From contig DXJG01000001.1 of the NCBI GenBank assembly GCA_019056805.1, forward strand, positions 124,001-188,000: a stretch of 64,000 bases of DNA. Reading direction: 5' to 3'. This document shows positions 1-64,000 of this stretch, piece after piece (the first letter of the stretch is position 1; each line of letters starts with the position of its first letter). This stretch comes from Candidatus Baldrarchaeota archaeon (GTDB lineage: Archaea; Asgardarchaeota; Baldrarchaeia; Baldrarchaeales; DXJG01). The translations under genes and the position numbers were made by a program. A model generated the notes under the pieces. That model was given only the letters and a program-made list of their open reading frames with translations. It had not been told where the DNA came from and ran no database searches.

Positions 1-723
1 TAAATCATGCATAAATGTGGCAAAGGATAATTGCGAAATTCCAGCAACATCATCTTCTGTGGAAGACTCCTGGCTAAAAGCATCTTGGATTTTGCTTATA
101 AGGTCAAGGTCTTCACCAATATTCACAATAAGTTGATGTTGCGCAATCCTCGTAACTTTCGTTTTTCTAACATCAATGGTGGCAACGATTCGATTTTCTC
201 TACCCGTTTTTACTATTTCTCCTCTGGGAAAAACAGAATATCTACTAGCCTGTCTTAAATGGGTATCAGCAAGGTTTGCGCCCCAGAAAACTATAAAATC
301 TGCTTTATCAAGAATTTCCTCCAATTCTCCAATTCTTACTCCGTACTTTTCTAACAATGGGACTGTTAAATGGCAAATACTCGGACTTGTATCAAATGTT
401 CCACCAATCTTCTCGGCGAGAGCCAACCCTAGTTCAATGGTTTCATTAGTGCTATTTTCGAAACCATAAACTAGTACCTTTTCAGCTGAAGACAATATTT
501 CCACAGCTTTATCTATAGCGTCTTCTGTTGCCACACTACGTGTAATTCCATTTTCAAAAATCTTTGCTTCTAATAAACGAGTTGCTAGTACTTCTTTGAA
601 TCGTTTGGTACCGTGACTACATGATCCATACACTTTGCTAATGCTTCCATCAGATACATCAATAACTATGTCATCACATAAAAGCGAGCAACCTGTGCAT
701 GGAATATCGGTCAATTTTTTCAT
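1..723 (-). CDS. Second formylmethanofuran dehydrogenase subunit B-like protein (3' end cut by the window)
   Basis: The first 241 residues are visible and the gene runs off the left edge. It is a homologue of the FwdB/FmdB catalytic subunit, a molybdopterin/tungstopterin enzyme that reduces CO2 to formate for transfer to methanofuran. Cys9, Cys12, Cys16 and Cys35 match the [4Fe-4S] ligands of FwdB, and Cys117 aligns with the metal-ligating cysteine (Cys113) of the complete copy at 11476-12759. The flanking residues differ: the complete copy has CHGPT and this one has CHLTV. The ATG overlaps the TGA of the upstream Fe-S gene and AAGGTG lies just before it, so the two are co-transcribed. I infer a paralogue, not a duplicate of the main enzyme. 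Its substrate could differ. Confidence 0.85.
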   Translation of the reverse strand, partial: MKKLTDIPCTGCSLLCDDIVIDVSDGSISKVYGSCSHGTKRFKEVLATRLLEAKIFENGITRSVATEDAIDKAVEILSSAEKVLVYGFENSTNETIELGLALAEKIGGTFDTSPSICHLTVPLLEKYGVRIGELEEILDKADFIVFWGANLADTHLRQASRYSVFPRGEIVKTGRENRIVATIDVRKTKVTRIAQHQLIVNIGEDLDLISKIQDAFSQESSTEDDVAGISQLSFATFMHDL

Positions 724-1199
724 GCAATCACCTTAATAGCTTCACTATAACAAACTATTTCACAAATATTACAATTTAACCTATGTGGAGGGTTTCTTCT
801 ACATTTATCTAGATTTAACATCTTTATTTTTCCATCTTCCACAGTAAAAACAACATCTGTGGTTCTAGGGTTAATTCCCTTTGCGACTGCTGGTTCTATA
901 GCAACATTAGCTGGACAGGCAATTACACAATTACCACAACCTATACACTTGTCTTCATCGATTTGGATAAGTGTTTGCATAGCAGATAAAAGAGGAGCTA
1001 TTAATTCCTGTAGTTGTTTAAGGTTCTCAGCGTATTTGGGGTCGTTAAAAAGAGGAGTGCATTGCTCGAGAGTTACCTCTCTTTGTAAGAGTTTTATAGC
1101 GAATGACATGCAGGTATGGCCGCATAATTTGCAATTTGTTTTAGGAAGAAGCTTATAGATTTGAAGCGGTGTAAGTCTTGTTGACAACTTATTTTTCAC
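720..1199 (-). CDS. Fe-S protein with CFeSP-like cysteine domain and ferredoxin domain
   Basis: A 159-residue protein starting at GTG with AAAGGT about 8 nt upstream. Residues 10-50 (IYKLLPKTNCKLCGHTC) resemble the 4Fe-4S domain of the corrinoid iron-sulfur protein large subunit (AcsC/CdhE type), which binds a low-potential cluster. Residues 80-100 hold a CxxCxxCxxxCP ferredoxin motif (DKCIGCGNCVIACP), and four more cysteines follow near the C terminus (CRRN...CNICEIVC). It overlaps the fwdB-like gene by 4 bp and probably delivers electrons to that enzyme. No catalytic domain is visible. The functional pairing is inferred from gene order. Confidence 0.7.
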   Translation of the reverse strand: MKNKLSTRLTPLQIYKLLPKTNCKLCGHTCMSFAIKLLQREVTLEQCTPLFNDPKYAENLKQLQELIAPLLSAMQTLIQIDEDKCIGCGNCVIACPANVAIEPAVAKGINPRTTDVVFTVEDGKIKMLNLDKCRRNPPHRLNCNICEIVCYSEAIKVIA

Positions 1200-1312
1200 C
1201 CCATCTGACCTTTAATTCATCACAATCTTCCATGAAAGTATGTGATTTTCTTTAATTTCTTTTAAGGATATCATATTTCAAAGGTCTTTCATATCTCATC
1301 GGAATATTCCTA

Positions 1313-1663
1313 TTAAGTAACTTGTTTTCCATACATTTTCCAAAGTTCTCTCATTATGAAGTCTCCTTTAGATTTAACCTCTTCCCACGCTTCCTCTATT
1401 TCTAAACTATATACGTTTTTTTGTAAACATTCGTTATATTTTTCTATGAATTTTATCACAGCTTTCACTACTGGTTGCTGTAAAATTTCTAGTTTTTCTT
1501 TGCCTACATCTATACTACTTATCAAAGCTCCCTCAATGTACTTTTTATTACCAAGAATATCCATCAACACAAGTTTTCCTTCTTCATAGTAGACTCTGAC
1601 TATATCTTCTGCTACTTTGCTTTCCCGGTCTCGGTCTTTTATAAAAACTTTAAATTCACACAT
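1313..1663 (-). CDS. CooT-like small protein
   Basis: About 116 residues beginning MCEFKVF, the typical start of CooT-family proteins, which are short beta-rich proteins linked to nickel handling for CO dehydrogenase. A GTG nine bases further upstream could also start the frame, but GGTGG lies 5 nt before the ATG at 1663, so I choose the ATG. The first 65 residues fit the family. The remaining ~50 residues (a helical tail ending WKMYGKQVT) are longer than classical CooT. A role in nickel insertion is possible given the C1 genes nearby, but no CO dehydrogenase gene is present in the window. Confidence 0.6.
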   Translation of the reverse strand: MCEFKVFIKDRDRESKVAEDIVRVYYEEGKLVLMDILGNKKYIEGALISSIDVGKEKLEILQQPVVKAVIKFIEKYNECLQKNVYSLEIEEAWEEVKSKGDFIMRELWKMYGKQVT

Positions 1664-1881
1664 TTTTTCCACCAGTTTTCAAACAATCTTGAGACTTATA
1701 AATGTAAATAGTTTAATTAGTATTGGAAGCGGGCTGATTTATAAGAGGAATTAGATATTATGAAACATTCTACAAATTTTTAAGTTTTGTTTTAGGAAAC
1801 CCTAAAAATTAAACAAATCAACAATGATTGTTGACATTGCTAACAACTAATAAAAGGGGTTTGGAAATTCGCAAAAAATAC

Positions 1882-2727
1882 ATGGTAATCACAATCAAAA
1901 CGAAGTATTGGAAGCCTGGTACAAACTACATAGGTGTGATAGTGGATGTTCTAAAGGACAAAATTCGAAATGGCGATATAATTGTATTATCCGAGAAAGC
2001 ATTATCCACAGCTATGGGAAATCTCGTTGACGAATCTAAAGTAAAACCAAGTTCTCTGGCAAAATTTCTCGCTAATTTTTGGAATAGAATAATTTGGGGC
2101 TACATACTAGGGACACTCTGCCATCTTAAACCTGAAACAATCATCAAGCTACGAAACTACCCAGTTCGATACGGTGCAGCTCACAAACAATTAGCATTGT
2201 TTTACGGCGGATTCTTTCAAGCATTAAGACATTATTCTGAAGGAGGCATCGATGTTAGCAATATACCCTACACCTATGCATGCCTACCTTTAAAAAACCC
2301 TATAGACATTGCAAAAAGAATCTTAAAGGCCATAACACATGCTACTAGGAAAAAAGTAACAGTTATGATCGTTGATGGTGACAGTACCTTCTCTTTTAGA
2401 AATATTCACTTAGCTCCAAGAAAAGTTCCTGTTAAAGGACTTATACACTTCGGTGGATTCCTAACGTTTGTTATAGGTAGGTTCTTTAAAATGAAGAAAA
2501 CAGCCACCCCCATAGCTATTGTAGGTCGTCCATTACACATAAATGACGCCTTAGAAATAGCCGAACTAGCAGATAAAGCCAGGGGTCATGGAGCAGGCAT
2601 GACAGCCTGGGACATGGCAAAAAGATTTAAAGTCGGATTAACTCAAGTAACATGGGAAATGCTTAATAAAATAAAACATAAACCGATAACGATAATTAGA
2701 AGAATAAATCATGTCGTGGTGACTTGA
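1882..2727 (+). CDS. CofE-like F420-0:gamma-glutamyl ligase family protein
   Basis: Around 282-287 residues. The N-terminal part (IKTKYWKPGTNYIGVIV, then GDIIVLSEKALSTAMGN) matches the fold of CofE, which adds glutamates to coenzyme F420-0. The middle has VMIVDGDSTF and the C-terminal part a GHGAGMTAWD segment. It may glutamylate F420 or a related pterin, which would suit the F420-dependent Mtd and Mer encoded nearby, but it is diverged from classical CofE and could have another substrate. The ATG at 1882 lies 22 nt after the only Shine-Dalgarno motif (AAAAGGGG, 1852-1859). An in-frame ATT at 1867 has ideal 7-nt spacing and may be the true start. Confidence 0.6.
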   Translation: MVITIKTKYWKPGTNYIGVIVDVLKDKIRNGDIIVLSEKALSTAMGNLVDESKVKPSSLAKFLANFWNRIIWGYILGTLCHLKPETIIKLRNYPVRYGAAHKQLALFYGGFFQALRHYSEGGIDVSNIPYTYACLPLKNPIDIAKRILKAITHATRKKVTVMIVDGDSTFSFRNIHLAPRKVPVKGLIHFGGFLTFVIGRFFKMKKTATPIAIVGRPLHINDALEIAELADKARGHGAGMTAWDMAKRFKVGLTQVTWEMLNKIKHKPITIIRRINHVVVT

Positions 2728-2775
2728 AAAATTTTAAAATTAAGAAGGATATAAGTACAAGAGGAGGGATACAGC

Positions 2776-3672
2776 TTGTTATATATTGGTGATGTAGAAA
2801 TTGAAGACACCTTTGCTGAAATGTTTCCTATGTGGGCTTCTAGGATACTTATAACAGCCGACAATGAGAAATGGGCGTTGACTGCGGCTCAAGCGGCAAC
2901 AGGATTTGGAACTTCCATAATAATGTCTCCTGCAGAGGCCGGTATAGAGAGGCTTGTTTCACCTAATGAAACACCAGATGGGAGAGTTGGAGCTATAATT
3001 CAAATATATCACCGAACGAGATTGGAACTTAAAATTCAAATGATATTTAGAATAGGTCAATGTGTTCTTACATGTCCAACTACGGCAGCTTTTGATGCTC
3101 TGCCGGAGGCAAAACGCAAGGTGAAAATTGGTCCAGCTCTAAGAAAATTTGGAGATGGGTTTGAAGTAAGAGATAAATTAAACGGTAGAGACATTTGGCG
3201 AATACCCGTCATGGAAGGTGAATTTATTATTGAGAACCTTTTTGGAGTTAAACCAGCAATTGCTGGTGGAAACTTTCTCATCTTAGCTAAAGATAAGGCA
3301 ACGGGTCTTAAAGCAGCTGAAGAAGCTGTTGAAGCGATTAAAAAGAGCAAAGCAAAAGTAGTACTTACATTTCCAGGAGGAATTTGTAGATCAGGATCAA
3401 AAGTTGGATCACTTAAATACAAATTACCAGCATCGACAAATCATCTATTCTGTCCAACATTAAAGGATAAAGTGCCAGAAACAGCATTACCAAAGGATGT
3501 TAATAGCGTATATGAACTAGTTATAAACGGCTTAACAGTAGAAGACATCAAAGAAGCCATGGCAGTCGGAGTAAAAGCTGCTGCAAGTGTCGAAGGAGTT
3601 AAGAAAATTACAGCAGCAAACTATGGAGGAAAACTTGGACCATACAAAATATACCTAAAAGACATCATTTAA
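2776..3672 (+). CDS. ftr: Formylmethanofuran:tetrahydromethanopterin formyltransferase
   Basis: A 298-residue protein, the usual length of Ftr. It moves the formyl group from formylmethanofuran to H4MPT, the second step of archaeal CO2 reduction. Family signatures include the N-terminal IEDTFAEMFPMWA, GFGTSIIMSPAEAGIER and the C-terminal segment with GGKLGPYKI. The start is TTG, with a strong GAGGAGG at 2761-2767. It stands alone downstream of the CofE-like gene, about 8 kb from the fwd operon that makes its substrate. Identification is secure from sequence. Confidence 0.95.
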   Translation: MLYIGDVEIEDTFAEMFPMWASRILITADNEKWALTAAQAATGFGTSIIMSPAEAGIERLVSPNETPDGRVGAIIQIYHRTRLELKIQMIFRIGQCVLTCPTTAAFDALPEAKRKVKIGPALRKFGDGFEVRDKLNGRDIWRIPVMEGEFIIENLFGVKPAIAGGNFLILAKDKATGLKAAEEAVEAIKKSKAKVVLTFPGGICRSGSKVGSLKYKLPASTNHLFCPTLKDKVPETALPKDVNSVYELVINGLTVEDIKEAMAVGVKAAASVEGVKKITAANYGGKLGPYKIYLKDII

Positions 3673-3680
3673 ATCATGTC

Positions 3681-4736
3681 TCAGCTATCTAACAACCTCA
3701 AATAATCTGAACCATTAGCTTCAGGAGAGCCTATAAGTATTCGATAGTAGCTAGTTCCCACAGTCCTATTAATAATATTCTCCAATTTTCCCCTTACTTC
3801 AATTTTTTCTCCCTCTCTAGCTATATCACTATAAAGCCCCTCGTAAGAAACAACTTCCTTTATGTTACCATTAATTTTTGGGCCTTCCACAATTTTTACT
3901 TGACTAATCTCGTATATTGCTGGGTTAAATATCGAATTTTCTGCATTTACAACAGTAGCTCTAACTTTTACTATACCAACCGGCCGAAACACGAAATCAT
4001 CATATGAACTGGAAATTTCTTCTTCCACCTTTACTGGGTGTATAGAAAACAAAGTCCCATCAAAAATTCCTCGATTCCACTTTCTTTCACATATCTTTCT
4101 TGCATCATCTAATTCAAGACGATAAAGACTGGATACTTTAACACACCATTCCTTAAATTCAACTTTCGAAAATTTTCTTACATTAGAGGCAGAATCTCGA
4201 TAAAGATTTAACAACGTCTCCTTAACCTTGTAACTGTTGTCTTTTCCGTAAATTATTAAGTCTATGTCAGAGAATTCCACTCTATGAATATTAATAAGAA
4301 TCGACCCTGTAATCCCGAAAGAATTCAAAGGAACATTACTTTCCTTTGAAATCAACTTAACTAGTTTTATAACCTTTGATTCAAGTTCATCCTGCGCAGA
4401 ATTTTCTAAAATTTCTCTTAATCTTTCCTCAGGTTTAAAATGCTTTTCGATATAATCAGTCGGTACAAAAGACATCATTATATTCAGATTTTTATCCTTA
4501 TACAAATATTGCGGATACTTTTCCTTCAACAGGCTGAAAGTTTCCTTGAGCGAAGGTATTGTATAATGTCTTAATACACGTTTAAATTTCTCAACTCCAC
4601 GACCCCAAGAACCAGTTTCATCTGGTACATACTTTAAATATGCAATAATCTTGTCGTTAGGATGAATGTTGCCAACAACTACAAAAAATAAACCATCTTT
4701 AGTCAATAAATAATCTCTATCTCTAAATCCTCTCAT
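3681..4736 (-). CDS. Predicted nucleotidyltransferase, paralogue 1 (archaeal)
   Basis: A 351-residue protein. Around residue 170 it has a polymerase-beta-type nucleotidyltransferase motif: GSILINIHRVEFSDIDLIIYG, that is GS then a spacer then SDIDL. The N-terminal ~100 residues (NIHPNDKIIAYLKYVPDE) and C-terminal ~100 residues are shared with the next gene and are not typical of tRNA-modifying enzymes. The C-terminal part looks beta-rich, and I infer an OB-like or PUA-like fold. The ATG shares one base with the stop codon of the upstream paralogue (TAATG), so translation is coupled. The substrate is unknown. Confidence 0.7.
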   Translation of the reverse strand: MRGFRDRDYLLTKDGLFFVVVGNIHPNDKIIAYLKYVPDETGSWGRGVEKFKRVLRHYTIPSLKETFSLLKEKYPQYLYKDKNLNIMMSFVPTDYIEKHFKPEERLREILENSAQDELESKVIKLVKLISKESNVPLNSFGITGSILINIHRVEFSDIDLIIYGKDNSYKVKETLLNLYRDSASNVRKFSKVEFKEWCVKVSSLYRLELDDARKICERKWNRGIFDGTLFSIHPVKVEEEISSSYDDFVFRPVGIVKVRATVVNAENSIFNPAIYEISQVKIVEGPKINGNIKEVVSYEGLYSDIAREGEKIEVRGKLENIINRTVGTSYYRILIGSPEANGSDYLRLLDS

Positions 4737-5767
4737 TATTCATCCTCCACCACAACCATGAAGTCCTTGGGATTTCCACCGATAATCAACCTATAATAAT
4801 AAAAATCATTTGATTGAAGGACTTTCTCGATAGTTCCTTGAACAACAACCTTTTCGCCTACACGAGCTTGTTCGCAAAATCTACCTCTAAAAGACACAAT
4901 TTCCTTTAGTGGGGCAACAGGATTTCCCTGTAAAAAAACAATACTATCTATAAGATATCTACATGGCGTAAAGATAGCTTCCTCATCATTGGTAATCCGT
5001 GCTTTTATCTTTGCCCTTCCTATAGGAACATAAATCTTTTCACCATACTTCTCTGTAATTTCACTCCAATCCTTAACAAATCTAATAAAATAATCTCTTC
5101 CTTTAAATTCTCCCTGCATAACTTTTCTTATTTCTGTTTTAATGAACTGTTCAAAAGAAACCTCAGTATCCCTGGCCCTAAATTTGTAAAGTTTTTTTAA
5201 ACCATTTTCATCGTAACTTTTAATGGGAGTTTCGGAAGAAACAAGCCACCTTAAAGCTTCATAGATCCTTACACAATTTGCGGTCCCGTAGACGACTACG
5301 TCTATATCCGAGTTTTCGTCATGTAAGTCTACAAGAATAGAACCTGAGATTCCAATTTTCTCCCAAGAAATTCCAGATTTTTCCTTCAACAGTTTGATAA
5401 ATTCGAAAGCATCTTTTTCTATCCCGGTGAGATTTTCGGAACGGTGTTTCATCTCGTGTAACTTTTTCTCAGGTTTATAATGCTTATATATACTTTCGGT
5501 AGGTACACCTTCTAATAACTGGTTAAAAACAGGGTCAAAGTAAAGATATTTAGGATAATTTTCTAATAAATACTTATTTCTTTCATGAAGAGAATAAATT
5601 TTCCTATAAAATCGTTTTCCTCTTTTTCTTTTTCCTTTCTCGTCTGGAGTATAACGAACATATGCTATTACACGATCTGGAGGATGAATTAAACCCTTTA
5701 CATCAAATATTAATCCCTCAAAGCTTTCGACAAAGTCTCCTTCACGTGCCTTCACTGTTTTTCTCAT
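4736..5767 (-). CDS. Predicted nucleotidyltransferase, paralogue 2 (archaeal)
   Basis: A 343-residue tandem paralogue of the downstream gene, with the same layout: an N-terminal domain (GLIHPPDRVIAYVRYTPDE), a helical stretch, the nucleotidyltransferase motif GSILVDLHDENSDIDVVVYG near residue 145, and a C-terminal beta-rich domain containing a conserved IGRAKIKARITNDEEAIF segment. The pair may form a heterodimer. Both retain the acidic SDID residues expected to bind metal, so neither is an obvious pseudoenzyme. The function is not known. Confidence 0.7.
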   Translation of the reverse strand: MRKTVKAREGDFVESFEGLIFDVKGLIHPPDRVIAYVRYTPDEKGKRKRGKRFYRKIYSLHERNKYLLENYPKYLYFDPVFNQLLEGVPTESIYKHYKPEKKLHEMKHRSENLTGIEKDAFEFIKLLKEKSGISWEKIGISGSILVDLHDENSDIDVVVYGTANCVRIYEALRWLVSSETPIKSYDENGLKKLYKFRARDTEVSFEQFIKTEIRKVMQGEFKGRDYFIRFVKDWSEITEKYGEKIYVPIGRAKIKARITNDEEAIFTPCRYLIDSIVFLQGNPVAPLKEIVSFRGRFCEQARVGEKVVVQGTIEKVLQSNDFYYYRLIIGGNPKDFMVVVEDE

Positions 5768-5967
5768 GCCTTAGAACGCACCTATAAGTATGTGTATAAA
5801 AGTTGCGAGTCCTAAGTCTACTTAATCTTTGTGTTTTTAGTGATTTCATAAATAGCTCATAGATATCAGTAACTTAGATTTTCATCGAACTTAATGTTTC
5901 GTCGCTGCGATGTTATTTAAATTTAAATTATAATTTATAAAAAAATAAACGGTCTTGATGACGGGAC

Positions 5968-6702
5968 TTACGATCTGGGAAGAGGCCATCCGAGGTTTTT
6001 TAATGCTTCAACTAACGACATAGCTATTATTGCCGCAAATATTGCTTGGAACAACCGTATTATTGGATATACTAAGGGGCTAACAACAAATAGATATCTT
6101 ACAGTGTCGATTGTTAATCCAAAGATCCCGTTATAAACAATAGGAATAGCAAATATAACACATCCAAGTGCACTGTCGGCCTGATTTCCAATAAATGCCA
6201 AGAAGAAGTAGAAAACGAAGCTCCATACATGGGACAATTCATATTTTTTCATGAGATAAATTGTCGGGAAAATCATTAATAATGCGATTACTTTATCCCA
6301 GATGACAAGTGCTGCAACGTAATAGTACTGTATAATCGGTTGACTTGGAGGAAGAAATATGAAAGCTGCAATCACGGCTGCCATAACAGCAAATCCCTTT
6401 TTCCATTGACCCGTATAAACAAGACCAACAATAAATGCATTAATAGCTGGATTAAATAAAAACGGCATACCAAAGGGACTCCCCGAGCCAGGAGGCAGAA
6501 GCCATGCTAGAATAGCGCCCAAAAGAGCAGCCAAGGCACCAAGATATGGACCAAGAATAATGCCAAAAACTGAGGCCATAGCGGCTTCAAGTTGTATTGT
6601 TAACGTTGGTAAGCCTATGATAGGTAAACCAGGTAAAAGCGAGAAAATAGCATAGAGTGCAGCGAAAGATGCGGTTAGAGCAGTTTCTTTTGATGATACC
6701 AT
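5968..6702 (-). CDS. ECF-type transporter S-component-like membrane protein
   Basis: A 244-residue, strongly hydrophobic protein with about six or seven membrane segments. The N-terminal stretch (ALTASFAALYAIFSLLPG) and a following glycine-rich segment (FGIILGPYLGALAALLGA) resemble substrate-binding S components of energy-coupling-factor vitamin transporters. No ATPase or T component lies next to it, so a shared ECF module elsewhere would be needed. The substrate cannot be read from sequence. GGTGA sits 5 nt before the ATG. A palindrome overlaps the likely transcription start, so a repressor probably controls it. Confidence 0.6.
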   Translation of the reverse strand: MVSSKETALTASFAALYAIFSLLPGLPIIGLPTLTIQLEAAMASVFGIILGPYLGALAALLGAILAWLLPPGSGSPFGMPFLFNPAINAFIVGLVYTGQWKKGFAVMAAVIAAFIFLPPSQPIIQYYYVAALVIWDKVIALLMIFPTIYLMKKYELSHVWSFVFYFFLAFIGNQADSALGCVIFAIPIVYNGIFGLTIDTVRYLFVVSPLVYPIIRLFQAIFAAIIAMSLVEALKNLGWPLPRS

Positions 6703-6726
6703 ATTATCACCATCTTGTGTAATTTA

Positions 6727-6742
6727 CTACATAAGTATGTAG
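6727..6742. promoter_or_regulatory. Operator-like perfect inverted repeat upstream of the ECF-type gene
   Basis: CTACATA-AG-TATGTAG is a 7-bp perfect inverted repeat around a 2-nt centre. On the minus strand a TATA-like element (6760-6769, ATATAAATAC on the plus strand) lies about 25 nt upstream of it. The palindrome therefore covers the predicted transcription start of the transporter gene, a standard place for archaeal repressors to bind. The regulator is not identified. Confidence 0.5.
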
Positions 6743-7105
6743 AGATTTACAGAACACTCATATAAATACTTTGTGCACAACTAAAGAATCCCTAATTACA
6801 ATAAGACTAATTTAGCAGAACTAGTTGATTTAAAGAGACAGTATCTAATAAGAGATAGGAAACAAGTTGTATTTCCATGAGTTTTGTTATTTTAAATCCG
6901 AAGTAAATTAAAATTTCTATTTTTCAATTTTAATCGAGTTTCAAAGAAAAGTCAAGGCTCAACCATCATTTTTCTTACACAAAACCGGAAATAGACATAA
7001 TGCTAAAATGCACTTTTCAAAGCTTTTAGTATAGTGGTGTTTCCCAAGTTTTAATAAGTCTATTTTAATTCAAATATTGTTGACATTTTATGGAGAGTGT
7101 TGCTC
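6743..7105. other. Intergenic region between divergent transporter and kinase genes
   Basis: About 360 bp of AT-rich sequence without a convincing gene. It carries the minus-strand TATA element at 6760-6769 for the transporter gene. The plus-strand promoter of the kinase gene must lie near 7020-7075, but I see no single outstanding TATA box. No tRNA, repeat or conserved riboswitch could be recognised. Confidence 0.4.
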
Positions 7106-8530
7106 ATGGAAGAATTATGGCCTTGGATTCTCCCTCTACCAAAGAAAACCAAAGAACAGTATGAGATCTTGTTATCAGTTTTCAAATCCAAGGTTTCACT
7201 AGATATTCTACTTAATATGGATATCAATAAGAAAAACTATCAAAAAGAACTAGTGGAGAAAATTCCTCATTCTAACAAATCAATAATAAATGCATTGAAA
7301 AAATTTGTTCGCGCAGGAATATTGGAACAAAAAACCGAGAAAATTAAAGTAAAAGATAAAGAAGTCTGGGTAAAATATTATACACTTACTTTTTTAGGCA
7401 AATATCTTAAATTGCTTTTAACACCTATAGATAAACTATCTTCTAAGGATGTAAAGGAAACAGTTAAAGAACTTTTTTATTTTTATGCTAAAAGCATAGC
7501 AAAACTATGCTTTGACTTTAATATAAGCCATGAAGTTTTTCATAACATTCTAAATAAATTATATCTGACCGAAGTTGTAAAAAGAGTTAGAGAATCAAGG
7601 AAAAGTGTTAAAGTAGTCGTATTTGGATCAACCGCAATTGACATAATAATACCCACCAGTAATGCCCCGATTGGACACGATCAAACCGTAACCATACGGG
7701 GATACATAAGTGATGTTGGTGGTTCAGCTACCAATGTAGCTATAGCACTTAGTAGACTAGGTGTTCCAACAGCGTTTTCTGGGAAGATTGGTGGAGACTA
7801 CGGAGGAAGAATTGCTGTTGAAAGAATGTTAGATGAAAACGTGGATATCTCATCTATTGTAATCGGCGAAGAACTTCAAACTCCACAATCAATAGTACTC
7901 GTGGGTAAAAATGGTGTAAAGAAGATACTTGTTCTCTTAGGGAATAATCCAGCTTTATCACTGTCATCCCCAGCAGAGGTGGACTGGTCCTTGGTAAATA
8001 GTTGTGAAATTGTCTATATTGGTGAGGTATTTGTAGAAGTAGCTTCTGCAATAGCTTCTTATGCGAAAAGCATGGGAAAATGGATAGTGTATAGACCTAT
8101 AACACCGTTCATAAAAATGGGATTTAAAAAATTAGAACCAATAATTAGAAGTTCAAATACCATAATTTTAAATGAAATCAACTGGAATGGATTAAAAAGA
8201 TCAACACCCGATGTAAATGCCCCCGCAGACCTATTAAATTTAGGTCCCGAGGAAGTTATCATAACAAAATCTAACAAAGGTGTAGAAGTTCATACGAAAG
8301 ATGAAATTTTTGAATTTCCTTCCTTTAAAGTCAAGGTTGTAGATACAACGGGAGCAGGAGATGCTTTCGCTGCTGGTTATATTAAAGCTCGGTTAGATGG
8401 AAAATCTTTACGAGAAGCTGTAAAATACGCATTAGCAGTTGCAGCATTGACAACCACAAAACTTGGAGTAAGAGTAGTTCTCCCAAAGGTTGAGGAAGTT
8501 GAAGAATTCATCAAAAAAGCTACATTTTAA
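7106..8530 (+). CDS. Winged-helix domain fused to a PfkB/ribokinase-family sugar kinase
   Basis: 474 residues from the ATG at 7106, chosen because GGAGAG (7092-7097) gives 8-nt spacing, whereas the upstream GTG at 7097 overlaps that motif. Residues ~1-165 form a helical region with a winged-helix-like pattern (QKELVEKIPHSNKSIINALK, then YYTLTFLGKYL). Residues ~170-470 are a PfkB kinase with GGSATNVAIALSRLG near the substrate site and the DTTGAGDAFAAGY signature carrying the catalytic aspartate. The substrate could be a sugar or nucleoside. A DNA-binding domain joined to a sugar kinase suggests a regulator that senses its own substrate, comparable in idea to ROK repressors, but this is inference. 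Confidence 0.8.
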   Translation: MEELWPWILPLPKKTKEQYEILLSVFKSKVSLDILLNMDINKKNYQKELVEKIPHSNKSIINALKKFVRAGILEQKTEKIKVKDKEVWVKYYTLTFLGKYLKLLLTPIDKLSSKDVKETVKELFYFYAKSIAKLCFDFNISHEVFHNILNKLYLTEVVKRVRESRKSVKVVVFGSTAIDIIIPTSNAPIGHDQTVTIRGYISDVGGSATNVAIALSRLGVPTAFSGKIGGDYGGRIAVERMLDENVDISSIVIGEELQTPQSIVLVGKNGVKKILVLLGNNPALSLSSPAEVDWSLVNSCEIVYIGEVFVEVASAIASYAKSMGKWIVYRPITPFIKMGFKKLEPIIRSSNTIILNEINWNGLKRSTPDVNAPADLLNLGPEEVIITKSNKGVEVHTKDEIFEFPSFKVKVVDTTGAGDAFAAGYIKARLDGKSLREAVKYALAVAALTTTKLGVRVVLPKVEEVEEFIKKATF

Positions 8531-8597
8531 TGCTCACTAAGTTTTACATTCAATAATAGTTAACAATAAAAATAAAATAAATTTTGAGAGTTCAAAA

Positions 8598-9593
8598 TTA
8601 TTCCTTGAAATGTGGTATTATTTCCTTGCTTATTAGGTCTATGGCTTCTCTTACGTTTGGTCCTATAGGTGATCCTACAACAAATTGCGAAATTCCTAGT
8701 TTAATCAATTCATTTATACGTTCGATACATGTTTCTGGTGTTCCGCTTATTGAAAATGCTTCAATCATTTCTGATGTCACTTTTGAGAATGCCTCACCCC
8801 AGTTTCCTGCTTCTAAAGCTTTCTTAATAGCCATGGCATCCTCTACACTAATTCCATGTTTTTCTAGTACAGGCTCTGGGCTACCAGAAACTATGAATGC
8901 AACTACTGGTGTTGCAGCCTTAATAGCTTTTTTCTCCTTTTCATGTATGGAGAAGGATGTATACGCAGCTACATCAATATCGGCTAGTTTTCTGTTTGCT
9001 GCTTCTGCTCCAGTTTTTATGTACTTTAGAGCATCCCCGATATCTTTTGGGTGTGAAGCATTAATCAGAACCCCGTCACCCATACTAGCTGCTAATTGAA
9101 GCATTTTAGGTCCTTGTGCACCTATATATATTGGAATTGTTCCTTTCGGTTTGAAATTGAACTTTGCCTTTTGAACACTGAATATTTTTCCAGCAAACTT
9201 TACTTTTCCTGTAGTGGTTAAAGATCTAATTATCTCTACACTTTCTCTGATAGCAGTAAGTGGTTTTTTAATTTCTATACCCAAGAGACTTAATGTAGTT
9301 TTGTCCCCAGCACCGATACCGAGGGTGACCCTGTTTGGAGCTATTTCAGATAGGGATGCAACTGATTGTGCAGTTACGACAGGGTTTATAAGATAGGGGT
9401 TTGTGACACCTGGACCTAATTTTATTTTGTTTGTATGTAAGGCTATGGTTGTTAAGGCTACGTAGACATTCCTATTATTGAAGTGGTCTGTTATCCATAC
9501 ATAATCAAAACCTGCTTTTTCAGCCTGAATTGTATAAAATGTGGTTCTCCAATACAAATCCATAGGAACGAATTCTATTCCAAACTTGACCAT
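8598..9593 (-). CDS. mer: F420-dependent methylenetetrahydromethanopterin reductase
   Basis: A 331-residue member of the bacterial-luciferase-like flavin/F420 family. It reduces methylene-H4MPT to methyl-H4MPT with reduced F420. Mer hallmarks are the N-terminal FGIEFVPMD, DHFNNRNVYVALTTIAL, GPGVTNPYLINPVVTAQS and GIGAGDKTTL. GAGGGG lies 7 nt before the ATG. It follows mtd and a small unknown gene on the same strand, so the two F420-dependent steps appear co-expressed. Mer is the last step before methyl transfer to the corrinoid protein in the Wood-Ljungdahl pathway or to CoM in methanogens. Nothing here tells which applies. Confidence 0.92.
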   Translation of the reverse strand: MVKFGIEFVPMDLYWRTTFYTIQAEKAGFDYVWITDHFNNRNVYVALTTIALHTNKIKLGPGVTNPYLINPVVTAQSVASLSEIAPNRVTLGIGAGDKTTLSLLGIEIKKPLTAIRESVEIIRSLTTTGKVKFAGKIFSVQKAKFNFKPKGTIPIYIGAQGPKMLQLAASMGDGVLINASHPKDIGDALKYIKTGAEAANRKLADIDVAAYTSFSIHEKEKKAIKAATPVVAFIVSGSPEPVLEKHGISVEDAMAIKKALEAGNWGEAFSKVTSEMIEAFSISGTPETCIERINELIKLGISQFVVGSPIGPNVREAIDLISKEIIPHFKE

Positions 9594-9620
9594 AACTCAT
9601 CCCCTCTTATCATTTTTACT

Positions 9621-9887
9621 TTACTTTTTCAACTCCTTAGCAACGTCCCCTAGACCAGCGTTACTCAATAGTTCTACAGTCTGTTCCGGTTCGATGGTAT
9701 ATGCTGCTTCGAGCAATTTCTGAAAACCTTCATCAGATTCAAGTTTGTCATATTGCCAGTAATGAAGAAGCAAATTAGCTGTGCTGCTTGGAAGCTTAGA
9801 AGCATTGCCAGATCGCAATAATATGTCAATTAAAGGTGTAACTAGGCCTTTTCTTTTTTCTAAATCTATTTTTTTCACAAGTTCCAT
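9621..9887 (-). CDS. Small helical protein of unknown function between mtd and mer
   Basis: 88 residues with no signature that I recognise. It is predominantly helical, charged, has no cysteines and no membrane segment. It reads like a few helical repeats (SSTANLLLHYWQYDKLES, then KLLEAAYTIEPEQTVELL). GGAGAGGG precedes the ATG at normal spacing, so translation is likely. It sits 16 bp after mtd and 27 bp before mer in the same direction, so it may be an accessory or regulatory factor of the F420-dependent steps. Confidence 0.6.
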   Translation of the reverse strand: MELVKKIDLEKRKGLVTPLIDILLRSGNASKLPSSTANLLLHYWQYDKLESDEGFQKLLEAAYTIEPEQTVELLSNAGLGDVAKELKK

Positions 9888-9903
9888 TTCGAACCCTCTC
9901 CGA

Positions 9904-10752
9904 TTACTCAGGTTTTTTAGGTTTTTCGATGAGTTTTCTTTTACTTAAAATTTCTCCAGTTTTGTGATGGGGCATTCTCAATAAGTAATCTCCATATTTT
10001 TCTATTTCTCGAGCTTCGTCAGCAAGCATAGCAGCTATTCGAATCATTTCATGGGCAGCAGCTACAATTGGAACATATCTTTCCATTTCTTTTATCATAA
10101 AGCAGCCTTCCACGGTAAGACTTGCAGCACTGCGAGCTATTTCATGAGCAGCCATAGCTTTTGCCAACGCATATGGATTCGAGAATCCTGCAGCCTTTAC
10201 AGCATTTTCTTTTTCAATGACTATTCTTGGAAGCTCAGGTTTTTCTCCTTTCTTTATTTGATCAATTACTCTGCCGATTTCTCTGTACACTATAGAAAAT
10301 ACACCAGTTACTGAAAGAACTTTAATTAAATCAGCGTTAAAGATAGCCATTTCTATTGGATCAAGAAATTCTCGTCTGGCACCGATCATAGCATCAGCGG
10401 CAATGATAAAATAACCCATATTTTTCTCTTCAATATCTTTCACCGCTTTTTTCCCAGGTTGATCACTGATAACTATTGTAGGAATATTTGATTGGGCTAA
10501 AATTTCTCTAGCCTTTTTGGGTCCAGGTAGTGCAGCATTTGGACTAATCACGATGATAAGATCCGGTTTGAAGTCTAAGATTTTTTTAGCAACTTCTTCT
10601 GCTTGCGCTGGACCCATTTTAGCTCCGCTTCCAACTACACGCACATCTAAATCTTCTCTATCAGCTCTTTCATCAAATAGAAACTCGATAAGAGGTGCCG
10701 TGCCAATATTACCGCATTTTACAACTCCTATTTTTATTATTCGCCCTTCCAT
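9904..10752 (-). CDS. mtd: F420-dependent methylenetetrahydromethanopterin dehydrogenase
   Basis: A 282-residue protein that interconverts methenyl- and methylene-H4MPT using coenzyme F420. Diagnostic parts are IKIGVVKCGNIGTAPLIEFL at the N terminus, GSGAKMGPAQAEE and SPNAALPGPKKAREIL. The open frame extends 29 codons further upstream, but GGGGGA before the ATG at 10752 and the family's normal N terminus fix the start there. A TATA-like element on the minus strand lies at 10808-10820. It heads an operon with the 88-residue protein and mer. Confidence 0.93.
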   Translation of the reverse strand: MEGRIIKIGVVKCGNIGTAPLIEFLFDERADREDLDVRVVGSGAKMGPAQAEEVAKKILDFKPDLIIVISPNAALPGPKKAREILAQSNIPTIVISDQPGKKAVKDIEEKNMGYFIIAADAMIGARREFLDPIEMAIFNADLIKVLSVTGVFSIVYREIGRVIDQIKKGEKPELPRIVIEKENAVKAAGFSNPYALAKAMAAHEIARSAASLTVEGCFMIKEMERYVPIVAAAHEMIRIAAMLADEAREIEKYGDYLLRMPHHKTGEILSKRKLIEKPKKPE

Positions 10753-11083
10753 TATTTTTCCCCCATTATTTTCTTCCAGTAAAATATTCAACAAACATAA
10801 TTTAACTGTTATATATAAGTTTACTAGAATAACATTCATTACATAATTTTCGATATTTTTATGTTCACTTTACGTTTTAACACGTTTTTAATATCATTTT
10901 TTAACCTAAATGATAATAATTCGGTGGTTTAACACTAGAGAAGAGAAGTTACTATTATTGTTAATTTAGCATTTTTCAACTCTAGCTAAAATCTCAAAAA
11001 GGTTAAAAGCTAATATTATCAACATAACTCTGAGATTGAATCACCATCTTTATAATTTATTAACAGAGTAGAGAGGGCCAAAT
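10753..11083. promoter_or_regulatory. Divergent promoter region between the mtd-mer and fwd-mch operons
   Basis: About 330 bp without a gene. A TATA-like stretch at 10808-10820 (GTTATATATAAGT on the plus strand) fits mtd transcription to the left. A/T-rich elements near 10998-11010 and 11045-11060 could serve fwdD to the right. Both operons encode successive steps of one pathway, so shared control from this region is likely. No clear operator palindrome or structured RNA was found. Confidence 0.45.
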
Positions 11084-11479
11084 ATGATTAAAGTAATTTT
11101 AATAACGGGTAGGAGTTTGGATCAAGGAATCTCTAAGGAGTATGGTAAATTTTCTAAAACATACATGGAAAAAGTTGCTGTATGTGAGCTAGACGCAGAA
11201 GATATTAAAACGCTTGGAATAAATCCGGGTCAGAATGTTAAAGTGAAAACAAAATATGGAGAGGTCGTTGTTAAAGCTGTTGAATCTACTCAAGCTCCGC
11301 ACAAGGGTATAGCTTTTATACCCTATGGTCCTTGGGCCAGCAGTGTAATGCCTTCAACTACGGAAAGTACTGGCATGCCTTCACTTAAGGGAATAGAAGC
11401 AACGATAGAACCAGCTTTGGGTGAAGAAATTTTAGATCCTAAAAAACTCATAAAAACGATTGTGGGGAGAGAGCCTTGA
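11084..11479 (+). CDS. fwdD: Formylmethanofuran dehydrogenase subunit D
   Basis: A 131-residue molybdopterin-dinucleotide-binding domain protein. FwdD forms the C-terminal cofactor-binding lobe that in related oxidoreductases is fused to the catalytic chain. Visible features are the N-terminal ITGRSLDQG, the beta-barrel pattern GINPGQNVKVKTKYGEVVVK, and PYGPWASSVMP near residue 88. GAGAGGG (11071-11077) precedes the ATG. It overlaps the next gene by 4 bp (TTGA) and opens the fwdDBAC-mch operon. Confidence 0.9.
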   Translation: MIKVILITGRSLDQGISKEYGKFSKTYMEKVAVCELDAEDIKTLGINPGQNVKVKTKYGEVVVKAVESTQAPHKGIAFIPYGPWASSVMPSTTESTGMPSLKGIEATIEPALGEEILDPKKLIKTIVGREP

Positions 11480-12759
11480 AAACCATAAGTAATGTTGTAT
11501 GTCCGTTCTGTGGAAGTCTATGTGATGATATAGAAGTAGATGTAGAAAACGGTCAAGTGACAAAAGTAAGGCGAGGATGCGCAATAAGTATAGCAAAATT
11601 TACAAAATACGGTGAAGAGAGGATATATAAGCCGAGAATAGATGGAAAAGAAGCATCATTGGAGGAAGCTATAGATAAAGCTGTTGAAATACTTGCAAAT
11701 GCAAAATACCCAATTCTATACGGTTGGAGCTGTACCTCAACAGAAGCAATAAACGTAGGTATAGAAATTGCAGAATTAATAGGCGGGGTAATGGACAATA
11801 CAGCATCTGTATGTCACGGACCCACTATAATAGGGGAGCAAGATGCCGGAATATCCACATGTACATTAGGTCAGGTGAAACATAGAGCAGACCTTATAAT
11901 ATATTGGGGATGCAATCCGGCACATGCTCATCCAAGACATATGGCTAGATACTCTGCAGCAAGTAAAGGAAAATTTGTAAAAGGCAGAAATGAAAGAAAA
12001 GTGATCGTAGTTGATGTAAGGAAAACTCGCACAGCTAAAGCAGCTGATATATTTATTCAAGTTGAACCAAACTCAGATTACGAATTGTTAACAGCTCTAA
12101 GATGGGCAGTAAAAAACGGAGAATTAGAACAGCCGAAAATTGCAGGAATACCCGCGGAGAAAATAGAAGAAATAGCAGATATGTTAATTTCATGCCGATT
12201 TGGAGCATTGTTCTTTGGATTAGGATTAACCATGTCAGCAGGGAAAGCGAGAAACATAGAAGCAGCTGTATCCCTAGTTAGAGAATTAAATAATTACACA
12301 AAATTTGTAATGATGCCTATGAGAGGACATTTTAACGTTACCGGCGCCAACGAGGTAATGGCATGGATAACAGGTTATCCCTTTGCAGTCGACTTTAGTA
12401 GAGGTTACCCGTTCTATAACCCTGGAGATACAACTGTTGTTGATATACTTACACGAGGAGATTGTGACGCAGCACTAATAGTAGCCTCAGACCCCGTTTC
12501 AGGCTTTCCAACCGAGGCAGTAAGAAATCTTGCAAAGATCCCCGTAATAACAATTGACCCTCACGAGACACCAACAACTATGATATCAAAAGTGGTTATA
12601 CCAACAGCTTTGGTTGGAATAGAAGCGGAAGGATCAGCCTATAGGATGGATGCAGTACCTTTGAGACTTAAGAAACTTGTTGATCCACCGCCAAATATTT
12701 TATCGGATGAAGAAGTTCTAAAAATGATTCTTAAAAAGTTAAAAGAGAGGGTGGGATAA
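11476..12759 (+). CDS. fwdB: Formylmethanofuran dehydrogenase subunit B (catalytic)
   Basis: A 427-residue catalytic subunit that reduces CO2 to formate at a tungsten or molybdenum pterin. Cys9, Cys12, Cys16 and Cys35 are the [4Fe-4S] ligands (CPFCGSLCDD at the start). Cys113 in SVCHGPT is the expected metal ligand and is cysteine, not selenocysteine, since the codon is TGT. The start is TTG, overlapping the fwdD stop. FwdB works with FwdA, which condenses the formate with methanofuran. The ferredoxin-type subunits FwdF, FwdG and FwdE are not in this operon. Confidence 0.93.
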   Translation: MKTISNVVCPFCGSLCDDIEVDVENGQVTKVRRGCAISIAKFTKYGEERIYKPRIDGKEASLEEAIDKAVEILANAKYPILYGWSCTSTEAINVGIEIAELIGGVMDNTASVCHGPTIIGEQDAGISTCTLGQVKHRADLIIYWGCNPAHAHPRHMARYSAASKGKFVKGRNERKVIVVDVRKTRTAKAADIFIQVEPNSDYELLTALRWAVKNGELEQPKIAGIPAEKIEEIADMLISCRFGALFFGLGLTMSAGKARNIEAAVSLVRELNNYTKFVMMPMRGHFNVTGANEVMAWITGYPFAVDFSRGYPFYNPGDTTVVDILTRGDCDAALIVASDPVSGFPTEAVRNLAKIPVITIDPHETPTTMISKVVIPTALVGIEAEGSAYRMDAVPLRLKKLVDPPPNILSDEEVLKMILKKLKERVG

Positions 12760-14451
12760 TTGGAGATACTCATAAAAAACGGATATGTTTATGACCCGAT
12801 AAACAAGATAGACGGCGAAAAAATGGACATAGCAGTCAAAGACGGAAAGATTGTAGAGTCAGTCGGTTCAAACGCCAAAGTAATAGATGCATCAAATATG
12901 TTAGTAATGCCGGGAGGAGTAGACATACATTCCCATATAGCAGGTTCAAAAGTGAATTCAGGACGAATACTAAGACCAGAAGATCACTATAAAGATGTAG
13001 AGCCAAGAACCACAGTAACAAGATCAGGAGTCGGTTACACGGTTCCTTCATCATATACAATAGGTTATCGATATGCAAAACTTGGATATACAACTGTAAT
13101 AGAGGCAGCATCACCTCCACTAAAAACAAGACATACACACGAAGAACTAAATGATATACCATTAATTGACAAAACCTGCTACCTTGTGCTTGATAATAAT
13201 TGGATTGTTCTAGATTATTTAAGCCAAGGAGAAATTGATAAATGTGCGGCGTTCATAGCATGGATTCTAAAAGCATTAAAAGGCTATGCTATAAAAATCG
13301 TTAATCCAGGAGGAGTAGAACTCTGGGGATGGGGGAGAAACGTAGAAAGCTTGGATGACCAAGTACCCCCCTTCAACATAACTCCACGAGAGATCGTTAG
13401 AGGATTATGTAAAATAAACAAAATACTCAATCTACCTCATACAATACATCTTCATACAAACAATCTCGGAAAACCTGGAAATTATCGCACAACCATAGAA
13501 ACTATGGATGCTGTAAAGGACTTAGCAGATGGAAAACCAAACATACATGTAACACATGTACAGTTTTGCGGATATGGTGGAGATACATGGATTACACTGA
13601 GGTCTGGAGCACCAGAAATAGCAAAATACGTAAATAATCATCCACATGTCACAATAGACCTAGGACAAGTAGTTTTCGGAGAAGCCACAACCATGACAGG
13701 TGACGGACCATTCCAGTTCATATTACAAAGTCTAACTGGAAACAAGTGGAAAAATGCAGATGTAGAGGCAGAGGGGAGTGCAGGAATTGTACCGTACAAA
13801 TTTAAACGTAAAAACTTCGTAAATGCAATACAGTGGACCATAGGGCTGGAATTAGCTCTTCTAATAAAAGATCCTTGGAGAGTGTTCTTAACAACAGATC
13901 ATCCAAATGCAGGACCATTTACGGAATATCCAAGGGTAATAGCTTGGTTAATGAGCACAAAAGCACGAGAAAAGACAATGGAAAGGATAAACAAAAGAGC
14001 CAAAAAACGGAGCGTATTACCTAGCGTGGACAGAGAATATACTTTCTATGAAATTGCCATAATAACAAGAGCTGCAACGGCAAAAGCTCTAAATCTAACA
14101 AATAAGGGACATTTAGGTGTAGGAGCAGACGCAGATATAGCAATATACAATATAAATCCGATGGAAGTAAATCCATCAAAAGAATACAAAAAAGTTAGAA
14201 AGGCGCTTAGAAGGGCAGCATATACCATAAAGGGAGGAGAGATCATAGTTAAGGATGGGGAAATTGTTAAATCATTTGTAGGGGAGACGTTCTGGGTAAA
14301 ACCAACAATGCCTGAAGAACTAGAGAAGGAAATTTTAAGAGAAGTTGCAGAGAAGTTCAAAGAATACTACACGGTGTCGCTTGAAAACTACATCATAGGA
14401 GAACATGAATTAGCCCGCTCAAGGTCAATAACAGTAAATACTTCCCTTTAG
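12760..14451 (+). CDS. fwdA: Formylmethanofuran dehydrogenase subunit A (amidohydrolase)
   Basis: A 563-residue amidohydrolase-fold protein that couples formate to methanofuran at a binuclear metal site. His57 and His59 (VDIHSHIAG) are metal ligands, Lys179 in AIKIVNPGG is the expected carboxylated lysine, and TTDHPNAGPF holds the catalytic aspartate region. Length and motifs are those of FwdA. The TTG start directly abuts the fwdB stop. It belongs to the fwdDBAC-mch operon. Confidence 0.93.
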   Translation: MEILIKNGYVYDPINKIDGEKMDIAVKDGKIVESVGSNAKVIDASNMLVMPGGVDIHSHIAGSKVNSGRILRPEDHYKDVEPRTTVTRSGVGYTVPSSYTIGYRYAKLGYTTVIEAASPPLKTRHTHEELNDIPLIDKTCYLVLDNNWIVLDYLSQGEIDKCAAFIAWILKALKGYAIKIVNPGGVELWGWGRNVESLDDQVPPFNITPREIVRGLCKINKILNLPHTIHLHTNNLGKPGNYRTTIETMDAVKDLADGKPNIHVTHVQFCGYGGDTWITLRSGAPEIAKYVNNHPHVTIDLGQVVFGEATTMTGDGPFQFILQSLTGNKWKNADVEAEGSAGIVPYKFKRKNFVNAIQWTIGLELALLIKDPWRVFLTTDHPNAGPFTEYPRVIAWLMSTKAREKTMERINKRAKKRSVLPSVDREYTFYEIAIITRAATAKALNLTNKGHLGVGADADIAIYNINPMEVNPSKEYKKVRKALRRAAYTIKGGEIIVKDGEIVKSFVGETFWVKPTMPEELEKEILREVAEKFKEYYTVSLENYIIGEHELARSRSITVNTSL

Positions 14452-14462
14452 AGGTGAAAGAA

Positions 14463-15290
14463 TTGGGTGAAATAATATTAAAACCAAAAGTAGCATTTAA
14501 AGTACCGATAATTGCTGAGACGATAACTCCAGACAATTTTGCAGGAAAATCTATCAAGGAAATAGAAGATTTGGAAGCATGGGAAGGAAATAGGAAAACA
14601 ACTCTCGGAGAACTATTTGAAATCACTGGAGCTCCTGGAGAAACACCGAAAGACACAAAGATAATTATCGAAGGCGACGTAAAAAAGGTTAAAAAAATAG
14701 GCTGTAAAATGACAGATGGAGAAATTATAATTAAAGGATCCGTAGGAATGTATTTAGGCGAGGAGATGAAAGGCGGTAAAATAACCGTAGAGGGGGATGC
14801 AGATTCCTGGATAGGAACAAGAATGAAGGGAGGACAAATAGAAGTCAAAGGAAACGCTGGAGATTACATCGGAGCTCCCTACCGTGGAGACACAAAGGGT
14901 ATGAAAAAAGGCACCATAATAATACATGGAAATGCTGGAAATGAAGTAGGATGTTGGATGAGAGGGGGAACAATAATAGTAAAAGGAAACACGGGACTTT
15001 TCCCCGGAATACATATGAAGAAAGGTACAATACTAATTGAAGGGGATTGTGCAGGAAGATGCGGAGCCATGATGAAAGGCGGTAAAATAGCAGTTTTAGG
15101 CTATGTTCCTTCAATTCTTCCAAGTTTTACTTTCGAAGAAATCAAAAAATCCTTTAAGATCAAAGGGGAGAAAATTAAAGGACCATTCTACGTTTTTACG
15201 GGCGATCTAAATGAAAACGGAGCAGGAAGACTGCATGTTTCGGTAGAGAAAAATAAACATCTTCAATTCTATGAAAAGTTTCTGGAATGA
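14463..15290 (+). CDS. fwdC: Formylmethanofuran dehydrogenase subunit C
   Basis: About 275 residues. The second half is a right-handed beta-helix made of repeats of the type GG-x-I-x-V-x-G-x-A-G-D-x-x-G (for example GGQIEVKGNAGDYIGAPYRG), as in the C-terminal domain of glutamate synthase. FwdC is the structural subunit that holds FwdA and FwdB. GAGGTG at 14451-14456 gives good spacing to TTG at 14463, while the GTG at 14454 lies inside that motif, so I prefer the TTG. Confidence 0.9.
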   Translation: MGEIILKPKVAFKVPIIAETITPDNFAGKSIKEIEDLEAWEGNRKTTLGELFEITGAPGETPKDTKIIIEGDVKKVKKIGCKMTDGEIIIKGSVGMYLGEEMKGGKITVEGDADSWIGTRMKGGQIEVKGNAGDYIGAPYRGDTKGMKKGTIIIHGNAGNEVGCWMRGGTIIVKGNTGLFPGIHMKKGTILIEGDCAGRCGAMMKGGKIAVLGYVPSILPSFTFEEIKKSFKIKGEKIKGPFYVFTGDLNENGAGRLHVSVEKNKHLQFYEKFLE

Positions 15291-15309
15291 CATGTAAGGA
15301 GGAATTAAA

Positions 15310-16278
15310 ATGCCTAAATTAAGCGTTAATGTGGAAGCGAAAAAAATTGTTGAAAAAATGATTGAAAATAGTAATTTGCTTAACATAAAAGTCGAAAAAA
15401 CACCATCGGGAGCAACAATTATAGATGCAGGAGTCGAAGTTAAAGGAGGGTTACTCGCCGGTAAATTCGTAACTGACATCTGTTTAGGAGGACTAGGAGA
15501 AACCCAACTGACCCAAGTTCCTTATGGAGATGTAGAGCTTCCCTCAATCTTTGTTGCTACAGATCATCCAGCTGTATCAACACTTGGTTCGCAGTTTGCA
15601 GGCTGGAGAATAAAAGTAGGCAAATATTTCGGTATGGGGTCTGGACCAGCTAGAGCTTTATCCTTAAAACCAAAAAAACTTTACGAAGAAATCGAATATG
15701 AAGACGAAGCAGATGTGGCTGTAATAGTTTTGGAATCTGATGAAAAACCAACAGAAGAGGCTCTAAAATATATTGCAGAAGAATGCAAAGTATCGATAGA
15801 AAATGTTTACGCCGTAGTTACACCAACTTCTAGTATAGCCGGATCCGTTCAAATATCTGGCCGGGTCGTTGAAACAGGTATACACAAAATTGCCGAAGTA
15901 GGTTTCGATCCAAAGAAGATTTTATACGCTTCCGGCTATGCACCAATAGCTCCCGTACATCCAAAATCCATAAAAGCTATGGGAAGAACAAACGATATGA
16001 TCCTCTACGGTGGGGTCGTTAAATTAATTGTCGAATACGATGACGATGAAAAACTAAAGGAGTACGTAGCAAAAGTTCCATCATGTACATCAAGAGACTA
16101 TGGTCGGCCCTTCTATGACATATTTAAAGCAGCTGAATTTGATTTCTATAAAATCAGCCCAGACTTGTTTGCACCAGCAAAAATAATCGTAAACAATGTA
16201 AAAACAGGGTCAACGTTTGTTGCAGGATACATTAACACAGAAGTTATACAACAATCAATAAAATTACAAAAACTATAA
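15310..16278 (+). CDS. mch: Methenyltetrahydromethanopterin cyclohydrolase
   Basis: A 322-residue Mch, converting formyl-H4MPT to methenyl-H4MPT. Typical segments are LGGLGETQLTQVPYGD, ATDHPAVSTLGSQFAGW and FGMGSGPARALS. AAGGAGG lies just upstream of the ATG. It follows fwdC by 19 bp, so the first and third steps of the branch are transcribed together. The second (ftr) and later (mtd, mer) steps are elsewhere in the window. Confidence 0.95.
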   Translation: MPKLSVNVEAKKIVEKMIENSNLLNIKVEKTPSGATIIDAGVEVKGGLLAGKFVTDICLGGLGETQLTQVPYGDVELPSIFVATDHPAVSTLGSQFAGWRIKVGKYFGMGSGPARALSLKPKKLYEEIEYEDEADVAVIVLESDEKPTEEALKYIAEECKVSIENVYAVVTPTSSIAGSVQISGRVVETGIHKIAEVGFDPKKILYASGYAPIAPVHPKSIKAMGRTNDMILYGGVVKLIVEYDDDEKLKEYVAKVPSCTSRDYGRPFYDIFKAAEFDFYKISPDLFAPAKIIVNNVKTGSTFVAGYINTEVIQQSIKLQKL

Positions 16279-16445
16279 CCCATTTCTTTTATTTGTTTTC
16301 TAAATTTAAAATTGAAGTACACTACAGATTAGATTATTAAATACTATTTTTACTTAGAACTTGACTTGACATAGATCAAGTAACATGTAAAATAGGAACT
16401 AAAATAAGTGTTAGAAGTATGCTATTTTCTGGAGGCACTAACAAC

Positions 16446-17327
16446 ATGGTAAAGATCGGAATACTAACTAGGAACCCAGAAGCTTGGTGTTCAATGAATC
16501 TCATAAAAGCTTTTGAAAAACTAGGAGCAGAACCTGTATGTCTTCGATTTTCTAGACTTGTTGCAAAAGTAGGATCTAAACCGGTGGTTTATCACGAAGA
16601 CATTAATGTACTTGAAGAACTAGGAGCTTTGGTTATCCGCCCCATAGGTAGAGGGTCATTAGATGAATGTATATTCAGAATGGACATTTTACATAGACTT
16701 ACCCGACTGGGTCTCCCAGTAATAAATCATCCCTCGGCAATAGAAAAATGCATAGACAAATATTACGCTTTAACAATTTTAGAAGAACATGGAATCCCAG
16801 TACCAAAAACGGTTGTAACAGAAAGCGCCGAAGAAGCATTAAAAGCCTTTCATGAACTAGGAGGAGACGTAGTAATAAAACCACTATTTGGTTCAAGAGG
16901 AGTTGGTATAACAAGAATTTCGGATCCAGAAATAGCAACAAGAATATTTAGAGCTCTACAATTCACACATAACGTCTTGTACATACAGGAGTTTATACCA
17001 CATGGCACAAGAGATATCAGAGCGTTTGTAATAAACGAAGAAGTCGTAGCATCCATGTACAGAGAAGGAAGAAGCTGGAAAACAAATGTAGCGCAAGGAG
17101 CAGTACCAAAAATGTTAAAATTAGTGGGAGAAGCTGAAGAACTGGCTATAAAAGCTACAAAGGTAGTGGGGTGTGAAATAGCTGGAGTAGATATTTTAGA
17201 AGGTCCTAATGGACTCTACATAGTGGAGATAAACAGTCAGCCCGGATGGCGTGGAATACAAACAGTGACAAAAGTAAACATTGCAGAAGCAATAGCAAAA
17301 TATGTAATTGAAAGAGCAAAAAGGTAA
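16446..17327 (+). CDS. RimK-type ATP-grasp alpha-L-glutamate ligase (MptN/CofF-like)
   Basis: A 293-residue ATP-grasp ligase. ATP-binding features are VIKPLFGSRGVGI and the metal site GLYIVEINSQPGWRGIQ near the end. In methanogens the close relatives are MptN, which adds glutamate to tetrahydrosarcinapterin-type pterin, and CofF, which adds an alpha-linked glutamate to F420. Given its position after mch, pterin modification is the better guess, but the two cannot be separated by eye. The ATG at 16446 follows GGAGG (16431-16435) with 10-nt spacing. A longer frame from 16419 lacks such a signal. Confidence 0.8.
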   Translation: MVKIGILTRNPEAWCSMNLIKAFEKLGAEPVCLRFSRLVAKVGSKPVVYHEDINVLEELGALVIRPIGRGSLDECIFRMDILHRLTRLGLPVINHPSAIEKCIDKYYALTILEEHGIPVPKTVVTESAEEALKAFHELGGDVVIKPLFGSRGVGITRISDPEIATRIFRALQFTHNVLYIQEFIPHGTRDIRAFVINEEVVASMYREGRSWKTNVAQGAVPKMLKLVGEAEELAIKATKVVGCEIAGVDILEGPNGLYIVEINSQPGWRGIQTVTKVNIAEAIAKYVIERAKR

Positions 17328-17339
17328 CTGGTGGCATCA

Positions 17340-18290
17340 ATGCCAAAAGATACTGAAGAGATTATTAATAAAGTAGTGCAGTCAGCACAATTGGCAATGA
17401 TTCTTGAAGTAAGTGCTTATCCAAAACCTGGAAATGTACATAGAACGGCAGACTTTAAAGATACAACATACGAACATTTCTTGGCTTCGGCAATAGCGGT
17501 ATTACCTCAACTGCAAAAAGCAGCTAAAATGGGAGTTAAAGTTGCCCTATCTGAAATATCTCCTTCTCAAGCTGAGATAGGTAACATTATAAAAGAGGGG
17601 GTCATTGAGACAGCAAAATGGCAGAAAGGAGGAAATACAAATTTAGGGGTTCTCATACTTATGATTCCACTGATTATGGCAGAAACATACACACTTACGA
17701 AAAATCAAGAGTTAAAAAAACTTAGAAAAAATATTAAGCTATTTACTGAGGCAACAACACCTACTGACGCAATAAACTTGTACGAAGCCATAAAAATTGC
17801 AAAACCAGGAGGATTAGGAAAAACTAACTACCTAGATGTTACAGATCCAAAATCAACCAAGCAAATTATAAATCAGAAAATATCATTGTATAAAATTTTT
17901 GAAAAGTCAGCAAGCTACGATAAAATAGCCGAGGAATGGATTACAAATTATAAAATAACTTTTGAAATTGGGGCACCGTATTTACAAAGAGTGTATAAAG
18001 AAACTGGTAACACAAATATAGCGATAGTGCATACTTTTCTAAAAATTCTATCTACAATACCAGATACGTTAATTGCTAGGAAAACAAATTTCACTATGGC
18101 CCGAAAAATTTCTGAAAAGGCAAAACAAATTTTAGAACTAGGAGGCTTAACAACTGAAAGAGGAACAAAACTTCTATGGGAGTTCGATAAAGAATTAAGA
18201 AAGGAAGGTAACAAACTTAACCCGGGTACAACAGCGGACTTAACGGCATCAAGTCTCATGATTACAATATTTAACGGCTTCAAACCATAA
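17340..18290 (+). CDS. CitG-like (triphosphoribosyl-dephospho-CoA synthase family) protein
   Basis: A 316-residue all-helical protein. Family features are YPKPGNVHRTADFKDTTYEHF near the N terminus, GGNTNLGVLILM in the middle and KLNPGTTADLTASSLM at the end. CitG makes the citrate-lyase prosthetic group, but no citrate lyase is visible here. CitG-like proteins also occur in H4MPT-using organisms. Its place 12 bp after the ATP-grasp ligase suggests a step in cofactor synthesis, perhaps a ribose-phosphate transfer. GGTGG before the ATG at 17340 supports that start over the GTG at 17331. Confidence 0.75.
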   Translation: MPKDTEEIINKVVQSAQLAMILEVSAYPKPGNVHRTADFKDTTYEHFLASAIAVLPQLQKAAKMGVKVALSEISPSQAEIGNIIKEGVIETAKWQKGGNTNLGVLILMIPLIMAETYTLTKNQELKKLRKNIKLFTEATTPTDAINLYEAIKIAKPGGLGKTNYLDVTDPKSTKQIINQKISLYKIFEKSASYDKIAEEWITNYKITFEIGAPYLQRVYKETGNTNIAIVHTFLKILSTIPDTLIARKTNFTMARKISEKAKQILELGGLTTERGTKLLWEFDKELRKEGNKLNPGTTADLTASSLMITIFNGFKP

Positions 18291-18461
18291 TTATATACTC
18301 GTAAAATTATTGATGATACTATTCAAATTCAAATTTAATAGTTTAAAAATAATTTATTTCAATGTTTTAAAATTATCTTGTTGCTACTAAAAATATAATA
18401 ATGAAAGAAGAATTGATTTGGTAATTGATGGTAATTTAAAATGTAAAGACGGGGGAACATT

Positions 18462-18800
18462 ATGATAGAACATTATAGTTTTGGACGAATAATTGTTAAC
18501 GGTAAGGAGTATACTAGAGATCTCATAATATATCCTGAAAAGATACATCCAAACTGGTGGAGAAAAGAAGGTCATAAATTACACATAGAAGACATAAAAG
18601 AGGTATTAGAGTATAGACCAGAGATACTTATAGTGGGAACAGGGTACTCAGGACTCATGAAGGTACCAAAAGAAGTAAAGGAAAAAATAGAAGAAATAGG
18701 AATAAAATTGATAGTACAAAAAACAAAAGAAGCTTGTGAAACCTACAATCAACTTCACAAAGAACATAAAACAGTAGCAGCCTTACACCTAACATGTTAA
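18462..18800 (+). CDS. Mth938-like domain protein
   Basis: A 112-residue single-domain protein of the Mth938/AAMDC-like fold. It has the typical order FGRIIVNGKEYTRDLIIYP, then HPNWWRKEGHKL, ILIVGTGYSG and the C-terminal AACETYN-like segment (EACETYNQLHKEHKTVAALH). GGGGGA lies before the ATG. The biochemical role of the family is not established. Confidence 0.8.
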   Translation: MIEHYSFGRIIVNGKEYTRDLIIYPEKIHPNWWRKEGHKLHIEDIKEVLEYRPEILIVGTGYSGLMKVPKEVKEKIEEIGIKLIVQKTKEACETYNQLHKEHKTVAALHLTC

Positions 18801-18976
18801 AATATCCTAACGTTATGATGTTCTTCTTCTAGATTTCCGATTTTACTAATCTTCGCTATACATGCTCGTTACTGTCTAGCTTAATTAATGGGTAAAGACG
18901 ATAGATTTGATTATCAATTCTAAAGGAGCGTCCGACATTATAAAGAAAAAGAGCGAACAATGTCAAAAGCCAAGAG

Positions 18977-18991
18977 AAGAATTTAAATAGG
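18977..18991 (+). promoter_or_regulatory. TATA-box region of the PEP synthase gene
   Basis: AAGAATTTAAATAGG combines a purine-rich BRE-like start with a TTTAAATA core. It lies about 55-70 bases before the proposed start codon, which leaves room for a short leader carrying the GGAGG at 19035-19039. Confidence 0.45.
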
Positions 18992-19046
18992 TAAACAAAA
19001 TCAACAATTAAGAGCTTACGATCACTTACCTGACGGAGGCATGCAT

Positions 19047-21482
19047 GTGAAAAATAAACAAGAAGCATTAATTCTATGGTTTGAGGAACTGACAAAAGAA
19101 GATACTTCAATAGTAGGAGGAAAAAACGCAAACTTAGGAGAACTTATGTCAAAAGCAAAGGTACCAGTGCCACCAGGATTTGCTGTAACAGCAGCAGCAT
19201 ATAGAAGATTTTTGGAAGACACAGGGATAGCTAACGAAATCTATCAAATTTTAAAAGAAACAGACATAGATAACCTAGAGCAGTTAGAAAAGGCTTCACA
19301 AAAAATACGTGAACTAATAGAGACAACACCAATGCCAGAATACATTCAAAAAGCAATAATTGATGCTTATAGAGATCTATGTCAAAGAACAGGTCAAGAA
19401 AATGTAAATGTAGCGGTAAGAAGCAGCGCAACAGCAGAAGACCTACCGGGAGCATCCTTTGCAGGACAGCAAGAAACTTTTCTAAATGTGTCAGGTGAAA
19501 AAGAAGTAGTAGAGAAAGTACAGAAATGTTGGAGTTCTCTATTCACTCCAAGAGCAATATCATACCGAGAATCTAAAGGATTTCGCCACGAAGACGTTTT
19601 AATCAGTGTTGCAGTGCAACAAATGGTAGATGCAAAAGCAGCAGGGGTCATGTTTACTCTACATCCAGCAACAGGAGATCTAGATAAAATAATGATAGAA
19701 GCAAATTGGGGCTTAGGAGAATCTGTAGTATCTGGTGCAGTGACACCAGACACATATATAGTAGATAAAAAGACCCTAAAAATACTAGAAAAACACATCG
19801 CAGAAAAAAAGGTGGAGTATATAAGAGATCCTAAAACAGGGAAGACTATACACGCAGAGGTGCCACCAGAAAGAAGAAACATACCTGCATTAACCGATGA
19901 AGAAATTATAGAATTAGCAAAATATGGGGTACAAATAGAAAATCATTATCAACATCCACAAGATATAGAATGGGCTATAGACCGCCATACCGGGAAAATT
20001 TACATTTTACAAGCAAGACCAGAAACAGTATGGTCTTTAAAACAAGTACCTGCAACACCAACAGCAACTCAAGAAGCAACGACAACGGAAAGACAGGTGT
20101 TAGTAAAAGGATTACCTGTATCACCAGGAATAGGTATAGGAAAAGCATTAGTATTCCTCGATGCAAAAGAAGCAATAGAAGCAATGGAAGAAAACGCAGT
20201 CCTAGTAACGAAAATGACAACACCAGACTGGGTTCCAGCGATGAAAAAGGCTTCAGCAATCGTAACAGATGAAGGCGGATATACATGCCATGCAGCAATA
20301 GTATCACGAGAACTAGGAGTACCATGTATCGTAGGAACGGGAAATGGAACCCAGGTACTTAAGGATATTGGAATAGTAACTGTAGATGGAACACATGGAG
20401 TAGTTTACAAAGGAGCAATCAAAGAAGAGGTAGAAAAAGCAGAAGCTGCTGCAGCAGCACCAACAACGGTAGCAGTAGCACAACCAGTAACAGCAACAAA
20501 AATCTATGTAAACATTTCAATTCCAGAAATAGCAGAAAAAGTAGCAAAAGAAACACAAGCAGATGGAGTAGGACTACTTAGAGCAGAACACCTCATGTTA
20601 TCCATTGGCAAACACCCACGAAAGCTTATTGAGGAAGGCGGAGAACAAGAAATGATCGATAAATTTGCAGAGGGCATTAGACAAGTAGCACAAGCCTTCT
20701 ACCCGAAACCAGTAGTCTACAGAGCACTAGACTTTAAACCAGACGAATTTTTAGAGCTTGAAGGTGGCAAAAAATACGAGCTAGAAGCAGGACACGTGGG
20801 ACCAAACCCCATGATAGGTTACAGAGGTTGCTACAGATACATAAAGGAACCAGAAATATTCAGACTAGAACTCCGAGCTATTAAAAAAGTAAGAGACGAG
20901 TATAGACTTAAAAACGTATGGCTTATGATTCCTTTCGTAAGAACACTAGAAGAGTTTGAAGAAGCAAAGAAAATAATGAAGGAAGAAGGATTAGACCCTG
21001 AAAAAGACCCAGATTTTCAATTATGGATAATGGTAGAAGTTCCCAGCACAGTATTCCTCATAGAAGAGTTCTGTAAAGCTGGAATTCAAGGAGTTAGTTT
21101 TGGAACAAACGACTTAACAATGCTTATATTAGGAATAGATAGAAACGACGCAGCAGTTCAAGAGCTTTATGACGAAAGGAACCTAGCAGTTTTACGAGCC
21201 TTAGCATATGTCATTAAGATTTGTAAGAAATACGGTGTAACCACAAGTATATGTGGCCAAGCTCCATCAGTATATCCAGATTATCTAGAGTTTCTAGTAC
21301 GTATGGGAGCTACTAGTATTTCTGTTAACCCTGATGCTGTTATTGAAGCCCGACGTATGGTTGCTATGATTGAACAACGCATTTTAATGGAGAAAGCCAC
21401 TGGTAAATATCGAAAAAGAGTTGGCAAGAACTTTATGGACGAAGTAGAATTCTGGAAACTTGTACCAGAAGACGACGAGTAA
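19047..21482 (+). CDS. ppsA: Phosphoenolpyruvate synthase
   Basis: About 811 residues, normal for PEP synthase, which makes PEP from pyruvate and ATP for gluconeogenesis. The order is an N-terminal ATP-grasp domain (SIVGGKNANLGEL, RSSATAEDLPGASFAGQQ), a phosphohistidine domain with GGYTCHAAIVSRELGVPC (the His is near residue 414), an Ala/Pro/Thr-rich linker, and a C-terminal PEP-binding barrel (GVSFGTNDLTMLILG, SICGQAPS). GGAGG at 19035-19039 gives 7-nt spacing to GTG 19047 but only one base to ATG 19041, so I prefer the GTG. It converts pyruvate formed from C1-derived acetyl-CoA toward sugars. Confidence 0.93.
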   Translation: MKNKQEALILWFEELTKEDTSIVGGKNANLGELMSKAKVPVPPGFAVTAAAYRRFLEDTGIANEIYQILKETDIDNLEQLEKASQKIRELIETTPMPEYIQKAIIDAYRDLCQRTGQENVNVAVRSSATAEDLPGASFAGQQETFLNVSGEKEVVEKVQKCWSSLFTPRAISYRESKGFRHEDVLISVAVQQMVDAKAAGVMFTLHPATGDLDKIMIEANWGLGESVVSGAVTPDTYIVDKKTLKILEKHIAEKKVEYIRDPKTGKTIHAEVPPERRNIPALTDEEIIELAKYGVQIENHYQHPQDIEWAIDRHTGKIYILQARPETVWSLKQVPATPTATQEATTTERQVLVKGLPVSPGIGIGKALVFLDAKEAIEAMEENAVLVTKMTTPDWVPAMKKASAIVTDEGGYTCHAAIVSRELGVPCIVGTGNGTQVLKDIGIVTVDGTHGVVYKGAIKEEVEKAEAAAAAPTTVAVAQPVTATKIYVNISIPEIAEKVAKETQADGVGLLRAEHLMLSIGKHPRKLIEEGGEQEMIDKFAEGIRQVAQAFYPKPVVYRALDFKPDEFLELEGGKKYELEAGHVGPNPMIGYRGCYRYIKEPEIFRLELRAIKKVRDEYRLKNVWLMIPFVRTLEEFEEAKKIMKEEGLDPEKDPDFQLWIMVEVPSTVFLIEEFCKAGIQGVSFGTNDLTMLILGIDRNDAAVQELYDERNLAVLRALAYVIKICKKYGVTTSICGQAPSVYPDYLEFLVRMGATSISVNPDAVIEARRMVAMIEQRILMEKATGKYRKRVGKNFMDEVEFWKLVPEDDE

Positions 21483-21808
21483 AAACACCAAAATCATTTC
21501 TTATTTTACCATCAAAAATTAGCGGTTAGACTAGTTGTTAAATCTATTACTTTTTATTTCTACTTTAAATAGCACAAATTTAAACATGTGTCTAACTGAA
21601 GCCTATACGAATTAATTTTTCCTACTTTTAAAAACTATTAATTACTTAATTTTACAAATCTTGTAGCTGTAAAAGGAGAATACGAGACTATATTGTTTGT
21701 ATGAAGATTTTAGAACGTTTTAAATATAATTCCCAAGGAGGGAAGTTCCGTAATTGATATATTTTTGTGTTGCTTTAAGTTATTTATATCGGGTTGGAGG
21801 TTGTATAA
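21483..21808. other. Intergenic leader region before trpB2
   Basis: About 325 bp without a gene. TATA-like sequences occur at about 21719 (TTTAAATATAA) and 21780. Between them a 5-bp hairpin (TTCCC-AAGGA-GGGAA, about 21732-21746) encloses a Shine-Dalgarno-like AAGGA that has no start codon at suitable distance. The hairpin may be chance. Confidence 0.35.
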
Positions 21809-23131
21809 ATGGGTAATAAGAAGGTTCAAATCGTTTTAAGTCCTGAAGAACTTCCAAGAAAATGGTATAATATTTTGCCTGATCTTCCTGAGCCTCTACC
21901 TAGACCCAAAGATCCTGAAGAAGGGCCTAGTAGAGTAGAGCTACTGCCCAAAATGATGATAAAAAAATGTTTGGAACAAGAATTTTCTGATCAGCGTTGG
22001 ATAGAAATTCCTGATGAAATTTTAGATTTATACATTCAAGCAGGCAGACCTAGACCTCTATACAGAGCTAAAAGGCTTGAAAAAACCTTAAAACTTCCAG
22101 AGAATAAAATTAAACTCTATTATAAGCGTGAAGATCTTTCTCCAACAGGTAGCCATAAGGTTAATACAGCTTTAGCTCAAGTTTTTTATGCTGCTAATGA
22201 AGGATACGATACAGTTTGCACAGAAACTGGCGCCGGACAATGGGGCAGTGCACTGGCCTACGCAGCATCATTAATGAACATGAAATCTGTGGTATTTTGG
22301 GTTCGCTTTGCTTATGAATGGAAACCCGGCAGAAGAACTCTAATGAAGCTTTATGGTGCTGAGGTTTATCCTAGCCCTAGTAATATTACCGAAACTGGAA
22401 GAAAGATACTTGCAAAAAACCCTGAACATCCGGGCAGTCTAGGTATTGCTGTATCCGAAGGTTTAGAATATGCTTTGACTCATGAAAACGCGGTATATTG
22501 TCTTGGAAGTGTTCTGAATCACGTTCTCTTACATCAAACCATCATTGGCCTTGAAACTAGAAAACAATTTGAACTCATAGACGAATATCCTGATGTCATG
22601 ATTAGTTGTTTAGGGGGAGGTAGTAATTTTGGCGGATTTGTGCTTCCTTTTATCGGTGAAGTACTGAGAGGTGAAGCTGAAAAGGACGTAAAATTTATTG
22701 CAGCCCAAACTCAAGCTGCACCAAGCTTAGTTAATGGAGAGTATCGCTACGACTTTGCTGATCATGCTGAAAAAACACCACTACTAAAGATGTATACTCT
22801 AGGGCACAAACGAGAAATGCCTACTGTCTACGCAGAAGGACTACGTTATCATGCTGCCGCGCCCATAATTAGTCTTTTGAGACATAAAGGTATTGTAAAT
22901 GCTATAGCCTACCCCACAGATGAAAAACACGTCTTCGAGAGAGCTAGACTTTTTATTAAATCTGAAGGATTCTTACCCGCACCTGAAAGCGCATATAGTG
23001 TTGCCTGCGCGATCGATGAGGCTTTAAAAGCTAAGGAAAAGGGTGAGGAAAAAGTTATAGCCTTTAATATTAGTGGACATGGATTTGTTGATCTATCATC
23101 ATACCAAAAAATTCTTTTCGAAAAAACTTAG
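21809..23131 (+). CDS. trpB2: Tryptophan synthase beta chain, TrpB2 type
   Basis: A 440-residue PLP enzyme. The longer N terminus and overall length mark it as TrpB2, the alpha-independent form common in archaea, which condenses indole and serine. The PLP lysine lies in SPTGSHKVNTALAQ near residue 115, followed by ETGAGQWGSALAYAAS and the glycine loop SCLGGGSNFGG. GGAGG precedes the ATG. No other trp gene is adjacent. The family also includes serine-deaminating relatives, so a salvage role is possible. Confidence 0.9.
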   Translation: MGNKKVQIVLSPEELPRKWYNILPDLPEPLPRPKDPEEGPSRVELLPKMMIKKCLEQEFSDQRWIEIPDEILDLYIQAGRPRPLYRAKRLEKTLKLPENKIKLYYKREDLSPTGSHKVNTALAQVFYAANEGYDTVCTETGAGQWGSALAYAASLMNMKSVVFWVRFAYEWKPGRRTLMKLYGAEVYPSPSNITETGRKILAKNPEHPGSLGIAVSEGLEYALTHENAVYCLGSVLNHVLLHQTIIGLETRKQFELIDEYPDVMISCLGGGSNFGGFVLPFIGEVLRGEAEKDVKFIAAQTQAAPSLVNGEYRYDFADHAEKTPLLKMYTLGHKREMPTVYAEGLRYHAAAPIISLLRHKGIVNAIAYPTDEKHVFERARLFIKSEGFLPAPESAYSVACAIDEALKAKEKGEEKVIAFNISGHGFVDLSSYQKILFEKT

Positions 23132-23287
23132 AAAAAAAGTAACCGAAAATGCACCACAATAGTTAATTGCATAAAAAATGTACAACAACTATTTTTTAAT
23201 TATTAATTTCAAATTCAACCGGGAAATAAGATTACATAGACTATAGTCAAAAATAAGATATCCCTGACGAAGTTTCTGTTGAGGGCA

Positions 23288-23611
23288 TTATAAAAGTTGC
23301 ACTGAAAGTTGATTCGGAGTTCTTTTTACTATCTCGATCTTTCCTCCAGGAGCTATTATTGTGAGGGAGGTGACATTTTCCCTACCTTGCAGTCTATTTG
23401 GACCATTAAAGGAGATAATATCTACTCCAACGAATCTTAACGGATCTATTTCTCTCATAGTTTCCTTTAATAGTTCCAATTGTTCTTCCGGAGATAATCC
23501 CTCTTCCAATACTATCATTACGTTGTTTCTCACAAGTCTTAGTATCATTTGTATTTTTTCTCTTGTTGTAAGATATTTTGTAGCGTTTTTAGAAATGAAA
23601 TTTATTTCCAT
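23288..23611 (-). CDS. DUF2073 family protein
   Basis: About 107 residues matching the archaeal DUF2073 family, which usually neighbours an Era-like GTPase as it does here. Visible parts are LTTREKIQMILRLVRNN, VLEEGLSPEEQLELLKETM and IIAPGGKIEIVKRTPNQLSV. The ATG at 23611 has better spacing to AAGGGGA than the ATG two codons upstream. The gap to the GTPase gene is about 12 bp, so the two are co-transcribed. The function is unknown. A role in ribosome assembly is an inference from the GTPase partner. Confidence 0.8.
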   Translation of the reverse strand: MEINFISKNATKYLTTREKIQMILRLVRNNVMIVLEEGLSPEEQLELLKETMREIDPLRFVGVDIISFNGPNRLQGRENVTSLTIIAPGGKIEIVKRTPNQLSVQLL

Positions 23612-23623
23612 GACCATTTCCCC

Positions 23624-24232
23624 TTATGCAAGTTTTGCTAAAGTTTCATACAGTTTTTCGATGTTTTGTCCTGTTAATGCCGAAATTGGAATTACTTTAT
23701 GGTTCGGAAAGGTTTCTTTCACTAGATGTGGCCTAGACTCCGCTAGATCTATTTTGTTTGCCACAATAATTATTGGTATACCTTTTGCTTCCAAAGTTCC
23801 GATGAGCATTATATTAATTTGATCATAGGGTACTTTTGTTGAATCTACGACAGCAATTGCTACATCTACCTTGTTTAACCACTTTACAGCTTCTATTACT
23901 CCTTTCGTAGCTTCTTTTGCCCGTTGAATAGCCTCCTCTTCCGTTAAACCATATTTTACAAACTCTCGATAATCTATTTTTGTTGCCAAACCAGGCATAT
24001 CTAACATTGTTATTCGAAGTACTCTACCGTTTATATTTAAATGGAGTTTTTCCACTTTCTCTACGGCCCTAGTTTCATGCGGAATTTCCGAGATGATTCC
24101 TTGTGGCTGAGCGCCACAGTCCTTTGCTATTCTATTTGCTAGTGTAGTTTTTCCGACATTTGGAGCCCCGTAAATACCCAGTGTTAATTCTTTTTCCCTT
24201 TTTCTCCCAAATAACTTAAGAAGCCAACTCAA
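23624..24232 (-). CDS. Era-like small GTPase (archaeal)
   Basis: A 202-residue stand-alone G domain: P-loop GAPNVGKTT at residues 21-29, G3 LDMPG, G4 NKID and G5 SAL. There is no KH domain, unlike bacterial Era. It begins with a short basic segment (WLLKLFGRKREKE) that could touch a membrane or RNA. In archaea this GTPase is conserved with DUF2073 and a zinc-ribbon protein, and all three are found here. A function in ribosome biogenesis or cell-surface processes is not established. Confidence 0.85.
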   Translation of the reverse strand: MSWLLKLFGRKREKELTLGIYGAPNVGKTTLANRIAKDCGAQPQGIISEIPHETRAVEKVEKLHLNINGRVLRITMLDMPGLATKIDYREFVKYGLTEEEAIQRAKEATKGVIEAVKWLNKVDVAIAVVDSTKVPYDQINIMLIGTLEAKGIPIIIVANKIDLAESRPHLVKETFPNHKVIPISALTGQNIEKLYETLAKLA

Positions 24233-24372
24233 TGTTTAAACCCCTAATAACTTTACTGTAACATTCTTTTAAAGTGGGTAAATTCTCCGTAGCTTGCACG
24301 TATTACCCTAGTTTATATGCTAATGAAAATGGTATTTGAGTCGAAGAGTACCGTGTGAATAAGGTGAAAATA

Positions 24373-24741
24373 TTGTCTTTACAAATAAAAATTAAAAAAG
24401 ACTATGTGAAATTATTTTACAAATGCTTGAAATGTGGAACATTGTATAAAACGGTTTTCCAAAAAGCTCCGAAGTATTGTAGAAATTGTGGAGGCACTGA
24501 ATTTCTACTCTTAAAATTCAATGTTCCTAGGTTAATTAAACCGAAAAAAGAGATCAATTATCATACTTCTGATTCAGAAAAAATAGAAACTGTTAAAGAA
24601 AATACTAGAGGGATATTTGAGCTAAATTTTGAAGCTATAGCTAAAGGAGCACCGTTAATTGTTTCTCCTCATCCTGGAGTATATGAAATAAAATTGGATT
24701 ATGAATTGGAAAAGATAAGAGGAAGAAGTTTTAAATATTAA
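24373..24741 (+). CDS. Zinc-ribbon protein of the Era/DUF2073 neighbourhood
   Basis: About 123 residues. Two CxxC pairs (CLKCG and CRNCG) form a zinc ribbon, followed by a variable linker and a conserved C-terminal segment in which a RGIFELNFEAI strand is paired with GVYEIKLDYELE. That architecture matches the archaeal zinc-ribbon protein commonly next to the Era-like GTPase. AAGGTGA gives 6-nt spacing to TTG 24373. Upstream GTG codons at 24355 and 24364 are possible but poorly spaced. It is transcribed away from the GTPase gene here. Confidence 0.7.
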   Translation: MSLQIKIKKDYVKLFYKCLKCGTLYKTVFQKAPKYCRNCGGTEFLLLKFNVPRLIKPKKEINYHTSDSEKIETVKENTRGIFELNFEAIAKGAPLIVSPHPGVYEIKLDYELEKIRGRSFKY

Positions 24742-25225
24742 ACTGCATATATGGATGAAAATCAGTTTTAAACCGGAAAATCAAAGCTTCTGACTATTAT
24801 TAACTAAATTAAATAAGAACATGATATATCTTAATTCTGTCCATTATACAGAGAGAACTAAGTCATCACCGGTCTTCTATAAGAATTTTATATGGTAAGT
24901 AGCTTTTTTGTGAGGTTCTTAAGGAAATAAAGGAGTTTTTGTGAGGGTCAAAAGACATTTTGTGGAGATGTCCTCAGACTCCTATTTTCAGAAAAATCGT
25001 ACTGTTTCGTATTTTTAGTTGATATTTTTTATCTAAAAGACGTTATACAGAATATCTTTCTTTCACTTTCTTTTTTGTGTATCAGCCACAGTATATTGGT
25101 TAATTATGTATGGTATGTAGTTGCTATTTGATATTTCAGTTAGTTCTGAATTTCTTTTATTTTTCATTTTGTTAAACAAAAATTTTATTAAATACTTTTT
25201 CCTTAAAATTATATGGTGCTCCAAA
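24742..25225. other. Intergenic region with a hairpin and a possible tiny ORF
   Basis: About 480 bp. Near 24927-24980 the sequence can fold: AGGAGT pairs with ACTCCT, TGAG with CTCA and GACAT with ATGTC. The same stretch holds a 26-codon frame from the GTG at about 24940 with AAAGGAG before it, so it could be a short coding unit or a structured RNA. The rest is AT-rich with nothing recognised. Confidence 0.35.
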
Positions 25226-26224
25226 ATGAGCACAAATCTGTCTGATGTAGTTCCCATCAAGGATTTTCTTAAAGATGTTTTGAATGCTGTTAAAAATGTG
25301 AGAAGGCGTGTAATCCTACTAATTTTGAAAGAATATGGAGCTTTAAGTTTAGATGAGCTTCAGGAAAAGTTAAGAGATAAAGGATTTTATCATAGTAAAA
25401 GCACAATTGAAACCTGTTATTTGAACCCATTACTTAAGGCTAGGCTCATCGTAAGAAGGGGACGATTATTTGGTTTATCCTCTCTCGGTGAAAAAATCAT
25501 ATGTGAAATTGAGAATTTTGAATGGCCTCCTGAACTTTCTAAAATGAGGAAATGTTACGAAGAACTCTTATTAATTGCTTTAAACAATGGTGCACTTACA
25601 TTTAGAGATATTACATATTTTGTACCTCGTAACGAGGTTTCTAGGGTTGTTGGTAGAATAAAAAGGTTTCTGGTAAGAAGTAAGAATAGAGTTTTTTATT
25701 TTATTGTTTCCCCGAATGTTCACTACGATGTTTCTCCTTCTGAAAGAATAATTCTTGAAATTATTAGGGAAGCTGGAGAAATTTCTACTTCGGAAATTAT
25801 AAGGAAAGCACCTTTCAAGGCTAGAACGGTTTTCAAACGCCTCAAAAGTCTTAAAGAAAAGGGAATTATTGATAGTTTTAAACAACCTTTATTTTATAAC
25901 TTAACTGCCCAAGGAAAAGAAATTTCAAGTTTTTTGTGCAAGATAGTATCAATTATTAGGGAAGAGGAGAGGGCTAAGGAAGATTTAAAGAATATCATTA
26001 TTGAATATCTTTACAATAAAGGGGAACCGGTTTCTGAGATCGAGCTTATTGAAGAATGTTTATCTCCATTTTTTGAAAGCCGTTTTAAGAGATCCATAGA
26101 GCCAGATGAGTTCCAAACGCTTAAAAGAGAGCTCAAAAGAGCCGGAATAATTGTAGGAGATCCATATAACGGCTATCAACTCAATAAAGAGTTGCTCCCC
26201 AAAATTACTTCGGTTCAAAACTAG
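25226..26224 (+). CDS. Multi-winged-helix DNA-binding protein
   Basis: 332 residues from the ATG at 25226, which follows GGTG with 7-nt spacing. The longer frame's upstream 35 codons look like non-coding sequence. Several winged-helix units are visible: one at residues ~20-90 (ALSLDELQEKLRDKGFYHSK), a second around 175-230 (AGEISTSEIIRKAPFKARTV), and a third near the C terminus. No catalytic motif is seen. It converges on and overlaps the ATPase gene by 20 bp, so it may regulate that locus, though this is inference. Confidence 0.7.
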   Translation: MSTNLSDVVPIKDFLKDVLNAVKNVRRRVILLILKEYGALSLDELQEKLRDKGFYHSKSTIETCYLNPLLKARLIVRRGRLFGLSSLGEKIICEIENFEWPPELSKMRKCYEELLLIALNNGALTFRDITYFVPRNEVSRVVGRIKRFLVRSKNRVFYFIVSPNVHYDVSPSERIILEIIREAGEISTSEIIRKAPFKARTVFKRLKSLKEKGIIDSFKQPLFYNLTAQGKEISSFLCKIVSIIREEERAKEDLKNIIIEYLYNKGEPVSEIELIEECLSPFFESRFKRSIEPDEFQTLKRELKRAGIIVGDPYNGYQLNKELLPKITSVQN

Positions 26225-29200
26225 TTAACATCCTTTCTTTTTTCCCTACTTCATTATATTTATCAAAATTTAACATTTTAACTAATTTCTGCCCGTATTC
26301 TGTTATTTTATATGTCTGAGGCCCAACCCTTTTCGCTAAAGGATATTTCCAAGCATCTTTCCTTGTTAATAATTCACATACATCTTCCACAACTTTTTCA
26401 ATAAGCTTTAGTTCTCTTGCTAACTCATTAACTGTTGCTATTTCACGTTCCGCTATTTTCTGGAGTACTATCATCTTTAATGGCGACATTCTAACTTTCC
26501 TTAGGATTTCGAATAATTCTGATGGGTTAACGTTTTCTGTAAGGTTCAAGTGATTGTTATATTTTTTAAAACTATGAAAATGTGGCGGCATATGGATTTG
26601 ACTAGGTGATTGTATGTAGTTTTTTAGTTCTGTTAACTGATTTACAGCAAATATTTTTACAGGTAAGTTGTATTCTCCTAGATATTTTTCAGCTAGTTCT
26701 AGGTTTTTATCTTCTACTATGAGTATAACTTCCCTACTTCCCCTCTTTTCTGCTTCCTTTACTAAGCTCAGAATTTTACCTAAAAATTCGTATTTGTTTT
26801 TTAGTTTGTCTAATATTGCTATATGCTGTTCATTTATGGTGGAAAGTATGAAAGGGGCATCATCAGGCACACAAAGTTCATTAAGAAAGTTAGCTACTTT
26901 TTGTTCAATGCTCCTCTCTGTTACGTAGCCAACTGGTCTTGTGTATATATGTGGGAAATATTTTTTATTGTTTTCTTCTATTTCATGAGCTGATACTTTA
27001 GGTACATTAAACTCTATTGTTTTTAATCTGTAAGGATGCGGAAAATTAGGATGTAAAATGATAGCTTCCCTTTTTGGTAATACTCTTAGATAAGATTCTT
27101 GTTCTTCATTTAAATTCACATGTTTAGCTATAATATGTGAATCTGTTTGAGTTCTAAAAACAACCTTTGTTAAAGCATTTGCAAGTATATGTTCACTTAT
27201 TATCGGTCTTACTGCTGAAAATATTACTCCCTGTCCTGTTGCACGCTCAAGCATAATCATATCTTCGATAGGAGTTCCCTCTATTGTTGTTTTTTTAATT
27301 AATACTTGTGGAACAAGAAATTGAGCTTCCTCTACCACAATTAGATGCTTTAAATCTTCTTGTAACCCCCTACGCAATGCTGCGTCAAAAAAATACTTTA
27401 CTAAGATGTTCATAAGTAGTCTAGCATCTTCTCTTGTACCTTTTAGTCTAACTTTATTTAAATCTATAATGACTTTCTTGTTTAATAAGTTATCAAAATT
27501 AATATTAGGTGGATTCGTGAAAACTTCGCCTAGAGGAGGTCGTGTAAGCTTATCTAATCTATTTTTCAAAGCCTCTATTGTCATAGCTATGGCAGACATG
27601 TTTTTTTGCCATTTTTTCCCAAGACTATCTAATTCCATATAAAGGTCCTTAAAGGTCCTTTTATTAGGATCCATTACAACCCTAGTTAAAGCTTCTCTCA
27701 AAACCCTTTCCATTTGAAGCGATAATTGTGCTTCATGTGCTTCAAATAATGACGAATATATTTCTCTTATAATTGAAAACAACTTTTGAGAATGTTCCTC
27801 AGGTTTGGCACCCATGGGATCAAATAAATTTATATAAAGTGGTGCATATTTCGTTAAAGGTTTCAATACAAGTATCGGTTGATCAATCTTTTTTATTAAG
27901 CCCGCATATTCTCCTTTCCAATCAAATATAACCCATCCGACTTCTGGTTTTAATCTCACCAATTCACATAGTACTCTCTGTATATATCTTGTTTTTCCAA
28001 AGCCAGTCTGTCCTATTACTGTCATGTGCATCGTCAGATCTCTTGGTTGTATTCCTGTCTCAAAAACTTCTTTATCCAAGTACAGAACTTTCCCCAGAAT
28101 CAATGGACCTGTAACTATGGATCTAGGTGGTATTTCAAAGGTAACAGATTCAATACTCGCTGCAGAAGTCGGGAATGGGTTTTCTGGTAGGTGTACATAC
28201 GCTGCTAATCTAAAACTTGACATTGAAATACTTTTTACTCCCTTTAACGGCAATCTAAAGAGTAATCTTCCAATATTTCTCTTCACATCTTTTACTTCAA
28301 AAATTCGTATTTTTACCGTAAATCTTTGACCGCTATAAATGTTAAACAAAATAGTCTTTAATTTTTCCACTTCAAAAAGTACATCTTTCTCCGTATCACC
28401 TAAAATTATAGCGTACGCTTGTACTTTCCATTCTCCTGTTTTTTCAGCTAGTTCTATTTTTTCTATGTATTCTTCTTCTACTTTCATCGCGTCATATCTT
28501 GCCTTTAAACTGAACTTTTCTTCGCTTTTCCTTCTTAATTCTTTGTAAGCATTTTTCATCTTTTGTTCATCTATTTTCTTTTTTAATAATCTTTTTAGGC
28601 CTCTGTTTGGCTTAAATGTGAATATAACCGATATTTGATTTTTCATTTTGACCAAATATTGAATTAAAGCATCTATTTGGGTCTTTTTACTCCATGCCTT
28701 TATTTCGGGAAAATCGGAGATTTCTAGAAGAGCCATATACTTTACTCTATCTTCGCAAATAAGAGCCAAAATATTTTTTCCTTTCCTTATTTCACGTATT
28801 TCTCCACCAACAGGGTTCCATATAGTCTTTCTAAGTTCTTCATCACTCAAACTTCTAAACTTTACTTCTCCGTACGTTGATTGCAGTGTTGAACAAATTT
28901 TACTTCCTTCAATAATTGTTTGAGTTTCTATACCATTTTTACCTGCACAAATGGTATAAAATCTAAGTTTTACGATACCATGTTTAGAAAATATTTCAAA
29001 AGCGACATGAGTGTTTTCTAAAAGATTCTTATTAAGTGCACTTAAGTGATCAGGACCATAAATCCTTTCATATGATTCTTCAGAAGGAGTTTTCCCCCTT
29101 AAAAGCCTTTGCTCGCCTCTAAGGGCAGTTCTAGGTATATTAATTAATTCATTACAAACTAAAACCATTTTGTTTTTTCCGCGGCTAACAGATGCATAGA

Positions 29201-29480
29201 TGTCATCTATTTTCAAAGTTTTTATGTTATATACTCTAGTATCCTTCAAGATTACTAACAACATGATAGATATGAGAAAAAGTATGGTTAATATCCATAT
29301 CATATCAAAAATTGAGTTCAAATTTAAATTCAATGAGAAAAAGATAAATTCGAAAAATGAACTAAAAGAATTTTTTCCGGTAAAAGAACTATATATAAAA
29401 AACATTAAGATTAATAACAAAATAAATTCAAAACAAACTCTACTTATTCTTCCATTGTTTTTTCTATTTTTTCCAAACAT
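26205..29480 (-). CDS. Membrane-anchored VirB4/HerA-like ATPase
   Basis: About 1090 residues (numbered from the ATG at 29486). Two membrane helices lie at ~19-37 and ~62-82. A ~400-residue middle region follows, then an ATPase domain with Walker A GQTGFGKT at 492-499, FDWKGEY at ~521 and Walker B LIVVEEAQF at 715-723. The last ~80 residues form a winged helix. The layout resembles VirB4/TraC conjugation motors and archaeal CedB/TedB DNA-import ATPases more than cytosolic HerA, which lacks membrane helices. AGGG gives better spacing to ATG 29480 than to 29486. The adjacent upstream gene encodes a pilin-like protein. Confidence 0.8.
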   Translation of the reverse strand: MFGKNRKNNGRISRVCFEFILLLILMFFIYSSFTGKNSFSSFFEFIFFSLNLNLNSIFDMIWILTILFLISIMLLVILKDTRVYNIKTLKIDDIYASVSRGKNKMVLVCNELINIPRTALRGEQRLLRGKTPSEESYERIYGPDHLSALNKNLLENTHVAFEIFSKHGIVKLRFYTICAGKNGIETQTIIEGSKICSTLQSTYGEVKFRSLSDEELRKTIWNPVGGEIREIRKGKNILALICEDRVKYMALLEISDFPEIKAWSKKTQIDALIQYLVKMKNQISVIFTFKPNRGLKRLLKKKIDEQKMKNAYKELRRKSEEKFSLKARYDAMKVEEEYIEKIELAEKTGEWKVQAYAIILGDTEKDVLFEVEKLKTILFNIYSGQRFTVKIRIFEVKDVKRNIGRLLFRLPLKGVKSISMSSFRLAAYVHLPENPFPTSAASIESVTFEIPPRSIVTGPLILGKVLYLDKEVFETGIQPRDLTMHMTVIGQTGFGKTRYIQRVLCELVRLKPEVGWVIFDWKGEYAGLIKKIDQPILVLKPLTKYAPLYINLFDPMGAKPEEHSQKLFSIIREIYSSLFEAHEAQLSLQMERVLREALTRVVMDPNKRTFKDLYMELDSLGKKWQKNMSAIAMTIEALKNRLDKLTRPPLGEVFTNPPNINFDNLLNKKVIIDLNKVRLKGTREDARLLMNILVKYFFDAALRRGLQEDLKHLIVVEEAQFLVPQVLIKKTTIEGTPIEDMIMLERATGQGVIFSAVRPIISEHILANALTKVVFRTQTDSHIIAKHVNLNEEQESYLRVLPKREAIILHPNFPHPYRLKTIEFNVPKVSAHEIEENNKKYFPHIYTRPVGYVTERSIEQKVANFLNELCVPDDAPFILSTINEQHIAILDKLKNKYEFLGKILSLVKEAEKRGSREVILIVEDKNLELAEKYLGEYNLPVKIFAVNQLTELKNYIQSPSQIHMPPHFHSFKKYNNHLNLTENVNPSELFEILRKVRMSPLKMIVLQKIAEREIATVNELARELKLIEKVVEDVCELLTRKDAWKYPLAKRVGPQTYKITEYGQKLVKMLNFDKYNEVGKKERMLTSFEPK

Positions 29481-29548
29481 TTTCATACCCTAAGGTTGAA
29501 GTATTTGTAAAATGATGTATTTTTCACTAAACATCAGAGTAACCTAAA

Positions 29549-29800
29549 TTATGGTATAATCGCTGTAGGAAGCCCTAAAGTAGCTAAAAATCGAATTATT
29601 ATCGCTAAAATTATGCCATAAAGAAAAAGACGCTTACCAGCATTTGGATCAAAGCGGGACAACCACATAATACAACCAACAATAATAGTTATCGTTGCAG
29701 CAATGTTTCCAATAATTATTAAAATTTCAAAAATTTCCTTAAATCGATTTGCAATGTATTCTACAAAGTTTTGAATACCTTTTTCTTCTAAGAGAAACAT
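29549..29800 (-). CDS. Small two-helix membrane protein, VirB2/TrbC/CedA1-like pilin candidate
   Basis: An 83-residue protein with an amphipathic N terminus, membrane helix 1 at ~22-45 (ending IIVGCIMWL), a short basic loop DPNAGKR, and membrane helix 2 at ~54-75. This two-helix plan with a positively charged turn is that of conjugative pilins (VirB2, TrbC) and the archaeal CedA1/TedC pilins. AGGGG precedes the ATG at 5-6 nt. It lies about 60 bp upstream of the VirB4/HerA-like ATPase gene on the same strand. No typical signal peptide is seen. The family assignment rests on topology and context, not on a clear sequence motif. Confidence 0.6.
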   Translation of the reverse strand: MFLLEEKGIQNFVEYIANRFKEIFEILIIIGNIAATITIIVGCIMWLSRFDPNAGKRLFLYGIILAIIIRFLATLGLPTAIIP

Positions 29801-30180
29801 TTTAACCCCTATTTAGTTTTAACAAAAATATTTAAACTACGATAATTGACACAACGAAATAAAAACTATAGATTTTAACAACCATTATTTAATAATACTA
29901 AGAATACCGGTTCCAAAGAGAAATCTATCAAATTTAACAAATTATAAGGGGTTCATATATTTGAACAGGATTAGAACCGAAACAATTCGAATGGTTTTCA
30001 CAAGAACAAAAATTACTAGCAAGCACAACAAGGGACGCCCAAAAGGAATATAAAATTTACTTTCATCAAACTAAACACAAAATACTATTTTAATGTTTTT
30101 AAACCGATATAAAACCACTATAATAATATTTAAAGCCTAATATAACGTATATCTATGAATATCCATTGGAGGTCCAAAGT
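29801..30180. other. Intergenic region with a possible small basic ORF
   Basis: About 380 bp between the divergent pilin and DUF1177 genes. A 30-codon frame at 29961-30053 starts with TTG after AAGGGG and encodes a very basic peptide ending KHNKGRPKGI. It may be real but I cannot match it to a known ribosomal or DNA-binding protein. The rest is AT-rich and must hold both promoters. Confidence 0.35.
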
Positions 30181-31119
30181 TTGTCGTGCATGAAGCATGT
30201 TTTACAAGTCATCGATCTACTAGATAACTCAAAAATTTCAGACGAAAAAATAAAGGAGATGTTAAATGAATTTGGAGTAGAAAATGTCAAAATAACTCAT
30301 CTATCTGGATCAAGAGGGAAAACCTGTTTCATAAAAATTCTTATTCCAGGAAAAAATGGTAAGGAACAAAATGGAACTGCACCAACTCTGGGTATAATTG
30401 GCAGACTTGGTGGAGTAGGTGCTAGACCAGAAGTAATTGGAATGGTTTCTGACGCTGATGGAGCCATAGTAGCTCTTGCATGTGCCATAAAACTCGGAGA
30501 ATCACGAAAAAGGGGAGATATTTTAGAAGGAGATGTTATAATAACTACTCATATTACTCCGAATGCACCTATAAGGCCTCACAAACCTGTATCCTTCATG
30601 GATTCACCAATAGACATGACAGAGATGCTAAAACATGAAGTTGATCCTAAAATGGATGCAATTCTTTCAGTGGATGCTACAAAAGGAAATAGAGTCATAA
30701 AGGTGCATGGATTTGCAATAACACCAACAGTAAAAGATGGCTGGATTCTAAAAGTAAGTGATGACCTAATTAATATTTACGAAAGAGTAACAGGTGACAT
30801 CGTAGCTGTTGTACCAATAACTATGCAAGATATAACTCCATACACTAATAATGTATATCATATCAACAGCATCATGCAGCCCTGGTTAATGACAAATGCG
30901 CCAGTCGTAGGCGTTGCAACCACGGCAAGAGTACCTATTCCAGGATGTGGAACAGGCGCAAACTACATTTTAGGATTAGAACAAGCAACTAGATTCTGCA
31001 TAGAAATAGCAAAAGAATTTACAAACGGAAAATGCAAGTTCTATGATGAAAAAGAGTTCAAAATACTAACAAAACTATACGGAAATCTAGGAAGAATATT
31101 TAGAAAAAACCTAAAATAG
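30181..31119 (+). CDS. DUF1177 family protein
   Basis: About 312 residues matching DUF1177: DLLDNSKISDEKI near the start, GIIGRLGGVGARPEVIGMVS, ITTHITPNAPIRPHKPVSFM and VATTARVPIPGCGTGANYIL. The function of the family is unknown. GGAGG at 30168-30172 gives 8-nt spacing to TTG 30181, so that start is preferred to the TTG at 30166, which lies within the motif. The gene is followed by aroM and an M20 peptidase, a grouping that suggests amino-acid or peptide derivative metabolism. Confidence 0.8.
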   Translation: MSCMKHVLQVIDLLDNSKISDEKIKEMLNEFGVENVKITHLSGSRGKTCFIKILIPGKNGKEQNGTAPTLGIIGRLGGVGARPEVIGMVSDADGAIVALACAIKLGESRKRGDILEGDVIITTHITPNAPIRPHKPVSFMDSPIDMTEMLKHEVDPKMDAILSVDATKGNRVIKVHGFAITPTVKDGWILKVSDDLINIYERVTGDIVAVVPITMQDITPYTNNVYHINSIMQPWLMTNAPVVGVATTARVPIPGCGTGANYILGLEQATRFCIEIAKEFTNGKCKFYDEKEFKILTKLYGNLGRIFRKNLK

Positions 31120-31229
31120 CTATTTTATTTCAGATTTCAAAAATATTCTAAGACAACCGGAACTTATAAAGTAACAAAGCATATTTTCACATGCGAAATT
31201 TTAACAAACTTCAATAAAGGTGAACAGAC

Positions 31230-31907
31230 ATTACACATAGAAGAAAAATAAGAGTTGGCATGGTAACGATTGGGCAGTCACCAAGAATTGATGTAACTTC
31301 AGATATTAAAGACATTTTAGGACCAGATATCGAGATAATCGAATGCGGAGCCTTAGATGGACTAACATTCGATGATATAAAAGAACTCGAACCTAAAAAG
31401 AGAGAATACATATTAGTGACTCGCATGCGCGATGGTACGCAAGTAAAAGTCAGTAGAAAGAAAATAATTCAAAAAATACAAAGTTGCATCGAAAAAATTG
31501 AGAACTATGTCGATATAATAATGATCTTATGTACAGGTGATCTTCCAGGGCTAAATTCAAAAAAGCTTTTAATAAAACCCTCTGTTCTCTTATACAACAT
31601 TGTGGTAAGCTTGTTACCGAAGGGAAAACTAGGAATACTTATACCTTCGCCAGATCAGGTAAAGGAAGCTGAAAATAAATGGAGAAAAAGTGGACTAGAA
31701 CTTGTAATCAAAACTTTTCCTCCATACGTAGATGAGAATGTAGAAAAGATAGCGAATGAGTTTCGGAAGGAAAAAGTGGACATGATAGTTTTAGATTGCA
31801 TCGGCTACGGAAGAAAAATTAGCGAAGTGATTAAAAAGATAACAAAAAAACCAGTATTTCTTCCAAGAACATTATTGGCAAGAATTCTAAGAGAACTAAT
31901 TGAATAG
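31230..31907 (+). CDS. aroM: AroM family protein, probable AUU start
   Basis: About 225 residues of the AroM family, whose role is unknown despite its name. The conserved VTIGQSPRIDVTSDI comes at the very start. The first ATG in frame (31260) would cut away the preceding RVG residues that family members carry, and it has no Shine-Dalgarno motif. AAAGGTGA at 31216-31223 points with 6-nt spacing to an in-frame ATT at 31230. I therefore annotate from the ATT and note 31260 as the alternative. Other motifs are ILCTGDLPGL and GILIPSPDQ. Confidence 0.75.
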   Translation: MTHRRKIRVGMVTIGQSPRIDVTSDIKDILGPDIEIIECGALDGLTFDDIKELEPKKREYILVTRMRDGTQVKVSRKKIIQKIQSCIEKIENYVDIIMILCTGDLPGLNSKKLLIKPSVLLYNIVVSLLPKGKLGILIPSPDQVKEAENKWRKSGLELVIKTFPPYVDENVEKIANEFRKEKVDMIVLDCIGYGRKISEVIKKITKKPVFLPRTLLARILRELIE

Positions 31908-31957
31908 AAAACTCTCATCGTAATTTTGTCACTAAATTAGCAATGAAAGAGACATAA

Positions 31958-33211
31958 TTATGCTAAAAAGTCTATGGCTACACCAGCATACACTTTAGCC
32001 GCTGTCACAACATCTTCAACCCTTACTCTTTCATTATATCCATGAATACCTTTTACTTCGGCAGGACCATAATGGATGGTCGGAATACCCTTAAGCCTAA
32101 AGTATCTGGCATCGCTAGAAGCCCATTGGACGAAAACGTCAGGATTAATACCCAGAATCTCTTTTATATTACGTTTTATCAAAGAAACTAATCGTGTAGT
32201 CGGCGAAGTATAATTAGGTTCTATTCCAGCTATTACATTTATTGAGACATCATCTTTAAAGTCTTTTAATAATTCTTCTAGCTTCTCCTCAGCTTCTTTC
32301 ACAGAAAACCCTATGGGCAGTCTTATATCGACTTCCATTTCACACTTATCTGGAACCACATTTATCTTATTACCTCCCCTAATGGTACCTACATTAACTG
32401 TAGGAGAACTTAAGATTCTTCCAATACCCTTTTCTTCTATCAACGCTTCGACCATTAACTTAGACTTTTCCACAATATCAATTATATCATCAGGAGCTTT
32501 AACTTCAACTTCTATTAGTCTCAATAACGTATTCATAACTTTACAAGCCGTTAAAATAGCGTTTTCTCCCTTATATGGAGAAAGACTACCATGAGTCGGA
32601 AAACCGCGTACTGTGATTTTAATCCAAAGCGCTCCACGCTGCCCTATATCAATGAATGTTAACCCAGTAGGTTCCGCGACAATGCACGCATCAGGCTTTA
32701 TAATACCACGCATCATAAGCCATCCGGTTCCAAATTTTCCTCCAGTTTCCTCATCCGGAACTAATGTTAATGTCAATGTTCCATTTAATTCTACTTCGAG
32801 TTCAGCAAGGAGTTCCATAACACTAATAATCCCTGCCAATCCACCTTTCATATCAGATGCTCCACGACCTAAAATATAACCATTCTTTACCTCTCCACTA
32901 AAAGGTGGAAAATCCCATTTTTCTCGTTCCCCAACTGGAACTACATCCATATGACCATTAAATACTAAGTTTGATTCGTTTCTGTTTTTTCCAATACTGC
33001 AAATCAGGTTGATTTTACCTTTTTCAGGTTCATACTGCTTGCAATGTAAACCGTATTTCTCTAAATGATTTCTGATGAATTCAGCTATTTCTGTCATATC
33101 ACCTGGAGGATTCTCACTTGGTATTTTTATTAAATCACAAGTAAATCTAATAATATTATTTTTGTAAGCATCTATTTTCTTCCAAACTTCTTCTTTTAAC
33201 TGCTGAGACAA
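31958..33211 (-). CDS. M20 family metallopeptidase (ArgE/DapE/carboxypeptidase G2-like)
   Basis: A 417-residue zinc-dependent deacylase or peptidase. Metal-site motifs are NGHMDVVPVG (first His-Asp), GRGASDMKGG (bridging Asp) and the catalytic acid pair in PDEETGG. A dimerization domain occupies the middle. The substrate could be an acylated amino acid or a dipeptide. The start is TTG with GAGGTG 8 nt upstream. It converges on aroM and is probably part of the same functional group. Confidence 0.85.
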   Translation of the reverse strand: MSQQLKEEVWKKIDAYKNNIIRFTCDLIKIPSENPPGDMTEIAEFIRNHLEKYGLHCKQYEPEKGKINLICSIGKNRNESNLVFNGHMDVVPVGEREKWDFPPFSGEVKNGYILGRGASDMKGGLAGIISVMELLAELEVELNGTLTLTLVPDEETGGKFGTGWLMMRGIIKPDACIVAEPTGLTFIDIGQRGALWIKITVRGFPTHGSLSPYKGENAILTACKVMNTLLRLIEVEVKAPDDIIDIVEKSKLMVEALIEEKGIGRILSSPTVNVGTIRGGNKINVVPDKCEMEVDIRLPIGFSVKEAEEKLEELLKDFKDDVSINVIAGIEPNYTSPTTRLVSLIKRNIKEILGINPDVFVQWASSDARYFRLKGIPTIHYGPAEVKGIHGYNERVRVEDVVTAAKVYAGVAIDFLA

Positions 33212-33483
33212 AGAAAAAACACCTCACATAGAGAATTATAATAGATAGCCTAACTTATGTATTTAAATTGATTGTTCGCTTAGATGACGGCAACGTTTAA
33301 TGTTTTGGTACATCGTATCCCTGAAATTAAAATATAGATACGTTAGTTACATGTTAACCTTTAATTTTTGCTTAAAAACGTAATAATATCAAAACTAATT
33401 CAACTATCCAGCTTTTCTAATAACAACTTCAATACACAGCAATAATTTGAACAATTAAAATTAAAGTAAAGAAGATTAAGAAA

Positions 33484-34929
33484 TTATCCTGTATACTTGT
33501 AGCGTCCCGTTTTCCTAGCCCATTCAATTGTGTCAGGATCAATTCGTTTCATTTCAGCTGGTTCGATCATAGATAATAGATCCCAAGCTAAGTCCAACGT
33601 ATCGTCAAAGGTTCTATTTTCGAACTCACCTTGATTTATGAATCGTCTTTCAAATTCATCTGCAAATTGCAGGAACTTTCTATCTCTTTCGGTCAGAGCT
33701 TCTTCACCTACTACTTCGACAAGCTCACGCAGATCGCATCCTTCACTATAAGCATAATAAAGTTGGTCGCTAACTTCTCTATGGTCAAATCGTGTAAGTC
33801 CTTCACCGATACCTTCTTTCATCAGTCTGGACAGACTTGGACGGGGATCTATAGGGGGATATATACCCTTACGGTGAAGTGCTCTATCTAAAATAAGCTG
33901 GCCCTCTGTTATATAACCACTAAGGTCTACTACGGGGTGTGTAATATCGTCGTGCGGCATCGTGAGAATAGGCATCTGGGTGATTGTACCCTTCCTTCCA
34001 TGAATTCTTCCAGCTCTTTCATATATTGTAGCGAGATCGGTATATAGATACCCAGGGTAACCACGACGTCCAGGTACTTCTTCTCTCGCTGCTGAAATTT
34101 CTCGTAATGCTTCTGCATAATTTGTTATGTCCGTTAATATCACTAATATGTGATAGTCCTGGGTGTATGCTAAATATTCTGCTGTTGTTAAAGCTATTCG
34201 TGGCGTTATAAGCCTCTCTATAGCGGGGTCATTTGCTAAGTTTAAAAACAACACAGTATGTTCCAATGCTCCTGTTTTCTTGAAGTTTTGATAGAAGTAC
34301 GTAGCTTCTTCTTGTGTTATACCCATCGCTGCAAATACTATAGCGAATTCTTCCTCCTTTCCCGGTACTGTCGCCTGTCTTGTTATTTGTGCCGCTATTC
34401 TATTGTGTGGCATTCCACTGCCTGAAAATAATGGTAACTTTTGACCCCTGACCAGTGTGTTCATCCCATCTATTACCGATATACCTGTTTGTATCGGTTC
34501 TCGAGGATATTCTCTTGCATAGGGATTTATAGGTGCCCCGTGAATATCCCAGTAATCCTCCGGTATTGGAGGTGGCTGGTGATCTAAGGGCCTACCCGAA
34601 CCGTCAAACACACGGCCTAGCAAATCTGTGGATACTGGTAGTTTTAATGTAGTTCCTGTAAATCTAACAATTGTCTTTGAAGTATCTAATCCGTGCGTTC
34701 CTTCGAACACCTGAACTACGGCGAAATTTTTAGTAGTCTCTAATACTGTTCCACGGCGTTTTTCCCCATCTGGAGTTTCTACCTCTACTACTTCCCCATA
34801 AGCTACATCCCTTATTTTCTCTATGAAAAGGAGAGGCCCCGCTACTTCTGTTACAGTTTTGTACTCTATTTTAGTATGTGGATCTTCCATTATTTTGGAA
34901 GTTGTAGGATTATGTTCATGTTTTGGCAA
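33484..34929 (-). CDS. atpB: A-type ATP synthase subunit B
   Basis: The non-catalytic nucleotide-binding subunit of the archaeal ATP synthase. Diagnostic parts are [12 protein letters not shown], the degenerate P-loop region [36 protein letters not shown] and a C terminus ending [10 protein letters not shown]. About 481 residues from TTG 34929, selected because GAGGTG (34938-34943) sits 8 nt upstream. The open frame continues 18 codons further but without support. It is alone: subunits A, C, E, F, H, I and K are not adjacent, and subunit D lies about 10 kb away. Confidence 0.93.
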
Positions 34930-35352
34930 AGAGTTTTCACCTCGTAAATGCATAACTCGTTTTAACCAGTTAATTGTATACATACGACTGTGTGGTGTTT
35001 TAGTGTTTTATAGATAAATATGTTTGGTTACCATGAGCATATAACTATACATACCTTAGTGGTCTATTCTTCGATATTGCGATATTTGTTACACTTTTGA
35101 CATTATTCGTTTCTTTGACATTTTTCTTTAGGAGATATGATGTCTCTTACCGTGTTTTATATAATTTTAGTAGTTTCTAGTCTTTGTTTCAAGTATAGAT
35201 GTTTCAATATCTCTAGTGTATGTTTTATCGTTGTACTCTGCGTGGATTCTTTTAAATGTTCATTATGAGATTTTATAAGATTTGCCGTAATGGAAGTTTT
35301 TATATAAGCTTTATTGAAATTATTATTAAGCCTTATTTGGGGGCGGTGACTG
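34930..35352. other. Intergenic region with promoter of the small HTH gene
   Basis: About 420 bp between divergent atpB and the HTH gene. A good TATA box (TTTTATATAAGC, about 35297-35308) lies 45 bases before the ATG at 35353. No RNA gene or repeat was recognised. Confidence 0.45.
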
Positions 35353-35568
35353 ATGCGATCAAGTTTACCCCCGTCAGCTTTACAAATCTATAAGGTTTTG
35401 AAGAAAAAACACATGGTCACCGCCAAAGATCTTTTACAGGAGGTACCCTATAGCCCTAGAACTGTGCGATATGCGGTTAAGATCCTCGTAGAGAGGGGGT
35501 TAGTAAAAAGGGTTCCTGTACTAGGAGATACAAGACAGTTTATGTATATACTCGTACTAAATAGATAA
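35353..35568 (+). CDS. Small winged-helix DNA-binding protein
   Basis: 71 residues consisting of little more than one MarR-like winged helix: SALQIYKVLKKKHMVTAKDL, the recognition region YSPRTVRYAVKILVERGLV and a wing with VLGDTRQFMYIL. GGCGGTG precedes the ATG and a TATA box lies about 45 bp upstream. It stands between atpB and a presenilin-like gene. Its target is unknown, and it could also be a general chromatin-like regulator. Confidence 0.75.
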   Translation: MRSSLPPSALQIYKVLKKKHMVTAKDLLQEVPYSPRTVRYAVKILVERGLVKRVPVLGDTRQFMYILVLNR

Positions 35569-35662
35569 TGTAGGGATATACAGTTTTTAATGATTTCATA
35601 CTTTTACCTCTTTCGACATTTTTGTCTAGTCCGATATTGGTTTGCTTATCTAGGTGTTTCAT

Positions 35663-36547
35663 GTGGATAAGGAAAAAATTAAACATCTAGTTTGGCTATT
35701 TATTTCGATCGGTGTATGTATAACCATTTCCCTAGGTTTGACATATATTGCCGTTATTGCTGGTATGGCTGGCTATTTTACTGTGATACCCATTTTAAAC
35801 ACCGAAAGCATCCTACTAAGGTTTTTAGGAATCATAATTTCAACTTTGATAAGCTTAGGTATTATTTTATTGCTTTACATGTTTCTTTTAGCTAAGGGTC
35901 CATTTGCATTTAAATTTGCCATCTCACTTGGTATTACTCCTATTGTAACTGTTTCTGTAATTTTTTTCGGTGAAACCTTTTTGTTAATTCTTTTTCCTGC
36001 AACAATTAATCCTATATTGTACATTTTAGTCGCATTTGCTTCGTTGTACATTGCTGGATTCTCATCTGTTTTCATTATCACGGATATGTTATCTGAAAAA
36101 GGGAAAAAGAAATTAATGCTTCTTTATGGAAGTATTATGGGAGCATTTATTGGAGTTACCATGCATACTTTATCCATTCTTTCTCTGGTTGTTATGATAT
36201 CGCTATTAGATACTCTCCTTGCCTCCTTAGGATTCTCTGAGAGATTTCTCAATGTCTTAGAAGCTTATCCTAGGAGAGGAGCTGCTGATTTTTCATACTC
36301 TATAGGTAATGTAGATATAGGGTTTGGTGATTTTATTTTCTATTCTTTGCTTCCTGCTCATGCTTATTGGAAGTTTGGTTTAAATACTATGCTGTTTTCC
36401 GTTCTCTTCCTTTTCACTGGAGTTGCTTTAACATATAGGCTCATTTCTATGGGAAAAATCTTACCAGGAATTCCTATTCCAATTTCTCTTTCCTTAATCC
36501 CTATAATTGTTGCCGTTATACTTTCTGGTGGATTTTTTTATGTTTAA
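35663..36547 (+). CDS. Presenilin/signal-peptide-peptidase-like intramembrane aspartyl protease
   Basis: About 294 residues with roughly nine membrane segments. Near residue 220 the motif IGFGDFIFYS is the GxGD active site of A22-family proteases, and the Asp in SLLDTLL about 40 residues earlier is a candidate for the second catalytic aspartate. A PIPISL segment near the C terminus resembles the PAL motif. Such enzymes cleave signal peptides or membrane segments. GTG 35663 follows TAGGTG with 6-nt spacing. The classical YD of the first motif is not conserved, so activity should not be assumed. Confidence 0.7.
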   Translation: MDKEKIKHLVWLFISIGVCITISLGLTYIAVIAGMAGYFTVIPILNTESILLRFLGIIISTLISLGIILLLYMFLLAKGPFAFKFAISLGITPIVTVSVIFFGETFLLILFPATINPILYILVAFASLYIAGFSSVFIITDMLSEKGKKKLMLLYGSIMGAFIGVTMHTLSILSLVVMISLLDTLLASLGFSERFLNVLEAYPRRGAADFSYSIGNVDIGFGDFIFYSLLPAHAYWKFGLNTMLFSVLFLFTGVALTYRLISMGKILPGIPIPISLSLIPIIVAVILSGGFFYV

Positions 36548-36576
36548 TTTTTAAAATTGCATGTAAGAACTTAATA

Positions 36577-37278
36577 CTAAAAGGATCTTAGCTTTATTTT
36601 TAAATTGTACTGCTCGTTTAGTTTTTCAATTTCTTTAATAATTTTTTCTCTTGAGGGGGGTTTTAACCATTTTGGAGTGTTCTCTGTAGGTTTAAAGAGT
36701 TGTAGTACCCATAGAGGGACTTCCATTTTCGAAAGTAGTTCAGCAATTTTATGAAGATCTTCTACTGCTATTATTGGCTCTGCAATCGTGGTTCTAACTT
36801 CAAAATCTATTTGCTGGTCTTTTAATATACCTATTGTGGTTCTAACTTTTTGATAAGAGTTAACTCCAGTAATATACTGATACTTTTCTGGAGGTGCTTT
36901 ATAATCGACAGCTACTTCCGCTACTTCAAATCGTAAAATTTTTTCTATTACCTGAGGTTTTGTGCCATTGGTATCTATTGCTATTTTTTTACCATAGTCT
37001 TGAATTATCTTTGCAGCTTCAATTAAATCCTTTTCTTGCAGTGTCGGTTCTCCACCCGTGAATTTTACTATTCCAACAGCCCAATTCTTTTCTACCTGTT
37101 TTACAAAACTTTCTCTTGTTAAGGGAACTTCTTGAGTAAATTGGGGATAATTTTGACAGTATATACATCGCATATTACAATGTGATAGAAAAAAGAGTGT
37201 ACATGCATCAGTTCTACAATCAATGAGACTTAAGGGAACGTATGAAAAAATTTTAAGTAAAAAGGGAGATTTTTTCAT
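36577..37278 (-). CDS. nrdG: Anaerobic ribonucleotide reductase activating protein (radical SAM)
   Basis: A 233-residue radical SAM enzyme with the cluster motif CNMRCIYCQN. FTGGEPTL supplies the SAM-binding glycine strand. It installs the glycyl radical on NrdD. The gene starts 3 bp after the nrdD stop, which fixes the pairing. AGGG of the nrdD tail is suitably spaced from the ATG. Confidence 0.9.
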   Translation of the reverse strand: MKKSPFLLKIFSYVPLSLIDCRTDACTLFFLSHCNMRCIYCQNYPQFTQEVPLTRESFVKQVEKNWAVGIVKFTGGEPTLQEKDLIEAAKIIQDYGKKIAIDTNGTKPQVIEKILRFEVAEVAVDYKAPPEKYQYITGVNSYQKVRTTIGILKDQQIDFEVRTTIAEPIIAVEDLHKIAELLSKMEVPLWVLQLFKPTENTPKWLKPPSREKIIKEIEKLNEQYNLKIKLRSF

Positions 37279-37281
37279 ATA

Positions 37282-39138
37282 CTACGCCCTAAGATATTTG
37301 AGGTTAAGAGGATTTATAATTTCTCCGTCTAGTGTATAGTGTATTCTCCTAATGAACTCTGCTCTTTTACCCTGGTTCCAGAGATATACCGGTCTATAAT
37401 AGCCTACGATTCTACTCCATACTTCTAGAGAATTTACATGTCCACATGTTGGACACTTCTCGATAATACCATGCCATACACTACCACAATTTCTACACGT
37501 TGTTATTGTTGGAGTGATAGTTAGATAAGCAATTTTTGTATTTGTGAGTACGCGGCGGACAAATTTCTTAAGGGCTTCAACTTCTGGTTTTTCCCAAAGC
37601 CATATGTGAGTTACACATCCTCCAGTAAAGTAGGGGTGAAACTCTGCTTCTATTCTTATTTTTTCATGTAAGGGTATTTCCGCATTATAGGGTACGTGAG
37701 TACTATTTGTATAATAGTATGCTCCAGGTTCGCCTTGAATACAAATATTTTCTGCTCCAAATTCTTTAGCATCCAACATAGCTAATCGGTAACTTGTGGA
37801 TTCAGCTGGTGTTTGTTCCAAATTATATAGAGTATTATCTAGCTCTTCAAACTCCTGGAGTTTATCCAGTATATGTCTTAGTATTTTCTTTGCCAGTCGT
37901 ATACCATCTTGCTCATATATTGGTACACCTGCCAAATTCATGAGACACTCATGCATACCTACTATTCCTATAGTATTGTAATGATTATCATAAGTTCCTA
38001 GATATTCTCTTGTTATAGGCAGATCAAAGAAATTGCTTCTTAATATATCATTAAGGAATTTTCTCTTTGTCATTAATTGTTGCCTAGCTATTTCAAGTCT
38101 TTCATCTAGTTTTGTGAAGAAATCATCTTCATCTTTTGCTAAGTACCCAAGTCGGGGTAGATTAATCGTTACAACTCCTATACTTCCTGTTTCGTCAGGA
38201 ACTGTCCATATTCCACCTGCATGTCTACATAATTTACCTATGTCCGGAAGTAGGCGACAACACATAGCAAATCTGCTGTTAGGATCTATATATCCATTCA
38301 GATAGTTTAAGAAGTAAAATGACCCACGTAAGGCTGTTAATTCAAAAATCTCATAAGTTAAATCTATATCTCCTAGAATCCATTTTCTTTCATTCCAATC
38401 AAAATTTTTATCAATTCCTATTGTAGGTATAGGGAATGTAAATGGTCTATGTTTACTATCTCCCTCTTTTAAAGTATCAATTAATCCATATGTTGTTATC
38501 ATGGCTTCTTCTATGTAATCACCTAGTGTTCCATGTTCTTTTCCACCTATTATGGCAGGTCTTTCTTGTTTTTCTCCATTTACACTAAAATTCAAAGTAA
38601 CATTTACAAAAGGACTTTGAGAACCGAATCTACTGGGGAAATTAAAATTAAAAACAAGTCTCTGAATATTTTGCTCTACTTCCTTAGGGTTTAATTTATC
38701 TACGTGTACAAAGGGAGCTAAATATAGATCAAAGTCTCCAAAGGCTTGTGCTCCTGCCCATTCTTGTTGTGAGGTACATATAAAGTTTATTATATGATCT
38801 ACAGCCGATGACATATGTTTTGCGGGAGACGCATAAACGTTTGGAGTTATTAAACCCTTTCTAAAAAGTCTTTCTAGACTCCATCCAGCACAGTAGGCTA
38901 TGAAGCGAGCAAAGGGTAAATCATGGATATGTATGTCTCCTCTTACATGTGCTTCTACTTGTTCTCTTGGATACCCATTTGATGAAAAAAGAGCATAATT
39001 TTTAAGGATTTCTTGCGCAACAAAGCCAAATAGCCCACTGAATGTTTTAAACGTGTTTGCATTTTCTCGAACAAGCCAAGTCTTTTCATACAAATATGAA
39101 TTAACGAGATCTTCTATGTTCATTAACGGTTTTTTCAC
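37282..39138 (-). CDS. nrdD: Anaerobic ribonucleoside-triphosphate reductase
   Basis: About 618 residues. It reduces ribonucleotides to deoxyribonucleotides under anaerobic conditions. Visible features are HIHDLPFARFIAYCAGW at the N-terminal side, a C-terminal zinc ribbon (CRNCG and CPTCG) and the glycyl-radical site in RIVGYYRP, a variant of the usual RVTGY. The GTG at 39138 has GGGAGGG 7 nt upstream, so the 12 preceding codons of the frame are left out. It supports a strictly anaerobic lifestyle. Confidence 0.92.
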   Translation of the reverse strand: MKKPLMNIEDLVNSYLYEKTWLVRENANTFKTFSGLFGFVAQEILKNYALFSSNGYPREQVEAHVRGDIHIHDLPFARFIAYCAGWSLERLFRKGLITPNVYASPAKHMSSAVDHIINFICTSQQEWAGAQAFGDFDLYLAPFVHVDKLNPKEVEQNIQRLVFNFNFPSRFGSQSPFVNVTLNFSVNGEKQERPAIIGGKEHGTLGDYIEEAMITTYGLIDTLKEGDSKHRPFTFPIPTIGIDKNFDWNERKWILGDIDLTYEIFELTALRGSFYFLNYLNGYIDPNSRFAMCCRLLPDIGKLCRHAGGIWTVPDETGSIGVVTINLPRLGYLAKDEDDFFTKLDERLEIARQQLMTKRKFLNDILRSNFFDLPITREYLGTYDNHYNTIGIVGMHECLMNLAGVPIYEQDGIRLAKKILRHILDKLQEFEELDNTLYNLEQTPAESTSYRLAMLDAKEFGAENICIQGEPGAYYYTNSTHVPYNAEIPLHEKIRIEAEFHPYFTGGCVTHIWLWEKPEVEALKKFVRRVLTNTKIAYLTITPTITTCRNCGSVWHGIIEKCPTCGHVNSLEVWSRIVGYYRPVYLWNQGKRAEFIRRIHYTLDGEIINPLNLKYLRA

Positions 39139-39273
39139 AGAACACCCTCCCTTACCGCTCCCTTGTTTTATCAAAAAAATTTGATAATATAATACAGTTT
39201 TTTAGTTATCTAATAAAAGTAGGGCTTTAAAGCTTTACCCTTCTTAACCCTTCTGCTTTGCATTATTTTTTTG

Positions 39274-39957
39274 TTACCTATTATTACAATGTGCGTGGCG
39301 GCATAACAACATATTCTTTATTTTTTCTTCTAAGTTTTTAAATTTAGATAAGTTTCCATCCCAGTTTTCCAGTACATCTCCATACGATTCTTCAAAAGTC
39401 TTTATAAATTTAGTAATTCTATTTCTCATTTCTTGTGTTGGTGACGATGTAAATGCTGCTATAGTGATCTTTTTACCTTTTTCAAGTATTATTTCCCCAT
39501 CCCCATAATCTATTTTTTTAACTCCAGTTCCTGTTTGCGTTATCTCCTTTATTAGTGTTGATATCCCTGTCAGAGCTCCTGAAACAAGTGTAGGATCAAG
39601 TATCATGTTATTTGCCACATAAAAATATATAGGGGTACCATCTTCATAGATTATGTACAAACTTTTAATTTCAGGTTCATATGCTACCATGGTTGCTTTT
39701 TCAGGTTCTTTTGGAGGTGACTCAAGAGTTATAGCGTCTTTTAACATTTTTACCCAAACAATTATCTTTCCAACTCGTTCCTGCAATTGTTCTTTTAGTT
39801 TTTTGTTAACCTTATCGTTTTTAGCTACACCTATAAGAATTTCTGCAGCTTCTAAAGCTGCTTTCGCAGCCTCCTTGTACCTTTTTTGTTTCTCTAAGTT
39901 TTTTGCATCTTTTATTTTTTGCTTTGCTTTTAATAATTCCTTTTCTATGCTCTGCAT
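39274..39957 (-). CDS. Protein with MIT-like helical N terminus and longin/roadblock-like C terminus
   Basis: 227 residues. Residues 1-75 form helices with the spacing of an MIT domain or TPR-like hairpin (AKNLEKQKRYKEAAKAALEA). A Pro-rich linker (SPPKEPEK) follows, then an alpha/beta region beginning LYIIYEDGTPIYFYV with GTGVKKIDYGDGEIIL, resembling longin/roadblock folds that bind small GTPases or vesicle machinery. No enzyme motif is seen. It lies 4 bp after an HPF-like gene. The domain assignment is by pattern only and should be treated as a hypothesis. Confidence 0.5.
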   Translation of the reverse strand: MQSIEKELLKAKQKIKDAKNLEKQKRYKEAAKAALEAAEILIGVAKNDKVNKKLKEQLQERVGKIIVWVKMLKDAITLESPPKEPEKATMVAYEPEIKSLYIIYEDGTPIYFYVANNMILDPTLVSGALTGISTLIKEITQTGTGVKKIDYGDGEIILEKGKKITIAAFTSSPTQEMRNRITKFIKTFEESYGDVLENWDGNLSKFKNLEEKIKNMLLCRHAHCNNR

Positions 39958-39961
39958 CTTC

Positions 39962-40288
39962 CTATCTCTTCTCCCTTCTTCTATTCTTAAATTTTTTAAT
40001 TGACTTTTCTAATTTACCTAGTGCCTGCATAAGAGCGTTTTTTACATTCCACGCTTTTGCAGTGGCTTCAAAAGTTTTACCTGGTATTGAGAGTTGTGTT
40101 TGAATAGAATATAAAACACGACTTTCATTTGTTTGATGGAGGGTTTGTACGTTTATCTTAAGATACCGTATTTGGCTAAGCAACTTGCCATATTTTTCTG
40201 CTTGTTTTGCGAGAAATACATTTATTTCCTCTTTATCTTTTTCTTTAAGTTTTTCGAGACCTGTAACTTGTACTACATATTCATACAA
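39962..40288 (-). CDS. Small protein resembling HPF/S30AE ribosome-associated factors
   Basis: 108 residues. Paired strands with LKINVQTL and RVLYSIQTQLSIPG are followed by FEATAKAWNVKNALMQALGK and a basic tail KKFKNRRREKR, an order similar to hibernation-factor-like proteins. The start is TTG with GGTG 7 nt upstream. It is co-transcribed with the MIT/longin-like protein. Function is uncertain, and an RNA-binding role is likely from the basic C terminus. Confidence 0.45.
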   Translation of the reverse strand: MYEYVVQVTGLEKLKEKDKEEINVFLAKQAEKYGKLLSQIRYLKINVQTLHQTNESRVLYSIQTQLSIPGKTFEATAKAWNVKNALMQALGKLEKSIKKFKNRRREKR

Positions 40289-40344
40289 TTTGATAACACC
40301 TAAATACCATATTATTTTTATAGCTCATATTTTTAGTGCTCGAA

Positions 40345-41811
40345 TTAATATGTTAATTGTTGAAACAATGAAGTGACATTGTACGTAAGAAGGAAAATTA
40401 AGATGGTTAATAATATTTGTGACTTCATTCGAGGATCCATGGTTGCTTTACAATTCGCATAAGCTGTGATCACTGAAGTCGCTAATAAGGACATTACCAT
40501 GATTAAGTTATTAAATATAGGACTATACGATTTATTAAAAATAAACATTGTAGAATACGCTATCACAGGGATAATTGCTGATATAAAGCCCAACAATGCT
40601 GTTAAAGCTATTGTTATTATTCTTGCTTTTAATCTCTGAGTAGCTACTAAAGTTTCTCTTTTCCTAGTAAGTGTAACTATTTCTCTTAGTTTCGTTGAAA
40701 TTCCTGATATTTTTTCTCCAGATCTTTTTGAATCTTTTTCTATTATTTGAGCAGCAGTTTTTAAAGAAATTATAACATAAGGATGTTTAAAATTAGCTAT
40801 AAACTTAGCCCATGCAACTTTTAGCGGAGTTAAATTGAAAAACAAATCTTTAACCATAAGAGTCATCTTTCTGCTTACACTTTTTGAAACAGTTTTAATA
40901 GTTTCTGCTATAGCCTTTTCCGGCGAATAATTCAACTCAAGGAACTTACTGTAAGTTTCCAGGAACTCAGCACATTCCTCCAATTCATTTATCATAGTCC
41001 TTGCCTCTATCTTCATATCCCTTGATAAAGGTAACAATATTTTCTTACTGGGGAATTTTTGTAAAAATATTTGAACTAGAGGGATTGTAGGAATAAGCCA
41101 AGAATATCCCCAGAGGGTATAGGTCATAGTGAGGAGAAAAGGTAAAAAGGTAGAGACAGTTACTATAAGTAAAATTCTCATTTCTATTTCTCTGGTCATT
41201 TTTTCATACTCGTTTTCCATTTCACGAAAATATTCTTCAATATTACTCGTATTTTGTTTCCCAACACTTAAAATAGCTAATACAGCCGTTTTGAAATCAT
41301 TAGAAGGTTGAGTTAAAGCATAATCAAATAGCAATTTTTCTGGGGAGTGGCCAAACGACGTTTTCCTTAAAATGTCTCTAAATTTTTGAGATACTATGGG
41401 GTAGTTTGATTGCGCAATACTCTTTATTGCTTCAAATACGGAATCTGTTGCTTCTAAACTCAATGACAATTCATAAAATACAAGAGGAGCTAAACTGGCA
41501 TGTACAATCTTTTCGTTTGTATAAATCGAAGTAACAGAATTCTTAATCGAAAAAAACACAACATAAATTACAAAAAAAGAAAATACAGCCGCTAGGTAAG
41601 CTCCAATTCTTACCAGAAGTAAAAATGATATTAACCCGAAAAGTAAACTTAGTATAAAAGCTGTACTCAATAAAGCTGCAAATGAAATGTTAAAACGTTT
41701 TTTTAAATAGTCCGTTAGTTCTTCAGAATTTTTTCCCGCAATTTTTTCCCCAATTGTCAAAAGGAAATCCCATTTCTCGATTTTTGTAGCAAGGTATCTA
41801 ATTATATGCAA
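40345..41811 (-). CDS. Type II/IV secretion platform protein with two T2SF domains (TadC/ArlJ-like)
   Basis: A 488-residue membrane protein. Two GspF-like domains of about 120 residues, each with an acidic helix such as SIAQSNYPIVSQKFRDIL, are separated by membrane-helix pairs. These proteins form the inner-membrane platform of archaeal pili and archaella and are turned by a partner ATPase. No such ATPase or pilin peptidase is in this window. It starts 13 bp after the Ig-repeat surface protein gene, so the two are probably one unit. Confidence 0.8.
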   Translation of the reverse strand: MHIIRYLATKIEKWDFLLTIGEKIAGKNSEELTDYLKKRFNISFAALLSTAFILSLLFGLISFLLLVRIGAYLAAVFSFFVIYVVFFSIKNSVTSIYTNEKIVHASLAPLVFYELSLSLEATDSVFEAIKSIAQSNYPIVSQKFRDILRKTSFGHSPEKLLFDYALTQPSNDFKTAVLAILSVGKQNTSNIEEYFREMENEYEKMTREIEMRILLIVTVSTFLPFLLTMTYTLWGYSWLIPTIPLVQIFLQKFPSKKILLPLSRDMKIEARTMINELEECAEFLETYSKFLELNYSPEKAIAETIKTVSKSVSRKMTLMVKDLFFNLTPLKVAWAKFIANFKHPYVIISLKTAAQIIEKDSKRSGEKISGISTKLREIVTLTRKRETLVATQRLKARIITIALTALLGFISAIIPVIAYSTMFIFNKSYSPIFNNLIMVMSLLATSVITAYANCKATMDPRMKSQILLTILIFLLTYNVTSLFQQLTY

Positions 41812-41824
41812 TATTTACTTTCTC

Positions 41825-43822
41825 CTAAATGTTTATAGAGAATTCTAATATTTTCCGTTTACGCACTACTATAAAAATCCCTAATAGACAAGGTATACTA
41901 ATTATCTTCAAAAAATCTTTTAAAAAGGAATAAATATTTCTTGACGGTAAAACTTCGATTTCTATTCTCTTCAAAGAGGCTCCATAGAAATCCGAGCCGT
42001 TGTATTTGAACATAACTACTATTATAGCTGGTTCGGAAGGCATTTTCAATTTTACAATTACTTTTCCATCGTTGTTTGTTTTCACAGTATTTAATAATGA
42101 ATCATTAAGATAGACAGACAATTTTTCAAATTTCAACGGCATTCCTTCAATAGTTTGGAGAGTAACTTCACAAATTATGATTTCTTCGATTTTTACCCGT
42201 CTTGGTATATTTAGGATTAATTCAGTTGGTATCTTCTCAACAATTCTATAAATTACGTAATTTTCTGCATTTAAAAGATATTGTTCTGGGTTTCCTAAAT
42301 ACGTCACTTTTATTATTAATTGACCGAAAACAGCATTACTTGGAATAATATATGTTATTGTAGCTTTTCCTAAATCATCTGTAGTGACGTTTCCTATGTA
42401 TAAGTGATTGGTTATGTCGTAAGCATGTATGACTTTTCCTTGTAGGGGATCGTTTTGTAAAGTTTTAAGTTGAACGAAAAAAGATATCTGCATACTTCTA
42501 GCTACAAGAGTGATGTTATTTTCTTTTTTAACGACAAGATTTGGACGTTCGAAGACTAATATTGGAACTTTTAGCATAGTTGAATCATAAAATTCATCGC
42601 CTGGGAAATTGATCGTGATGAATGAGGGACCTTTAGCTTGAGAGACGTACCACTGTATTGTGGCGCATCCATTATCATTTGTGATTGTACTAGTCAGCAA
42701 GTTTCCTTGACTATCAAAAACTAACAATTCTCTAAATGGTACAGGATCGTTTTGGTCATCAAGAAGGGTAACATTTAATTTTGTTATTTCTCCACTAATT
42801 ACCGTTACATTACTGAAACAAAAATCGATATACGTAATACCTCTTATCGTAAGCGTAACATTTCTTTCCGCGTTTTCATACCTTGGACTACCAGCAAAAG
42901 AAACTGTATAAACATATTCTCCCGGGTCTGTATAGTTTGGTATATAAATAATAGCTTCAAAAAAACCAGTAGCATTTGTCCATGCTGAAGAGACGTTTCC
43001 TTTTTCATTTTTTACATAAATTGCGGCATTAACCAGAGGATCACCTTTTTCATCTACTAGTTTCCCTGTTATTGTTACAGTTTGGTTTCTATAAGCCACT
43101 TCGGGTTTTATTTCTAACATTGTTATATTAGTTTTTATTTTTCGAATATTAAGCGCTATAATACATGTACTTTTTTCGTAATACTGATAGGGACCAGCTT
43201 GAATAGTTAGTTCAATTTTTCCTTCAGAAGTTTTTGGCGAAGGTATATATCTTAAAACCGTCTCTCCTTTTTCGTTAGTAAATTGTTGATCAATTATCTT
43301 TTCTCCTTCTATTAACGATACATTTATTGCTTTTACGGGTTCTCCTACATCGTCTGTGACAGTAACATTAATAACAACTTCATCTCCTGGAGCCACTGTC
43401 TGATCATAAGGGTCTAAAGTCGTATCAGTCACTAAAATAGTTAGGTAGGTTTTTCCCATGACCGTCAAATAAAACACTTGATACGAAGGACTTAGGTTTT
43501 TAGCAAGATTTCCTCGGAAAGTTGCATTTAACACAAGTTGACCTGGAGAATAACTTTTTGGCACAGTCCATGATATTTGTGCAATTCCATTGTCATTTGT
43601 TACCGCTTCTCCTATGTACATGTTATGAGTTTCATCGTAGAAATATATCGTTTCGTTTACAACTGGTTCTCCTAAATCATCCTCTAAGGTTGCAGTAAGA
43701 GTAAGAGTCTGACCTCTATAGACAATAATTTCCTGACTTTGTGCATTTAGGACATTGAAGGAAAAATAACATAAAAGTATCACTAAGATAGCTAACGAGG
43801 CGATGATAAATACCCTTTTCAC
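41825..43822 (-). CDS. Secreted membrane-anchored protein with six Ig-like repeats
   Basis: 665 residues with an N-terminal signal or anchor helix (residues ~4-25), about six Ig-like domains of ~100 residues, and a C-terminal membrane helix followed by a basic tail (VVRKRKILEF). Each repeat carries a variant of DDLGEPVVNETIYFYD, as in bacterial Ig-like or carboxypeptidase-regulatory-like repeats. The protein would face outside the cell. Its pairing with a pilus platform protein suggests a surface fibre, adhesion or assembly role. Confidence 0.8.
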   Translation of the reverse strand: MKRVFIIASLAILVILLCYFSFNVLNAQSQEIIVYRGQTLTLTATLEDDLGEPVVNETIYFYDETHNMYIGEAVTNDNGIAQISWTVPKSYSPGQLVLNATFRGNLAKNLSPSYQVFYLTVMGKTYLTILVTDTTLDPYDQTVAPGDEVVINVTVTDDVGEPVKAINVSLIEGEKIIDQQFTNEKGETVLRYIPSPKTSEGKIELTIQAGPYQYYEKSTCIIALNIRKIKTNITMLEIKPEVAYRNQTVTITGKLVDEKGDPLVNAAIYVKNEKGNVSSAWTNATGFFEAIIYIPNYTDPGEYVYTVSFAGSPRYENAERNVTLTIRGITYIDFCFSNVTVISGEITKLNVTLLDDQNDPVPFRELLVFDSQGNLLTSTITNDNGCATIQWYVSQAKGPSFITINFPGDEFYDSTMLKVPILVFERPNLVVKKENNITLVARSMQISFFVQLKTLQNDPLQGKVIHAYDITNHLYIGNVTTDDLGKATITYIIPSNAVFGQLIIKVTYLGNPEQYLLNAENYVIYRIVEKIPTELILNIPRRVKIEEIIICEVTLQTIEGMPLKFEKLSVYLNDSLLNTVKTNNDGKVIVKLKMPSEPAIIVVMFKYNGSDFYGASLKRIEIEVLPSRNIYSFLKDFLKIISIPCLLGIFIVVRKRKILEFSINI

Positions 43823-43972
43823 TTTTACCCATTTTATCTATGTTTATCTTAGAATTTAAACCCCTTGTCTTATATTGTATGGTATCTGTATCTCAGACAG
43901 ATTTATTTACATGAACCTAAACCTTAATAAGATACTAAATACTTCTAAAAAACGAAATAAGAGGTGTGCATC

Positions 43973-44251
43973 TTGAGCGTAATTACTAAGAATATAGTTA
44001 AATTACTACGTATGATATCTTTGGTCTTTGTCATTATTTCAATTGCCAGTCTCATTTATATATCGATTAACGGGCTTAACCTCTTATCATCTGCAATATT
44101 TCTTGTTTTTATCTATCTTTTCGGGATAACACTAGGTACCGCTGGAAAAATTGAAGAAAAAGAAGAAACAAAACCTAAAATTTTATTAGAATGGAGTGCC
44201 GCTTGCCTAGTCGGAGTTATTCTCCTAACATTAGTTATTTTCTTCTCATAA
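43973..44251 (+). CDS. Small membrane protein of unknown function
   Basis: 92 residues from TTG 43973, chosen because GAGGTG (43961-43966) is 6 nt upstream. Three membrane segments are separated by a charged loop (GKIEEKEETKPK). I do not recognise the family. It lies upstream of atpD in the same direction but 139 bp apart, so co-transcription is uncertain. Confidence 0.6.
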   Translation: MSVITKNIVKLLRMISLVFVIISIASLIYISINGLNLLSSAIFLVFIYLFGITLGTAGKIEEKEETKPKILLEWSAACLVGVILLTLVIFFS

Positions 44252-44390
44252 CGATTCTAAGAGTAAACTAAGAGGTGGGTTTAAAAACTCAGCGAAACAT
44301 TTTTTGAATACAAAATATATTTCCATAGGGAAATATTCACACACCTAACATAATTGTATAATTAATTTCTAATAACCAGGTGGTGATGAA

Positions 44391-45092
44391 ATGTCGACTG
44401 AAATCATCCGAGGAGTTCCTCCCACTAGAAACTTAGGGTGTCTAAAACTGGCACCCTAAGCTAGAATGGAACTCCTCATCCTTAGAAGGCGAAAAATTCT
44501 TGCAGAAAAAGGTAGAGATTTACTTGAAGAAAAAAGGGACGCTTTAATTATGGAATTTCGAGACGTTTTGGAAAGAACATATAAACTACGGAACGAAGCT
44601 AACAAAAGTTTAGAAGAGGCGTTTAAGGAATTATCAGAAGTAAAAATGCTTATGGGACCTTTAATGATCGAAGAAATTGCGAGTAACATTCCTTCAACAT
44701 TAGAACTCGAAGTAAAAACGAGGAATATAATGGGAGTCAGAGTACCAATTTTGAGGGTTAAAGAAAAACAAAACGAAGAACCTGTGCTTTATAGTTTCAT
44801 CGATACTTCTTCCAAACTTGATACAGCCATTAAAAAATTTAGAAACGCCCTGAGAGCAATCTTAAGACTGGCGGAAACAGAAGGAGCTGTTAGAAGGTTG
44901 GCAGAAGAAATAAAAAAGACAAAAAGAAGAGTTAACGCCTTAAAATACGTAATTATTCCTAAGATAGAAAACACGATAAAATATATTGAATTTTACCTTG
45001 AGGAAATGGAAAGAGAAGACTTCTTTAGGCTCAAGCGAATTAAGAGTTTATTGGAAAGAAAAGCAGGAGAACGTATTAAAGCATCAACTTAA
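44391..45092 (+). CDS. atpD: A-type ATP synthase subunit D, interrupted by a predicted intron
   Basis: The central-stalk subunit D of the archaeal ATP synthase. Exon 1 (44391-44430) encodes MSTEIIRGVPPTR plus the first base of a Met codon, and exon 2 (44467-45092) continues with MELLILRRRKILAEKGRDLL. Joining restores PTRMELL, the conserved start of subunit D, in a 221-residue protein of normal length with long helical ends. GGTGGTGA precedes the ATG at 44391, whereas the ATG at 44466, the only start of the uninterrupted frame, has no such signal. Unspliced, translation stops at TAA 44457-44459. Other ATP synthase genes except atpB are not in the window. Confidence 0.88.
44431..44466 (+). other. 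Predicted 36-nt bulge-helix-bulge intron in atpD
   Basis: A 10-bp exon helix (44410-44419 with 44468-44477) and a 9-bp intron helix (44432-44440 with 44452-44460) flank a 4-bp central helix CTAG/CTAG (44425-44428 with 44461-44464). Three-nucleotide bulges AAA (44429-44431) and AAT (44465-44467) lie in the orientation cut by archaeal splicing endonuclease. Cutting after the second base of each bulge removes 44431-44466. The only deviation from a textbook motif is five unpaired bases (44420-44424) between the exon helix and the central helix. Confidence 0.8.
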
Positions 45093-45110
45093 TTTTTTAT
45101 TATCAAGTAA

Positions 45111-45476
45111 TTATGTGTTTTTTGATGATTTTAGCAGTAAAATTGCCTGTGCTAAGTCTCCGCCAGTTTGTTCTAAAGCTTTTTTTGCGTCATCAATACT
45201 GACTCCTGCTTGAGCAGCAACTAGTTGAATGTCCTCCATAGGTATCTCTAATTTCTCTTCCTTTGTCTCTATTGGCCGTTGCTCAGCCTCTCCGAGGACT
45301 TGATAAAGATCCTGTCCACTAACTTTCATTAAAGTTACTTGCGGATTCCTAATAATAATTTCATTATCACTCAGCCTTATTATTACTTCTTTTACTCCAG
45401 CAAGTTCCTGTATTTTTATTCCCATTTGCTTCATGAGTTTTTTCATCATTTTTGGGCTCATTCGTCGAGGGATCAT
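45111..45476 (-). CDS. nac: Nascent polypeptide-associated complex protein
   Basis: A 121-residue archaeal NAC. The N-terminal MIPRRMSPKMMKKLMKQMGI is followed by the beta-barrel NAC domain (EVIIRLSDNEIIIRNPQV) and a C-terminal UBA domain (IQLVAAQAGVSIDDAKKALE). It binds nascent chains at the ribosome. AGGAGGT lies 7 nt before the ATG. It follows the PAN gene on the same strand. Confidence 0.92.
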   Translation of the reverse strand: MIPRRMSPKMMKKLMKQMGIKIQELAGVKEVIIRLSDNEIIIRNPQVTLMKVSGQDLYQVLGEAEQRPIETKEEKLEIPMEDIQLVAAQAGVSIDDAKKALEQTGGDLAQAILLLKSSKNT

Positions 45477-45488
45477 ATTTCGTACCTC

Positions 45489-46706
45489 CTAGCCATACAT
45501 GTCATTTTCAACTCTGGATGTCTTTTCGTTTTTTCTCTTTAAAACTTTATCAATTGCTTTTAGAAAATCAGAAAATGTAACTTTGACTCTTCGTTCTCTT
45601 ATGGCGAAAACTCCAGCTTCAGTACAGATAGCTTTAATATCTGCTCCAGTAGCACCTTCTGTTATTTTTGCCAATTCCCTTAACTCCACATCACTGGCGA
45701 GATTCATCTTCCTTGTGTGTATCTGAAAGATTTCTAATCTACCTTGTTGATTGGGAAGAGGAAACTCTATTATTCTATCAAATCTTCCAGGCCTTAACAA
45801 AGCTGGATCTAACATATCAGGTCTATTTGTTGCAGCCAAAATTCTAACATCACCTCTGGCGTCAAATCCATCTAAGGTACTAAGAAGCTGCATTAATGTT
45901 CTTTGTACTTCTTTATCACCACTAGTTGTTACATCGTATCTCTTTGAACCGATTGCATCTATTTCATCTATAAATACTATACTTGGCGCTTTTTTCTGTG
46001 CTAAGTGAAATATTTCCCTTACTAATCTGGCACCTTCTCCAATGTATTTTTGAACGAGTTCCGACCCTATTACCCTTATGAAAGTAGCTTTCGTCTCGTG
46101 AGCAACTGCTCTGGCAACTAAAGTTTTACCAGTTCCAGGAGGCCCACAGAAAAGGACCCCTTTCGGCGGGTCAATTCCAACTTTCTCAAAAAGCTCGGGA
46201 TGAGTTAGGGGTAACTCCACACACTCCTTAACTTCTCTTAGTTGCTCATGTAATCCTCCAATATCGTTATAAGTTACAGGCGGTGATTCTTCTACCTCCA
46301 TTCCCCTTACAAATGGGTCATATGATGGTGGAAGGACTTCAACAACAGCAAAAGTTCTCTGATTTAAAGCAACTCTAACTCCAGGATGAATTTTTTCACG
46401 TGGCACCATCGGAGATACATGAACCACAAAGTTCGGACCTGTAGAACTTTTAACTATCACTCTACCATCAGAAAGAATTTCGGTAACCGTTGCGGCAATT
46501 AAAGGTGGATACTTTAATCTTTCAATCTCCATTCTTAAAGCATTCAATTCTCTCTCTAAACGCACTTTTTCTGCGTCCAGTAATTGTTTTTCGGTTTCAA
46601 GCATTCTTAATCGTCTTTCTAAATGCTTCGTATAGCTAAGAAGATAGGAAATATCTTCATCGTCAACATATATCCTTTTTTTGGACTCAGTTGAGTTTGG
46701 CAACAA
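45489..46706 (-). CDS. pan: Proteasome-activating nucleotidase
   Basis: A 405-residue AAA ATPase that unfolds substrates for the 20S proteasome. It has an N-terminal coiled coil (residues ~15-65), an OB domain, Walker A GPPGTGKT, Walker [12 protein letters not shown], and a second-region-of-homology arginine segment ([17 protein letters not shown]). The C terminus MYG fits the HbYX motif that docks into the proteasome. The start is one of two adjacent TTG codons after GGAGGG. Confidence 0.93.
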
Positions 46707-46779
46707 TGTCCCTCCGTCGAAGTTATAAGAAGTTCAAGTCCCTATATATTCTTGTCGTGGTTTTGGGGGCGTCACAAAT

Positions 46780-47292
46780 TTGAGATGTGAAATCTGTGGA
46801 CGAAAAATCCAAGGCACACCTAAGCATATAATCGTAGAAGGCGCCAAACTAGTTGTATGCAAAATTTGTGCTAAATTTGGATCAGAAACTCCAGTAGCTA
46901 CTACGCAAAGCAAAATTTCAACAAAAAGAACACTAAAAATTCCTAAAAAACCGGTTCAAAGAAGGGTAAAATACATATCAAAGCCCATAATGTTTGAAGA
47001 AGACTACGAACTAGTAGAAAACTTTGGAGAAAAAGTTAAAAAAGCAAGAGAAAAATTAGGATGGAAACAAGAAGACCTAGCAAGAGAAATTAAAGAAAAA
47101 GAATCAATAATAAGTAAAATTGAAACTATGGAAATAACGCCACCACTAAATACAATTAAGAAACTAGAAAAAGTTCTAAACATAAAACTTACAGTACCAG
47201 CATCCAAAATATCCGAAACCCCACCACTATCTACAAAGGAGCCATCTTTAACTCTAGGAGATGCCATAATACTTAAAAAGAAGAAAAAATAA
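46780..47292 (+). CDS. mbf1: Archaeal multiprotein bridging factor 1
   Basis: A 170-residue protein. An N-terminal zinc ribbon (CEICG and CKICA) is joined by a basic linker to a cro/C1-type helix-turn-helix (REKLGWKQEDLAREIKEKES), the plan of aMBF1, which binds the small ribosomal subunit in archaea. The start is TTG. It is co-transcribed with hflX, 11 bp downstream. Confidence 0.9.
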   Translation: MRCEICGRKIQGTPKHIIVEGAKLVVCKICAKFGSETPVATTQSKISTKRTLKIPKKPVQRRVKYISKPIMFEEDYELVENFGEKVKKAREKLGWKQEDLAREIKEKESIISKIETMEITPPLNTIKKLEKVLNIKLTVPASKISETPPLSTKEPSLTLGDAIILKKKKK

Positions 47293-47303
47293 ATGGTGAT
47301 ACA

Positions 47304-48569
47304 ATGAAAGCTTTACTTGTCGAAGTAATTCAGTCCGCCAACGATAGTAGACTGGAAGAATTCAAAGAACTCGCAAAAGCAGCTGGCTATGAAATAGAAG
47401 GAGTCTTACAGCAAATACGAAACTCACCAGATCCAGCCTATTGCTTGGGAAAAGGAAAAGCCGAAGAACTCGCACAACTGGCAAAAATGCTAAAACCAGA
47501 CAAAATAATCTTTAACAAAGAATTAAAACCAAATCAAACAATAAATTTAGAGAACTTGACTAAAACAGAAGTTATCGATAGAATCCAACTTATTCTTGAA
47601 ATATTCACAAAAAGAGCAGGTACAAAAGAAGCTAAACTTCAAATAGAATTAGCAAAACTAAAGTACCTTCTTCCCAAACTAAAAATGTATGTCAAATACA
47701 CGAAAAAGGAAGAATTCCCAGGATTTCACGGCCCAGGATACTACCAAACAGCTAAGTATGAAAGAATGATCAGAAAAAGAATAGCTAAAATAGAAAGAGA
47801 ACTTGAAAAAATTAGGTATGAAAGAGAAGAGAGAAGAAAAATTAGACGAGAACTTGGATTTTCACTTGTAGCTTTAGCCGGATATAGCAATGCAGGAAAA
47901 TCCACTCTACTAAATAGACTAACGAAATCAAATGTTCCAGCAGATGATAGGCTATTCACTACTCTAGGCACATACACTAGATTTGCATACTTTAATGGCA
48001 AAAAAGTTCTTATAAGCGATACAATAGGATTTGTTGAAAATTTACCACATTTGGTCATTGAGGCATTTAAATCGACATTAGAAGAAATCACATTAGCCGA
48101 TTTAATTATACTGGTTGTTGATGCAAGTGAACCATTACATGAGATAGAAAGGAAGATAAAAACAGCTAACGACGTCTTGGAGGAGGTTGGTGCGACAGGA
48201 AAACCGGTTCTCATGGCTTTAAATAAAATAGATAAAATTTCCTCAGAAGAAATCAAAGAAAAAGTATCAAAATTAGAAGGACTTGCGCAGGATATTGTTC
48301 CCATCTCGGCGCTATATGGTTATAATCTAGATAAGTTATCTATTAAAGCAGAACAACTTCTACCAAAATATGTTAAAATAGAAGCTCACATACCTTTAAA
48401 ACAAGATGCCGGTCTTTTAATTTCACATATATACAACAGAGGAAATGTTAAACAAGTTGTATATTTTAACGATGAAATTAAAATGCAGTTCGAAGTATTA
48501 CCACATACATCCGAATATTTCAGAAAAATCATAGAAAGAGCTGGTGGAACATTAGAAATCATGCAATGA
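47304..48569 (+). CDS. hflX: HflX ribosome-associated GTPase
   Basis: 421 residues. An N-terminal HflX domain (residues 1-~100), a helical hairpin (YERMIRKRIAKIERELEK) and a G domain with P-loop GYSNAGKSTLLNRL, switch II DTIGFVENLPH, and NKID. HflX splits stalled or idle ribosomes. GGTGA precedes the ATG. It forms an operon with mbf1. Confidence 0.92.
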   Translation: MKALLVEVIQSANDSRLEEFKELAKAAGYEIEGVLQQIRNSPDPAYCLGKGKAEELAQLAKMLKPDKIIFNKELKPNQTINLENLTKTEVIDRIQLILEIFTKRAGTKEAKLQIELAKLKYLLPKLKMYVKYTKKEEFPGFHGPGYYQTAKYERMIRKRIAKIERELEKIRYEREERRKIRRELGFSLVALAGYSNAGKSTLLNRLTKSNVPADDRLFTTLGTYTRFAYFNGKKVLISDTIGFVENLPHLVIEAFKSTLEEITLADLIILVVDASEPLHEIERKIKTANDVLEEVGATGKPVLMALNKIDKISSEEIKEKVSKLEGLAQDIVPISALYGYNLDKLSIKAEQLLPKYVKIEAHIPLKQDAGLLISHIYNRGNVKQVVYFNDEIKMQFEVLPHTSEYFRKIIERAGGTLEIMQ

Positions 48570-48579
48570 ATTGCCTATT

Positions 48580-49122
48580 TCAGGTTTTTAAAACTTTTTT
48601 ACCCTTTGCAGAAGGAACTATTCTAATTTTTGCATTCTTAAACTCAAATTTAAATTCTTTTCCTTTCCAAAGTTCATGAAGGAAAACAGCAAGGGCAGCC
48701 ACTTCGCTATGCGGTTGATTAGTAATTGAAACGTTCCAATCAGCTAGCTCAAAAATCCATGCTGGAACTTTTTCTGCTCCGACAACAATAAGTTTATCTT
48801 TTTTTGACTTCCTTATTTTCTCTATTACGTTAGGTAGAGGAAGACCGTACATTGTTAAGTGAATAATTTCTCCACCTTTTGCTCTCCATTCTTCTATGAT
48901 CTTCCTTGCAGAAACTCCAATTTCTACGTGAAACGAGCCGCCCCAGGTCATTACAACCTTTTCTAAGGATTTTTTCACGTTTTCATCCTTTTCACCAGCA
49001 ATGTAAATTCCGTTAGCGCCAAAGGCCCTACTAACCAAACCAACATGAGTGGTAATTCTTCTATCTCTTTCAATTCGATGACCTAAGCGTAAAACATATA
49101 TGGTATAAGTTTTATTTCCCAA
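48580..49122 (-). CDS. trm56: tRNA (cytidine-56-2'-O)-methyltransferase
   Basis: About 180 residues of the archaeal SPOUT enzyme aTrm56. Markers are [34 protein letters not shown] and the knot segment [20 protein letters not shown] with [16 protein letters not shown]. It methylates C56 in the T loop of tRNA. GGAGGT upstream favours the TTG at 49122, while an ATG at 49140 would start inside that region. It converges with hflX. Confidence 0.9.
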
Positions 49123-49309
49123 ATTGAAGCAAACCTCCATACTTTATGTATTATATTGAAATGTTAGTTACCAGTTGAGGCTTAGTTGGAAATTCAGTTT
49201 TCTATCTTTTTAACATTTAGATACTTTGTTGTGTTAAATGTAAAGATTTATACTGATAATCTCCTTAAGTTAATTTGAAACATGGAGAGAGAGCGGAGTA
49301 GCAATAACG

Positions 49310-49879
49310 ATGAAAAACAACGAAGTGGTGCAATTAATGCATGAAAAAGTGCAAAAACAGTCAAAGAAAACTAAGAACGATGTGTTTGTATCAGTGGTCG
49401 AAGAACTAGTTGGAGAAGATGCTGTAAACGTAGCTATGGCACTTTCAAAAAGAAAGGAGGCTACAGATGAAGAAATATCCCAAGAAACAGGTATAAGGCT
49501 AAATGACGTGAGAAAAATTCTTTATAAACTTCATAATTTTAATTTGGCTACATATCGTCGAATAAGGGATGATAGTACTGGGTGGTTTACATATTTCTGG
49601 CAGATAAACAAAGAAAGAGTTTATGATCTCATAAAAAGTAGAAAAAAACTTGTTTTAGAAAAATTAAAAGAAAGATTGGAATACGAAAAAAGTAAGATGT
49701 TCTTTTATTGCCCTAATGATGGGGACGCCAGGCTAACATTCGAAGAAGCTATGGAAAGTTCTTTTAAATGCCCAAAGTGTGGAAATGTACTTCAACATTT
49801 TGATAATTCCGAAATAATAAAAATATTGGAAGAAAAAATTAGAGAACTGGAAGAGGAGATGGACAGTACATCTAAGTAA
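49310..49879 (+). CDS. tfe: Transcription initiation factor E (TFE alpha)
   Basis: A 189-residue homologue of TFIIE-alpha. The winged helix is at ~25-90 (KRKEATDEEISQETGIRLND). A zinc-ribbon region at ~125-160 reads FYCPNDGDARLTFEEAM then KCPKCG, so one of the usual four cysteines is aspartate or absent. A C-terminal coiled coil follows. TFE helps open promoters. GTGGTG before the ATG at 49337 could mark a shorter start. It precedes the DUF2110 gene by 22 bp. Confidence 0.88.
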   Translation: MKNNEVVQLMHEKVQKQSKKTKNDVFVSVVEELVGEDAVNVAMALSKRKEATDEEISQETGIRLNDVRKILYKLHNFNLATYRRIRDDSTGWFTYFWQINKERVYDLIKSRKKLVLEKLKERLEYEKSKMFFYCPNDGDARLTFEEAMESSFKCPKCGNVLQHFDNSEIIKILEEKIRELEEEMDSTSK

Positions 49880-49901
49880 CGTCGATCATGGAAGTGAAAA
49901 A

Positions 49902-50702
49902 ATGCCAATCCACTCAGTAATTTTACTAGAAAAAATTTATGGGCCCAATAAAGAAATTGCAATTAAGGCATTTCATCACATAGCAGCAAGCCTAGTAAGG
50001 GACTTAAACGTGAAAATAATAGGAATAGAGAAAGATGTTAAGGGATGGATAAAAGTTACTCTAAACGGGGAGGACGCTGAAGCCGCAAAAAACTATCTAG
50101 CTAAGGAATTTTATTCAACAGTTTTAATTAATCAGCTTAAAAATGGAGATATCAGAAAAGGAAAGCTCATAGATGTGGAAAAATACGGCTACGGTATATA
50201 CATAGATATTGGTGTTATTTCTCCCCGTCCAAAAGACGCTCTAATACCTCTGTATGTTTTAAGAAAACAATTAGCAAATAATCATAAAGTATCTACAAGA
50301 CAAATAATTAAAAAATACGCTTTTATGGATAACTTACCATTAGAAGTAAAAATAATAGATGTCGACGAACGATTTGATACAATTGAAGTAGAATTAAGTG
50401 AAAATCAAATAAAAAAATACAAAAAATGGATTAATCAGGGGTTAGATAGAATAATCATCTGCGGAGCCACCAGACAAATGGTTAGAAAAGCGATAATAAA
50501 ATCAGGACATTTACAAGACATTCTAAGTATCGAAAGACTAGGACTTTTAGAACACACTGTTGTATGCAAACCTGGCACCACAGCACAAGGACTTATAGCA
50601 GAAATAGGAAAGTATTTACCAAAAATCCCGATGAAAGCATTTAAACCAAAAGAAATCAAGAAATGGCTAGAACAACTAGAAAATATAAACAAAAAATTGT
50701 AA
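49902..50702 (+). CDS. DUF2110 family protein
   Basis: A 266-residue archaeal protein of the DUF2110 family, commonly downstream of tfe. An N-terminal alpha/beta region is followed by an S1/OB-like segment (GKLIDVEKYGYGIYIDIGV) and a C-terminal helical part with KPGTTAQGLIAEIGKYLPKI. RNA binding is likely from the S1-like part. The function is unknown. GGAAGTGA precedes the ATG. Confidence 0.75.
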   Translation: MPIHSVILLEKIYGPNKEIAIKAFHHIAASLVRDLNVKIIGIEKDVKGWIKVTLNGEDAEAAKNYLAKEFYSTVLINQLKNGDIRKGKLIDVEKYGYGIYIDIGVISPRPKDALIPLYVLRKQLANNHKVSTRQIIKKYAFMDNLPLEVKIIDVDERFDTIEVELSENQIKKYKKWINQGLDRIIICGATRQMVRKAIIKSGHLQDILSIERLGLLEHTVVCKPGTTAQGLIAEIGKYLPKIPMKAFKPKEIKKWLEQLENINKKL

Positions 50703-50767
50703 AGTTAAAGTACTCAAACTAGCAAAGAATTTTTACAATAAATAAATTGTGGACTTAAAAGTGATAT

Positions 50768-50876
50768 TGGTGGGCCCGCCGGGATTTGAACCCGGGACTT
50801 CCGCCGTGTGAGGGCGGCGTCATAGCCGGGTTACCCAACGGAAGCTTATTTTCTTCCATTTCTAGACCACGGGCCC
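50768..50876 (-). tRNA. tRNA-Val(CAC) with one D-loop intron
   Basis: The acceptor stem GGGCCCG/CGGGCCC, T arm with GGTTCAAATCC and a 7-nt anticodon loop CTCACAC flanked by CCGCC/GGCGG give Val with anticodon CAC. The gene encodes its 3' CCA (50770-50768). The D loop is about 31 nt too long. Removing 50831-50861 leaves a normal 10-nt D loop (AGCCCGGCTA) and a 75-nt tRNA before CCA. Confidence 0.9.
50831..50861 (-). other. Predicted 31-nt intron in the D loop of tRNA-Val
   Basis: On the minus strand the central helix is GTCT with GGGT (one Watson-Crick and three G-U pairs). The bulges are AGA and AAC and the intron helix AATGGAAG with CTTCCGTT. Cutting after the second bulge base yields exons joined as GTCTAG-CCCGG. 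The bulges are identical to those of the D-loop intron in tRNA-Ser, which supports the placement. Confidence 0.7.
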
Positions 50877-50920
50877 AAATACATTTCCTACAGTATTTAA
50901 GTATAAATTTTTCTATCTAG

Positions 50921-51385
50921 TTACTTCAAGAACTTTTTTAGCTCATAGAGAACAACAGCTGCCACGCCTATTGGCCCTATATCCTCAGCAACGTCTAATG
51001 AAACGGTTTTTCCAAGATCCATCTCTTTCTTTGATAATCCCGGTTCACTACCGCCGAACACAAACAAAATTTTTCTCTCTTCCTTTAGTTTATTAGCAAT
51101 CTTAGTGGGATCATAAGTATCCTTGGCAAATCGTGGTGGAACAAAAACGTAAATTTCATCCGGTTTTAATAATTCAATTACATCAGGTAAGTCTGGAAAA
51201 CAAAGTAGAGACTTTTTTTGTCTATACATAATTTTTTGTGCTTCAGGAATACCGGAAACAGCCGCTGCGCCTTCAGCTTTAGAAATTATGAGCGATTTTA
51301 AACCAAAACCGATTGCAAGTTTAGCCATATCCTTTACCCTTTGAATACTGTGAACGTTGTGTAAAACCACAAAAAGTTGATCCAT
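50921..51385 (-). CDS. SPOUT-superfamily protein, SpoU-like RNA methylase candidate (archaeal)
   Basis: A 154-residue archaeal protein beginning QLFVVLHNVHSIQRVKDMAK, with SKAEGAAAVSGIPEAQ in the middle and the knot-like ending LFVFGGSEPGLSKKEMD followed by DIGPIGVAAVVLYELKKF. This fits a SpoU-type methyltransferase family known from archaea, whose RNA target is unknown. It lies between tRNA-Val and the DNA methyltransferase gene. Confidence 0.7.
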   Translation of the reverse strand: MDQLFVVLHNVHSIQRVKDMAKLAIGFGLKSLIISKAEGAAAVSGIPEAQKIMYRQKKSLLCFPDLPDVIELLKPDEIYVFVPPRFAKDTYDPTKIANKLKEERKILFVFGGSEPGLSKKEMDLGKTVSLDVAEDIGPIGVAAVVLYELKKFLK

Positions 51386-51422
51386 TATCGTTCCTCCTCA
51401 AATTTGAATTAACAATTACAAA

Positions 51423-52391
51423 TTATTCACTTGATTTTTCTACTAAAAACTTTTTGACTTCACAAGCAATTACACGAGCTAGAACAACGGGAACGGCTTC
51501 ACCTACCTCTTCGTACTGTACAGATCTACCTCCAAAAAATACGTGATCATCTGGAAAACTCATCAAACGAGCATGCTCCCGCACTGTTAAAAAACGATCT
51601 TCGAAAGGGTGAATAAATCTAGAATTGCCTAAAACGGTTGGAGCAACCCTATAGGGATGTAATCTAGTCCAATTAGTAAAAATTTTTCCTCTTGCACCTC
51701 TATAAAAGATAAGAGACTCCCCCCACCTAAGGGAAGCTATTTTCTTCCTTTTTCGTCTAGGTATGGGATGCCATTCATGATTAGGTACATCGTGTACACC
51801 TTCAGGATCTGGTAAGTCACCGATAGCCTCAATAACTGTAACCTTTTTCTTTACTGGCTTTGGAGAGAGTTTTATGTTAGAAATAAACAATCTTGAACGC
51901 CTAGAAGGATTACCGTATCTTTCAGCTCTTAAAAGATTAAAATATATTTTTGAATACCCTACTCGTTCAAACTCTTTTTTTATTGCATCTTTTAAAGGGC
52001 CCTCAATAATTTGAGGGACATTTTCCATAACAAATACCTTTGGTCTTAAATCACCAACAAAACGAATAAAACTTAATGTAAGTCTCCCAATAGGATCTTT
52101 ATAAAGCCTATCTAGGGGATTTTCTAGTCTTTTAATATTGGCGGCTGTAAAGGGTTCACAAGGAGGCGAACCTATAATAACATCGGGTTCTTTACCGATA
52201 AAACCCAAAAAGTCGATAGGATGAATATTTTTTATGTCTTCAACAATTAAAGTTGTATTTGGAAAATTGTAACGATACGTTTCAGCTACGGGTGGAAAAT
52301 TATCTATTGCTCCCACAACTTCGAAGTCCTCATCTACAAAGCCGCGAGAAAAACCACCAGCACCACAAAACAGATCATAAACTCTAAACAT
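51423..52391 (-). CDS. DNA (cytosine-5)-methyltransferase
   Basis: 323 residues from ATG 52391, with GAGGTGG upstream. A longer frame from 52457 would read through the tRNA-Ser gene and is rejected. Motif I is DLFCGAGGFSRGF, motif IV GSPPCEPF with the catalytic cysteine, motif VI MENV and motif VIII NPSRRSRLF. The C-terminal part holds RVAPTVLG and REHARLMSFPD. No restriction endonuclease is adjacent, so it is an orphan methyltransferase that may serve epigenetic or protective roles. The recognition sequence is unknown. Confidence 0.88.
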   Translation of the reverse strand: MFRVYDLFCGAGGFSRGFVDEDFEVVGAIDNFPPVAETYRYNFPNTTLIVEDIKNIHPIDFLGFIGKEPDVIIGSPPCEPFTAANIKRLENPLDRLYKDPIGRLTLSFIRFVGDLRPKVFVMENVPQIIEGPLKDAIKKEFERVGYSKIYFNLLRAERYGNPSRRSRLFISNIKLSPKPVKKKVTVIEAIGDLPDPEGVHDVPNHEWHPIPRRKRKKIASLRWGESLIFYRGARGKIFTNWTRLHPYRVAPTVLGNSRFIHPFEDRFLTVREHARLMSFPDDHVFFGGRSVQYEEVGEAVPVVLARVIACEVKKFLVEKSSE

Positions 52392-52462
52392 ATATTCCAC
52401 CTCAAAATTAGGGTGGCGCCGGGGGTGGGATTTGAACCCACGCGGCACAACGGCCACGGGCT

Positions 52463-52476
52463 ATCCACCCCTAGGA
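52463..52476 (-). other. Predicted 14-nt intron at canonical position 37/38 of tRNA-Ser
   Basis: After removal of the anticodon-stem intron, the stem CGGGC/GCCCG forms the outer helix, CTGC pairs with GTGG as central helix (two G-U pairs), and the bulges are TAT and ATA. Cutting as usual leaves A37 and A38. The intron is very short and its own helix is only CC/GG. Confidence 0.65.
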
Positions 52477-52484
52477 TAGCAGGC

Positions 52485-52512
52485 TTGAGCCCGCGAAGGA
52501 AACTATAGCGGA
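52485..52512 (-). other. Predicted intron (28 nt) within the anticodon stem of tRNA-Ser, between positions 29 and 30
   Basis: A nearly perfect motif: outer helix GTAGG with CCTGC, central helix GAGC with GCTC, bulges GGT and AAG, and intron helix CCGC with GCGG. Cutting after the second bulge base joins CGG to GC and so completes the anticodon stem strand CGGGC. Confidence 0.8.
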
Positions 52513-52527
52513 CCGCTCCCTACCAGG

Positions 52528-52549
52528 TTCCCCGGAGATCTATTATCCT
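52528..52549 (-). other. Predicted D-loop intron (22 nt) of tRNA-Ser
   Basis: On the minus strand the central helix TCCT pairs with GGGG, the bulges are AGA and AAC, and the intron helix starts GGA with TCC. Joined exons read TCCTAG-CCTGGTA, a standard D loop. Position and bulges equal those in tRNA-Val. The outer exon helix is weak, as in relaxed motifs. Confidence 0.7.
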
Positions 52550-52780
52550 CTAGGATACCCCGGCATTCTTTAATTAGATAAATGTGCGTCTTCCTTATTT
52601 ATTATTTTCTAAGTTATTAATAGTGATTAATCAAAGAGCATGTTACTATACATAGTGGGTTTTTTAATTTTTGGAACAATAAGTCAAGTAACGGTTTAAT
52701 AGAGATTTTGATAAATAGATCATAAATCAAGTAATATTCTTTAAATTTCAATAATATAGATAATTTTGAAAAGAATTAAA

Positions 52781-53130
52781 GCGGCCGCGGCCCCCTTGGG
52801 TGGATACCTTTCCCGATCGCGGTGTTTCAGCCCCCAGTCTCTACTCCGCACCCCCGTGAGCGCCGAACGTCCGGGGTTAGGTTGCTCCTTCGGGTGGACA
52901 GTAACACTCTCCATCTCCCGGGCCTGGCCTGGTTCCCCCGGTAAGGGTCGTAGTACTCCCGCCTAAGCGGGAGACCCGACCGCCGCCGACCCCACGGGAC
53001 GGAGTTTCATCGCTGTGAGGCTAAATCCTGCGATCGGGGTTAGGTATCGCCCCTTGGGTTACTGGCCCCGCCATAAACCGGGTTTGCGGTTACAGGAAAC
53101 CGGTAACTTCCCGGCCCTACCCGCGGCCGC
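52781..53130 (-). ncRNA. Signal recognition particle (7S) RNA with an intron in helix 8
   Basis: A GC-rich 350-nt RNA whose ends pair (GCGGCCGCGG at 5' with CCGCGGCCGC at 3'). The Alu-like part holds CCTGTAACCGCAAACCCGG, typical of archaeal 7S RNA. The S domain holds GAACCAGGCCAGGCCC and GGAGCAACC, the two sides of the SRP54-binding helix 8. They are separated by an insertion of 26 nt (52889-52914). Without it the RNA is 324 nt and helix 8 ends in CAGG-CCC-GGGA-GGG-AGCA with a GNRA tetraloop. A T-rich run follows the 3' end. Confidence 0.92.
52889..52914 (-). other. Predicted 26-nt bulge-helix-bulge intron in SRP RNA helix 8
   Basis: On the minus strand the central helix CGGG (52920-52917) pairs with CCCG (52894-52891). 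The bulges are AGA (52916-52914) and AAG (52890-52888), each exactly three bases, and the intron helix is TGGA with TCCA extended by AGT with ACT. Cutting after the second bulge base gives GGGAG joined to GGAGCA, the canonical tip. The motif has no deviation in bulge size or central helix length. Confidence 0.88.
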
Positions 53131-53252
53131 ATAAAATAGTATGTTTTAATAGTCTAATTAGCTTTTCGTTCTAAAGTGTGATAAAATAAAAATTTATTTA
53201 GATATATGTGATTGGTATGGTGTTATTTGCGGTTATTTTGGAGGTGCTATGA

Positions 53253-53453
53253 GTGAAAGTCCTTTCCGTTGAGGAGTTTTTGAATCATGCTAGGAATTTG
53301 ATAATGGGATCTAAGGTTGTTAGATTTGTAATAAAGAGAAAGAATGGAGAATACATTCTTCGAATATCAAACAATAAAAAAACGTTCAGTATTGCTCTTT
53401 TGGAGCATAGACATGTCGAAGATATTTCTAGAAAGGTTTTGAAAATGCTATAA
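53253..53453 (+). CDS. rpl38e: Ribosomal protein eL38-like
   Basis: 66 residues. VLSVEEFLNHARNLIMGSKV followed by strands with GEYILRISNNKKTFSIALL matches the short alpha-beta plan of eL38, which in archaea occurs mainly in TACK lineages. The start is GTG with GGAGGTG 6 nt upstream. The ATG at 53249 is out of frame and stops at once. It overlaps the end of the convergent thiolase gene by 6 bp. Similarity is moderate, so the call is likely but not certain. Confidence 0.65.
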   Translation: MKVLSVEEFLNHARNLIMGSKVVRFVIKRKNGEYILRISNNKKTFSIALLEHRHVEDISRKVLKML

Positions 53454-54398
53454 TCTCTTAAGTTTTTGTAATAGTTCACATGCCTTACATATTTCATGTG
53501 GAGTTGGTTCTCCACAAATTTTACATTCTCTTAAGGAAATCTTCTTTCGGAATGCTTGTTTTAAAATAGGCAAAAGTTTCAAATGGGTATTTAAAATAGT
53601 AAATTTTGTCCCGGGTCGTTTTTCTTCCATTTTATTTAGGAAATCCTTGATATCCCCCCTTAAGGCATACTGGGCATAGGGACATGGATTCGAAAAGAAA
53701 TCTAATTCTCTAAGATAGGCATAAAAAGTGACTTCATTTTCTGGAACCTCTAATAGTGGTTTTACTCTAGGAACAAATTTCGGGTGAACAAAGAATTGGG
53801 CAGGTTCCAGCCTAGCTAATCTCTCTACATCTCCTCTCAAGAGATTAATGAGAATTGTTTGACTTTCATCATCCAAATTATGGGCCATCGCAAGCTTATC
53901 GGCATGAACTTCCCTAGCCGCCAAGTTCAATGCTTTTCTTCTCAAAACTCCGCAAAAAGTACATGGAGCGAGTTTTAAATCGCTATTTAAGGTTTTTTCA
54001 ACTATTTGATCTAAAGTATAATCGAAAAAATCTTTAAATGAAAACACTACATGTTCAATGGCCAACAATCTAGAAATTTTTCTAGCAATTTTTAAGCTTC
54101 CTTCTCTATAACCCTTTATACCTTCATCAATAGTAATTGCAATTAATTCGGACTTAGGAAATTTTTCTTCTATTTTATTAAGAGCATAAAGTAATACTAC
54201 ACTATCCTTTCCACCTGAAACACCGACAGCTATTCGATCGTCTTCTTTAAACATCTTGAACCTTGAAATTGTACTTTTTATTCGATTTTCAACAGATACT
54301 AAAAAACATTTTTTACAAAGTTTTTCACCAGAATACTTTCTGAAGAAAACTGCTGGTTTTTTCTTACACTTAGTACAAATGGTCTTAATATTATTCAC
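53448..54398 (-). CDS. tRNA 2-thiolation enzyme of the TtuA/Ncs6 family
   Basis: 316 residues. The PP-loop GVSGGKDSVVLLYAL binds ATP. Two zinc fingers occur, one at the start (CTKCKKK...CKKC) and one at the end (CKICGEP...CKAC). Cysteines in CTFCGV and CPYAQ are likely Fe-S ligands. Such enzymes make 2-thiouridine or 2-thio-ribothymidine in tRNA. The start is GTG. An in-frame ATT three codons later also fits the upstream AGGTGA. Confidence 0.85.
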   Translation of the reverse strand: MNNIKTICTKCKKKPAVFFRKYSGEKLCKKCFLVSVENRIKSTISRFKMFKEDDRIAVGVSGGKDSVVLLYALNKIEEKFPKSELIAITIDEGIKGYREGSLKIARKISRLLAIEHVVFSFKDFFDYTLDQIVEKTLNSDLKLAPCTFCGVLRRKALNLAAREVHADKLAMAHNLDDESQTILINLLRGDVERLARLEPAQFFVHPKFVPRVKPLLEVPENEVTFYAYLRELDFFSNPCPYAQYALRGDIKDFLNKMEEKRPGTKFTILNTHLKLLPILKQAFRKKISLRECKICGEPTPHEICKACELLQKLKRL

Positions 54399-54412
54399 CT
54401 AAATTCATCCAC

Positions 54413-55657
54413 CTAAGGGATTTTAAATCCGACTTTTAAAAATGTGAATACAAAATTCAATATTAATATCAAAACAGATAACGAAGCTATGGCTATTCGA
54501 ATCGTTTGCGATGTTTTTTCTGTCTTTCTATGTTTTTTCATCCATTCTCTAATTAGATCATTAATAAGTCGATCTCCATCAAAAAAAGGTATGGGTAACA
54601 TGTTAAAAATTGCAAGACTAAGTGAGAGTAGAAAAGTCCAATTTATAACTTCAAAGAAATAGTATGGTGCCATTATTCCTAACATCTTACTAAATATATT
54701 TCTAGGAGGGTAATAATTGAATGTATATATGCCTATATAACCTCTAGAAGAATTTACGGGATGTTCTACTGTTACTAACTCGAGAGTTCCATGACTCGTA
54801 TTAAATACTAAAGTCTGACCCGGACTTACGTGTATAAGATAATTGTGAAATTCCTCAACACTATGAACTTCAGTACCATTTATTTCAAATATAATAGTTC
54901 CAGGAGTAAAGACAGTAGAACCCGGAGTACCCTCTACAACGTCAGTAATCAAAACACCCATAGGAGCCGCATAAAAAGGCAAAATTAAAAACTCAAAATT
55001 TATCAATAGAAAAAGAAACAACAAAGCAACAATTAAATTCGCCATAGACCCTGCACCAAAAATCTTAAGTCTTTTATTCACTGGTTCTCTCTTCATTTTG
55101 TTCTCGTCTAATTCCACAAATGCTCCCGGTATCAAAATAGCCAGAAGTACACCGGAACTCTTTACGGGTATTTCCTCAGACTCCGCTGCAAGTCCATGAG
55201 CAAGTTCATGAGCAGTCACCGATATACCAAGTGCAAAAAACAAATAATACAGAGTTTTTCCCGTTATAGTTATACCAGGCAGAACCGGAACCACAGAAGC
55301 CGCCGTTGAAGGACTTACAAAAAACCTCACCAAATTAATAAGCAAGAAATAAAAACCATAAAGTAAAGATGCAAATCCCAAAGGTATACCTATAAGCCAT
55401 ATCTTCCTCCAGAGCCAAGGAGCCTTTTTTGCTACCTTTCGAATGAAATTATTAAATCTTTTTGTTTTCCATAAAATGACAAACGGAGAAATCTCTAACC
55501 CATACTTTTCCAGATGTAAGTACTGCCCGACAAGTACAATCATGAGCCAAAAAACCAATAAAATCATAAGTGGTGAAGCCATGGTATATCCCAAAAGGTC
55601 AAATAAATTTACACCTAAAAAGTTTATGTTATTTTTAGTCAAAGAATGAGAAGGCAT
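54413..55657 (-). CDS. Site-2-protease-like M50 intramembrane metalloprotease
   Basis: About 414 residues with multiple membrane segments. HELAHGLAAE holds the zinc-binding HExxH-type motif (HELAH), and FNMLPIPFFDGDRLINDL supplies the third ligand aspartate. A PDZ-like domain (TVFTPGTIIFEINGTEVHSV) sits between them. Such proteases release regulators or clear signal peptides. The start signal is weak. It follows the thiolase gene's upstream region on the same strand. Confidence 0.85.
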   Translation of the reverse strand: MPSHSLTKNNINFLGVNLFDLLGYTMASPLMILLVFWLMIVLVGQYLHLEKYGLEISPFVILWKTKRFNNFIRKVAKKAPWLWRKIWLIGIPLGFASLLYGFYFLLINLVRFFVSPSTAASVVPVLPGITITGKTLYYLFFALGISVTAHELAHGLAAESEEIPVKSSGVLLAILIPGAFVELDENKMKREPVNKRLKIFGAGSMANLIVALLFLFLLINFEFLILPFYAAPMGVLITDVVEGTPGSTVFTPGTIIFEINGTEVHSVEEFHNYLIHVSPGQTLVFNTSHGTLELVTVEHPVNSSRGYIGIYTFNYYPPRNIFSKMLGIMAPYYFFEVINWTFLLSLSLAIFNMLPIPFFDGDRLINDLIREWMKKHRKTEKTSQTIRIAIASLSVLILILNFVFTFLKVGFKIP

Positions 55658-55729
55658 CAAAAGACTTCGGAAACCTTTATTCTTTTTTAATTCTTATTTT
55701 ACTATAGAACACATGGAGTTATAGATTAA

Positions 55730-56449
55730 ATGGCAAAGAAACCAATTAAAATAAGAGATAAGATAAAAGTGATTTATACAAAAGAGAGATGGGAACTTCT
55801 AAAGAAATTTAGAGATAAAGCTTTGAAAATAATGGAGCTACTGGCAAGAAACAATGTTCAAGCAATAGTTCATGGCAGTATTGCAAGGGGGGATGTTACA
55901 CCTCAAAGCGATATAGACATAGTCATACCACAAACGATATCTCCTTTCCACGTGGAATCGGTGTTACATAGTGCTGGGTTTGACTTTTATTCTCGGCAAA
56001 TAGTCCAAGCTACGCCATGGCATTCTATAAAAGCTCACATATACTTAGATGAAAAAACCGTAGTAACGTTTCCACTTGTCAAACTTAGGGGAAGAGAATG
56101 GGAGTTCTATAAGTTTGGCGGATTAGTAACTATAAATGATCTCAAAAAGAACATTAGAGTTCCAGGAGTTGACAAACGCTTAATACTTATTGAACCCACG
56201 TCACAAGGCCATCTTGAAAGTTCTATTATTGGCAGAGAATCTGAGGTAGCAAAAATTTTAGGAGTAAGCATCGACATAGTTGAGGAAAGAATAAATATTT
56301 TACTAAGAAGGGACAAAATAGGAAGAACCGGAATATATTTGAAAAGAGAACTATTACCTCACGAAACTTTCGGTGAAGTTTTGAAGAAAATCGCTGACAG
56401 AGATCCCATTGTTCGAAGAAGAATTCTAGAGAATGAAGGAGTGAAATAG
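55730..56449 (+). CDS. Predicted archaeal nucleotidyltransferase
   Basis: 239 residues. The nucleotidyltransferase motif HGSIARGDVTPQSDIDIVIP lies at about residue 45-65 and retains the SDID acidic pair. The C-terminal half holds SSIIGRESEVAKILGVSI and may bind nucleic acid. It is not closely related to the tandem pair at 3681-5767. The stop codon is 3 bp before the radical SAM gene, so they form an operon. The substrate is unknown. Confidence 0.75.
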   Translation: MAKKPIKIRDKIKVIYTKERWELLKKFRDKALKIMELLARNNVQAIVHGSIARGDVTPQSDIDIVIPQTISPFHVESVLHSAGFDFYSRQIVQATPWHSIKAHIYLDEKTVVTFPLVKLRGREWEFYKFGGLVTINDLKKNIRVPGVDKRLILIEPTSQGHLESSIIGRESEVAKILGVSIDIVEERINILLRRDKIGRTGIYLKRELLPHETFGEVLKKIADRDPIVRRRILENEGVK

Positions 56450-56452
56450 TAA

Positions 56453-57538
56453 ATGCGCAAAATAAAGGAAACTATAGGCAGATCTCTGGTTGTGGGGAAA
56501 CTTCCACATGGCTGTGAACTATGTATGGAAGGAGCTAAACTGGTTCTCTTTGTAACAGGTTTATGTCCCAGAAGATGCTTTTACTGTCCACTTTCGGAAG
56601 CAAGACGATGGAAAGATGTAACATTTGCTAACGAACTGGAGGTAAAGAAAAATGAAGATATAATTAGAGAAGCTAAATTAATGAACGCGCTTGGGGCAGG
56701 AATAACCGGAGGAGACCCCCTAGTAAAGCTGGAAAGAGCTATAAAATACATTAAAATACTTAAAGAAACTTTCGGATCAGATTTTCACATCCATTTATAC
56801 ACTAGCGGAAGAACAGCCACTAAAAAAATCTTACATGAACTTTCAGAGATAGGATTAGATGAAATACGTTTCCATCCTAGCAAAAACGACTGGAAAAAAA
56901 TTGAATGGGCAGTTGACACAAACATGGATGTTGGCGCCGAGATTCCTGCAATACCCGGAAAAGTTGATGAAATTAAAAAATTCGCTAAATATCTTGACGA
57001 TATTGGAGCATCTTTTCTCAATTTAAACGAGTTGGAATTTAGTGAGACAAATGCTCAAGAACTTAGAAAAAGAAATATTAAACCTAAAAGTGGCACGTTG
57101 GCAGCAGCTGAGGGAAGCGAGGAAACCGCAATTGAAATTTTAAAATGGGCGGCCAACAATCTAAAAATAACGGTACATTATTGCCCATCAAGTCTTAAAG
57201 ACAGTATTCAACTTAAAAACAGACTTTTAAGAAGAGCAAAAATCGTAGCTAAACCTTATGAAGAAATCACAGAGGACGGACTGCTTGTTAAGGGGATAAT
57301 ACAACTACCAAATAAAGATCCTAATTATCTAAAACAGTTAAAACTCATTTTAATAAGGCGATACGGAGTTCCCTCAAAGTTATTGTACGTAGATGAAGAA
57401 AAAATGGTAATTGAAACAGCTTGGTACATTGTTGAAGAGTTATCTAAAGAGCTAAAACGTAGATTCAAAGCCAAAGTTGGCATTGTTGAAGAGTATCCAA
57501 CAGCTGATAGAATTAGAATATCATATACCCCTCTCTAA
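56453..57538 (+). CDS. Archaeal radical SAM protein
   Basis: 361 residues. The cluster motif is CPRRCFYCPLS, and ITGGDPLVKLERA supplies the SAM-binding segment. An N-terminal CELCMEGAK precedes the core. The C-terminal ~100 residues hold an additional domain. GGAGTGA precedes the ATG. The reaction is unknown. The operon partner nucleotidyltransferase hints at RNA or cofactor modification. Confidence 0.8.
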   Translation: MRKIKETIGRSLVVGKLPHGCELCMEGAKLVLFVTGLCPRRCFYCPLSEARRWKDVTFANELEVKKNEDIIREAKLMNALGAGITGGDPLVKLERAIKYIKILKETFGSDFHIHLYTSGRTATKKILHELSEIGLDEIRFHPSKNDWKKIEWAVDTNMDVGAEIPAIPGKVDEIKKFAKYLDDIGASFLNLNELEFSETNAQELRKRNIKPKSGTLAAAEGSEETAIEILKWAANNLKITVHYCPSSLKDSIQLKNRLLRRAKIVAKPYEEITEDGLLVKGIIQLPNKDPNYLKQLKLILIRRYGVPSKLLYVDEEKMVIETAWYIVEELSKELKRRFKAKVGIVEEYPTADRIRISYTPL

Positions 57539-57544
57539 CATTAA

Positions 57545-58648
57545 TTAACCACTGTAACTGTCTGGTAATTTATATCTAAGTAAGGCTGCTATTCCACCAA
57601 AATTCTCCAACTGCTTGCCAGCTGGAGTGTTTGCTGAAAAAATTACTACTTTTCCCCTTCTCTTTTCTACCTCTCTCAGTAATTCATCAAGTTTCTTTCT
57701 TTCTTCCCTAGACGATTCCCTAAGTTTTTTATCTGTTATTAGTAAGATATCTACTGCTCCAAGAGTTACTGCTTTTTCTACGTCTTCCATTCCATAAGCT
57801 ATAGTACCACTTTCCTGGCCTAGCCTCTTCAAAAACTCTTCCATAAGCTTAAGTTCCTCTTCGACACGCATTTCCTCAGCAACCTTCGAAATAACTCCTC
57901 TACGAAGAACTTCATAAACAGCGTTTTCACCGCCACTACTAGCTGTTTCTATAATTACCTTACCTGAAAGTTCGGGGGCTTTTGAGACTAAATATTTTAA
58001 AAAATGTTCTTTTGTAAATCCGGGGCCAGCTATTACTATTGTTGAAAGATTATCTACTTTTTTCATGTTTTCATCTATAACCTTAAAGACATCGCTAAAA
58101 AACTTCTTTACAGCTTCATCATGATATTTTGAGGCTAAGCGTTTCCCTGGTATGCTTTGAATAACTTGAGCCACTATTGTAAGATCGTAATCGCTAACTA
58201 TTGCTACAGTTGCTTCTCCTTCCTCTATAGCTACCACAAGAGCTTTCGGTTTTCTCACCGCTTCCACAGCTTCCTTTACTCTCCTCAAAACAAAATCAGG
58301 CCATTCTTCTTTAATTATCTTAATTTGTGTTCCAACATTAACATTAATAGTATGATAGGATCCAAGGGCACCTATATTATCAGGAGCTTCTATAATTATT
58401 CCTTTAATCCTTAATCTACTGGTAAATTCGTGAAAGTCGACGTTTTCAACTTTTAAACCCATATAAACAAGTTTTTTCTCGGCTTTTTTCTTTCTTTTTA
58501 CTTCTTCACCCCTATCTACTTTTCGGAGAGTTTTTGCATAAACGATATCTCCTGGGACAATAATATTATAAAGATGCCATAAATCGTCTAAATTTTCTGG
58601 AACAAGAGTTAATTCTCCTCTTTTAATATTTTCATGAACAATTCTCAT
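57545..58648 (-). CDS. pelA: Pelota (Dom34) ribosome rescue factor
   Basis: About 367 residues beginning MRIVHENIKRGELTLVPENL, the Pelota N-terminal Sm-like domain, followed by the central eRF1-like domain (IVIAGPGFTKEHFLKYLV) and C-terminal domain ending SANTPAGKQLENFGGIAALLRYK. It acts with aEF1A/ABCE1 in stalled ribosome release. The ATG at 58648 begins the conserved N terminus, so five upstream codons are excluded. Confidence 0.93.
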   Translation of the reverse strand: MRIVHENIKRGELTLVPENLDDLWHLYNIIVPGDIVYAKTLRKVDRGEEVKRKKKAEKKLVYMGLKVENVDFHEFTSRLRIKGIIIEAPDNIGALGSYHTINVNVGTQIKIIKEEWPDFVLRRVKEAVEAVRKPKALVVAIEEGEATVAIVSDYDLTIVAQVIQSIPGKRLASKYHDEAVKKFFSDVFKVIDENMKKVDNLSTIVIAGPGFTKEHFLKYLVSKAPELSGKVIIETASSGGENAVYEVLRRGVISKVAEEMRVEEELKLMEEFLKRLGQESGTIAYGMEDVEKAVTLGAVDILLITDKKLRESSREERKKLDELLREVEKRRGKVVIFSANTPAGKQLENFGGIAALLRYKLPDSYSG

Positions 58649-58750
58649 TGACAACACACTCACATATACATCAAATTAAAGTAACAATTTTATCTGCTTA
58701 ACTTAAAGGCATATAGTAAGATAATTGTTAATAATTGAGGGCTGGATAAC

Positions 58751-59227
58751 GTGAAAATTAGCAAAATTACAAAGAAACATATACTTAAAAATATATCTAT
58801 ACGTCTAGTTCAAGAAGCGGATTTACAGAGAATCTATGAAATAGAAACAAAAGCCTTTAAAACACCGTATTCTTTTTTTACTCTTCAAACACTTTTCTGG
58901 TTTAACAGAGAGTATTTTTATGTTGCAGAGCTGAAAGAAAAAGTAATCGGATTTATCATCGGAGATTTAAGAGGGTATTCTCATGGCCATATAGTTTCTA
59001 TTGCTGTTGATGAACAATACAGAGGAAAAGGTATAGGAAGATGTTTAATAGAAACATTAATTGAAAAATTTAAGAAAAATGGCATAAAAATTGTAAGGCT
59101 AGAGGTTGCAGTTTCAAATATTGTCGCACAATCAATATATAAGAAAATGGGGTTCAAAATAGTTGATTGTATCGAAAAATATTATAGTGACGGAGAAGAC
59201 GCCTTTATTATGGAAAAGCGACTATAA
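58751..59227 (+). CDS. rimI: N-terminal acetyltransferase of the RimI/Ard1 type
   Basis: A 158-residue GNAT enzyme. The acetyl-CoA-binding loop EQYRGKGIGRCLIE and LEVAVSNIVAQSIYKKMGF are clear. Archaeal homologues acetylate protein N termini. The start is GTG with GAGGG upstream. It precedes the polymerase gene by 101 bp. Confidence 0.87.
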   Translation: MKISKITKKHILKNISIRLVQEADLQRIYEIETKAFKTPYSFFTLQTLFWFNREYFYVAELKEKVIGFIIGDLRGYSHGHIVSIAVDEQYRGKGIGRCLIETLIEKFKKNGIKIVRLEVAVSNIVAQSIYKKMGFKIVDCIEKYYSDGEDAFIMEKRL

Positions 59228-59328
59228 AATTGTTTGCCACAAACCTCTTCTAGCTTACTTAAATATGCGATATTTTTAAGGGAAGTAACTATTTAGTTAC
59301 ATTTAGAGAGGTTGCAAGAGGAAAAACA

Positions 59329-61704
59329 ATGAGAATCAAATTCTGGCTTTTGGATATAGCATATACCGTTGAAAAAGGAAAACCATACGTTGAACTCTGG
59401 GGACTCGACGATAAAGGAAACCGTATACTAATAATAGACAATATTTTCCGACCATATTTTTACGCAGTTCCACGAAAAGGCGTCAATGTAGACCAATTAA
59501 TTCATCAAATCAAAAGATTGTCTAATCCAAAATCACCAATTCTTAAAATCGAAAAAGTTGAAAGAAAATTCTTTGGCAAACCCTTGACTGTTTTACGTAT
59601 TATGTGCAGTAATCCAAAAAGAGTACCTGAATATCGAGACGCAATCCTGAAAATACGTGATATAGAGTCATATTTAGAGGCAGATATTCGATACTCGGTT
59701 CGATATTTGATTGACAACCAGCTGATACCCTGCGGATGGCATCTAATAGAAGTTGAAGAAATTTCTAATGATAAAAAATATCAAATAGACAAAATATACA
59801 AAGCTAAAAAGCCTCCAATTCCTACCGGAGAAACCACTTTCCCAGAGTTACGAACAATGGCATTCGACATAGAGTGTTATAATCCTAGAGGTGTACCAAT
59901 ACCTGATAGAGACCCTGTCATTATAATATCAGTTGTTACAAATAATGGGATTAAGAAACAATTTTTAGCCGATGATCATAAAGATAAGAAACTAATTGAA
60001 GAATTTGTAAGTTTCATTAAGGATTTTGACCCAGATATAATTGTAGGATATAATTCTAATCGCTTTGATTGGCCTTATTTGGTGGAAAGAGCAGGAAGAC
60101 TCGGTGTGAAACTTGATATTGGGAGGAATAGAGGGGAACCTCATACTTCCGTTTATGGGCATATTTCGATTGCTGGAAGGGCAAATGTAGATTTGTTAGA
60201 TTACGCTGAGGAGTTATATGAAGTAAAAGTAAAAACTTTGGAAAACATCGCAGAATACCTAGGTATTATGAAAGTGGAGAAAAGAACAACTATAAATAAA
60301 ATGAAAATTGCCGAATATTGGGATGACGAAGAAAAACGTAAAAAACTATTAAAATATGCTATGGAGGACGCAGAAAGTACTCTTGGGATAGCTGAGGAAG
60401 CTTTACCTTTTACTATGCAATTATCTTCTGTTGTAGGATTACCATTAGATCAAGTTTTAGCTGCAGCAGTAGGATTTAGAGTTGAATGGCATTTAATGAG
60501 ACACGCTTATCTTGACGGAGAACTGGCACCTAACCGCGTTGAGCGAAGACATGTACCATATAAAGGCGGTCTAGTTTTAAAACCAAAAATGGGGATTCAT
60601 GAAAACGTTATAGTTTATGACTTCAGCGCGCTCTATCCGAATCTCATGATAAGATATAATATTTCTCCTGATACCTATGTTCCACCCGAGGAAGAGGTTC
60701 CATCAGACAAGGTCTATATTGCTCCTGAAGTTAACCACAGATTTTTGAAAGAACCTCCAGGTCTATATAAACGAGCACTTACAAAGCTTTTAGAAGCCAG
60801 AGAAGAGATTAGACAAAAAATGAAGCAACTCGATCCAAGAAGTTTAGAATATAAAATGCTTGACAACCGCCAAAGAGCAATAAAGGTCATTGCAAACGCA
60901 ACTTATGGATATGCAGGATGGATTGGGGCTAGATGGTACATTAAACCCGTAGCAGAAGCAACAACTGCCTGGGGAAGAGAAACCATAAAGAGAACAATCG
61001 AAATCGCTAAGAAACTGGGATTAACAGTTATATACGGAGATACTGACAGTGTTTTTCTAAAATACGATCCAGAGAAAATTAAAGAATTCGAGAGAATAGT
61101 TGAAAAAGAGTTAGGCTTAGACATCAAGCCGGACAAAATATATGAACGAGTTTTCTTTACTGAGGCTAAAAAACGATACGCCGGTCTTTTAAAAGACGGT
61201 AGGATAGATGCTGTAGGTTTAGAAGTTGTTAGAGGAGATTGGAGCGAAATAGCTAGAGAAGTTCAAGAAAAAGTTATAGAAATAGTTTTAAAAGAAAAGT
61301 CTCCTGAAAAAGCCGCTAACTACGTAAGAGATGTGATTAAACAACTAAAAGAGAGGAAAGTTCCATACGAACAACTCATTATATGGAAAACATTAACTAG
61401 AAAACTTGAAGAGTATAAGGTTGAAGCAGCACATATTACTGCTGCTAAAAAGCTTTTAGAGGCTGGAGGAACACTAGAGGTCGGAGATAAAATAGGATAT
61501 GTTATAGTTAAGGGTGAAGGCAAACTAGCAGACAAAGCTGTACCGTATAGTATGACAAACTACGACAATATAGACATAGAATATTACATAAACAAACAAA
61601 TTATCCCAGCAGCTCTTAGAATACTTGAAGGATTTGGATATGATGAAAAACAACTAAAAACTGGAGAAAGACAAGTATCACTTTTCGATTTCATGAAAAA
61701 ATAA
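59329..61704 (+). CDS. polB: Family B DNA polymerase
   Basis: A 791-residue polymerase. Exonuclease motifs are MAFDIECYNPRG (Exo I) and GYNSNRFDWPYL (Exo II), so proofreading is present. Polymerase motifs are DFSALYPNLMI (A), KVIANATYGYAG (B) and YGDTDSVFLKY (C). The tail RQVSLFDFMKK is a PIP box for PCNA binding. It is followed 19 bp later by a DHH phosphoesterase and then by dnaG, so replication genes are clustered. Confidence 0.95.
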   Translation: MRIKFWLLDIAYTVEKGKPYVELWGLDDKGNRILIIDNIFRPYFYAVPRKGVNVDQLIHQIKRLSNPKSPILKIEKVERKFFGKPLTVLRIMCSNPKRVPEYRDAILKIRDIESYLEADIRYSVRYLIDNQLIPCGWHLIEVEEISNDKKYQIDKIYKAKKPPIPTGETTFPELRTMAFDIECYNPRGVPIPDRDPVIIISVVTNNGIKKQFLADDHKDKKLIEEFVSFIKDFDPDIIVGYNSNRFDWPYLVERAGRLGVKLDIGRNRGEPHTSVYGHISIAGRANVDLLDYAEELYEVKVKTLENIAEYLGIMKVEKRTTINKMKIAEYWDDEEKRKKLLKYAMEDAESTLGIAEEALPFTMQLSSVVGLPLDQVLAAAVGFRVEWHLMRHAYLDGELAPNRVERRHVPYKGGLVLKPKMGIHENVIVYDFSALYPNLMIRYNISPDTYVPPEEEVPSDKVYIAPEVNHRFLKEPPGLYKRALTKLLEAREEIRQKMKQLDPRSLEYKMLDNRQRAIKVIANATYGYAGWIGARWYIKPVAEATTAWGRETIKRTIEIAKKLGLTVIYGDTDSVFLKYDPEKIKEFERIVEKELGLDIKPDKIYERVFFTEAKKRYAGLLKDGRIDAVGLEVVRGDWSEIAREVQEKVIEIVLKEKSPEKAANYVRDVIKQLKERKVPYEQLIIWKTLTRKLEEYKVEAAHITAAKKLLEAGGTLEVGDKIGYVIVKGEGKLADKAVPYSMTNYDNIDIEYYINKQIIPAALRILEGFGYDEKQLKTGERQVSLFDFMKK

Positions 61705-61723
61705 GTTGCAGGAGCACCAGAAA

Positions 61724-62983
61724 ATGTCATACGAGAAAGAAAAATTTAACAGGTTTACAGAAGACATAAAGAAAGCTATCGAAACTCTAAAAGAGAACTC
61801 TGATCGAGAAACTTTTCTCATTTATCATGATGATGCTGATGGTATAACTTCAGCTGCAATTCTCAAGGAAAGTTTGAAGAAAACAGGTATAGAAGCTAGA
61901 ATGATTTGTCTGGAAAAACTGTATCCTCAGATTGTTCAAGATATTCACGCAAAAGAGGATATAATAATCTTCTACGTAGATATCGCGGCTGCACACGCTG
62001 AATTCCTATCAGAGATAAATAAAGGTCGTAATCTAACAATTATATTAGATCATCATGACGCAACCCTCTCTAAAGACCCTCTCATATACAATTTGGATCC
62101 TGAACTTTACGGATTTAGTGGTGAGAGGGATGCATCAGGAGCTACTACCACATATATTTTTGCGAAAAATCTAGATAAATCAATCACAAATTTAGCTCAT
62201 TTGGCAATAGTTGGAAGTGCCGAAATACCGGGTAACTTAGTAGGTTTAAATAGAATTCCACTTGAGGATGCTATCAAACATGGAAAAGTAACAGTCTCAA
62301 AAAGAGGAGACAAAGAACTATATTCAATAAAACTTGGCAAAAGAACATATTCTCACACAGACCTATCAAAGAAATTAACTATACTTGGATCTGTTGGATA
62401 CTATAGAAACGGTCCAGAGCTTGCAATAAAAGCGTGCATTCAGGGATTGACTCCTGAAATTTTAAGTAAAATTAAGGAATTGGAAGATGAGCGGAAACAG
62501 ATAAATAAAAAACTTTTAAGTAAATTAAGGGTTAGAGGTCTTAGAGAAGTAGGTGAAATACAATATTTTCATGCTGGGGACGAGTTTAGGGGCATGGGAG
62601 TTAAGGTAATTGGAACATTTTGTTCTTATCTAAGCTATCAAAACTGGATAAATCAAAATAAATATCTTGTAGGATTCATGAATATGCAACCACAGATACC
62701 GGGATACGGAGAACTAAGAGGAAATTTTGTAAAAGTATCTGTTAGAGTTCCTTCACTCCTAAAACAAAAAATTGAAAAAAGAGAAGCCCCTCCAGTAAAT
62801 GAAATATTAGTGGTATCTTGTAGAAAACTTGCAGGATTTGCTGATGGTCATACTGTTGCTGCTTCTGGAATTATACCAAAGGGTACAGAACAAAAACTCT
62901 TAGAAGAGATGAATAAAGAAATAAAAAGAAGGAAAGGTATAAATAAAAAGGGGACACTCGACTCTTTCTTTTGTCATACATAA
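61724..62983 (+). CDS. DHH-family phosphoesterase (archaeal RecJ/GAN-like)
   Basis: About 419 residues. HDDADGITSAA and LDHHDATL are the metal-binding DHH motifs, and a C-terminal DHHA1-like domain with GFADGHTVAASG follows. The tail KKGTLDSFFCHT resembles a PIP box but with Lys for the usual Gln. In archaea such proteins bind GINS and act as replisome-associated nucleases. GGAG gives good spacing to ATG 61724, so 18 upstream bases are excluded. Confidence 0.82.
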   Translation: MSYEKEKFNRFTEDIKKAIETLKENSDRETFLIYHDDADGITSAAILKESLKKTGIEARMICLEKLYPQIVQDIHAKEDIIIFYVDIAAAHAEFLSEINKGRNLTIILDHHDATLSKDPLIYNLDPELYGFSGERDASGATTTYIFAKNLDKSITNLAHLAIVGSAEIPGNLVGLNRIPLEDAIKHGKVTVSKRGDKELYSIKLGKRTYSHTDLSKKLTILGSVGYYRNGPELAIKACIQGLTPEILSKIKELEDERKQINKKLLSKLRVRGLREVGEIQYFHAGDEFRGMGVKVIGTFCSYLSYQNWINQNKYLVGFMNMQPQIPGYGELRGNFVKVSVRVPSLLKQKIEKREAPPVNEILVVSCRKLAGFADGHTVAASGIIPKGTEQKLLEEMNKEIKRRKGINKKGTLDSFFCHT

Positions 62984-62990
62984 CCTAATT

Positions 62991-64000
62991 TTAACTTATT
63001 TCTTCAAACGTAAGAACAGAAAGATTTACTGGGCATTTTGTTACATCTCTCTCAACTGCGCCAATAATATATTCAGCACCCTTTTCACTTGCAACATCCA
63101 CAAGTCTCTGAGTAATGACCCCATCAAAAACTACGGCTTTTACCTTGTCTAGTTTTTGAAGAGTTTCTGCTAGTTCACCTACAGGAACTTTCTTTACAAC
63201 CTCAAAGTTACTTCCATATATCACTGCTTTGCCTTTGCCACGTACTTCTTCTATACCCTTCAATAGTAGCTCAGGAATCACTACCTTCACAGTTTCCTTA
63301 ATAGCTCTTTGTTCTTCAACCTTTACTTTAATAGAGTGAGGTTTTCTTATTTCTTCCTTTCGTTTTTCAACTGCAAATTGTTCTACAGGGAGTTTACTTC
63401 TCAAAGCTTTGACTATTTCTTTCCTTGTTAACTCTTCTACCTCTCTGCCCGGAGGAGCTCTTGCAATATAATCTACGTCAGCTACTTGAAGAAGCTCTTT
63501 AAGTATAAGTTCACCACCTCGATCTCCATCAACAAAAGCTATGACGTTCTTTTTACGGCTCAGTTCAATAATCGTTTTAGGAATGTTAGTACCTTCCACA
63601 GCTATAACGTTTCTAAAACCATGTTTAAGAAGATTGATAACATCAGCCCTTCCCTCGACTACTATGATGGTATCCGCATCATCAATATTTGGTCCAGCTG
63701 GAAGTCCCTCAGGACCGTACCTAATAAGTTCACCAGTTCTTACAGCCCTCATAACATGCTCTGTAATCTCTTGGCTCTCAGGAACCACTTCTTCCTCCCA
63801 TTTCCTTAAAATTTCCACAGCCCTATCTATAATTTTCTTCCTCTTTTCCTCACGTACATCCTCTATCTTTTCGAGAACAATTCTAGCTGTACAAGGTCCA
63901 ACTCTGTCTACAGTTTCAAGTGTAGCAGCTAAAATAGCTGTCTCAACTCTATCGAGACTAGAAGGAACTATAATAGTCCCTGTTGATTTTCCACCTCTAG
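62991..64000 (-). CDS. dnaG: Archaeal DnaG primase-like protein (5' end cut by the window)
   Basis: The frame continues to the right edge, so the N terminus is missing. The visible part begins RGGKSTGTIIVPSSLDRVET, typical of archaeal DnaG, and continues into the Toprim domain (IIVVEGRADVINLLKHGF, AFVDGDRGGELI). Archaeal DnaG is linked to the exosome as well as to priming. It converges with the DHH gene. Confidence 0.92.
   Translation of the reverse strand, partial: RGGKSTGTIIVPSSLDRVETAILAATLETVDRVGPCTARIVLEKIEDVREEKRKKIIDRAVEILRKWEEEVVPESQEITEHVMRAVRTGELIRYGPEGLPAGPNIDDADTIIVVEGRADVINLLKHGFRNVIAVEGTNIPKTIIELSRKKNVIAFVDGDRGGELILKELLQVADVDYIARAPPGREVEELTRKEIVKALRSKLPVEQFAVEKRKEEIRKPHSIKVKVEEQRAIKETVKVVIPELLLKGIEEVRGKGKAVIYGSNFEVVKKVPVGELAETLQKLDKVKAVVFDGVITQRLVDVASEKGAEYIIGAVERDVTKCPVNLSVLTFEEIS

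Follow-up and report, generated by a model that had tools for sequence, protein, structure and literature searches.

The SRP RNA gene of a Candidatus Baldrarchaeota archaeon carries an insert of 26 nt (52889-52914) in the tip of helix 8. Judged from its sequence and that of its relatives, the insert is very probably a BHB intron, which the tRNA-splicing endonuclease and RtcB would remove with restoration of the SRP54-binding loop. The gene lies in the window, the whole 64,000-nt stretch of contig DXJG01000001.1 that was analysed. The same position is reached by: i) the cut points predicted from the BHB motif; ii) the deletion that scores best against intronless relatives; iii) the empty site of a relative; and iv) the bond at which 12 loci are interrupted. 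This agreement is beyond chance.

The SRP RNA gene and its interrupted tip

A cmscan search of the window gives a match to Archaea_SRP (RF01857) at 52784-53127 on the minus strand, scoring 168.5 bits where the cut-off is 96.5. The alignment is full length (model positions 1-317 of 317) and contains one large insert only, in the tip of helix 8. The gene ends are placed at 52781-53130 by a perfect helix 1 of 10 bp (Table 1). Gene order is conventional, with both ends in helix 1, and the gene is thus not permuted in the manner of Thermoproteus.

The original prediction was of a helix 8 interrupted by 26 nt, and the full-length alignment bears this out. Read in the direction of the RNA, the insert runs from 52914 to 52889. 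It falls one base past the GGGA tetraloop: the first G of the GGG strand closing that tetraloop precedes it and the other two follow, and the stem closing the SRP54 loop has its 3' strand divided. With 52915 joined to 52888 the sequence becomes CAGGCCCGGGAGGGAGCA, and the tip without the insert reads CAGG-CCC-GGGA-GGG-AGCA; this is the canonical tip that excision had been predicted to produce, and it equals the empty site of a relative (locus L003, below).

Across the insert, CGGG (52920-52917) is able to pair with CCCG (52894-52891), leaving 3-nt bulges, AGA and AAG, on opposite strands. BHB motifs are cleaved after the second nucleotide of each bulge. Applied to the window (AG/A and AA/G, the slash marking the cut), this rule delimits an intron of 26 nt. 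When the 64-nt tip is folded freely in isolation, the central helix, the 5' bulge and the inner hairpin form as drawn and the outer helix is absent; the exonic strands available for an outer helix offer a single C-G pair beside the 3' bulge, followed by the symmetric loop of helix 8. Taken alone, the motif is no evidence of an intron, because in an RNA this rich in GC it is no rarer than in shuffled sequence: under loose rules the window RNA holds 4 BHB-like motifs, and 100 dinucleotide shuffles hold a mean of 3.95 and a maximum of 10. The textbook BHB claimed at the outset thus holds for its parts (CGGG/CCCG, AGA, AAG, and a central helix present in the fold of the window tip), but not as a distinctive motif; the central helix is missing from the minimum-energy folds of 11 of the 12 isolated interrupted tips.

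Table 1. Parts of the SRP RNA gene and of its predicted intron, in window coordinates
Feature	Position	Strand	Evidence
SRP RNA gene, 350-nt precursor, non-permuted	52781..53130	-	RF01857, 168.5 bits; terminal helix GCGGCCGCGG/CCGCGGCCGC
Exon 1, 216 nt, 3' end ...CAGGCCCGGGAG	52915..53130	-	Sequence; boundary is that of the best-scoring deletion
Predicted BHB intron, 26 nt, ATGGAGAGTGTTACTGTCCACCCGAA	52889..52914	-	Best deletion; 11 other loci interrupted at this bond by differing sequence
Exon 2, 108 nt, 5' start GGAGCAACC...	52781..52888	-	Sequence
BHB central helix, 5' strand CGGG, exonic, also in the mature tip	52917..52920	-	Part of the window tip's minimum-energy fold
BHB central helix, 3' strand CCCG, intronic	52891..52894	-	CCCG, CTCG, CTTG or ACCG across 12 loci
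5' bulge AGA, predicted cut AG/A	52914..52916	-	Structure as drawn; general BHB cut rule
3' bulge AAG, predicted cut AA/G	52888..52890	-	Structure as drawn; general BHB cut rule
Inner hairpin, intronic, TGGAGAGTGTTACTGTCCA: 4 bp and 3 bp separated by a G.G mismatch, loop of 3 nt	52895..52913	-	Fold, -6.4 kcal/mol

Just downstream of the SRP RNA gene lies a probable tRNA gene with several likely introns (~52414-52564, minus strand). Its acceptor ends are GCCGGGG...CCCCGGC plus GCCA and its T arm is intact; ARAGORN does not detect it, and cmscan reports a tmRNA-like T-arm fragment only. An open reading frame at 51423-52457 (minus strand) resembles, by eye, a DNA cytosine methyltransferase. The GTG that opens this frame falls within the 3' portion of the probable tRNA gene, so translation probably begins at a more internal codon.

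The interruption in relatives

The effect of removing the insert was measured with a profile HMM, used in place of the Rfam model that the original prediction had named. Its training set comprised 64 helix 8 regions without an intron from the window's phylum; the nearest relative, L003, was excluded. Deletions of 8-45 nt near the helix 8 tip were scored. Of the 2,643 scored for the window, the best is the one predicted by the BHB, which raises the score from 18.3 bits unspliced to 45.8 bits, the anticipated gain; the runner-up reaches 44.1 bits. An earlier scan with deletions of 10-40 nt has the identical winner in the window. Rank 1 belongs to the predicted intron in all 12 interrupted loci (2,225 to 2,833 deletions each), with gains of 15.7 to 33.8 bits. 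This rank is unshared in 11 loci and tied with one neighbouring cut in L112. In ten control tips without an insert, five of which belong to the training set, even the best deletion reduces the score.

The empty site is found within the window's class, which comprises four genomes. A member of the same order (G003) has an SRP RNA, L003, with the uninterrupted tip GGCCAGGCCCGGGAGGGAGCAACC; across the junction it is identical, in every letter, to the product predicted for the window. Its RF01857 score is 183.0 bits, compared with 168.5 for the window SRP RNA. In G001, which belongs to the same genus as the window, this bond is interrupted by 24 nt with another inner hairpin. The CM search gave no SRP RNA match in the other genome of this genus (G002).

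Beyond the class, SRP RNA matches were obtained in 173 of the 227 genomes of the window's phylum. Inspection covered 149 SRP RNA places from 148 of these 173 genomes; 9 places are interrupted and 140 are not. The interrupted ones belong to four families: G000 (the window's own genome) and G001 (f1); G072, G073 and G074 (f12); G075, G076 and G078 (f13); and G159 (f20). The SRP RNA contig of G072 matches JAHLWX010000002.1, Candidatus Jordarchaeum sp. LHC_1308, of the Promethearchaeati, the Asgard group; as G072 shares its phylum, the window archaeon is a likely Asgard too. Outside the window's phylum three interrupted loci were found, all in one phylum: L112 (Bathyarchaeota MAG ILS 300, WUQV01000146.1) and one each in G303 and G455. 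In the class of G303, 33 of 40 genomes have an SRP RNA match, and of 31 inspected, 2 are interrupted and 29 are not. Thus, 12 loci, nine in the window's phylum and three in the other, are interrupted at the same bond, by inserts of 15-31 nt whose sequences differ inside.

The joined exons read CCGGGAG/GGAGC in all 12 loci, an identity that is partly built in because the intron bounds in relatives were set by a pattern containing these flanks, CCGGGAG and GGAGC; the deletion ranks and the pairing are not so affected. Six of the 12 loci (G073, G075, G076, G078, G159 and G455) came from CM matches and not from strict pattern searches. In the window's phylum the strict tip pattern hit 4 of 227 genomes and its control none, the remaining 5 loci coming from inspected CM matches. 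A pattern scan of contigs returned at least 117 stretches, mostly chance matches. Closer examination covered three of them: two were confirmed by CM as SRP RNA, L112 and L107, the latter being the same gene as the SRP RNA gene of G072, and L089 was inspected by eye. In the phylum of G227 (398 genomes) the tip pattern occurs at 9 places in 8 genomes and its reversed control at 10 places in 9 genomes, so there the pattern itself is no evidence. CM testing covered six of these nine places; it identified two as SRP RNA, L242 (the same site as L112) and L243 (in G303), and gave no SRP match for L241, L244, L245 and L247. The pattern count for this phylum is a lower bound because the pattern misses the tip of G455.

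The tetraloop is GGGA in all 12 interrupted tips, in keeping with the CGGG strand, which requires it; uninterrupted tips have GGGA, GGAA and others.

Some further features of these RNAs were noted. The interrupted SRP RNA of G303 (L243) adjoins a tRNA match on the same strand. The tip of L015 (G159:C398) resembles those of f13, unlike the other f20 genomes inspected, and contamination of G159 is listed at 9%; this contig may be foreign to G159 or misbinned. An extra hairpin occurs in the Alu domain between helices 3 and 4, at the usual place of UGUAA, in L010-L013, L015, L017, L030, L167 and L112, and is absent from the window SRP RNA. It is read as an ordinary helix, and a second intron was rejected, because by eye it has no constant BHB and because L010 carries it without an insert in helix 8.

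Pairing across the loci and the alternative of a longer tip

Base pairs were counted on 11 of the 12 loci, G455 having been found later. Central and inner helix together are paired in 80 of 83 cells (96.4%), and 12 cells have changed on both sides. The covariation of the drawn structure is 0.541 and that of shuffles 0.232 +/- 0.041, with 0 of 500 shuffles matching it; on one of the five measures, pairs with change on both sides, 90 of 500 shuffles equal it. Because the loci are related, these shuffle counts are not probabilities. Sliding the register by 1-3 columns lowers the paired fraction to 41-54%.

The two helices contribute differently. The inner hairpin is paired in 94.9% of cells, and both-side changes occur in all 4 of its pairs and are confined to it. 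In the central helix the intronic CYYG is pairable with the exonic CGGG in 43 of 44 cells of the 11 loci, the exception being in G074, and the intronic strand (CCCG, CTCG, CTTG or ACCG) keeps a constant offset from the 3' cut. Shuffling has no bearing on the central helix taken alone, since the exonic side of that helix is invariant. The drawn central helix is part of the minimum-energy fold of one isolated tip in 12, that of the window; in each of the other 11, adopting it would cost 1.3 to 7.4 kcal/mol relative to the minimum. In some loci exonic GAG could instead pair with intronic CYY, a register of 3 bp. Together with the inner hairpin, this register is paired in 88.9% of cells, versus 96.4% as drawn, and its A-U pair fails in 5 of 11 loci. 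Most of the covariation comes from the inner hairpin, which explains why this register scores (0.540) like the drawn structure.

These folds bear on the main alternative, namely that the 26 nt are a retained extension of helix 8, giving a longer mature tip which the SRP54 of the lineage accommodates. Such an extension fits an insert that folds as a hairpin on the tip and minimum-energy folds that differ from the drawn BHB in 11 of 12 loci. It has a parallel in basidiomycete SRP RNAs, in which helix 8 loop insertions are kept in the mature RNA according to the available text of PMC4605306. An extension of this kind would, however, have to split the 3' strand of the closing stem, and would have to recur as 15-31 nt of differing sequence at one bond in 12 loci, with exact removal the best deletion in each. 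It also sits poorly with the ability of CYYG to pair with CGGG in 43 of 44 cells and with the lack of an insert in G003. The relatives share the position of the insert and neither its sequence nor its length, and 140 of the 149 places inspected in the phylum lack it; this is not the normal helix extension common to relatives against which the original prediction had asked to be weighed. A retained extension was rejected as improbable.

Proposed processing, precedents and possible origin

For the BHB intron, the following pathway is proposed. In the precursor, the exonic CGGG would pair with the intronic CCCG to form the BHB; the tRNA-splicing endonuclease would cut both bulges at the sites in Table 1; and RtcB would ligate 52915 to 52888. 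The product would be a linear SRP RNA of 324 nt with the canonical tip. As long as the insert divides the 3' strand of the closing stem, SRP54 binding would be lost and SRP assembly delayed.

The components of such a pathway are encoded in the class. PF01974 (endonuclease) matches number two per genome in all four genomes, and an RtcB match is present in all four. In G000, the alignment of one PF01974 protein (184 aa) with PDB 3p1z and 3ajv, the Aeropyrum pernix endonuclease entries, spans the protein's length (E 1.4e-44 for 3p1z). It retains the His that is Ala in 3ajv, and in a gap-free stretch its Lys39 lies opposite chain Lys44 of 3p1z/3ajv, the conserved loop Lys beside the active site. 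The second protein (178 aa) has Val where 1a79 has His; the His at these positions is a catalytic residue. The pair fits the catalytic plus structural subunit, broad-specificity (alpha-beta)2 type. As described in the available text of PMC6379350, an endonuclease with catalytic and structural subunits is efficient on relaxed BHB motifs, and the loop Lys has a role.

The tRNAs of G000 point to frequent small introns. Of 37 tRNA matches listed, 26 are over the cut-off, and 17 of these span at least 92 nt (L259-L274 and L278), although some of the shorter ones among them could be tRNAs with a long variable arm. Long inserts are present in all seven tRNAs that were aligned, in the anticodon loop or the D loop (the D loop in three cases); this makes small introns outside the anticodon loop a normal feature of this genome.

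The same cuts are predicted if the tip is opened and the ends are left unjoined, so that the functional SRP RNA consists of two pieces held together by helices, an arrangement for which two-piece tmRNAs are a known parallel (PMC10085705). Yet RtcB is encoded in the genome; the open Thermoproteus tip bound SRP19 and SRP54 less well (available text of PMC4731332); and the consensus is restored exactly at the junction, which only a joined RNA would need. A two-piece RNA is accordingly very unlikely. A pseudogene or assembly error could be suspected in a draft genome of 18 contigs, but is less likely still, as the gene is the sole SRP RNA match of that genome, is full length, scores above the family cut-off and has 11 counterparts in other genomes interrupted at the same bond.

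The closest precedent for a spliced SRP RNA tip is in Thermoproteus. T. tenax and T. uzoniensis have a permuted, circular SRP RNA; the recombinant T. tenax endonuclease cut the BHB of the permuted RNA; and in T. tenax SRP19 and SRP54 were bound less well when the helix 8 tip was open (Plagens et al. 2015, eLife, PMC4731332). At the level of the tip this case and the one predicted for the window are alike: a BHB at the helix 8 tip, ligation that restores the SRP54 loop and a two-subunit endonuclease. Cutting by the endonuclease is demonstrated in Thermoproteus and expected in the window SRP RNA. The gene layouts differ. Thermoproteus has the gene halves in reversed order, a BHB made by leader and trailer, and a circular mature RNA, whereas the window gene has the normal order, ends in helix 1, a probable internal intron and a predicted linear mature RNA.

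Like the BHB introns of archaeal tRNA and rRNA, the window insert can form a central helix of 4 bp between bulges of 3 nt; its predicted cut sites follow the second nucleotide of each bulge, and, in common with the other loci, it is short (15-31 nt). It differs in its host, an SRP RNA, and in its outer helix, which has one C-G pair and the helix 8 symmetric loop in place of a regular stem. Among Asgard archaea, the tRNA introns of Atabeyarchaeia and Freyarchaeia are comparable in being numerous and often outside position 37/38 (PMC11291895, Nat Commun 2024); neither "SRP" nor "signal recognition" occurs in the main text of that paper. The basidiomycete insertions likewise lie near the SRP54 site of helix 8, but they occur in the asymmetric loop and are kept in the mature RNA, and the available text of PMC4605306 mentions no BHB. 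In the open-licence full-text literature, to which the search was confined and which excludes subscription papers and preprints, no archaeal SRP RNA intron was found in the text available. An ancestor of the permuted SRP RNA with a simple BHB intron was, however, already proposed in the available text of Plagens et al. 2015 (PMC4731332). Thus, the idea of SRP RNA introns is in print, and the actual examples appear to be new.

Recurrence of the position in several families and in a second phylum indicates that the tip is probably either a hot spot of intron gain or the site of an old intron lost many times. The distribution (9 of 149 places, families with empty neighbours, another phylum with three such genomes) suggests that a favourable hairpin gained introns repeatedly, and on these sequence comparisons we lean towards this over an old intron with many losses. 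A broader reading, to which we give about even chances, is that the SRP54 loop is a recurrent site of BHB introns in Asgard and TACK archaea, that the targeting site is broken in the precursor, that SRP biogenesis needs the tRNA-splicing machinery, and that, in line with the evolutionary intermediate suggested in the original prediction, the permuted circular SRP RNA of Thermoproteus descended from an intron-bearing gene.

If the intron is real, SRP RNA is to be added to the archaeal hosts of BHB introns, so far tRNA, rRNA and a few mRNAs, and the interruption hits a highly conserved, functionally critical loop. The simple-intron form postulated by Plagens et al. 2015 would then be supplied, in several lineages and at one bond, and a single order would contain both interrupted and empty sites. 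Direct tests would become possible of how an essential gene other than a tRNA gains and loses introns, and of whether protein targeting in likely Asgards depends on tRNA splicing.
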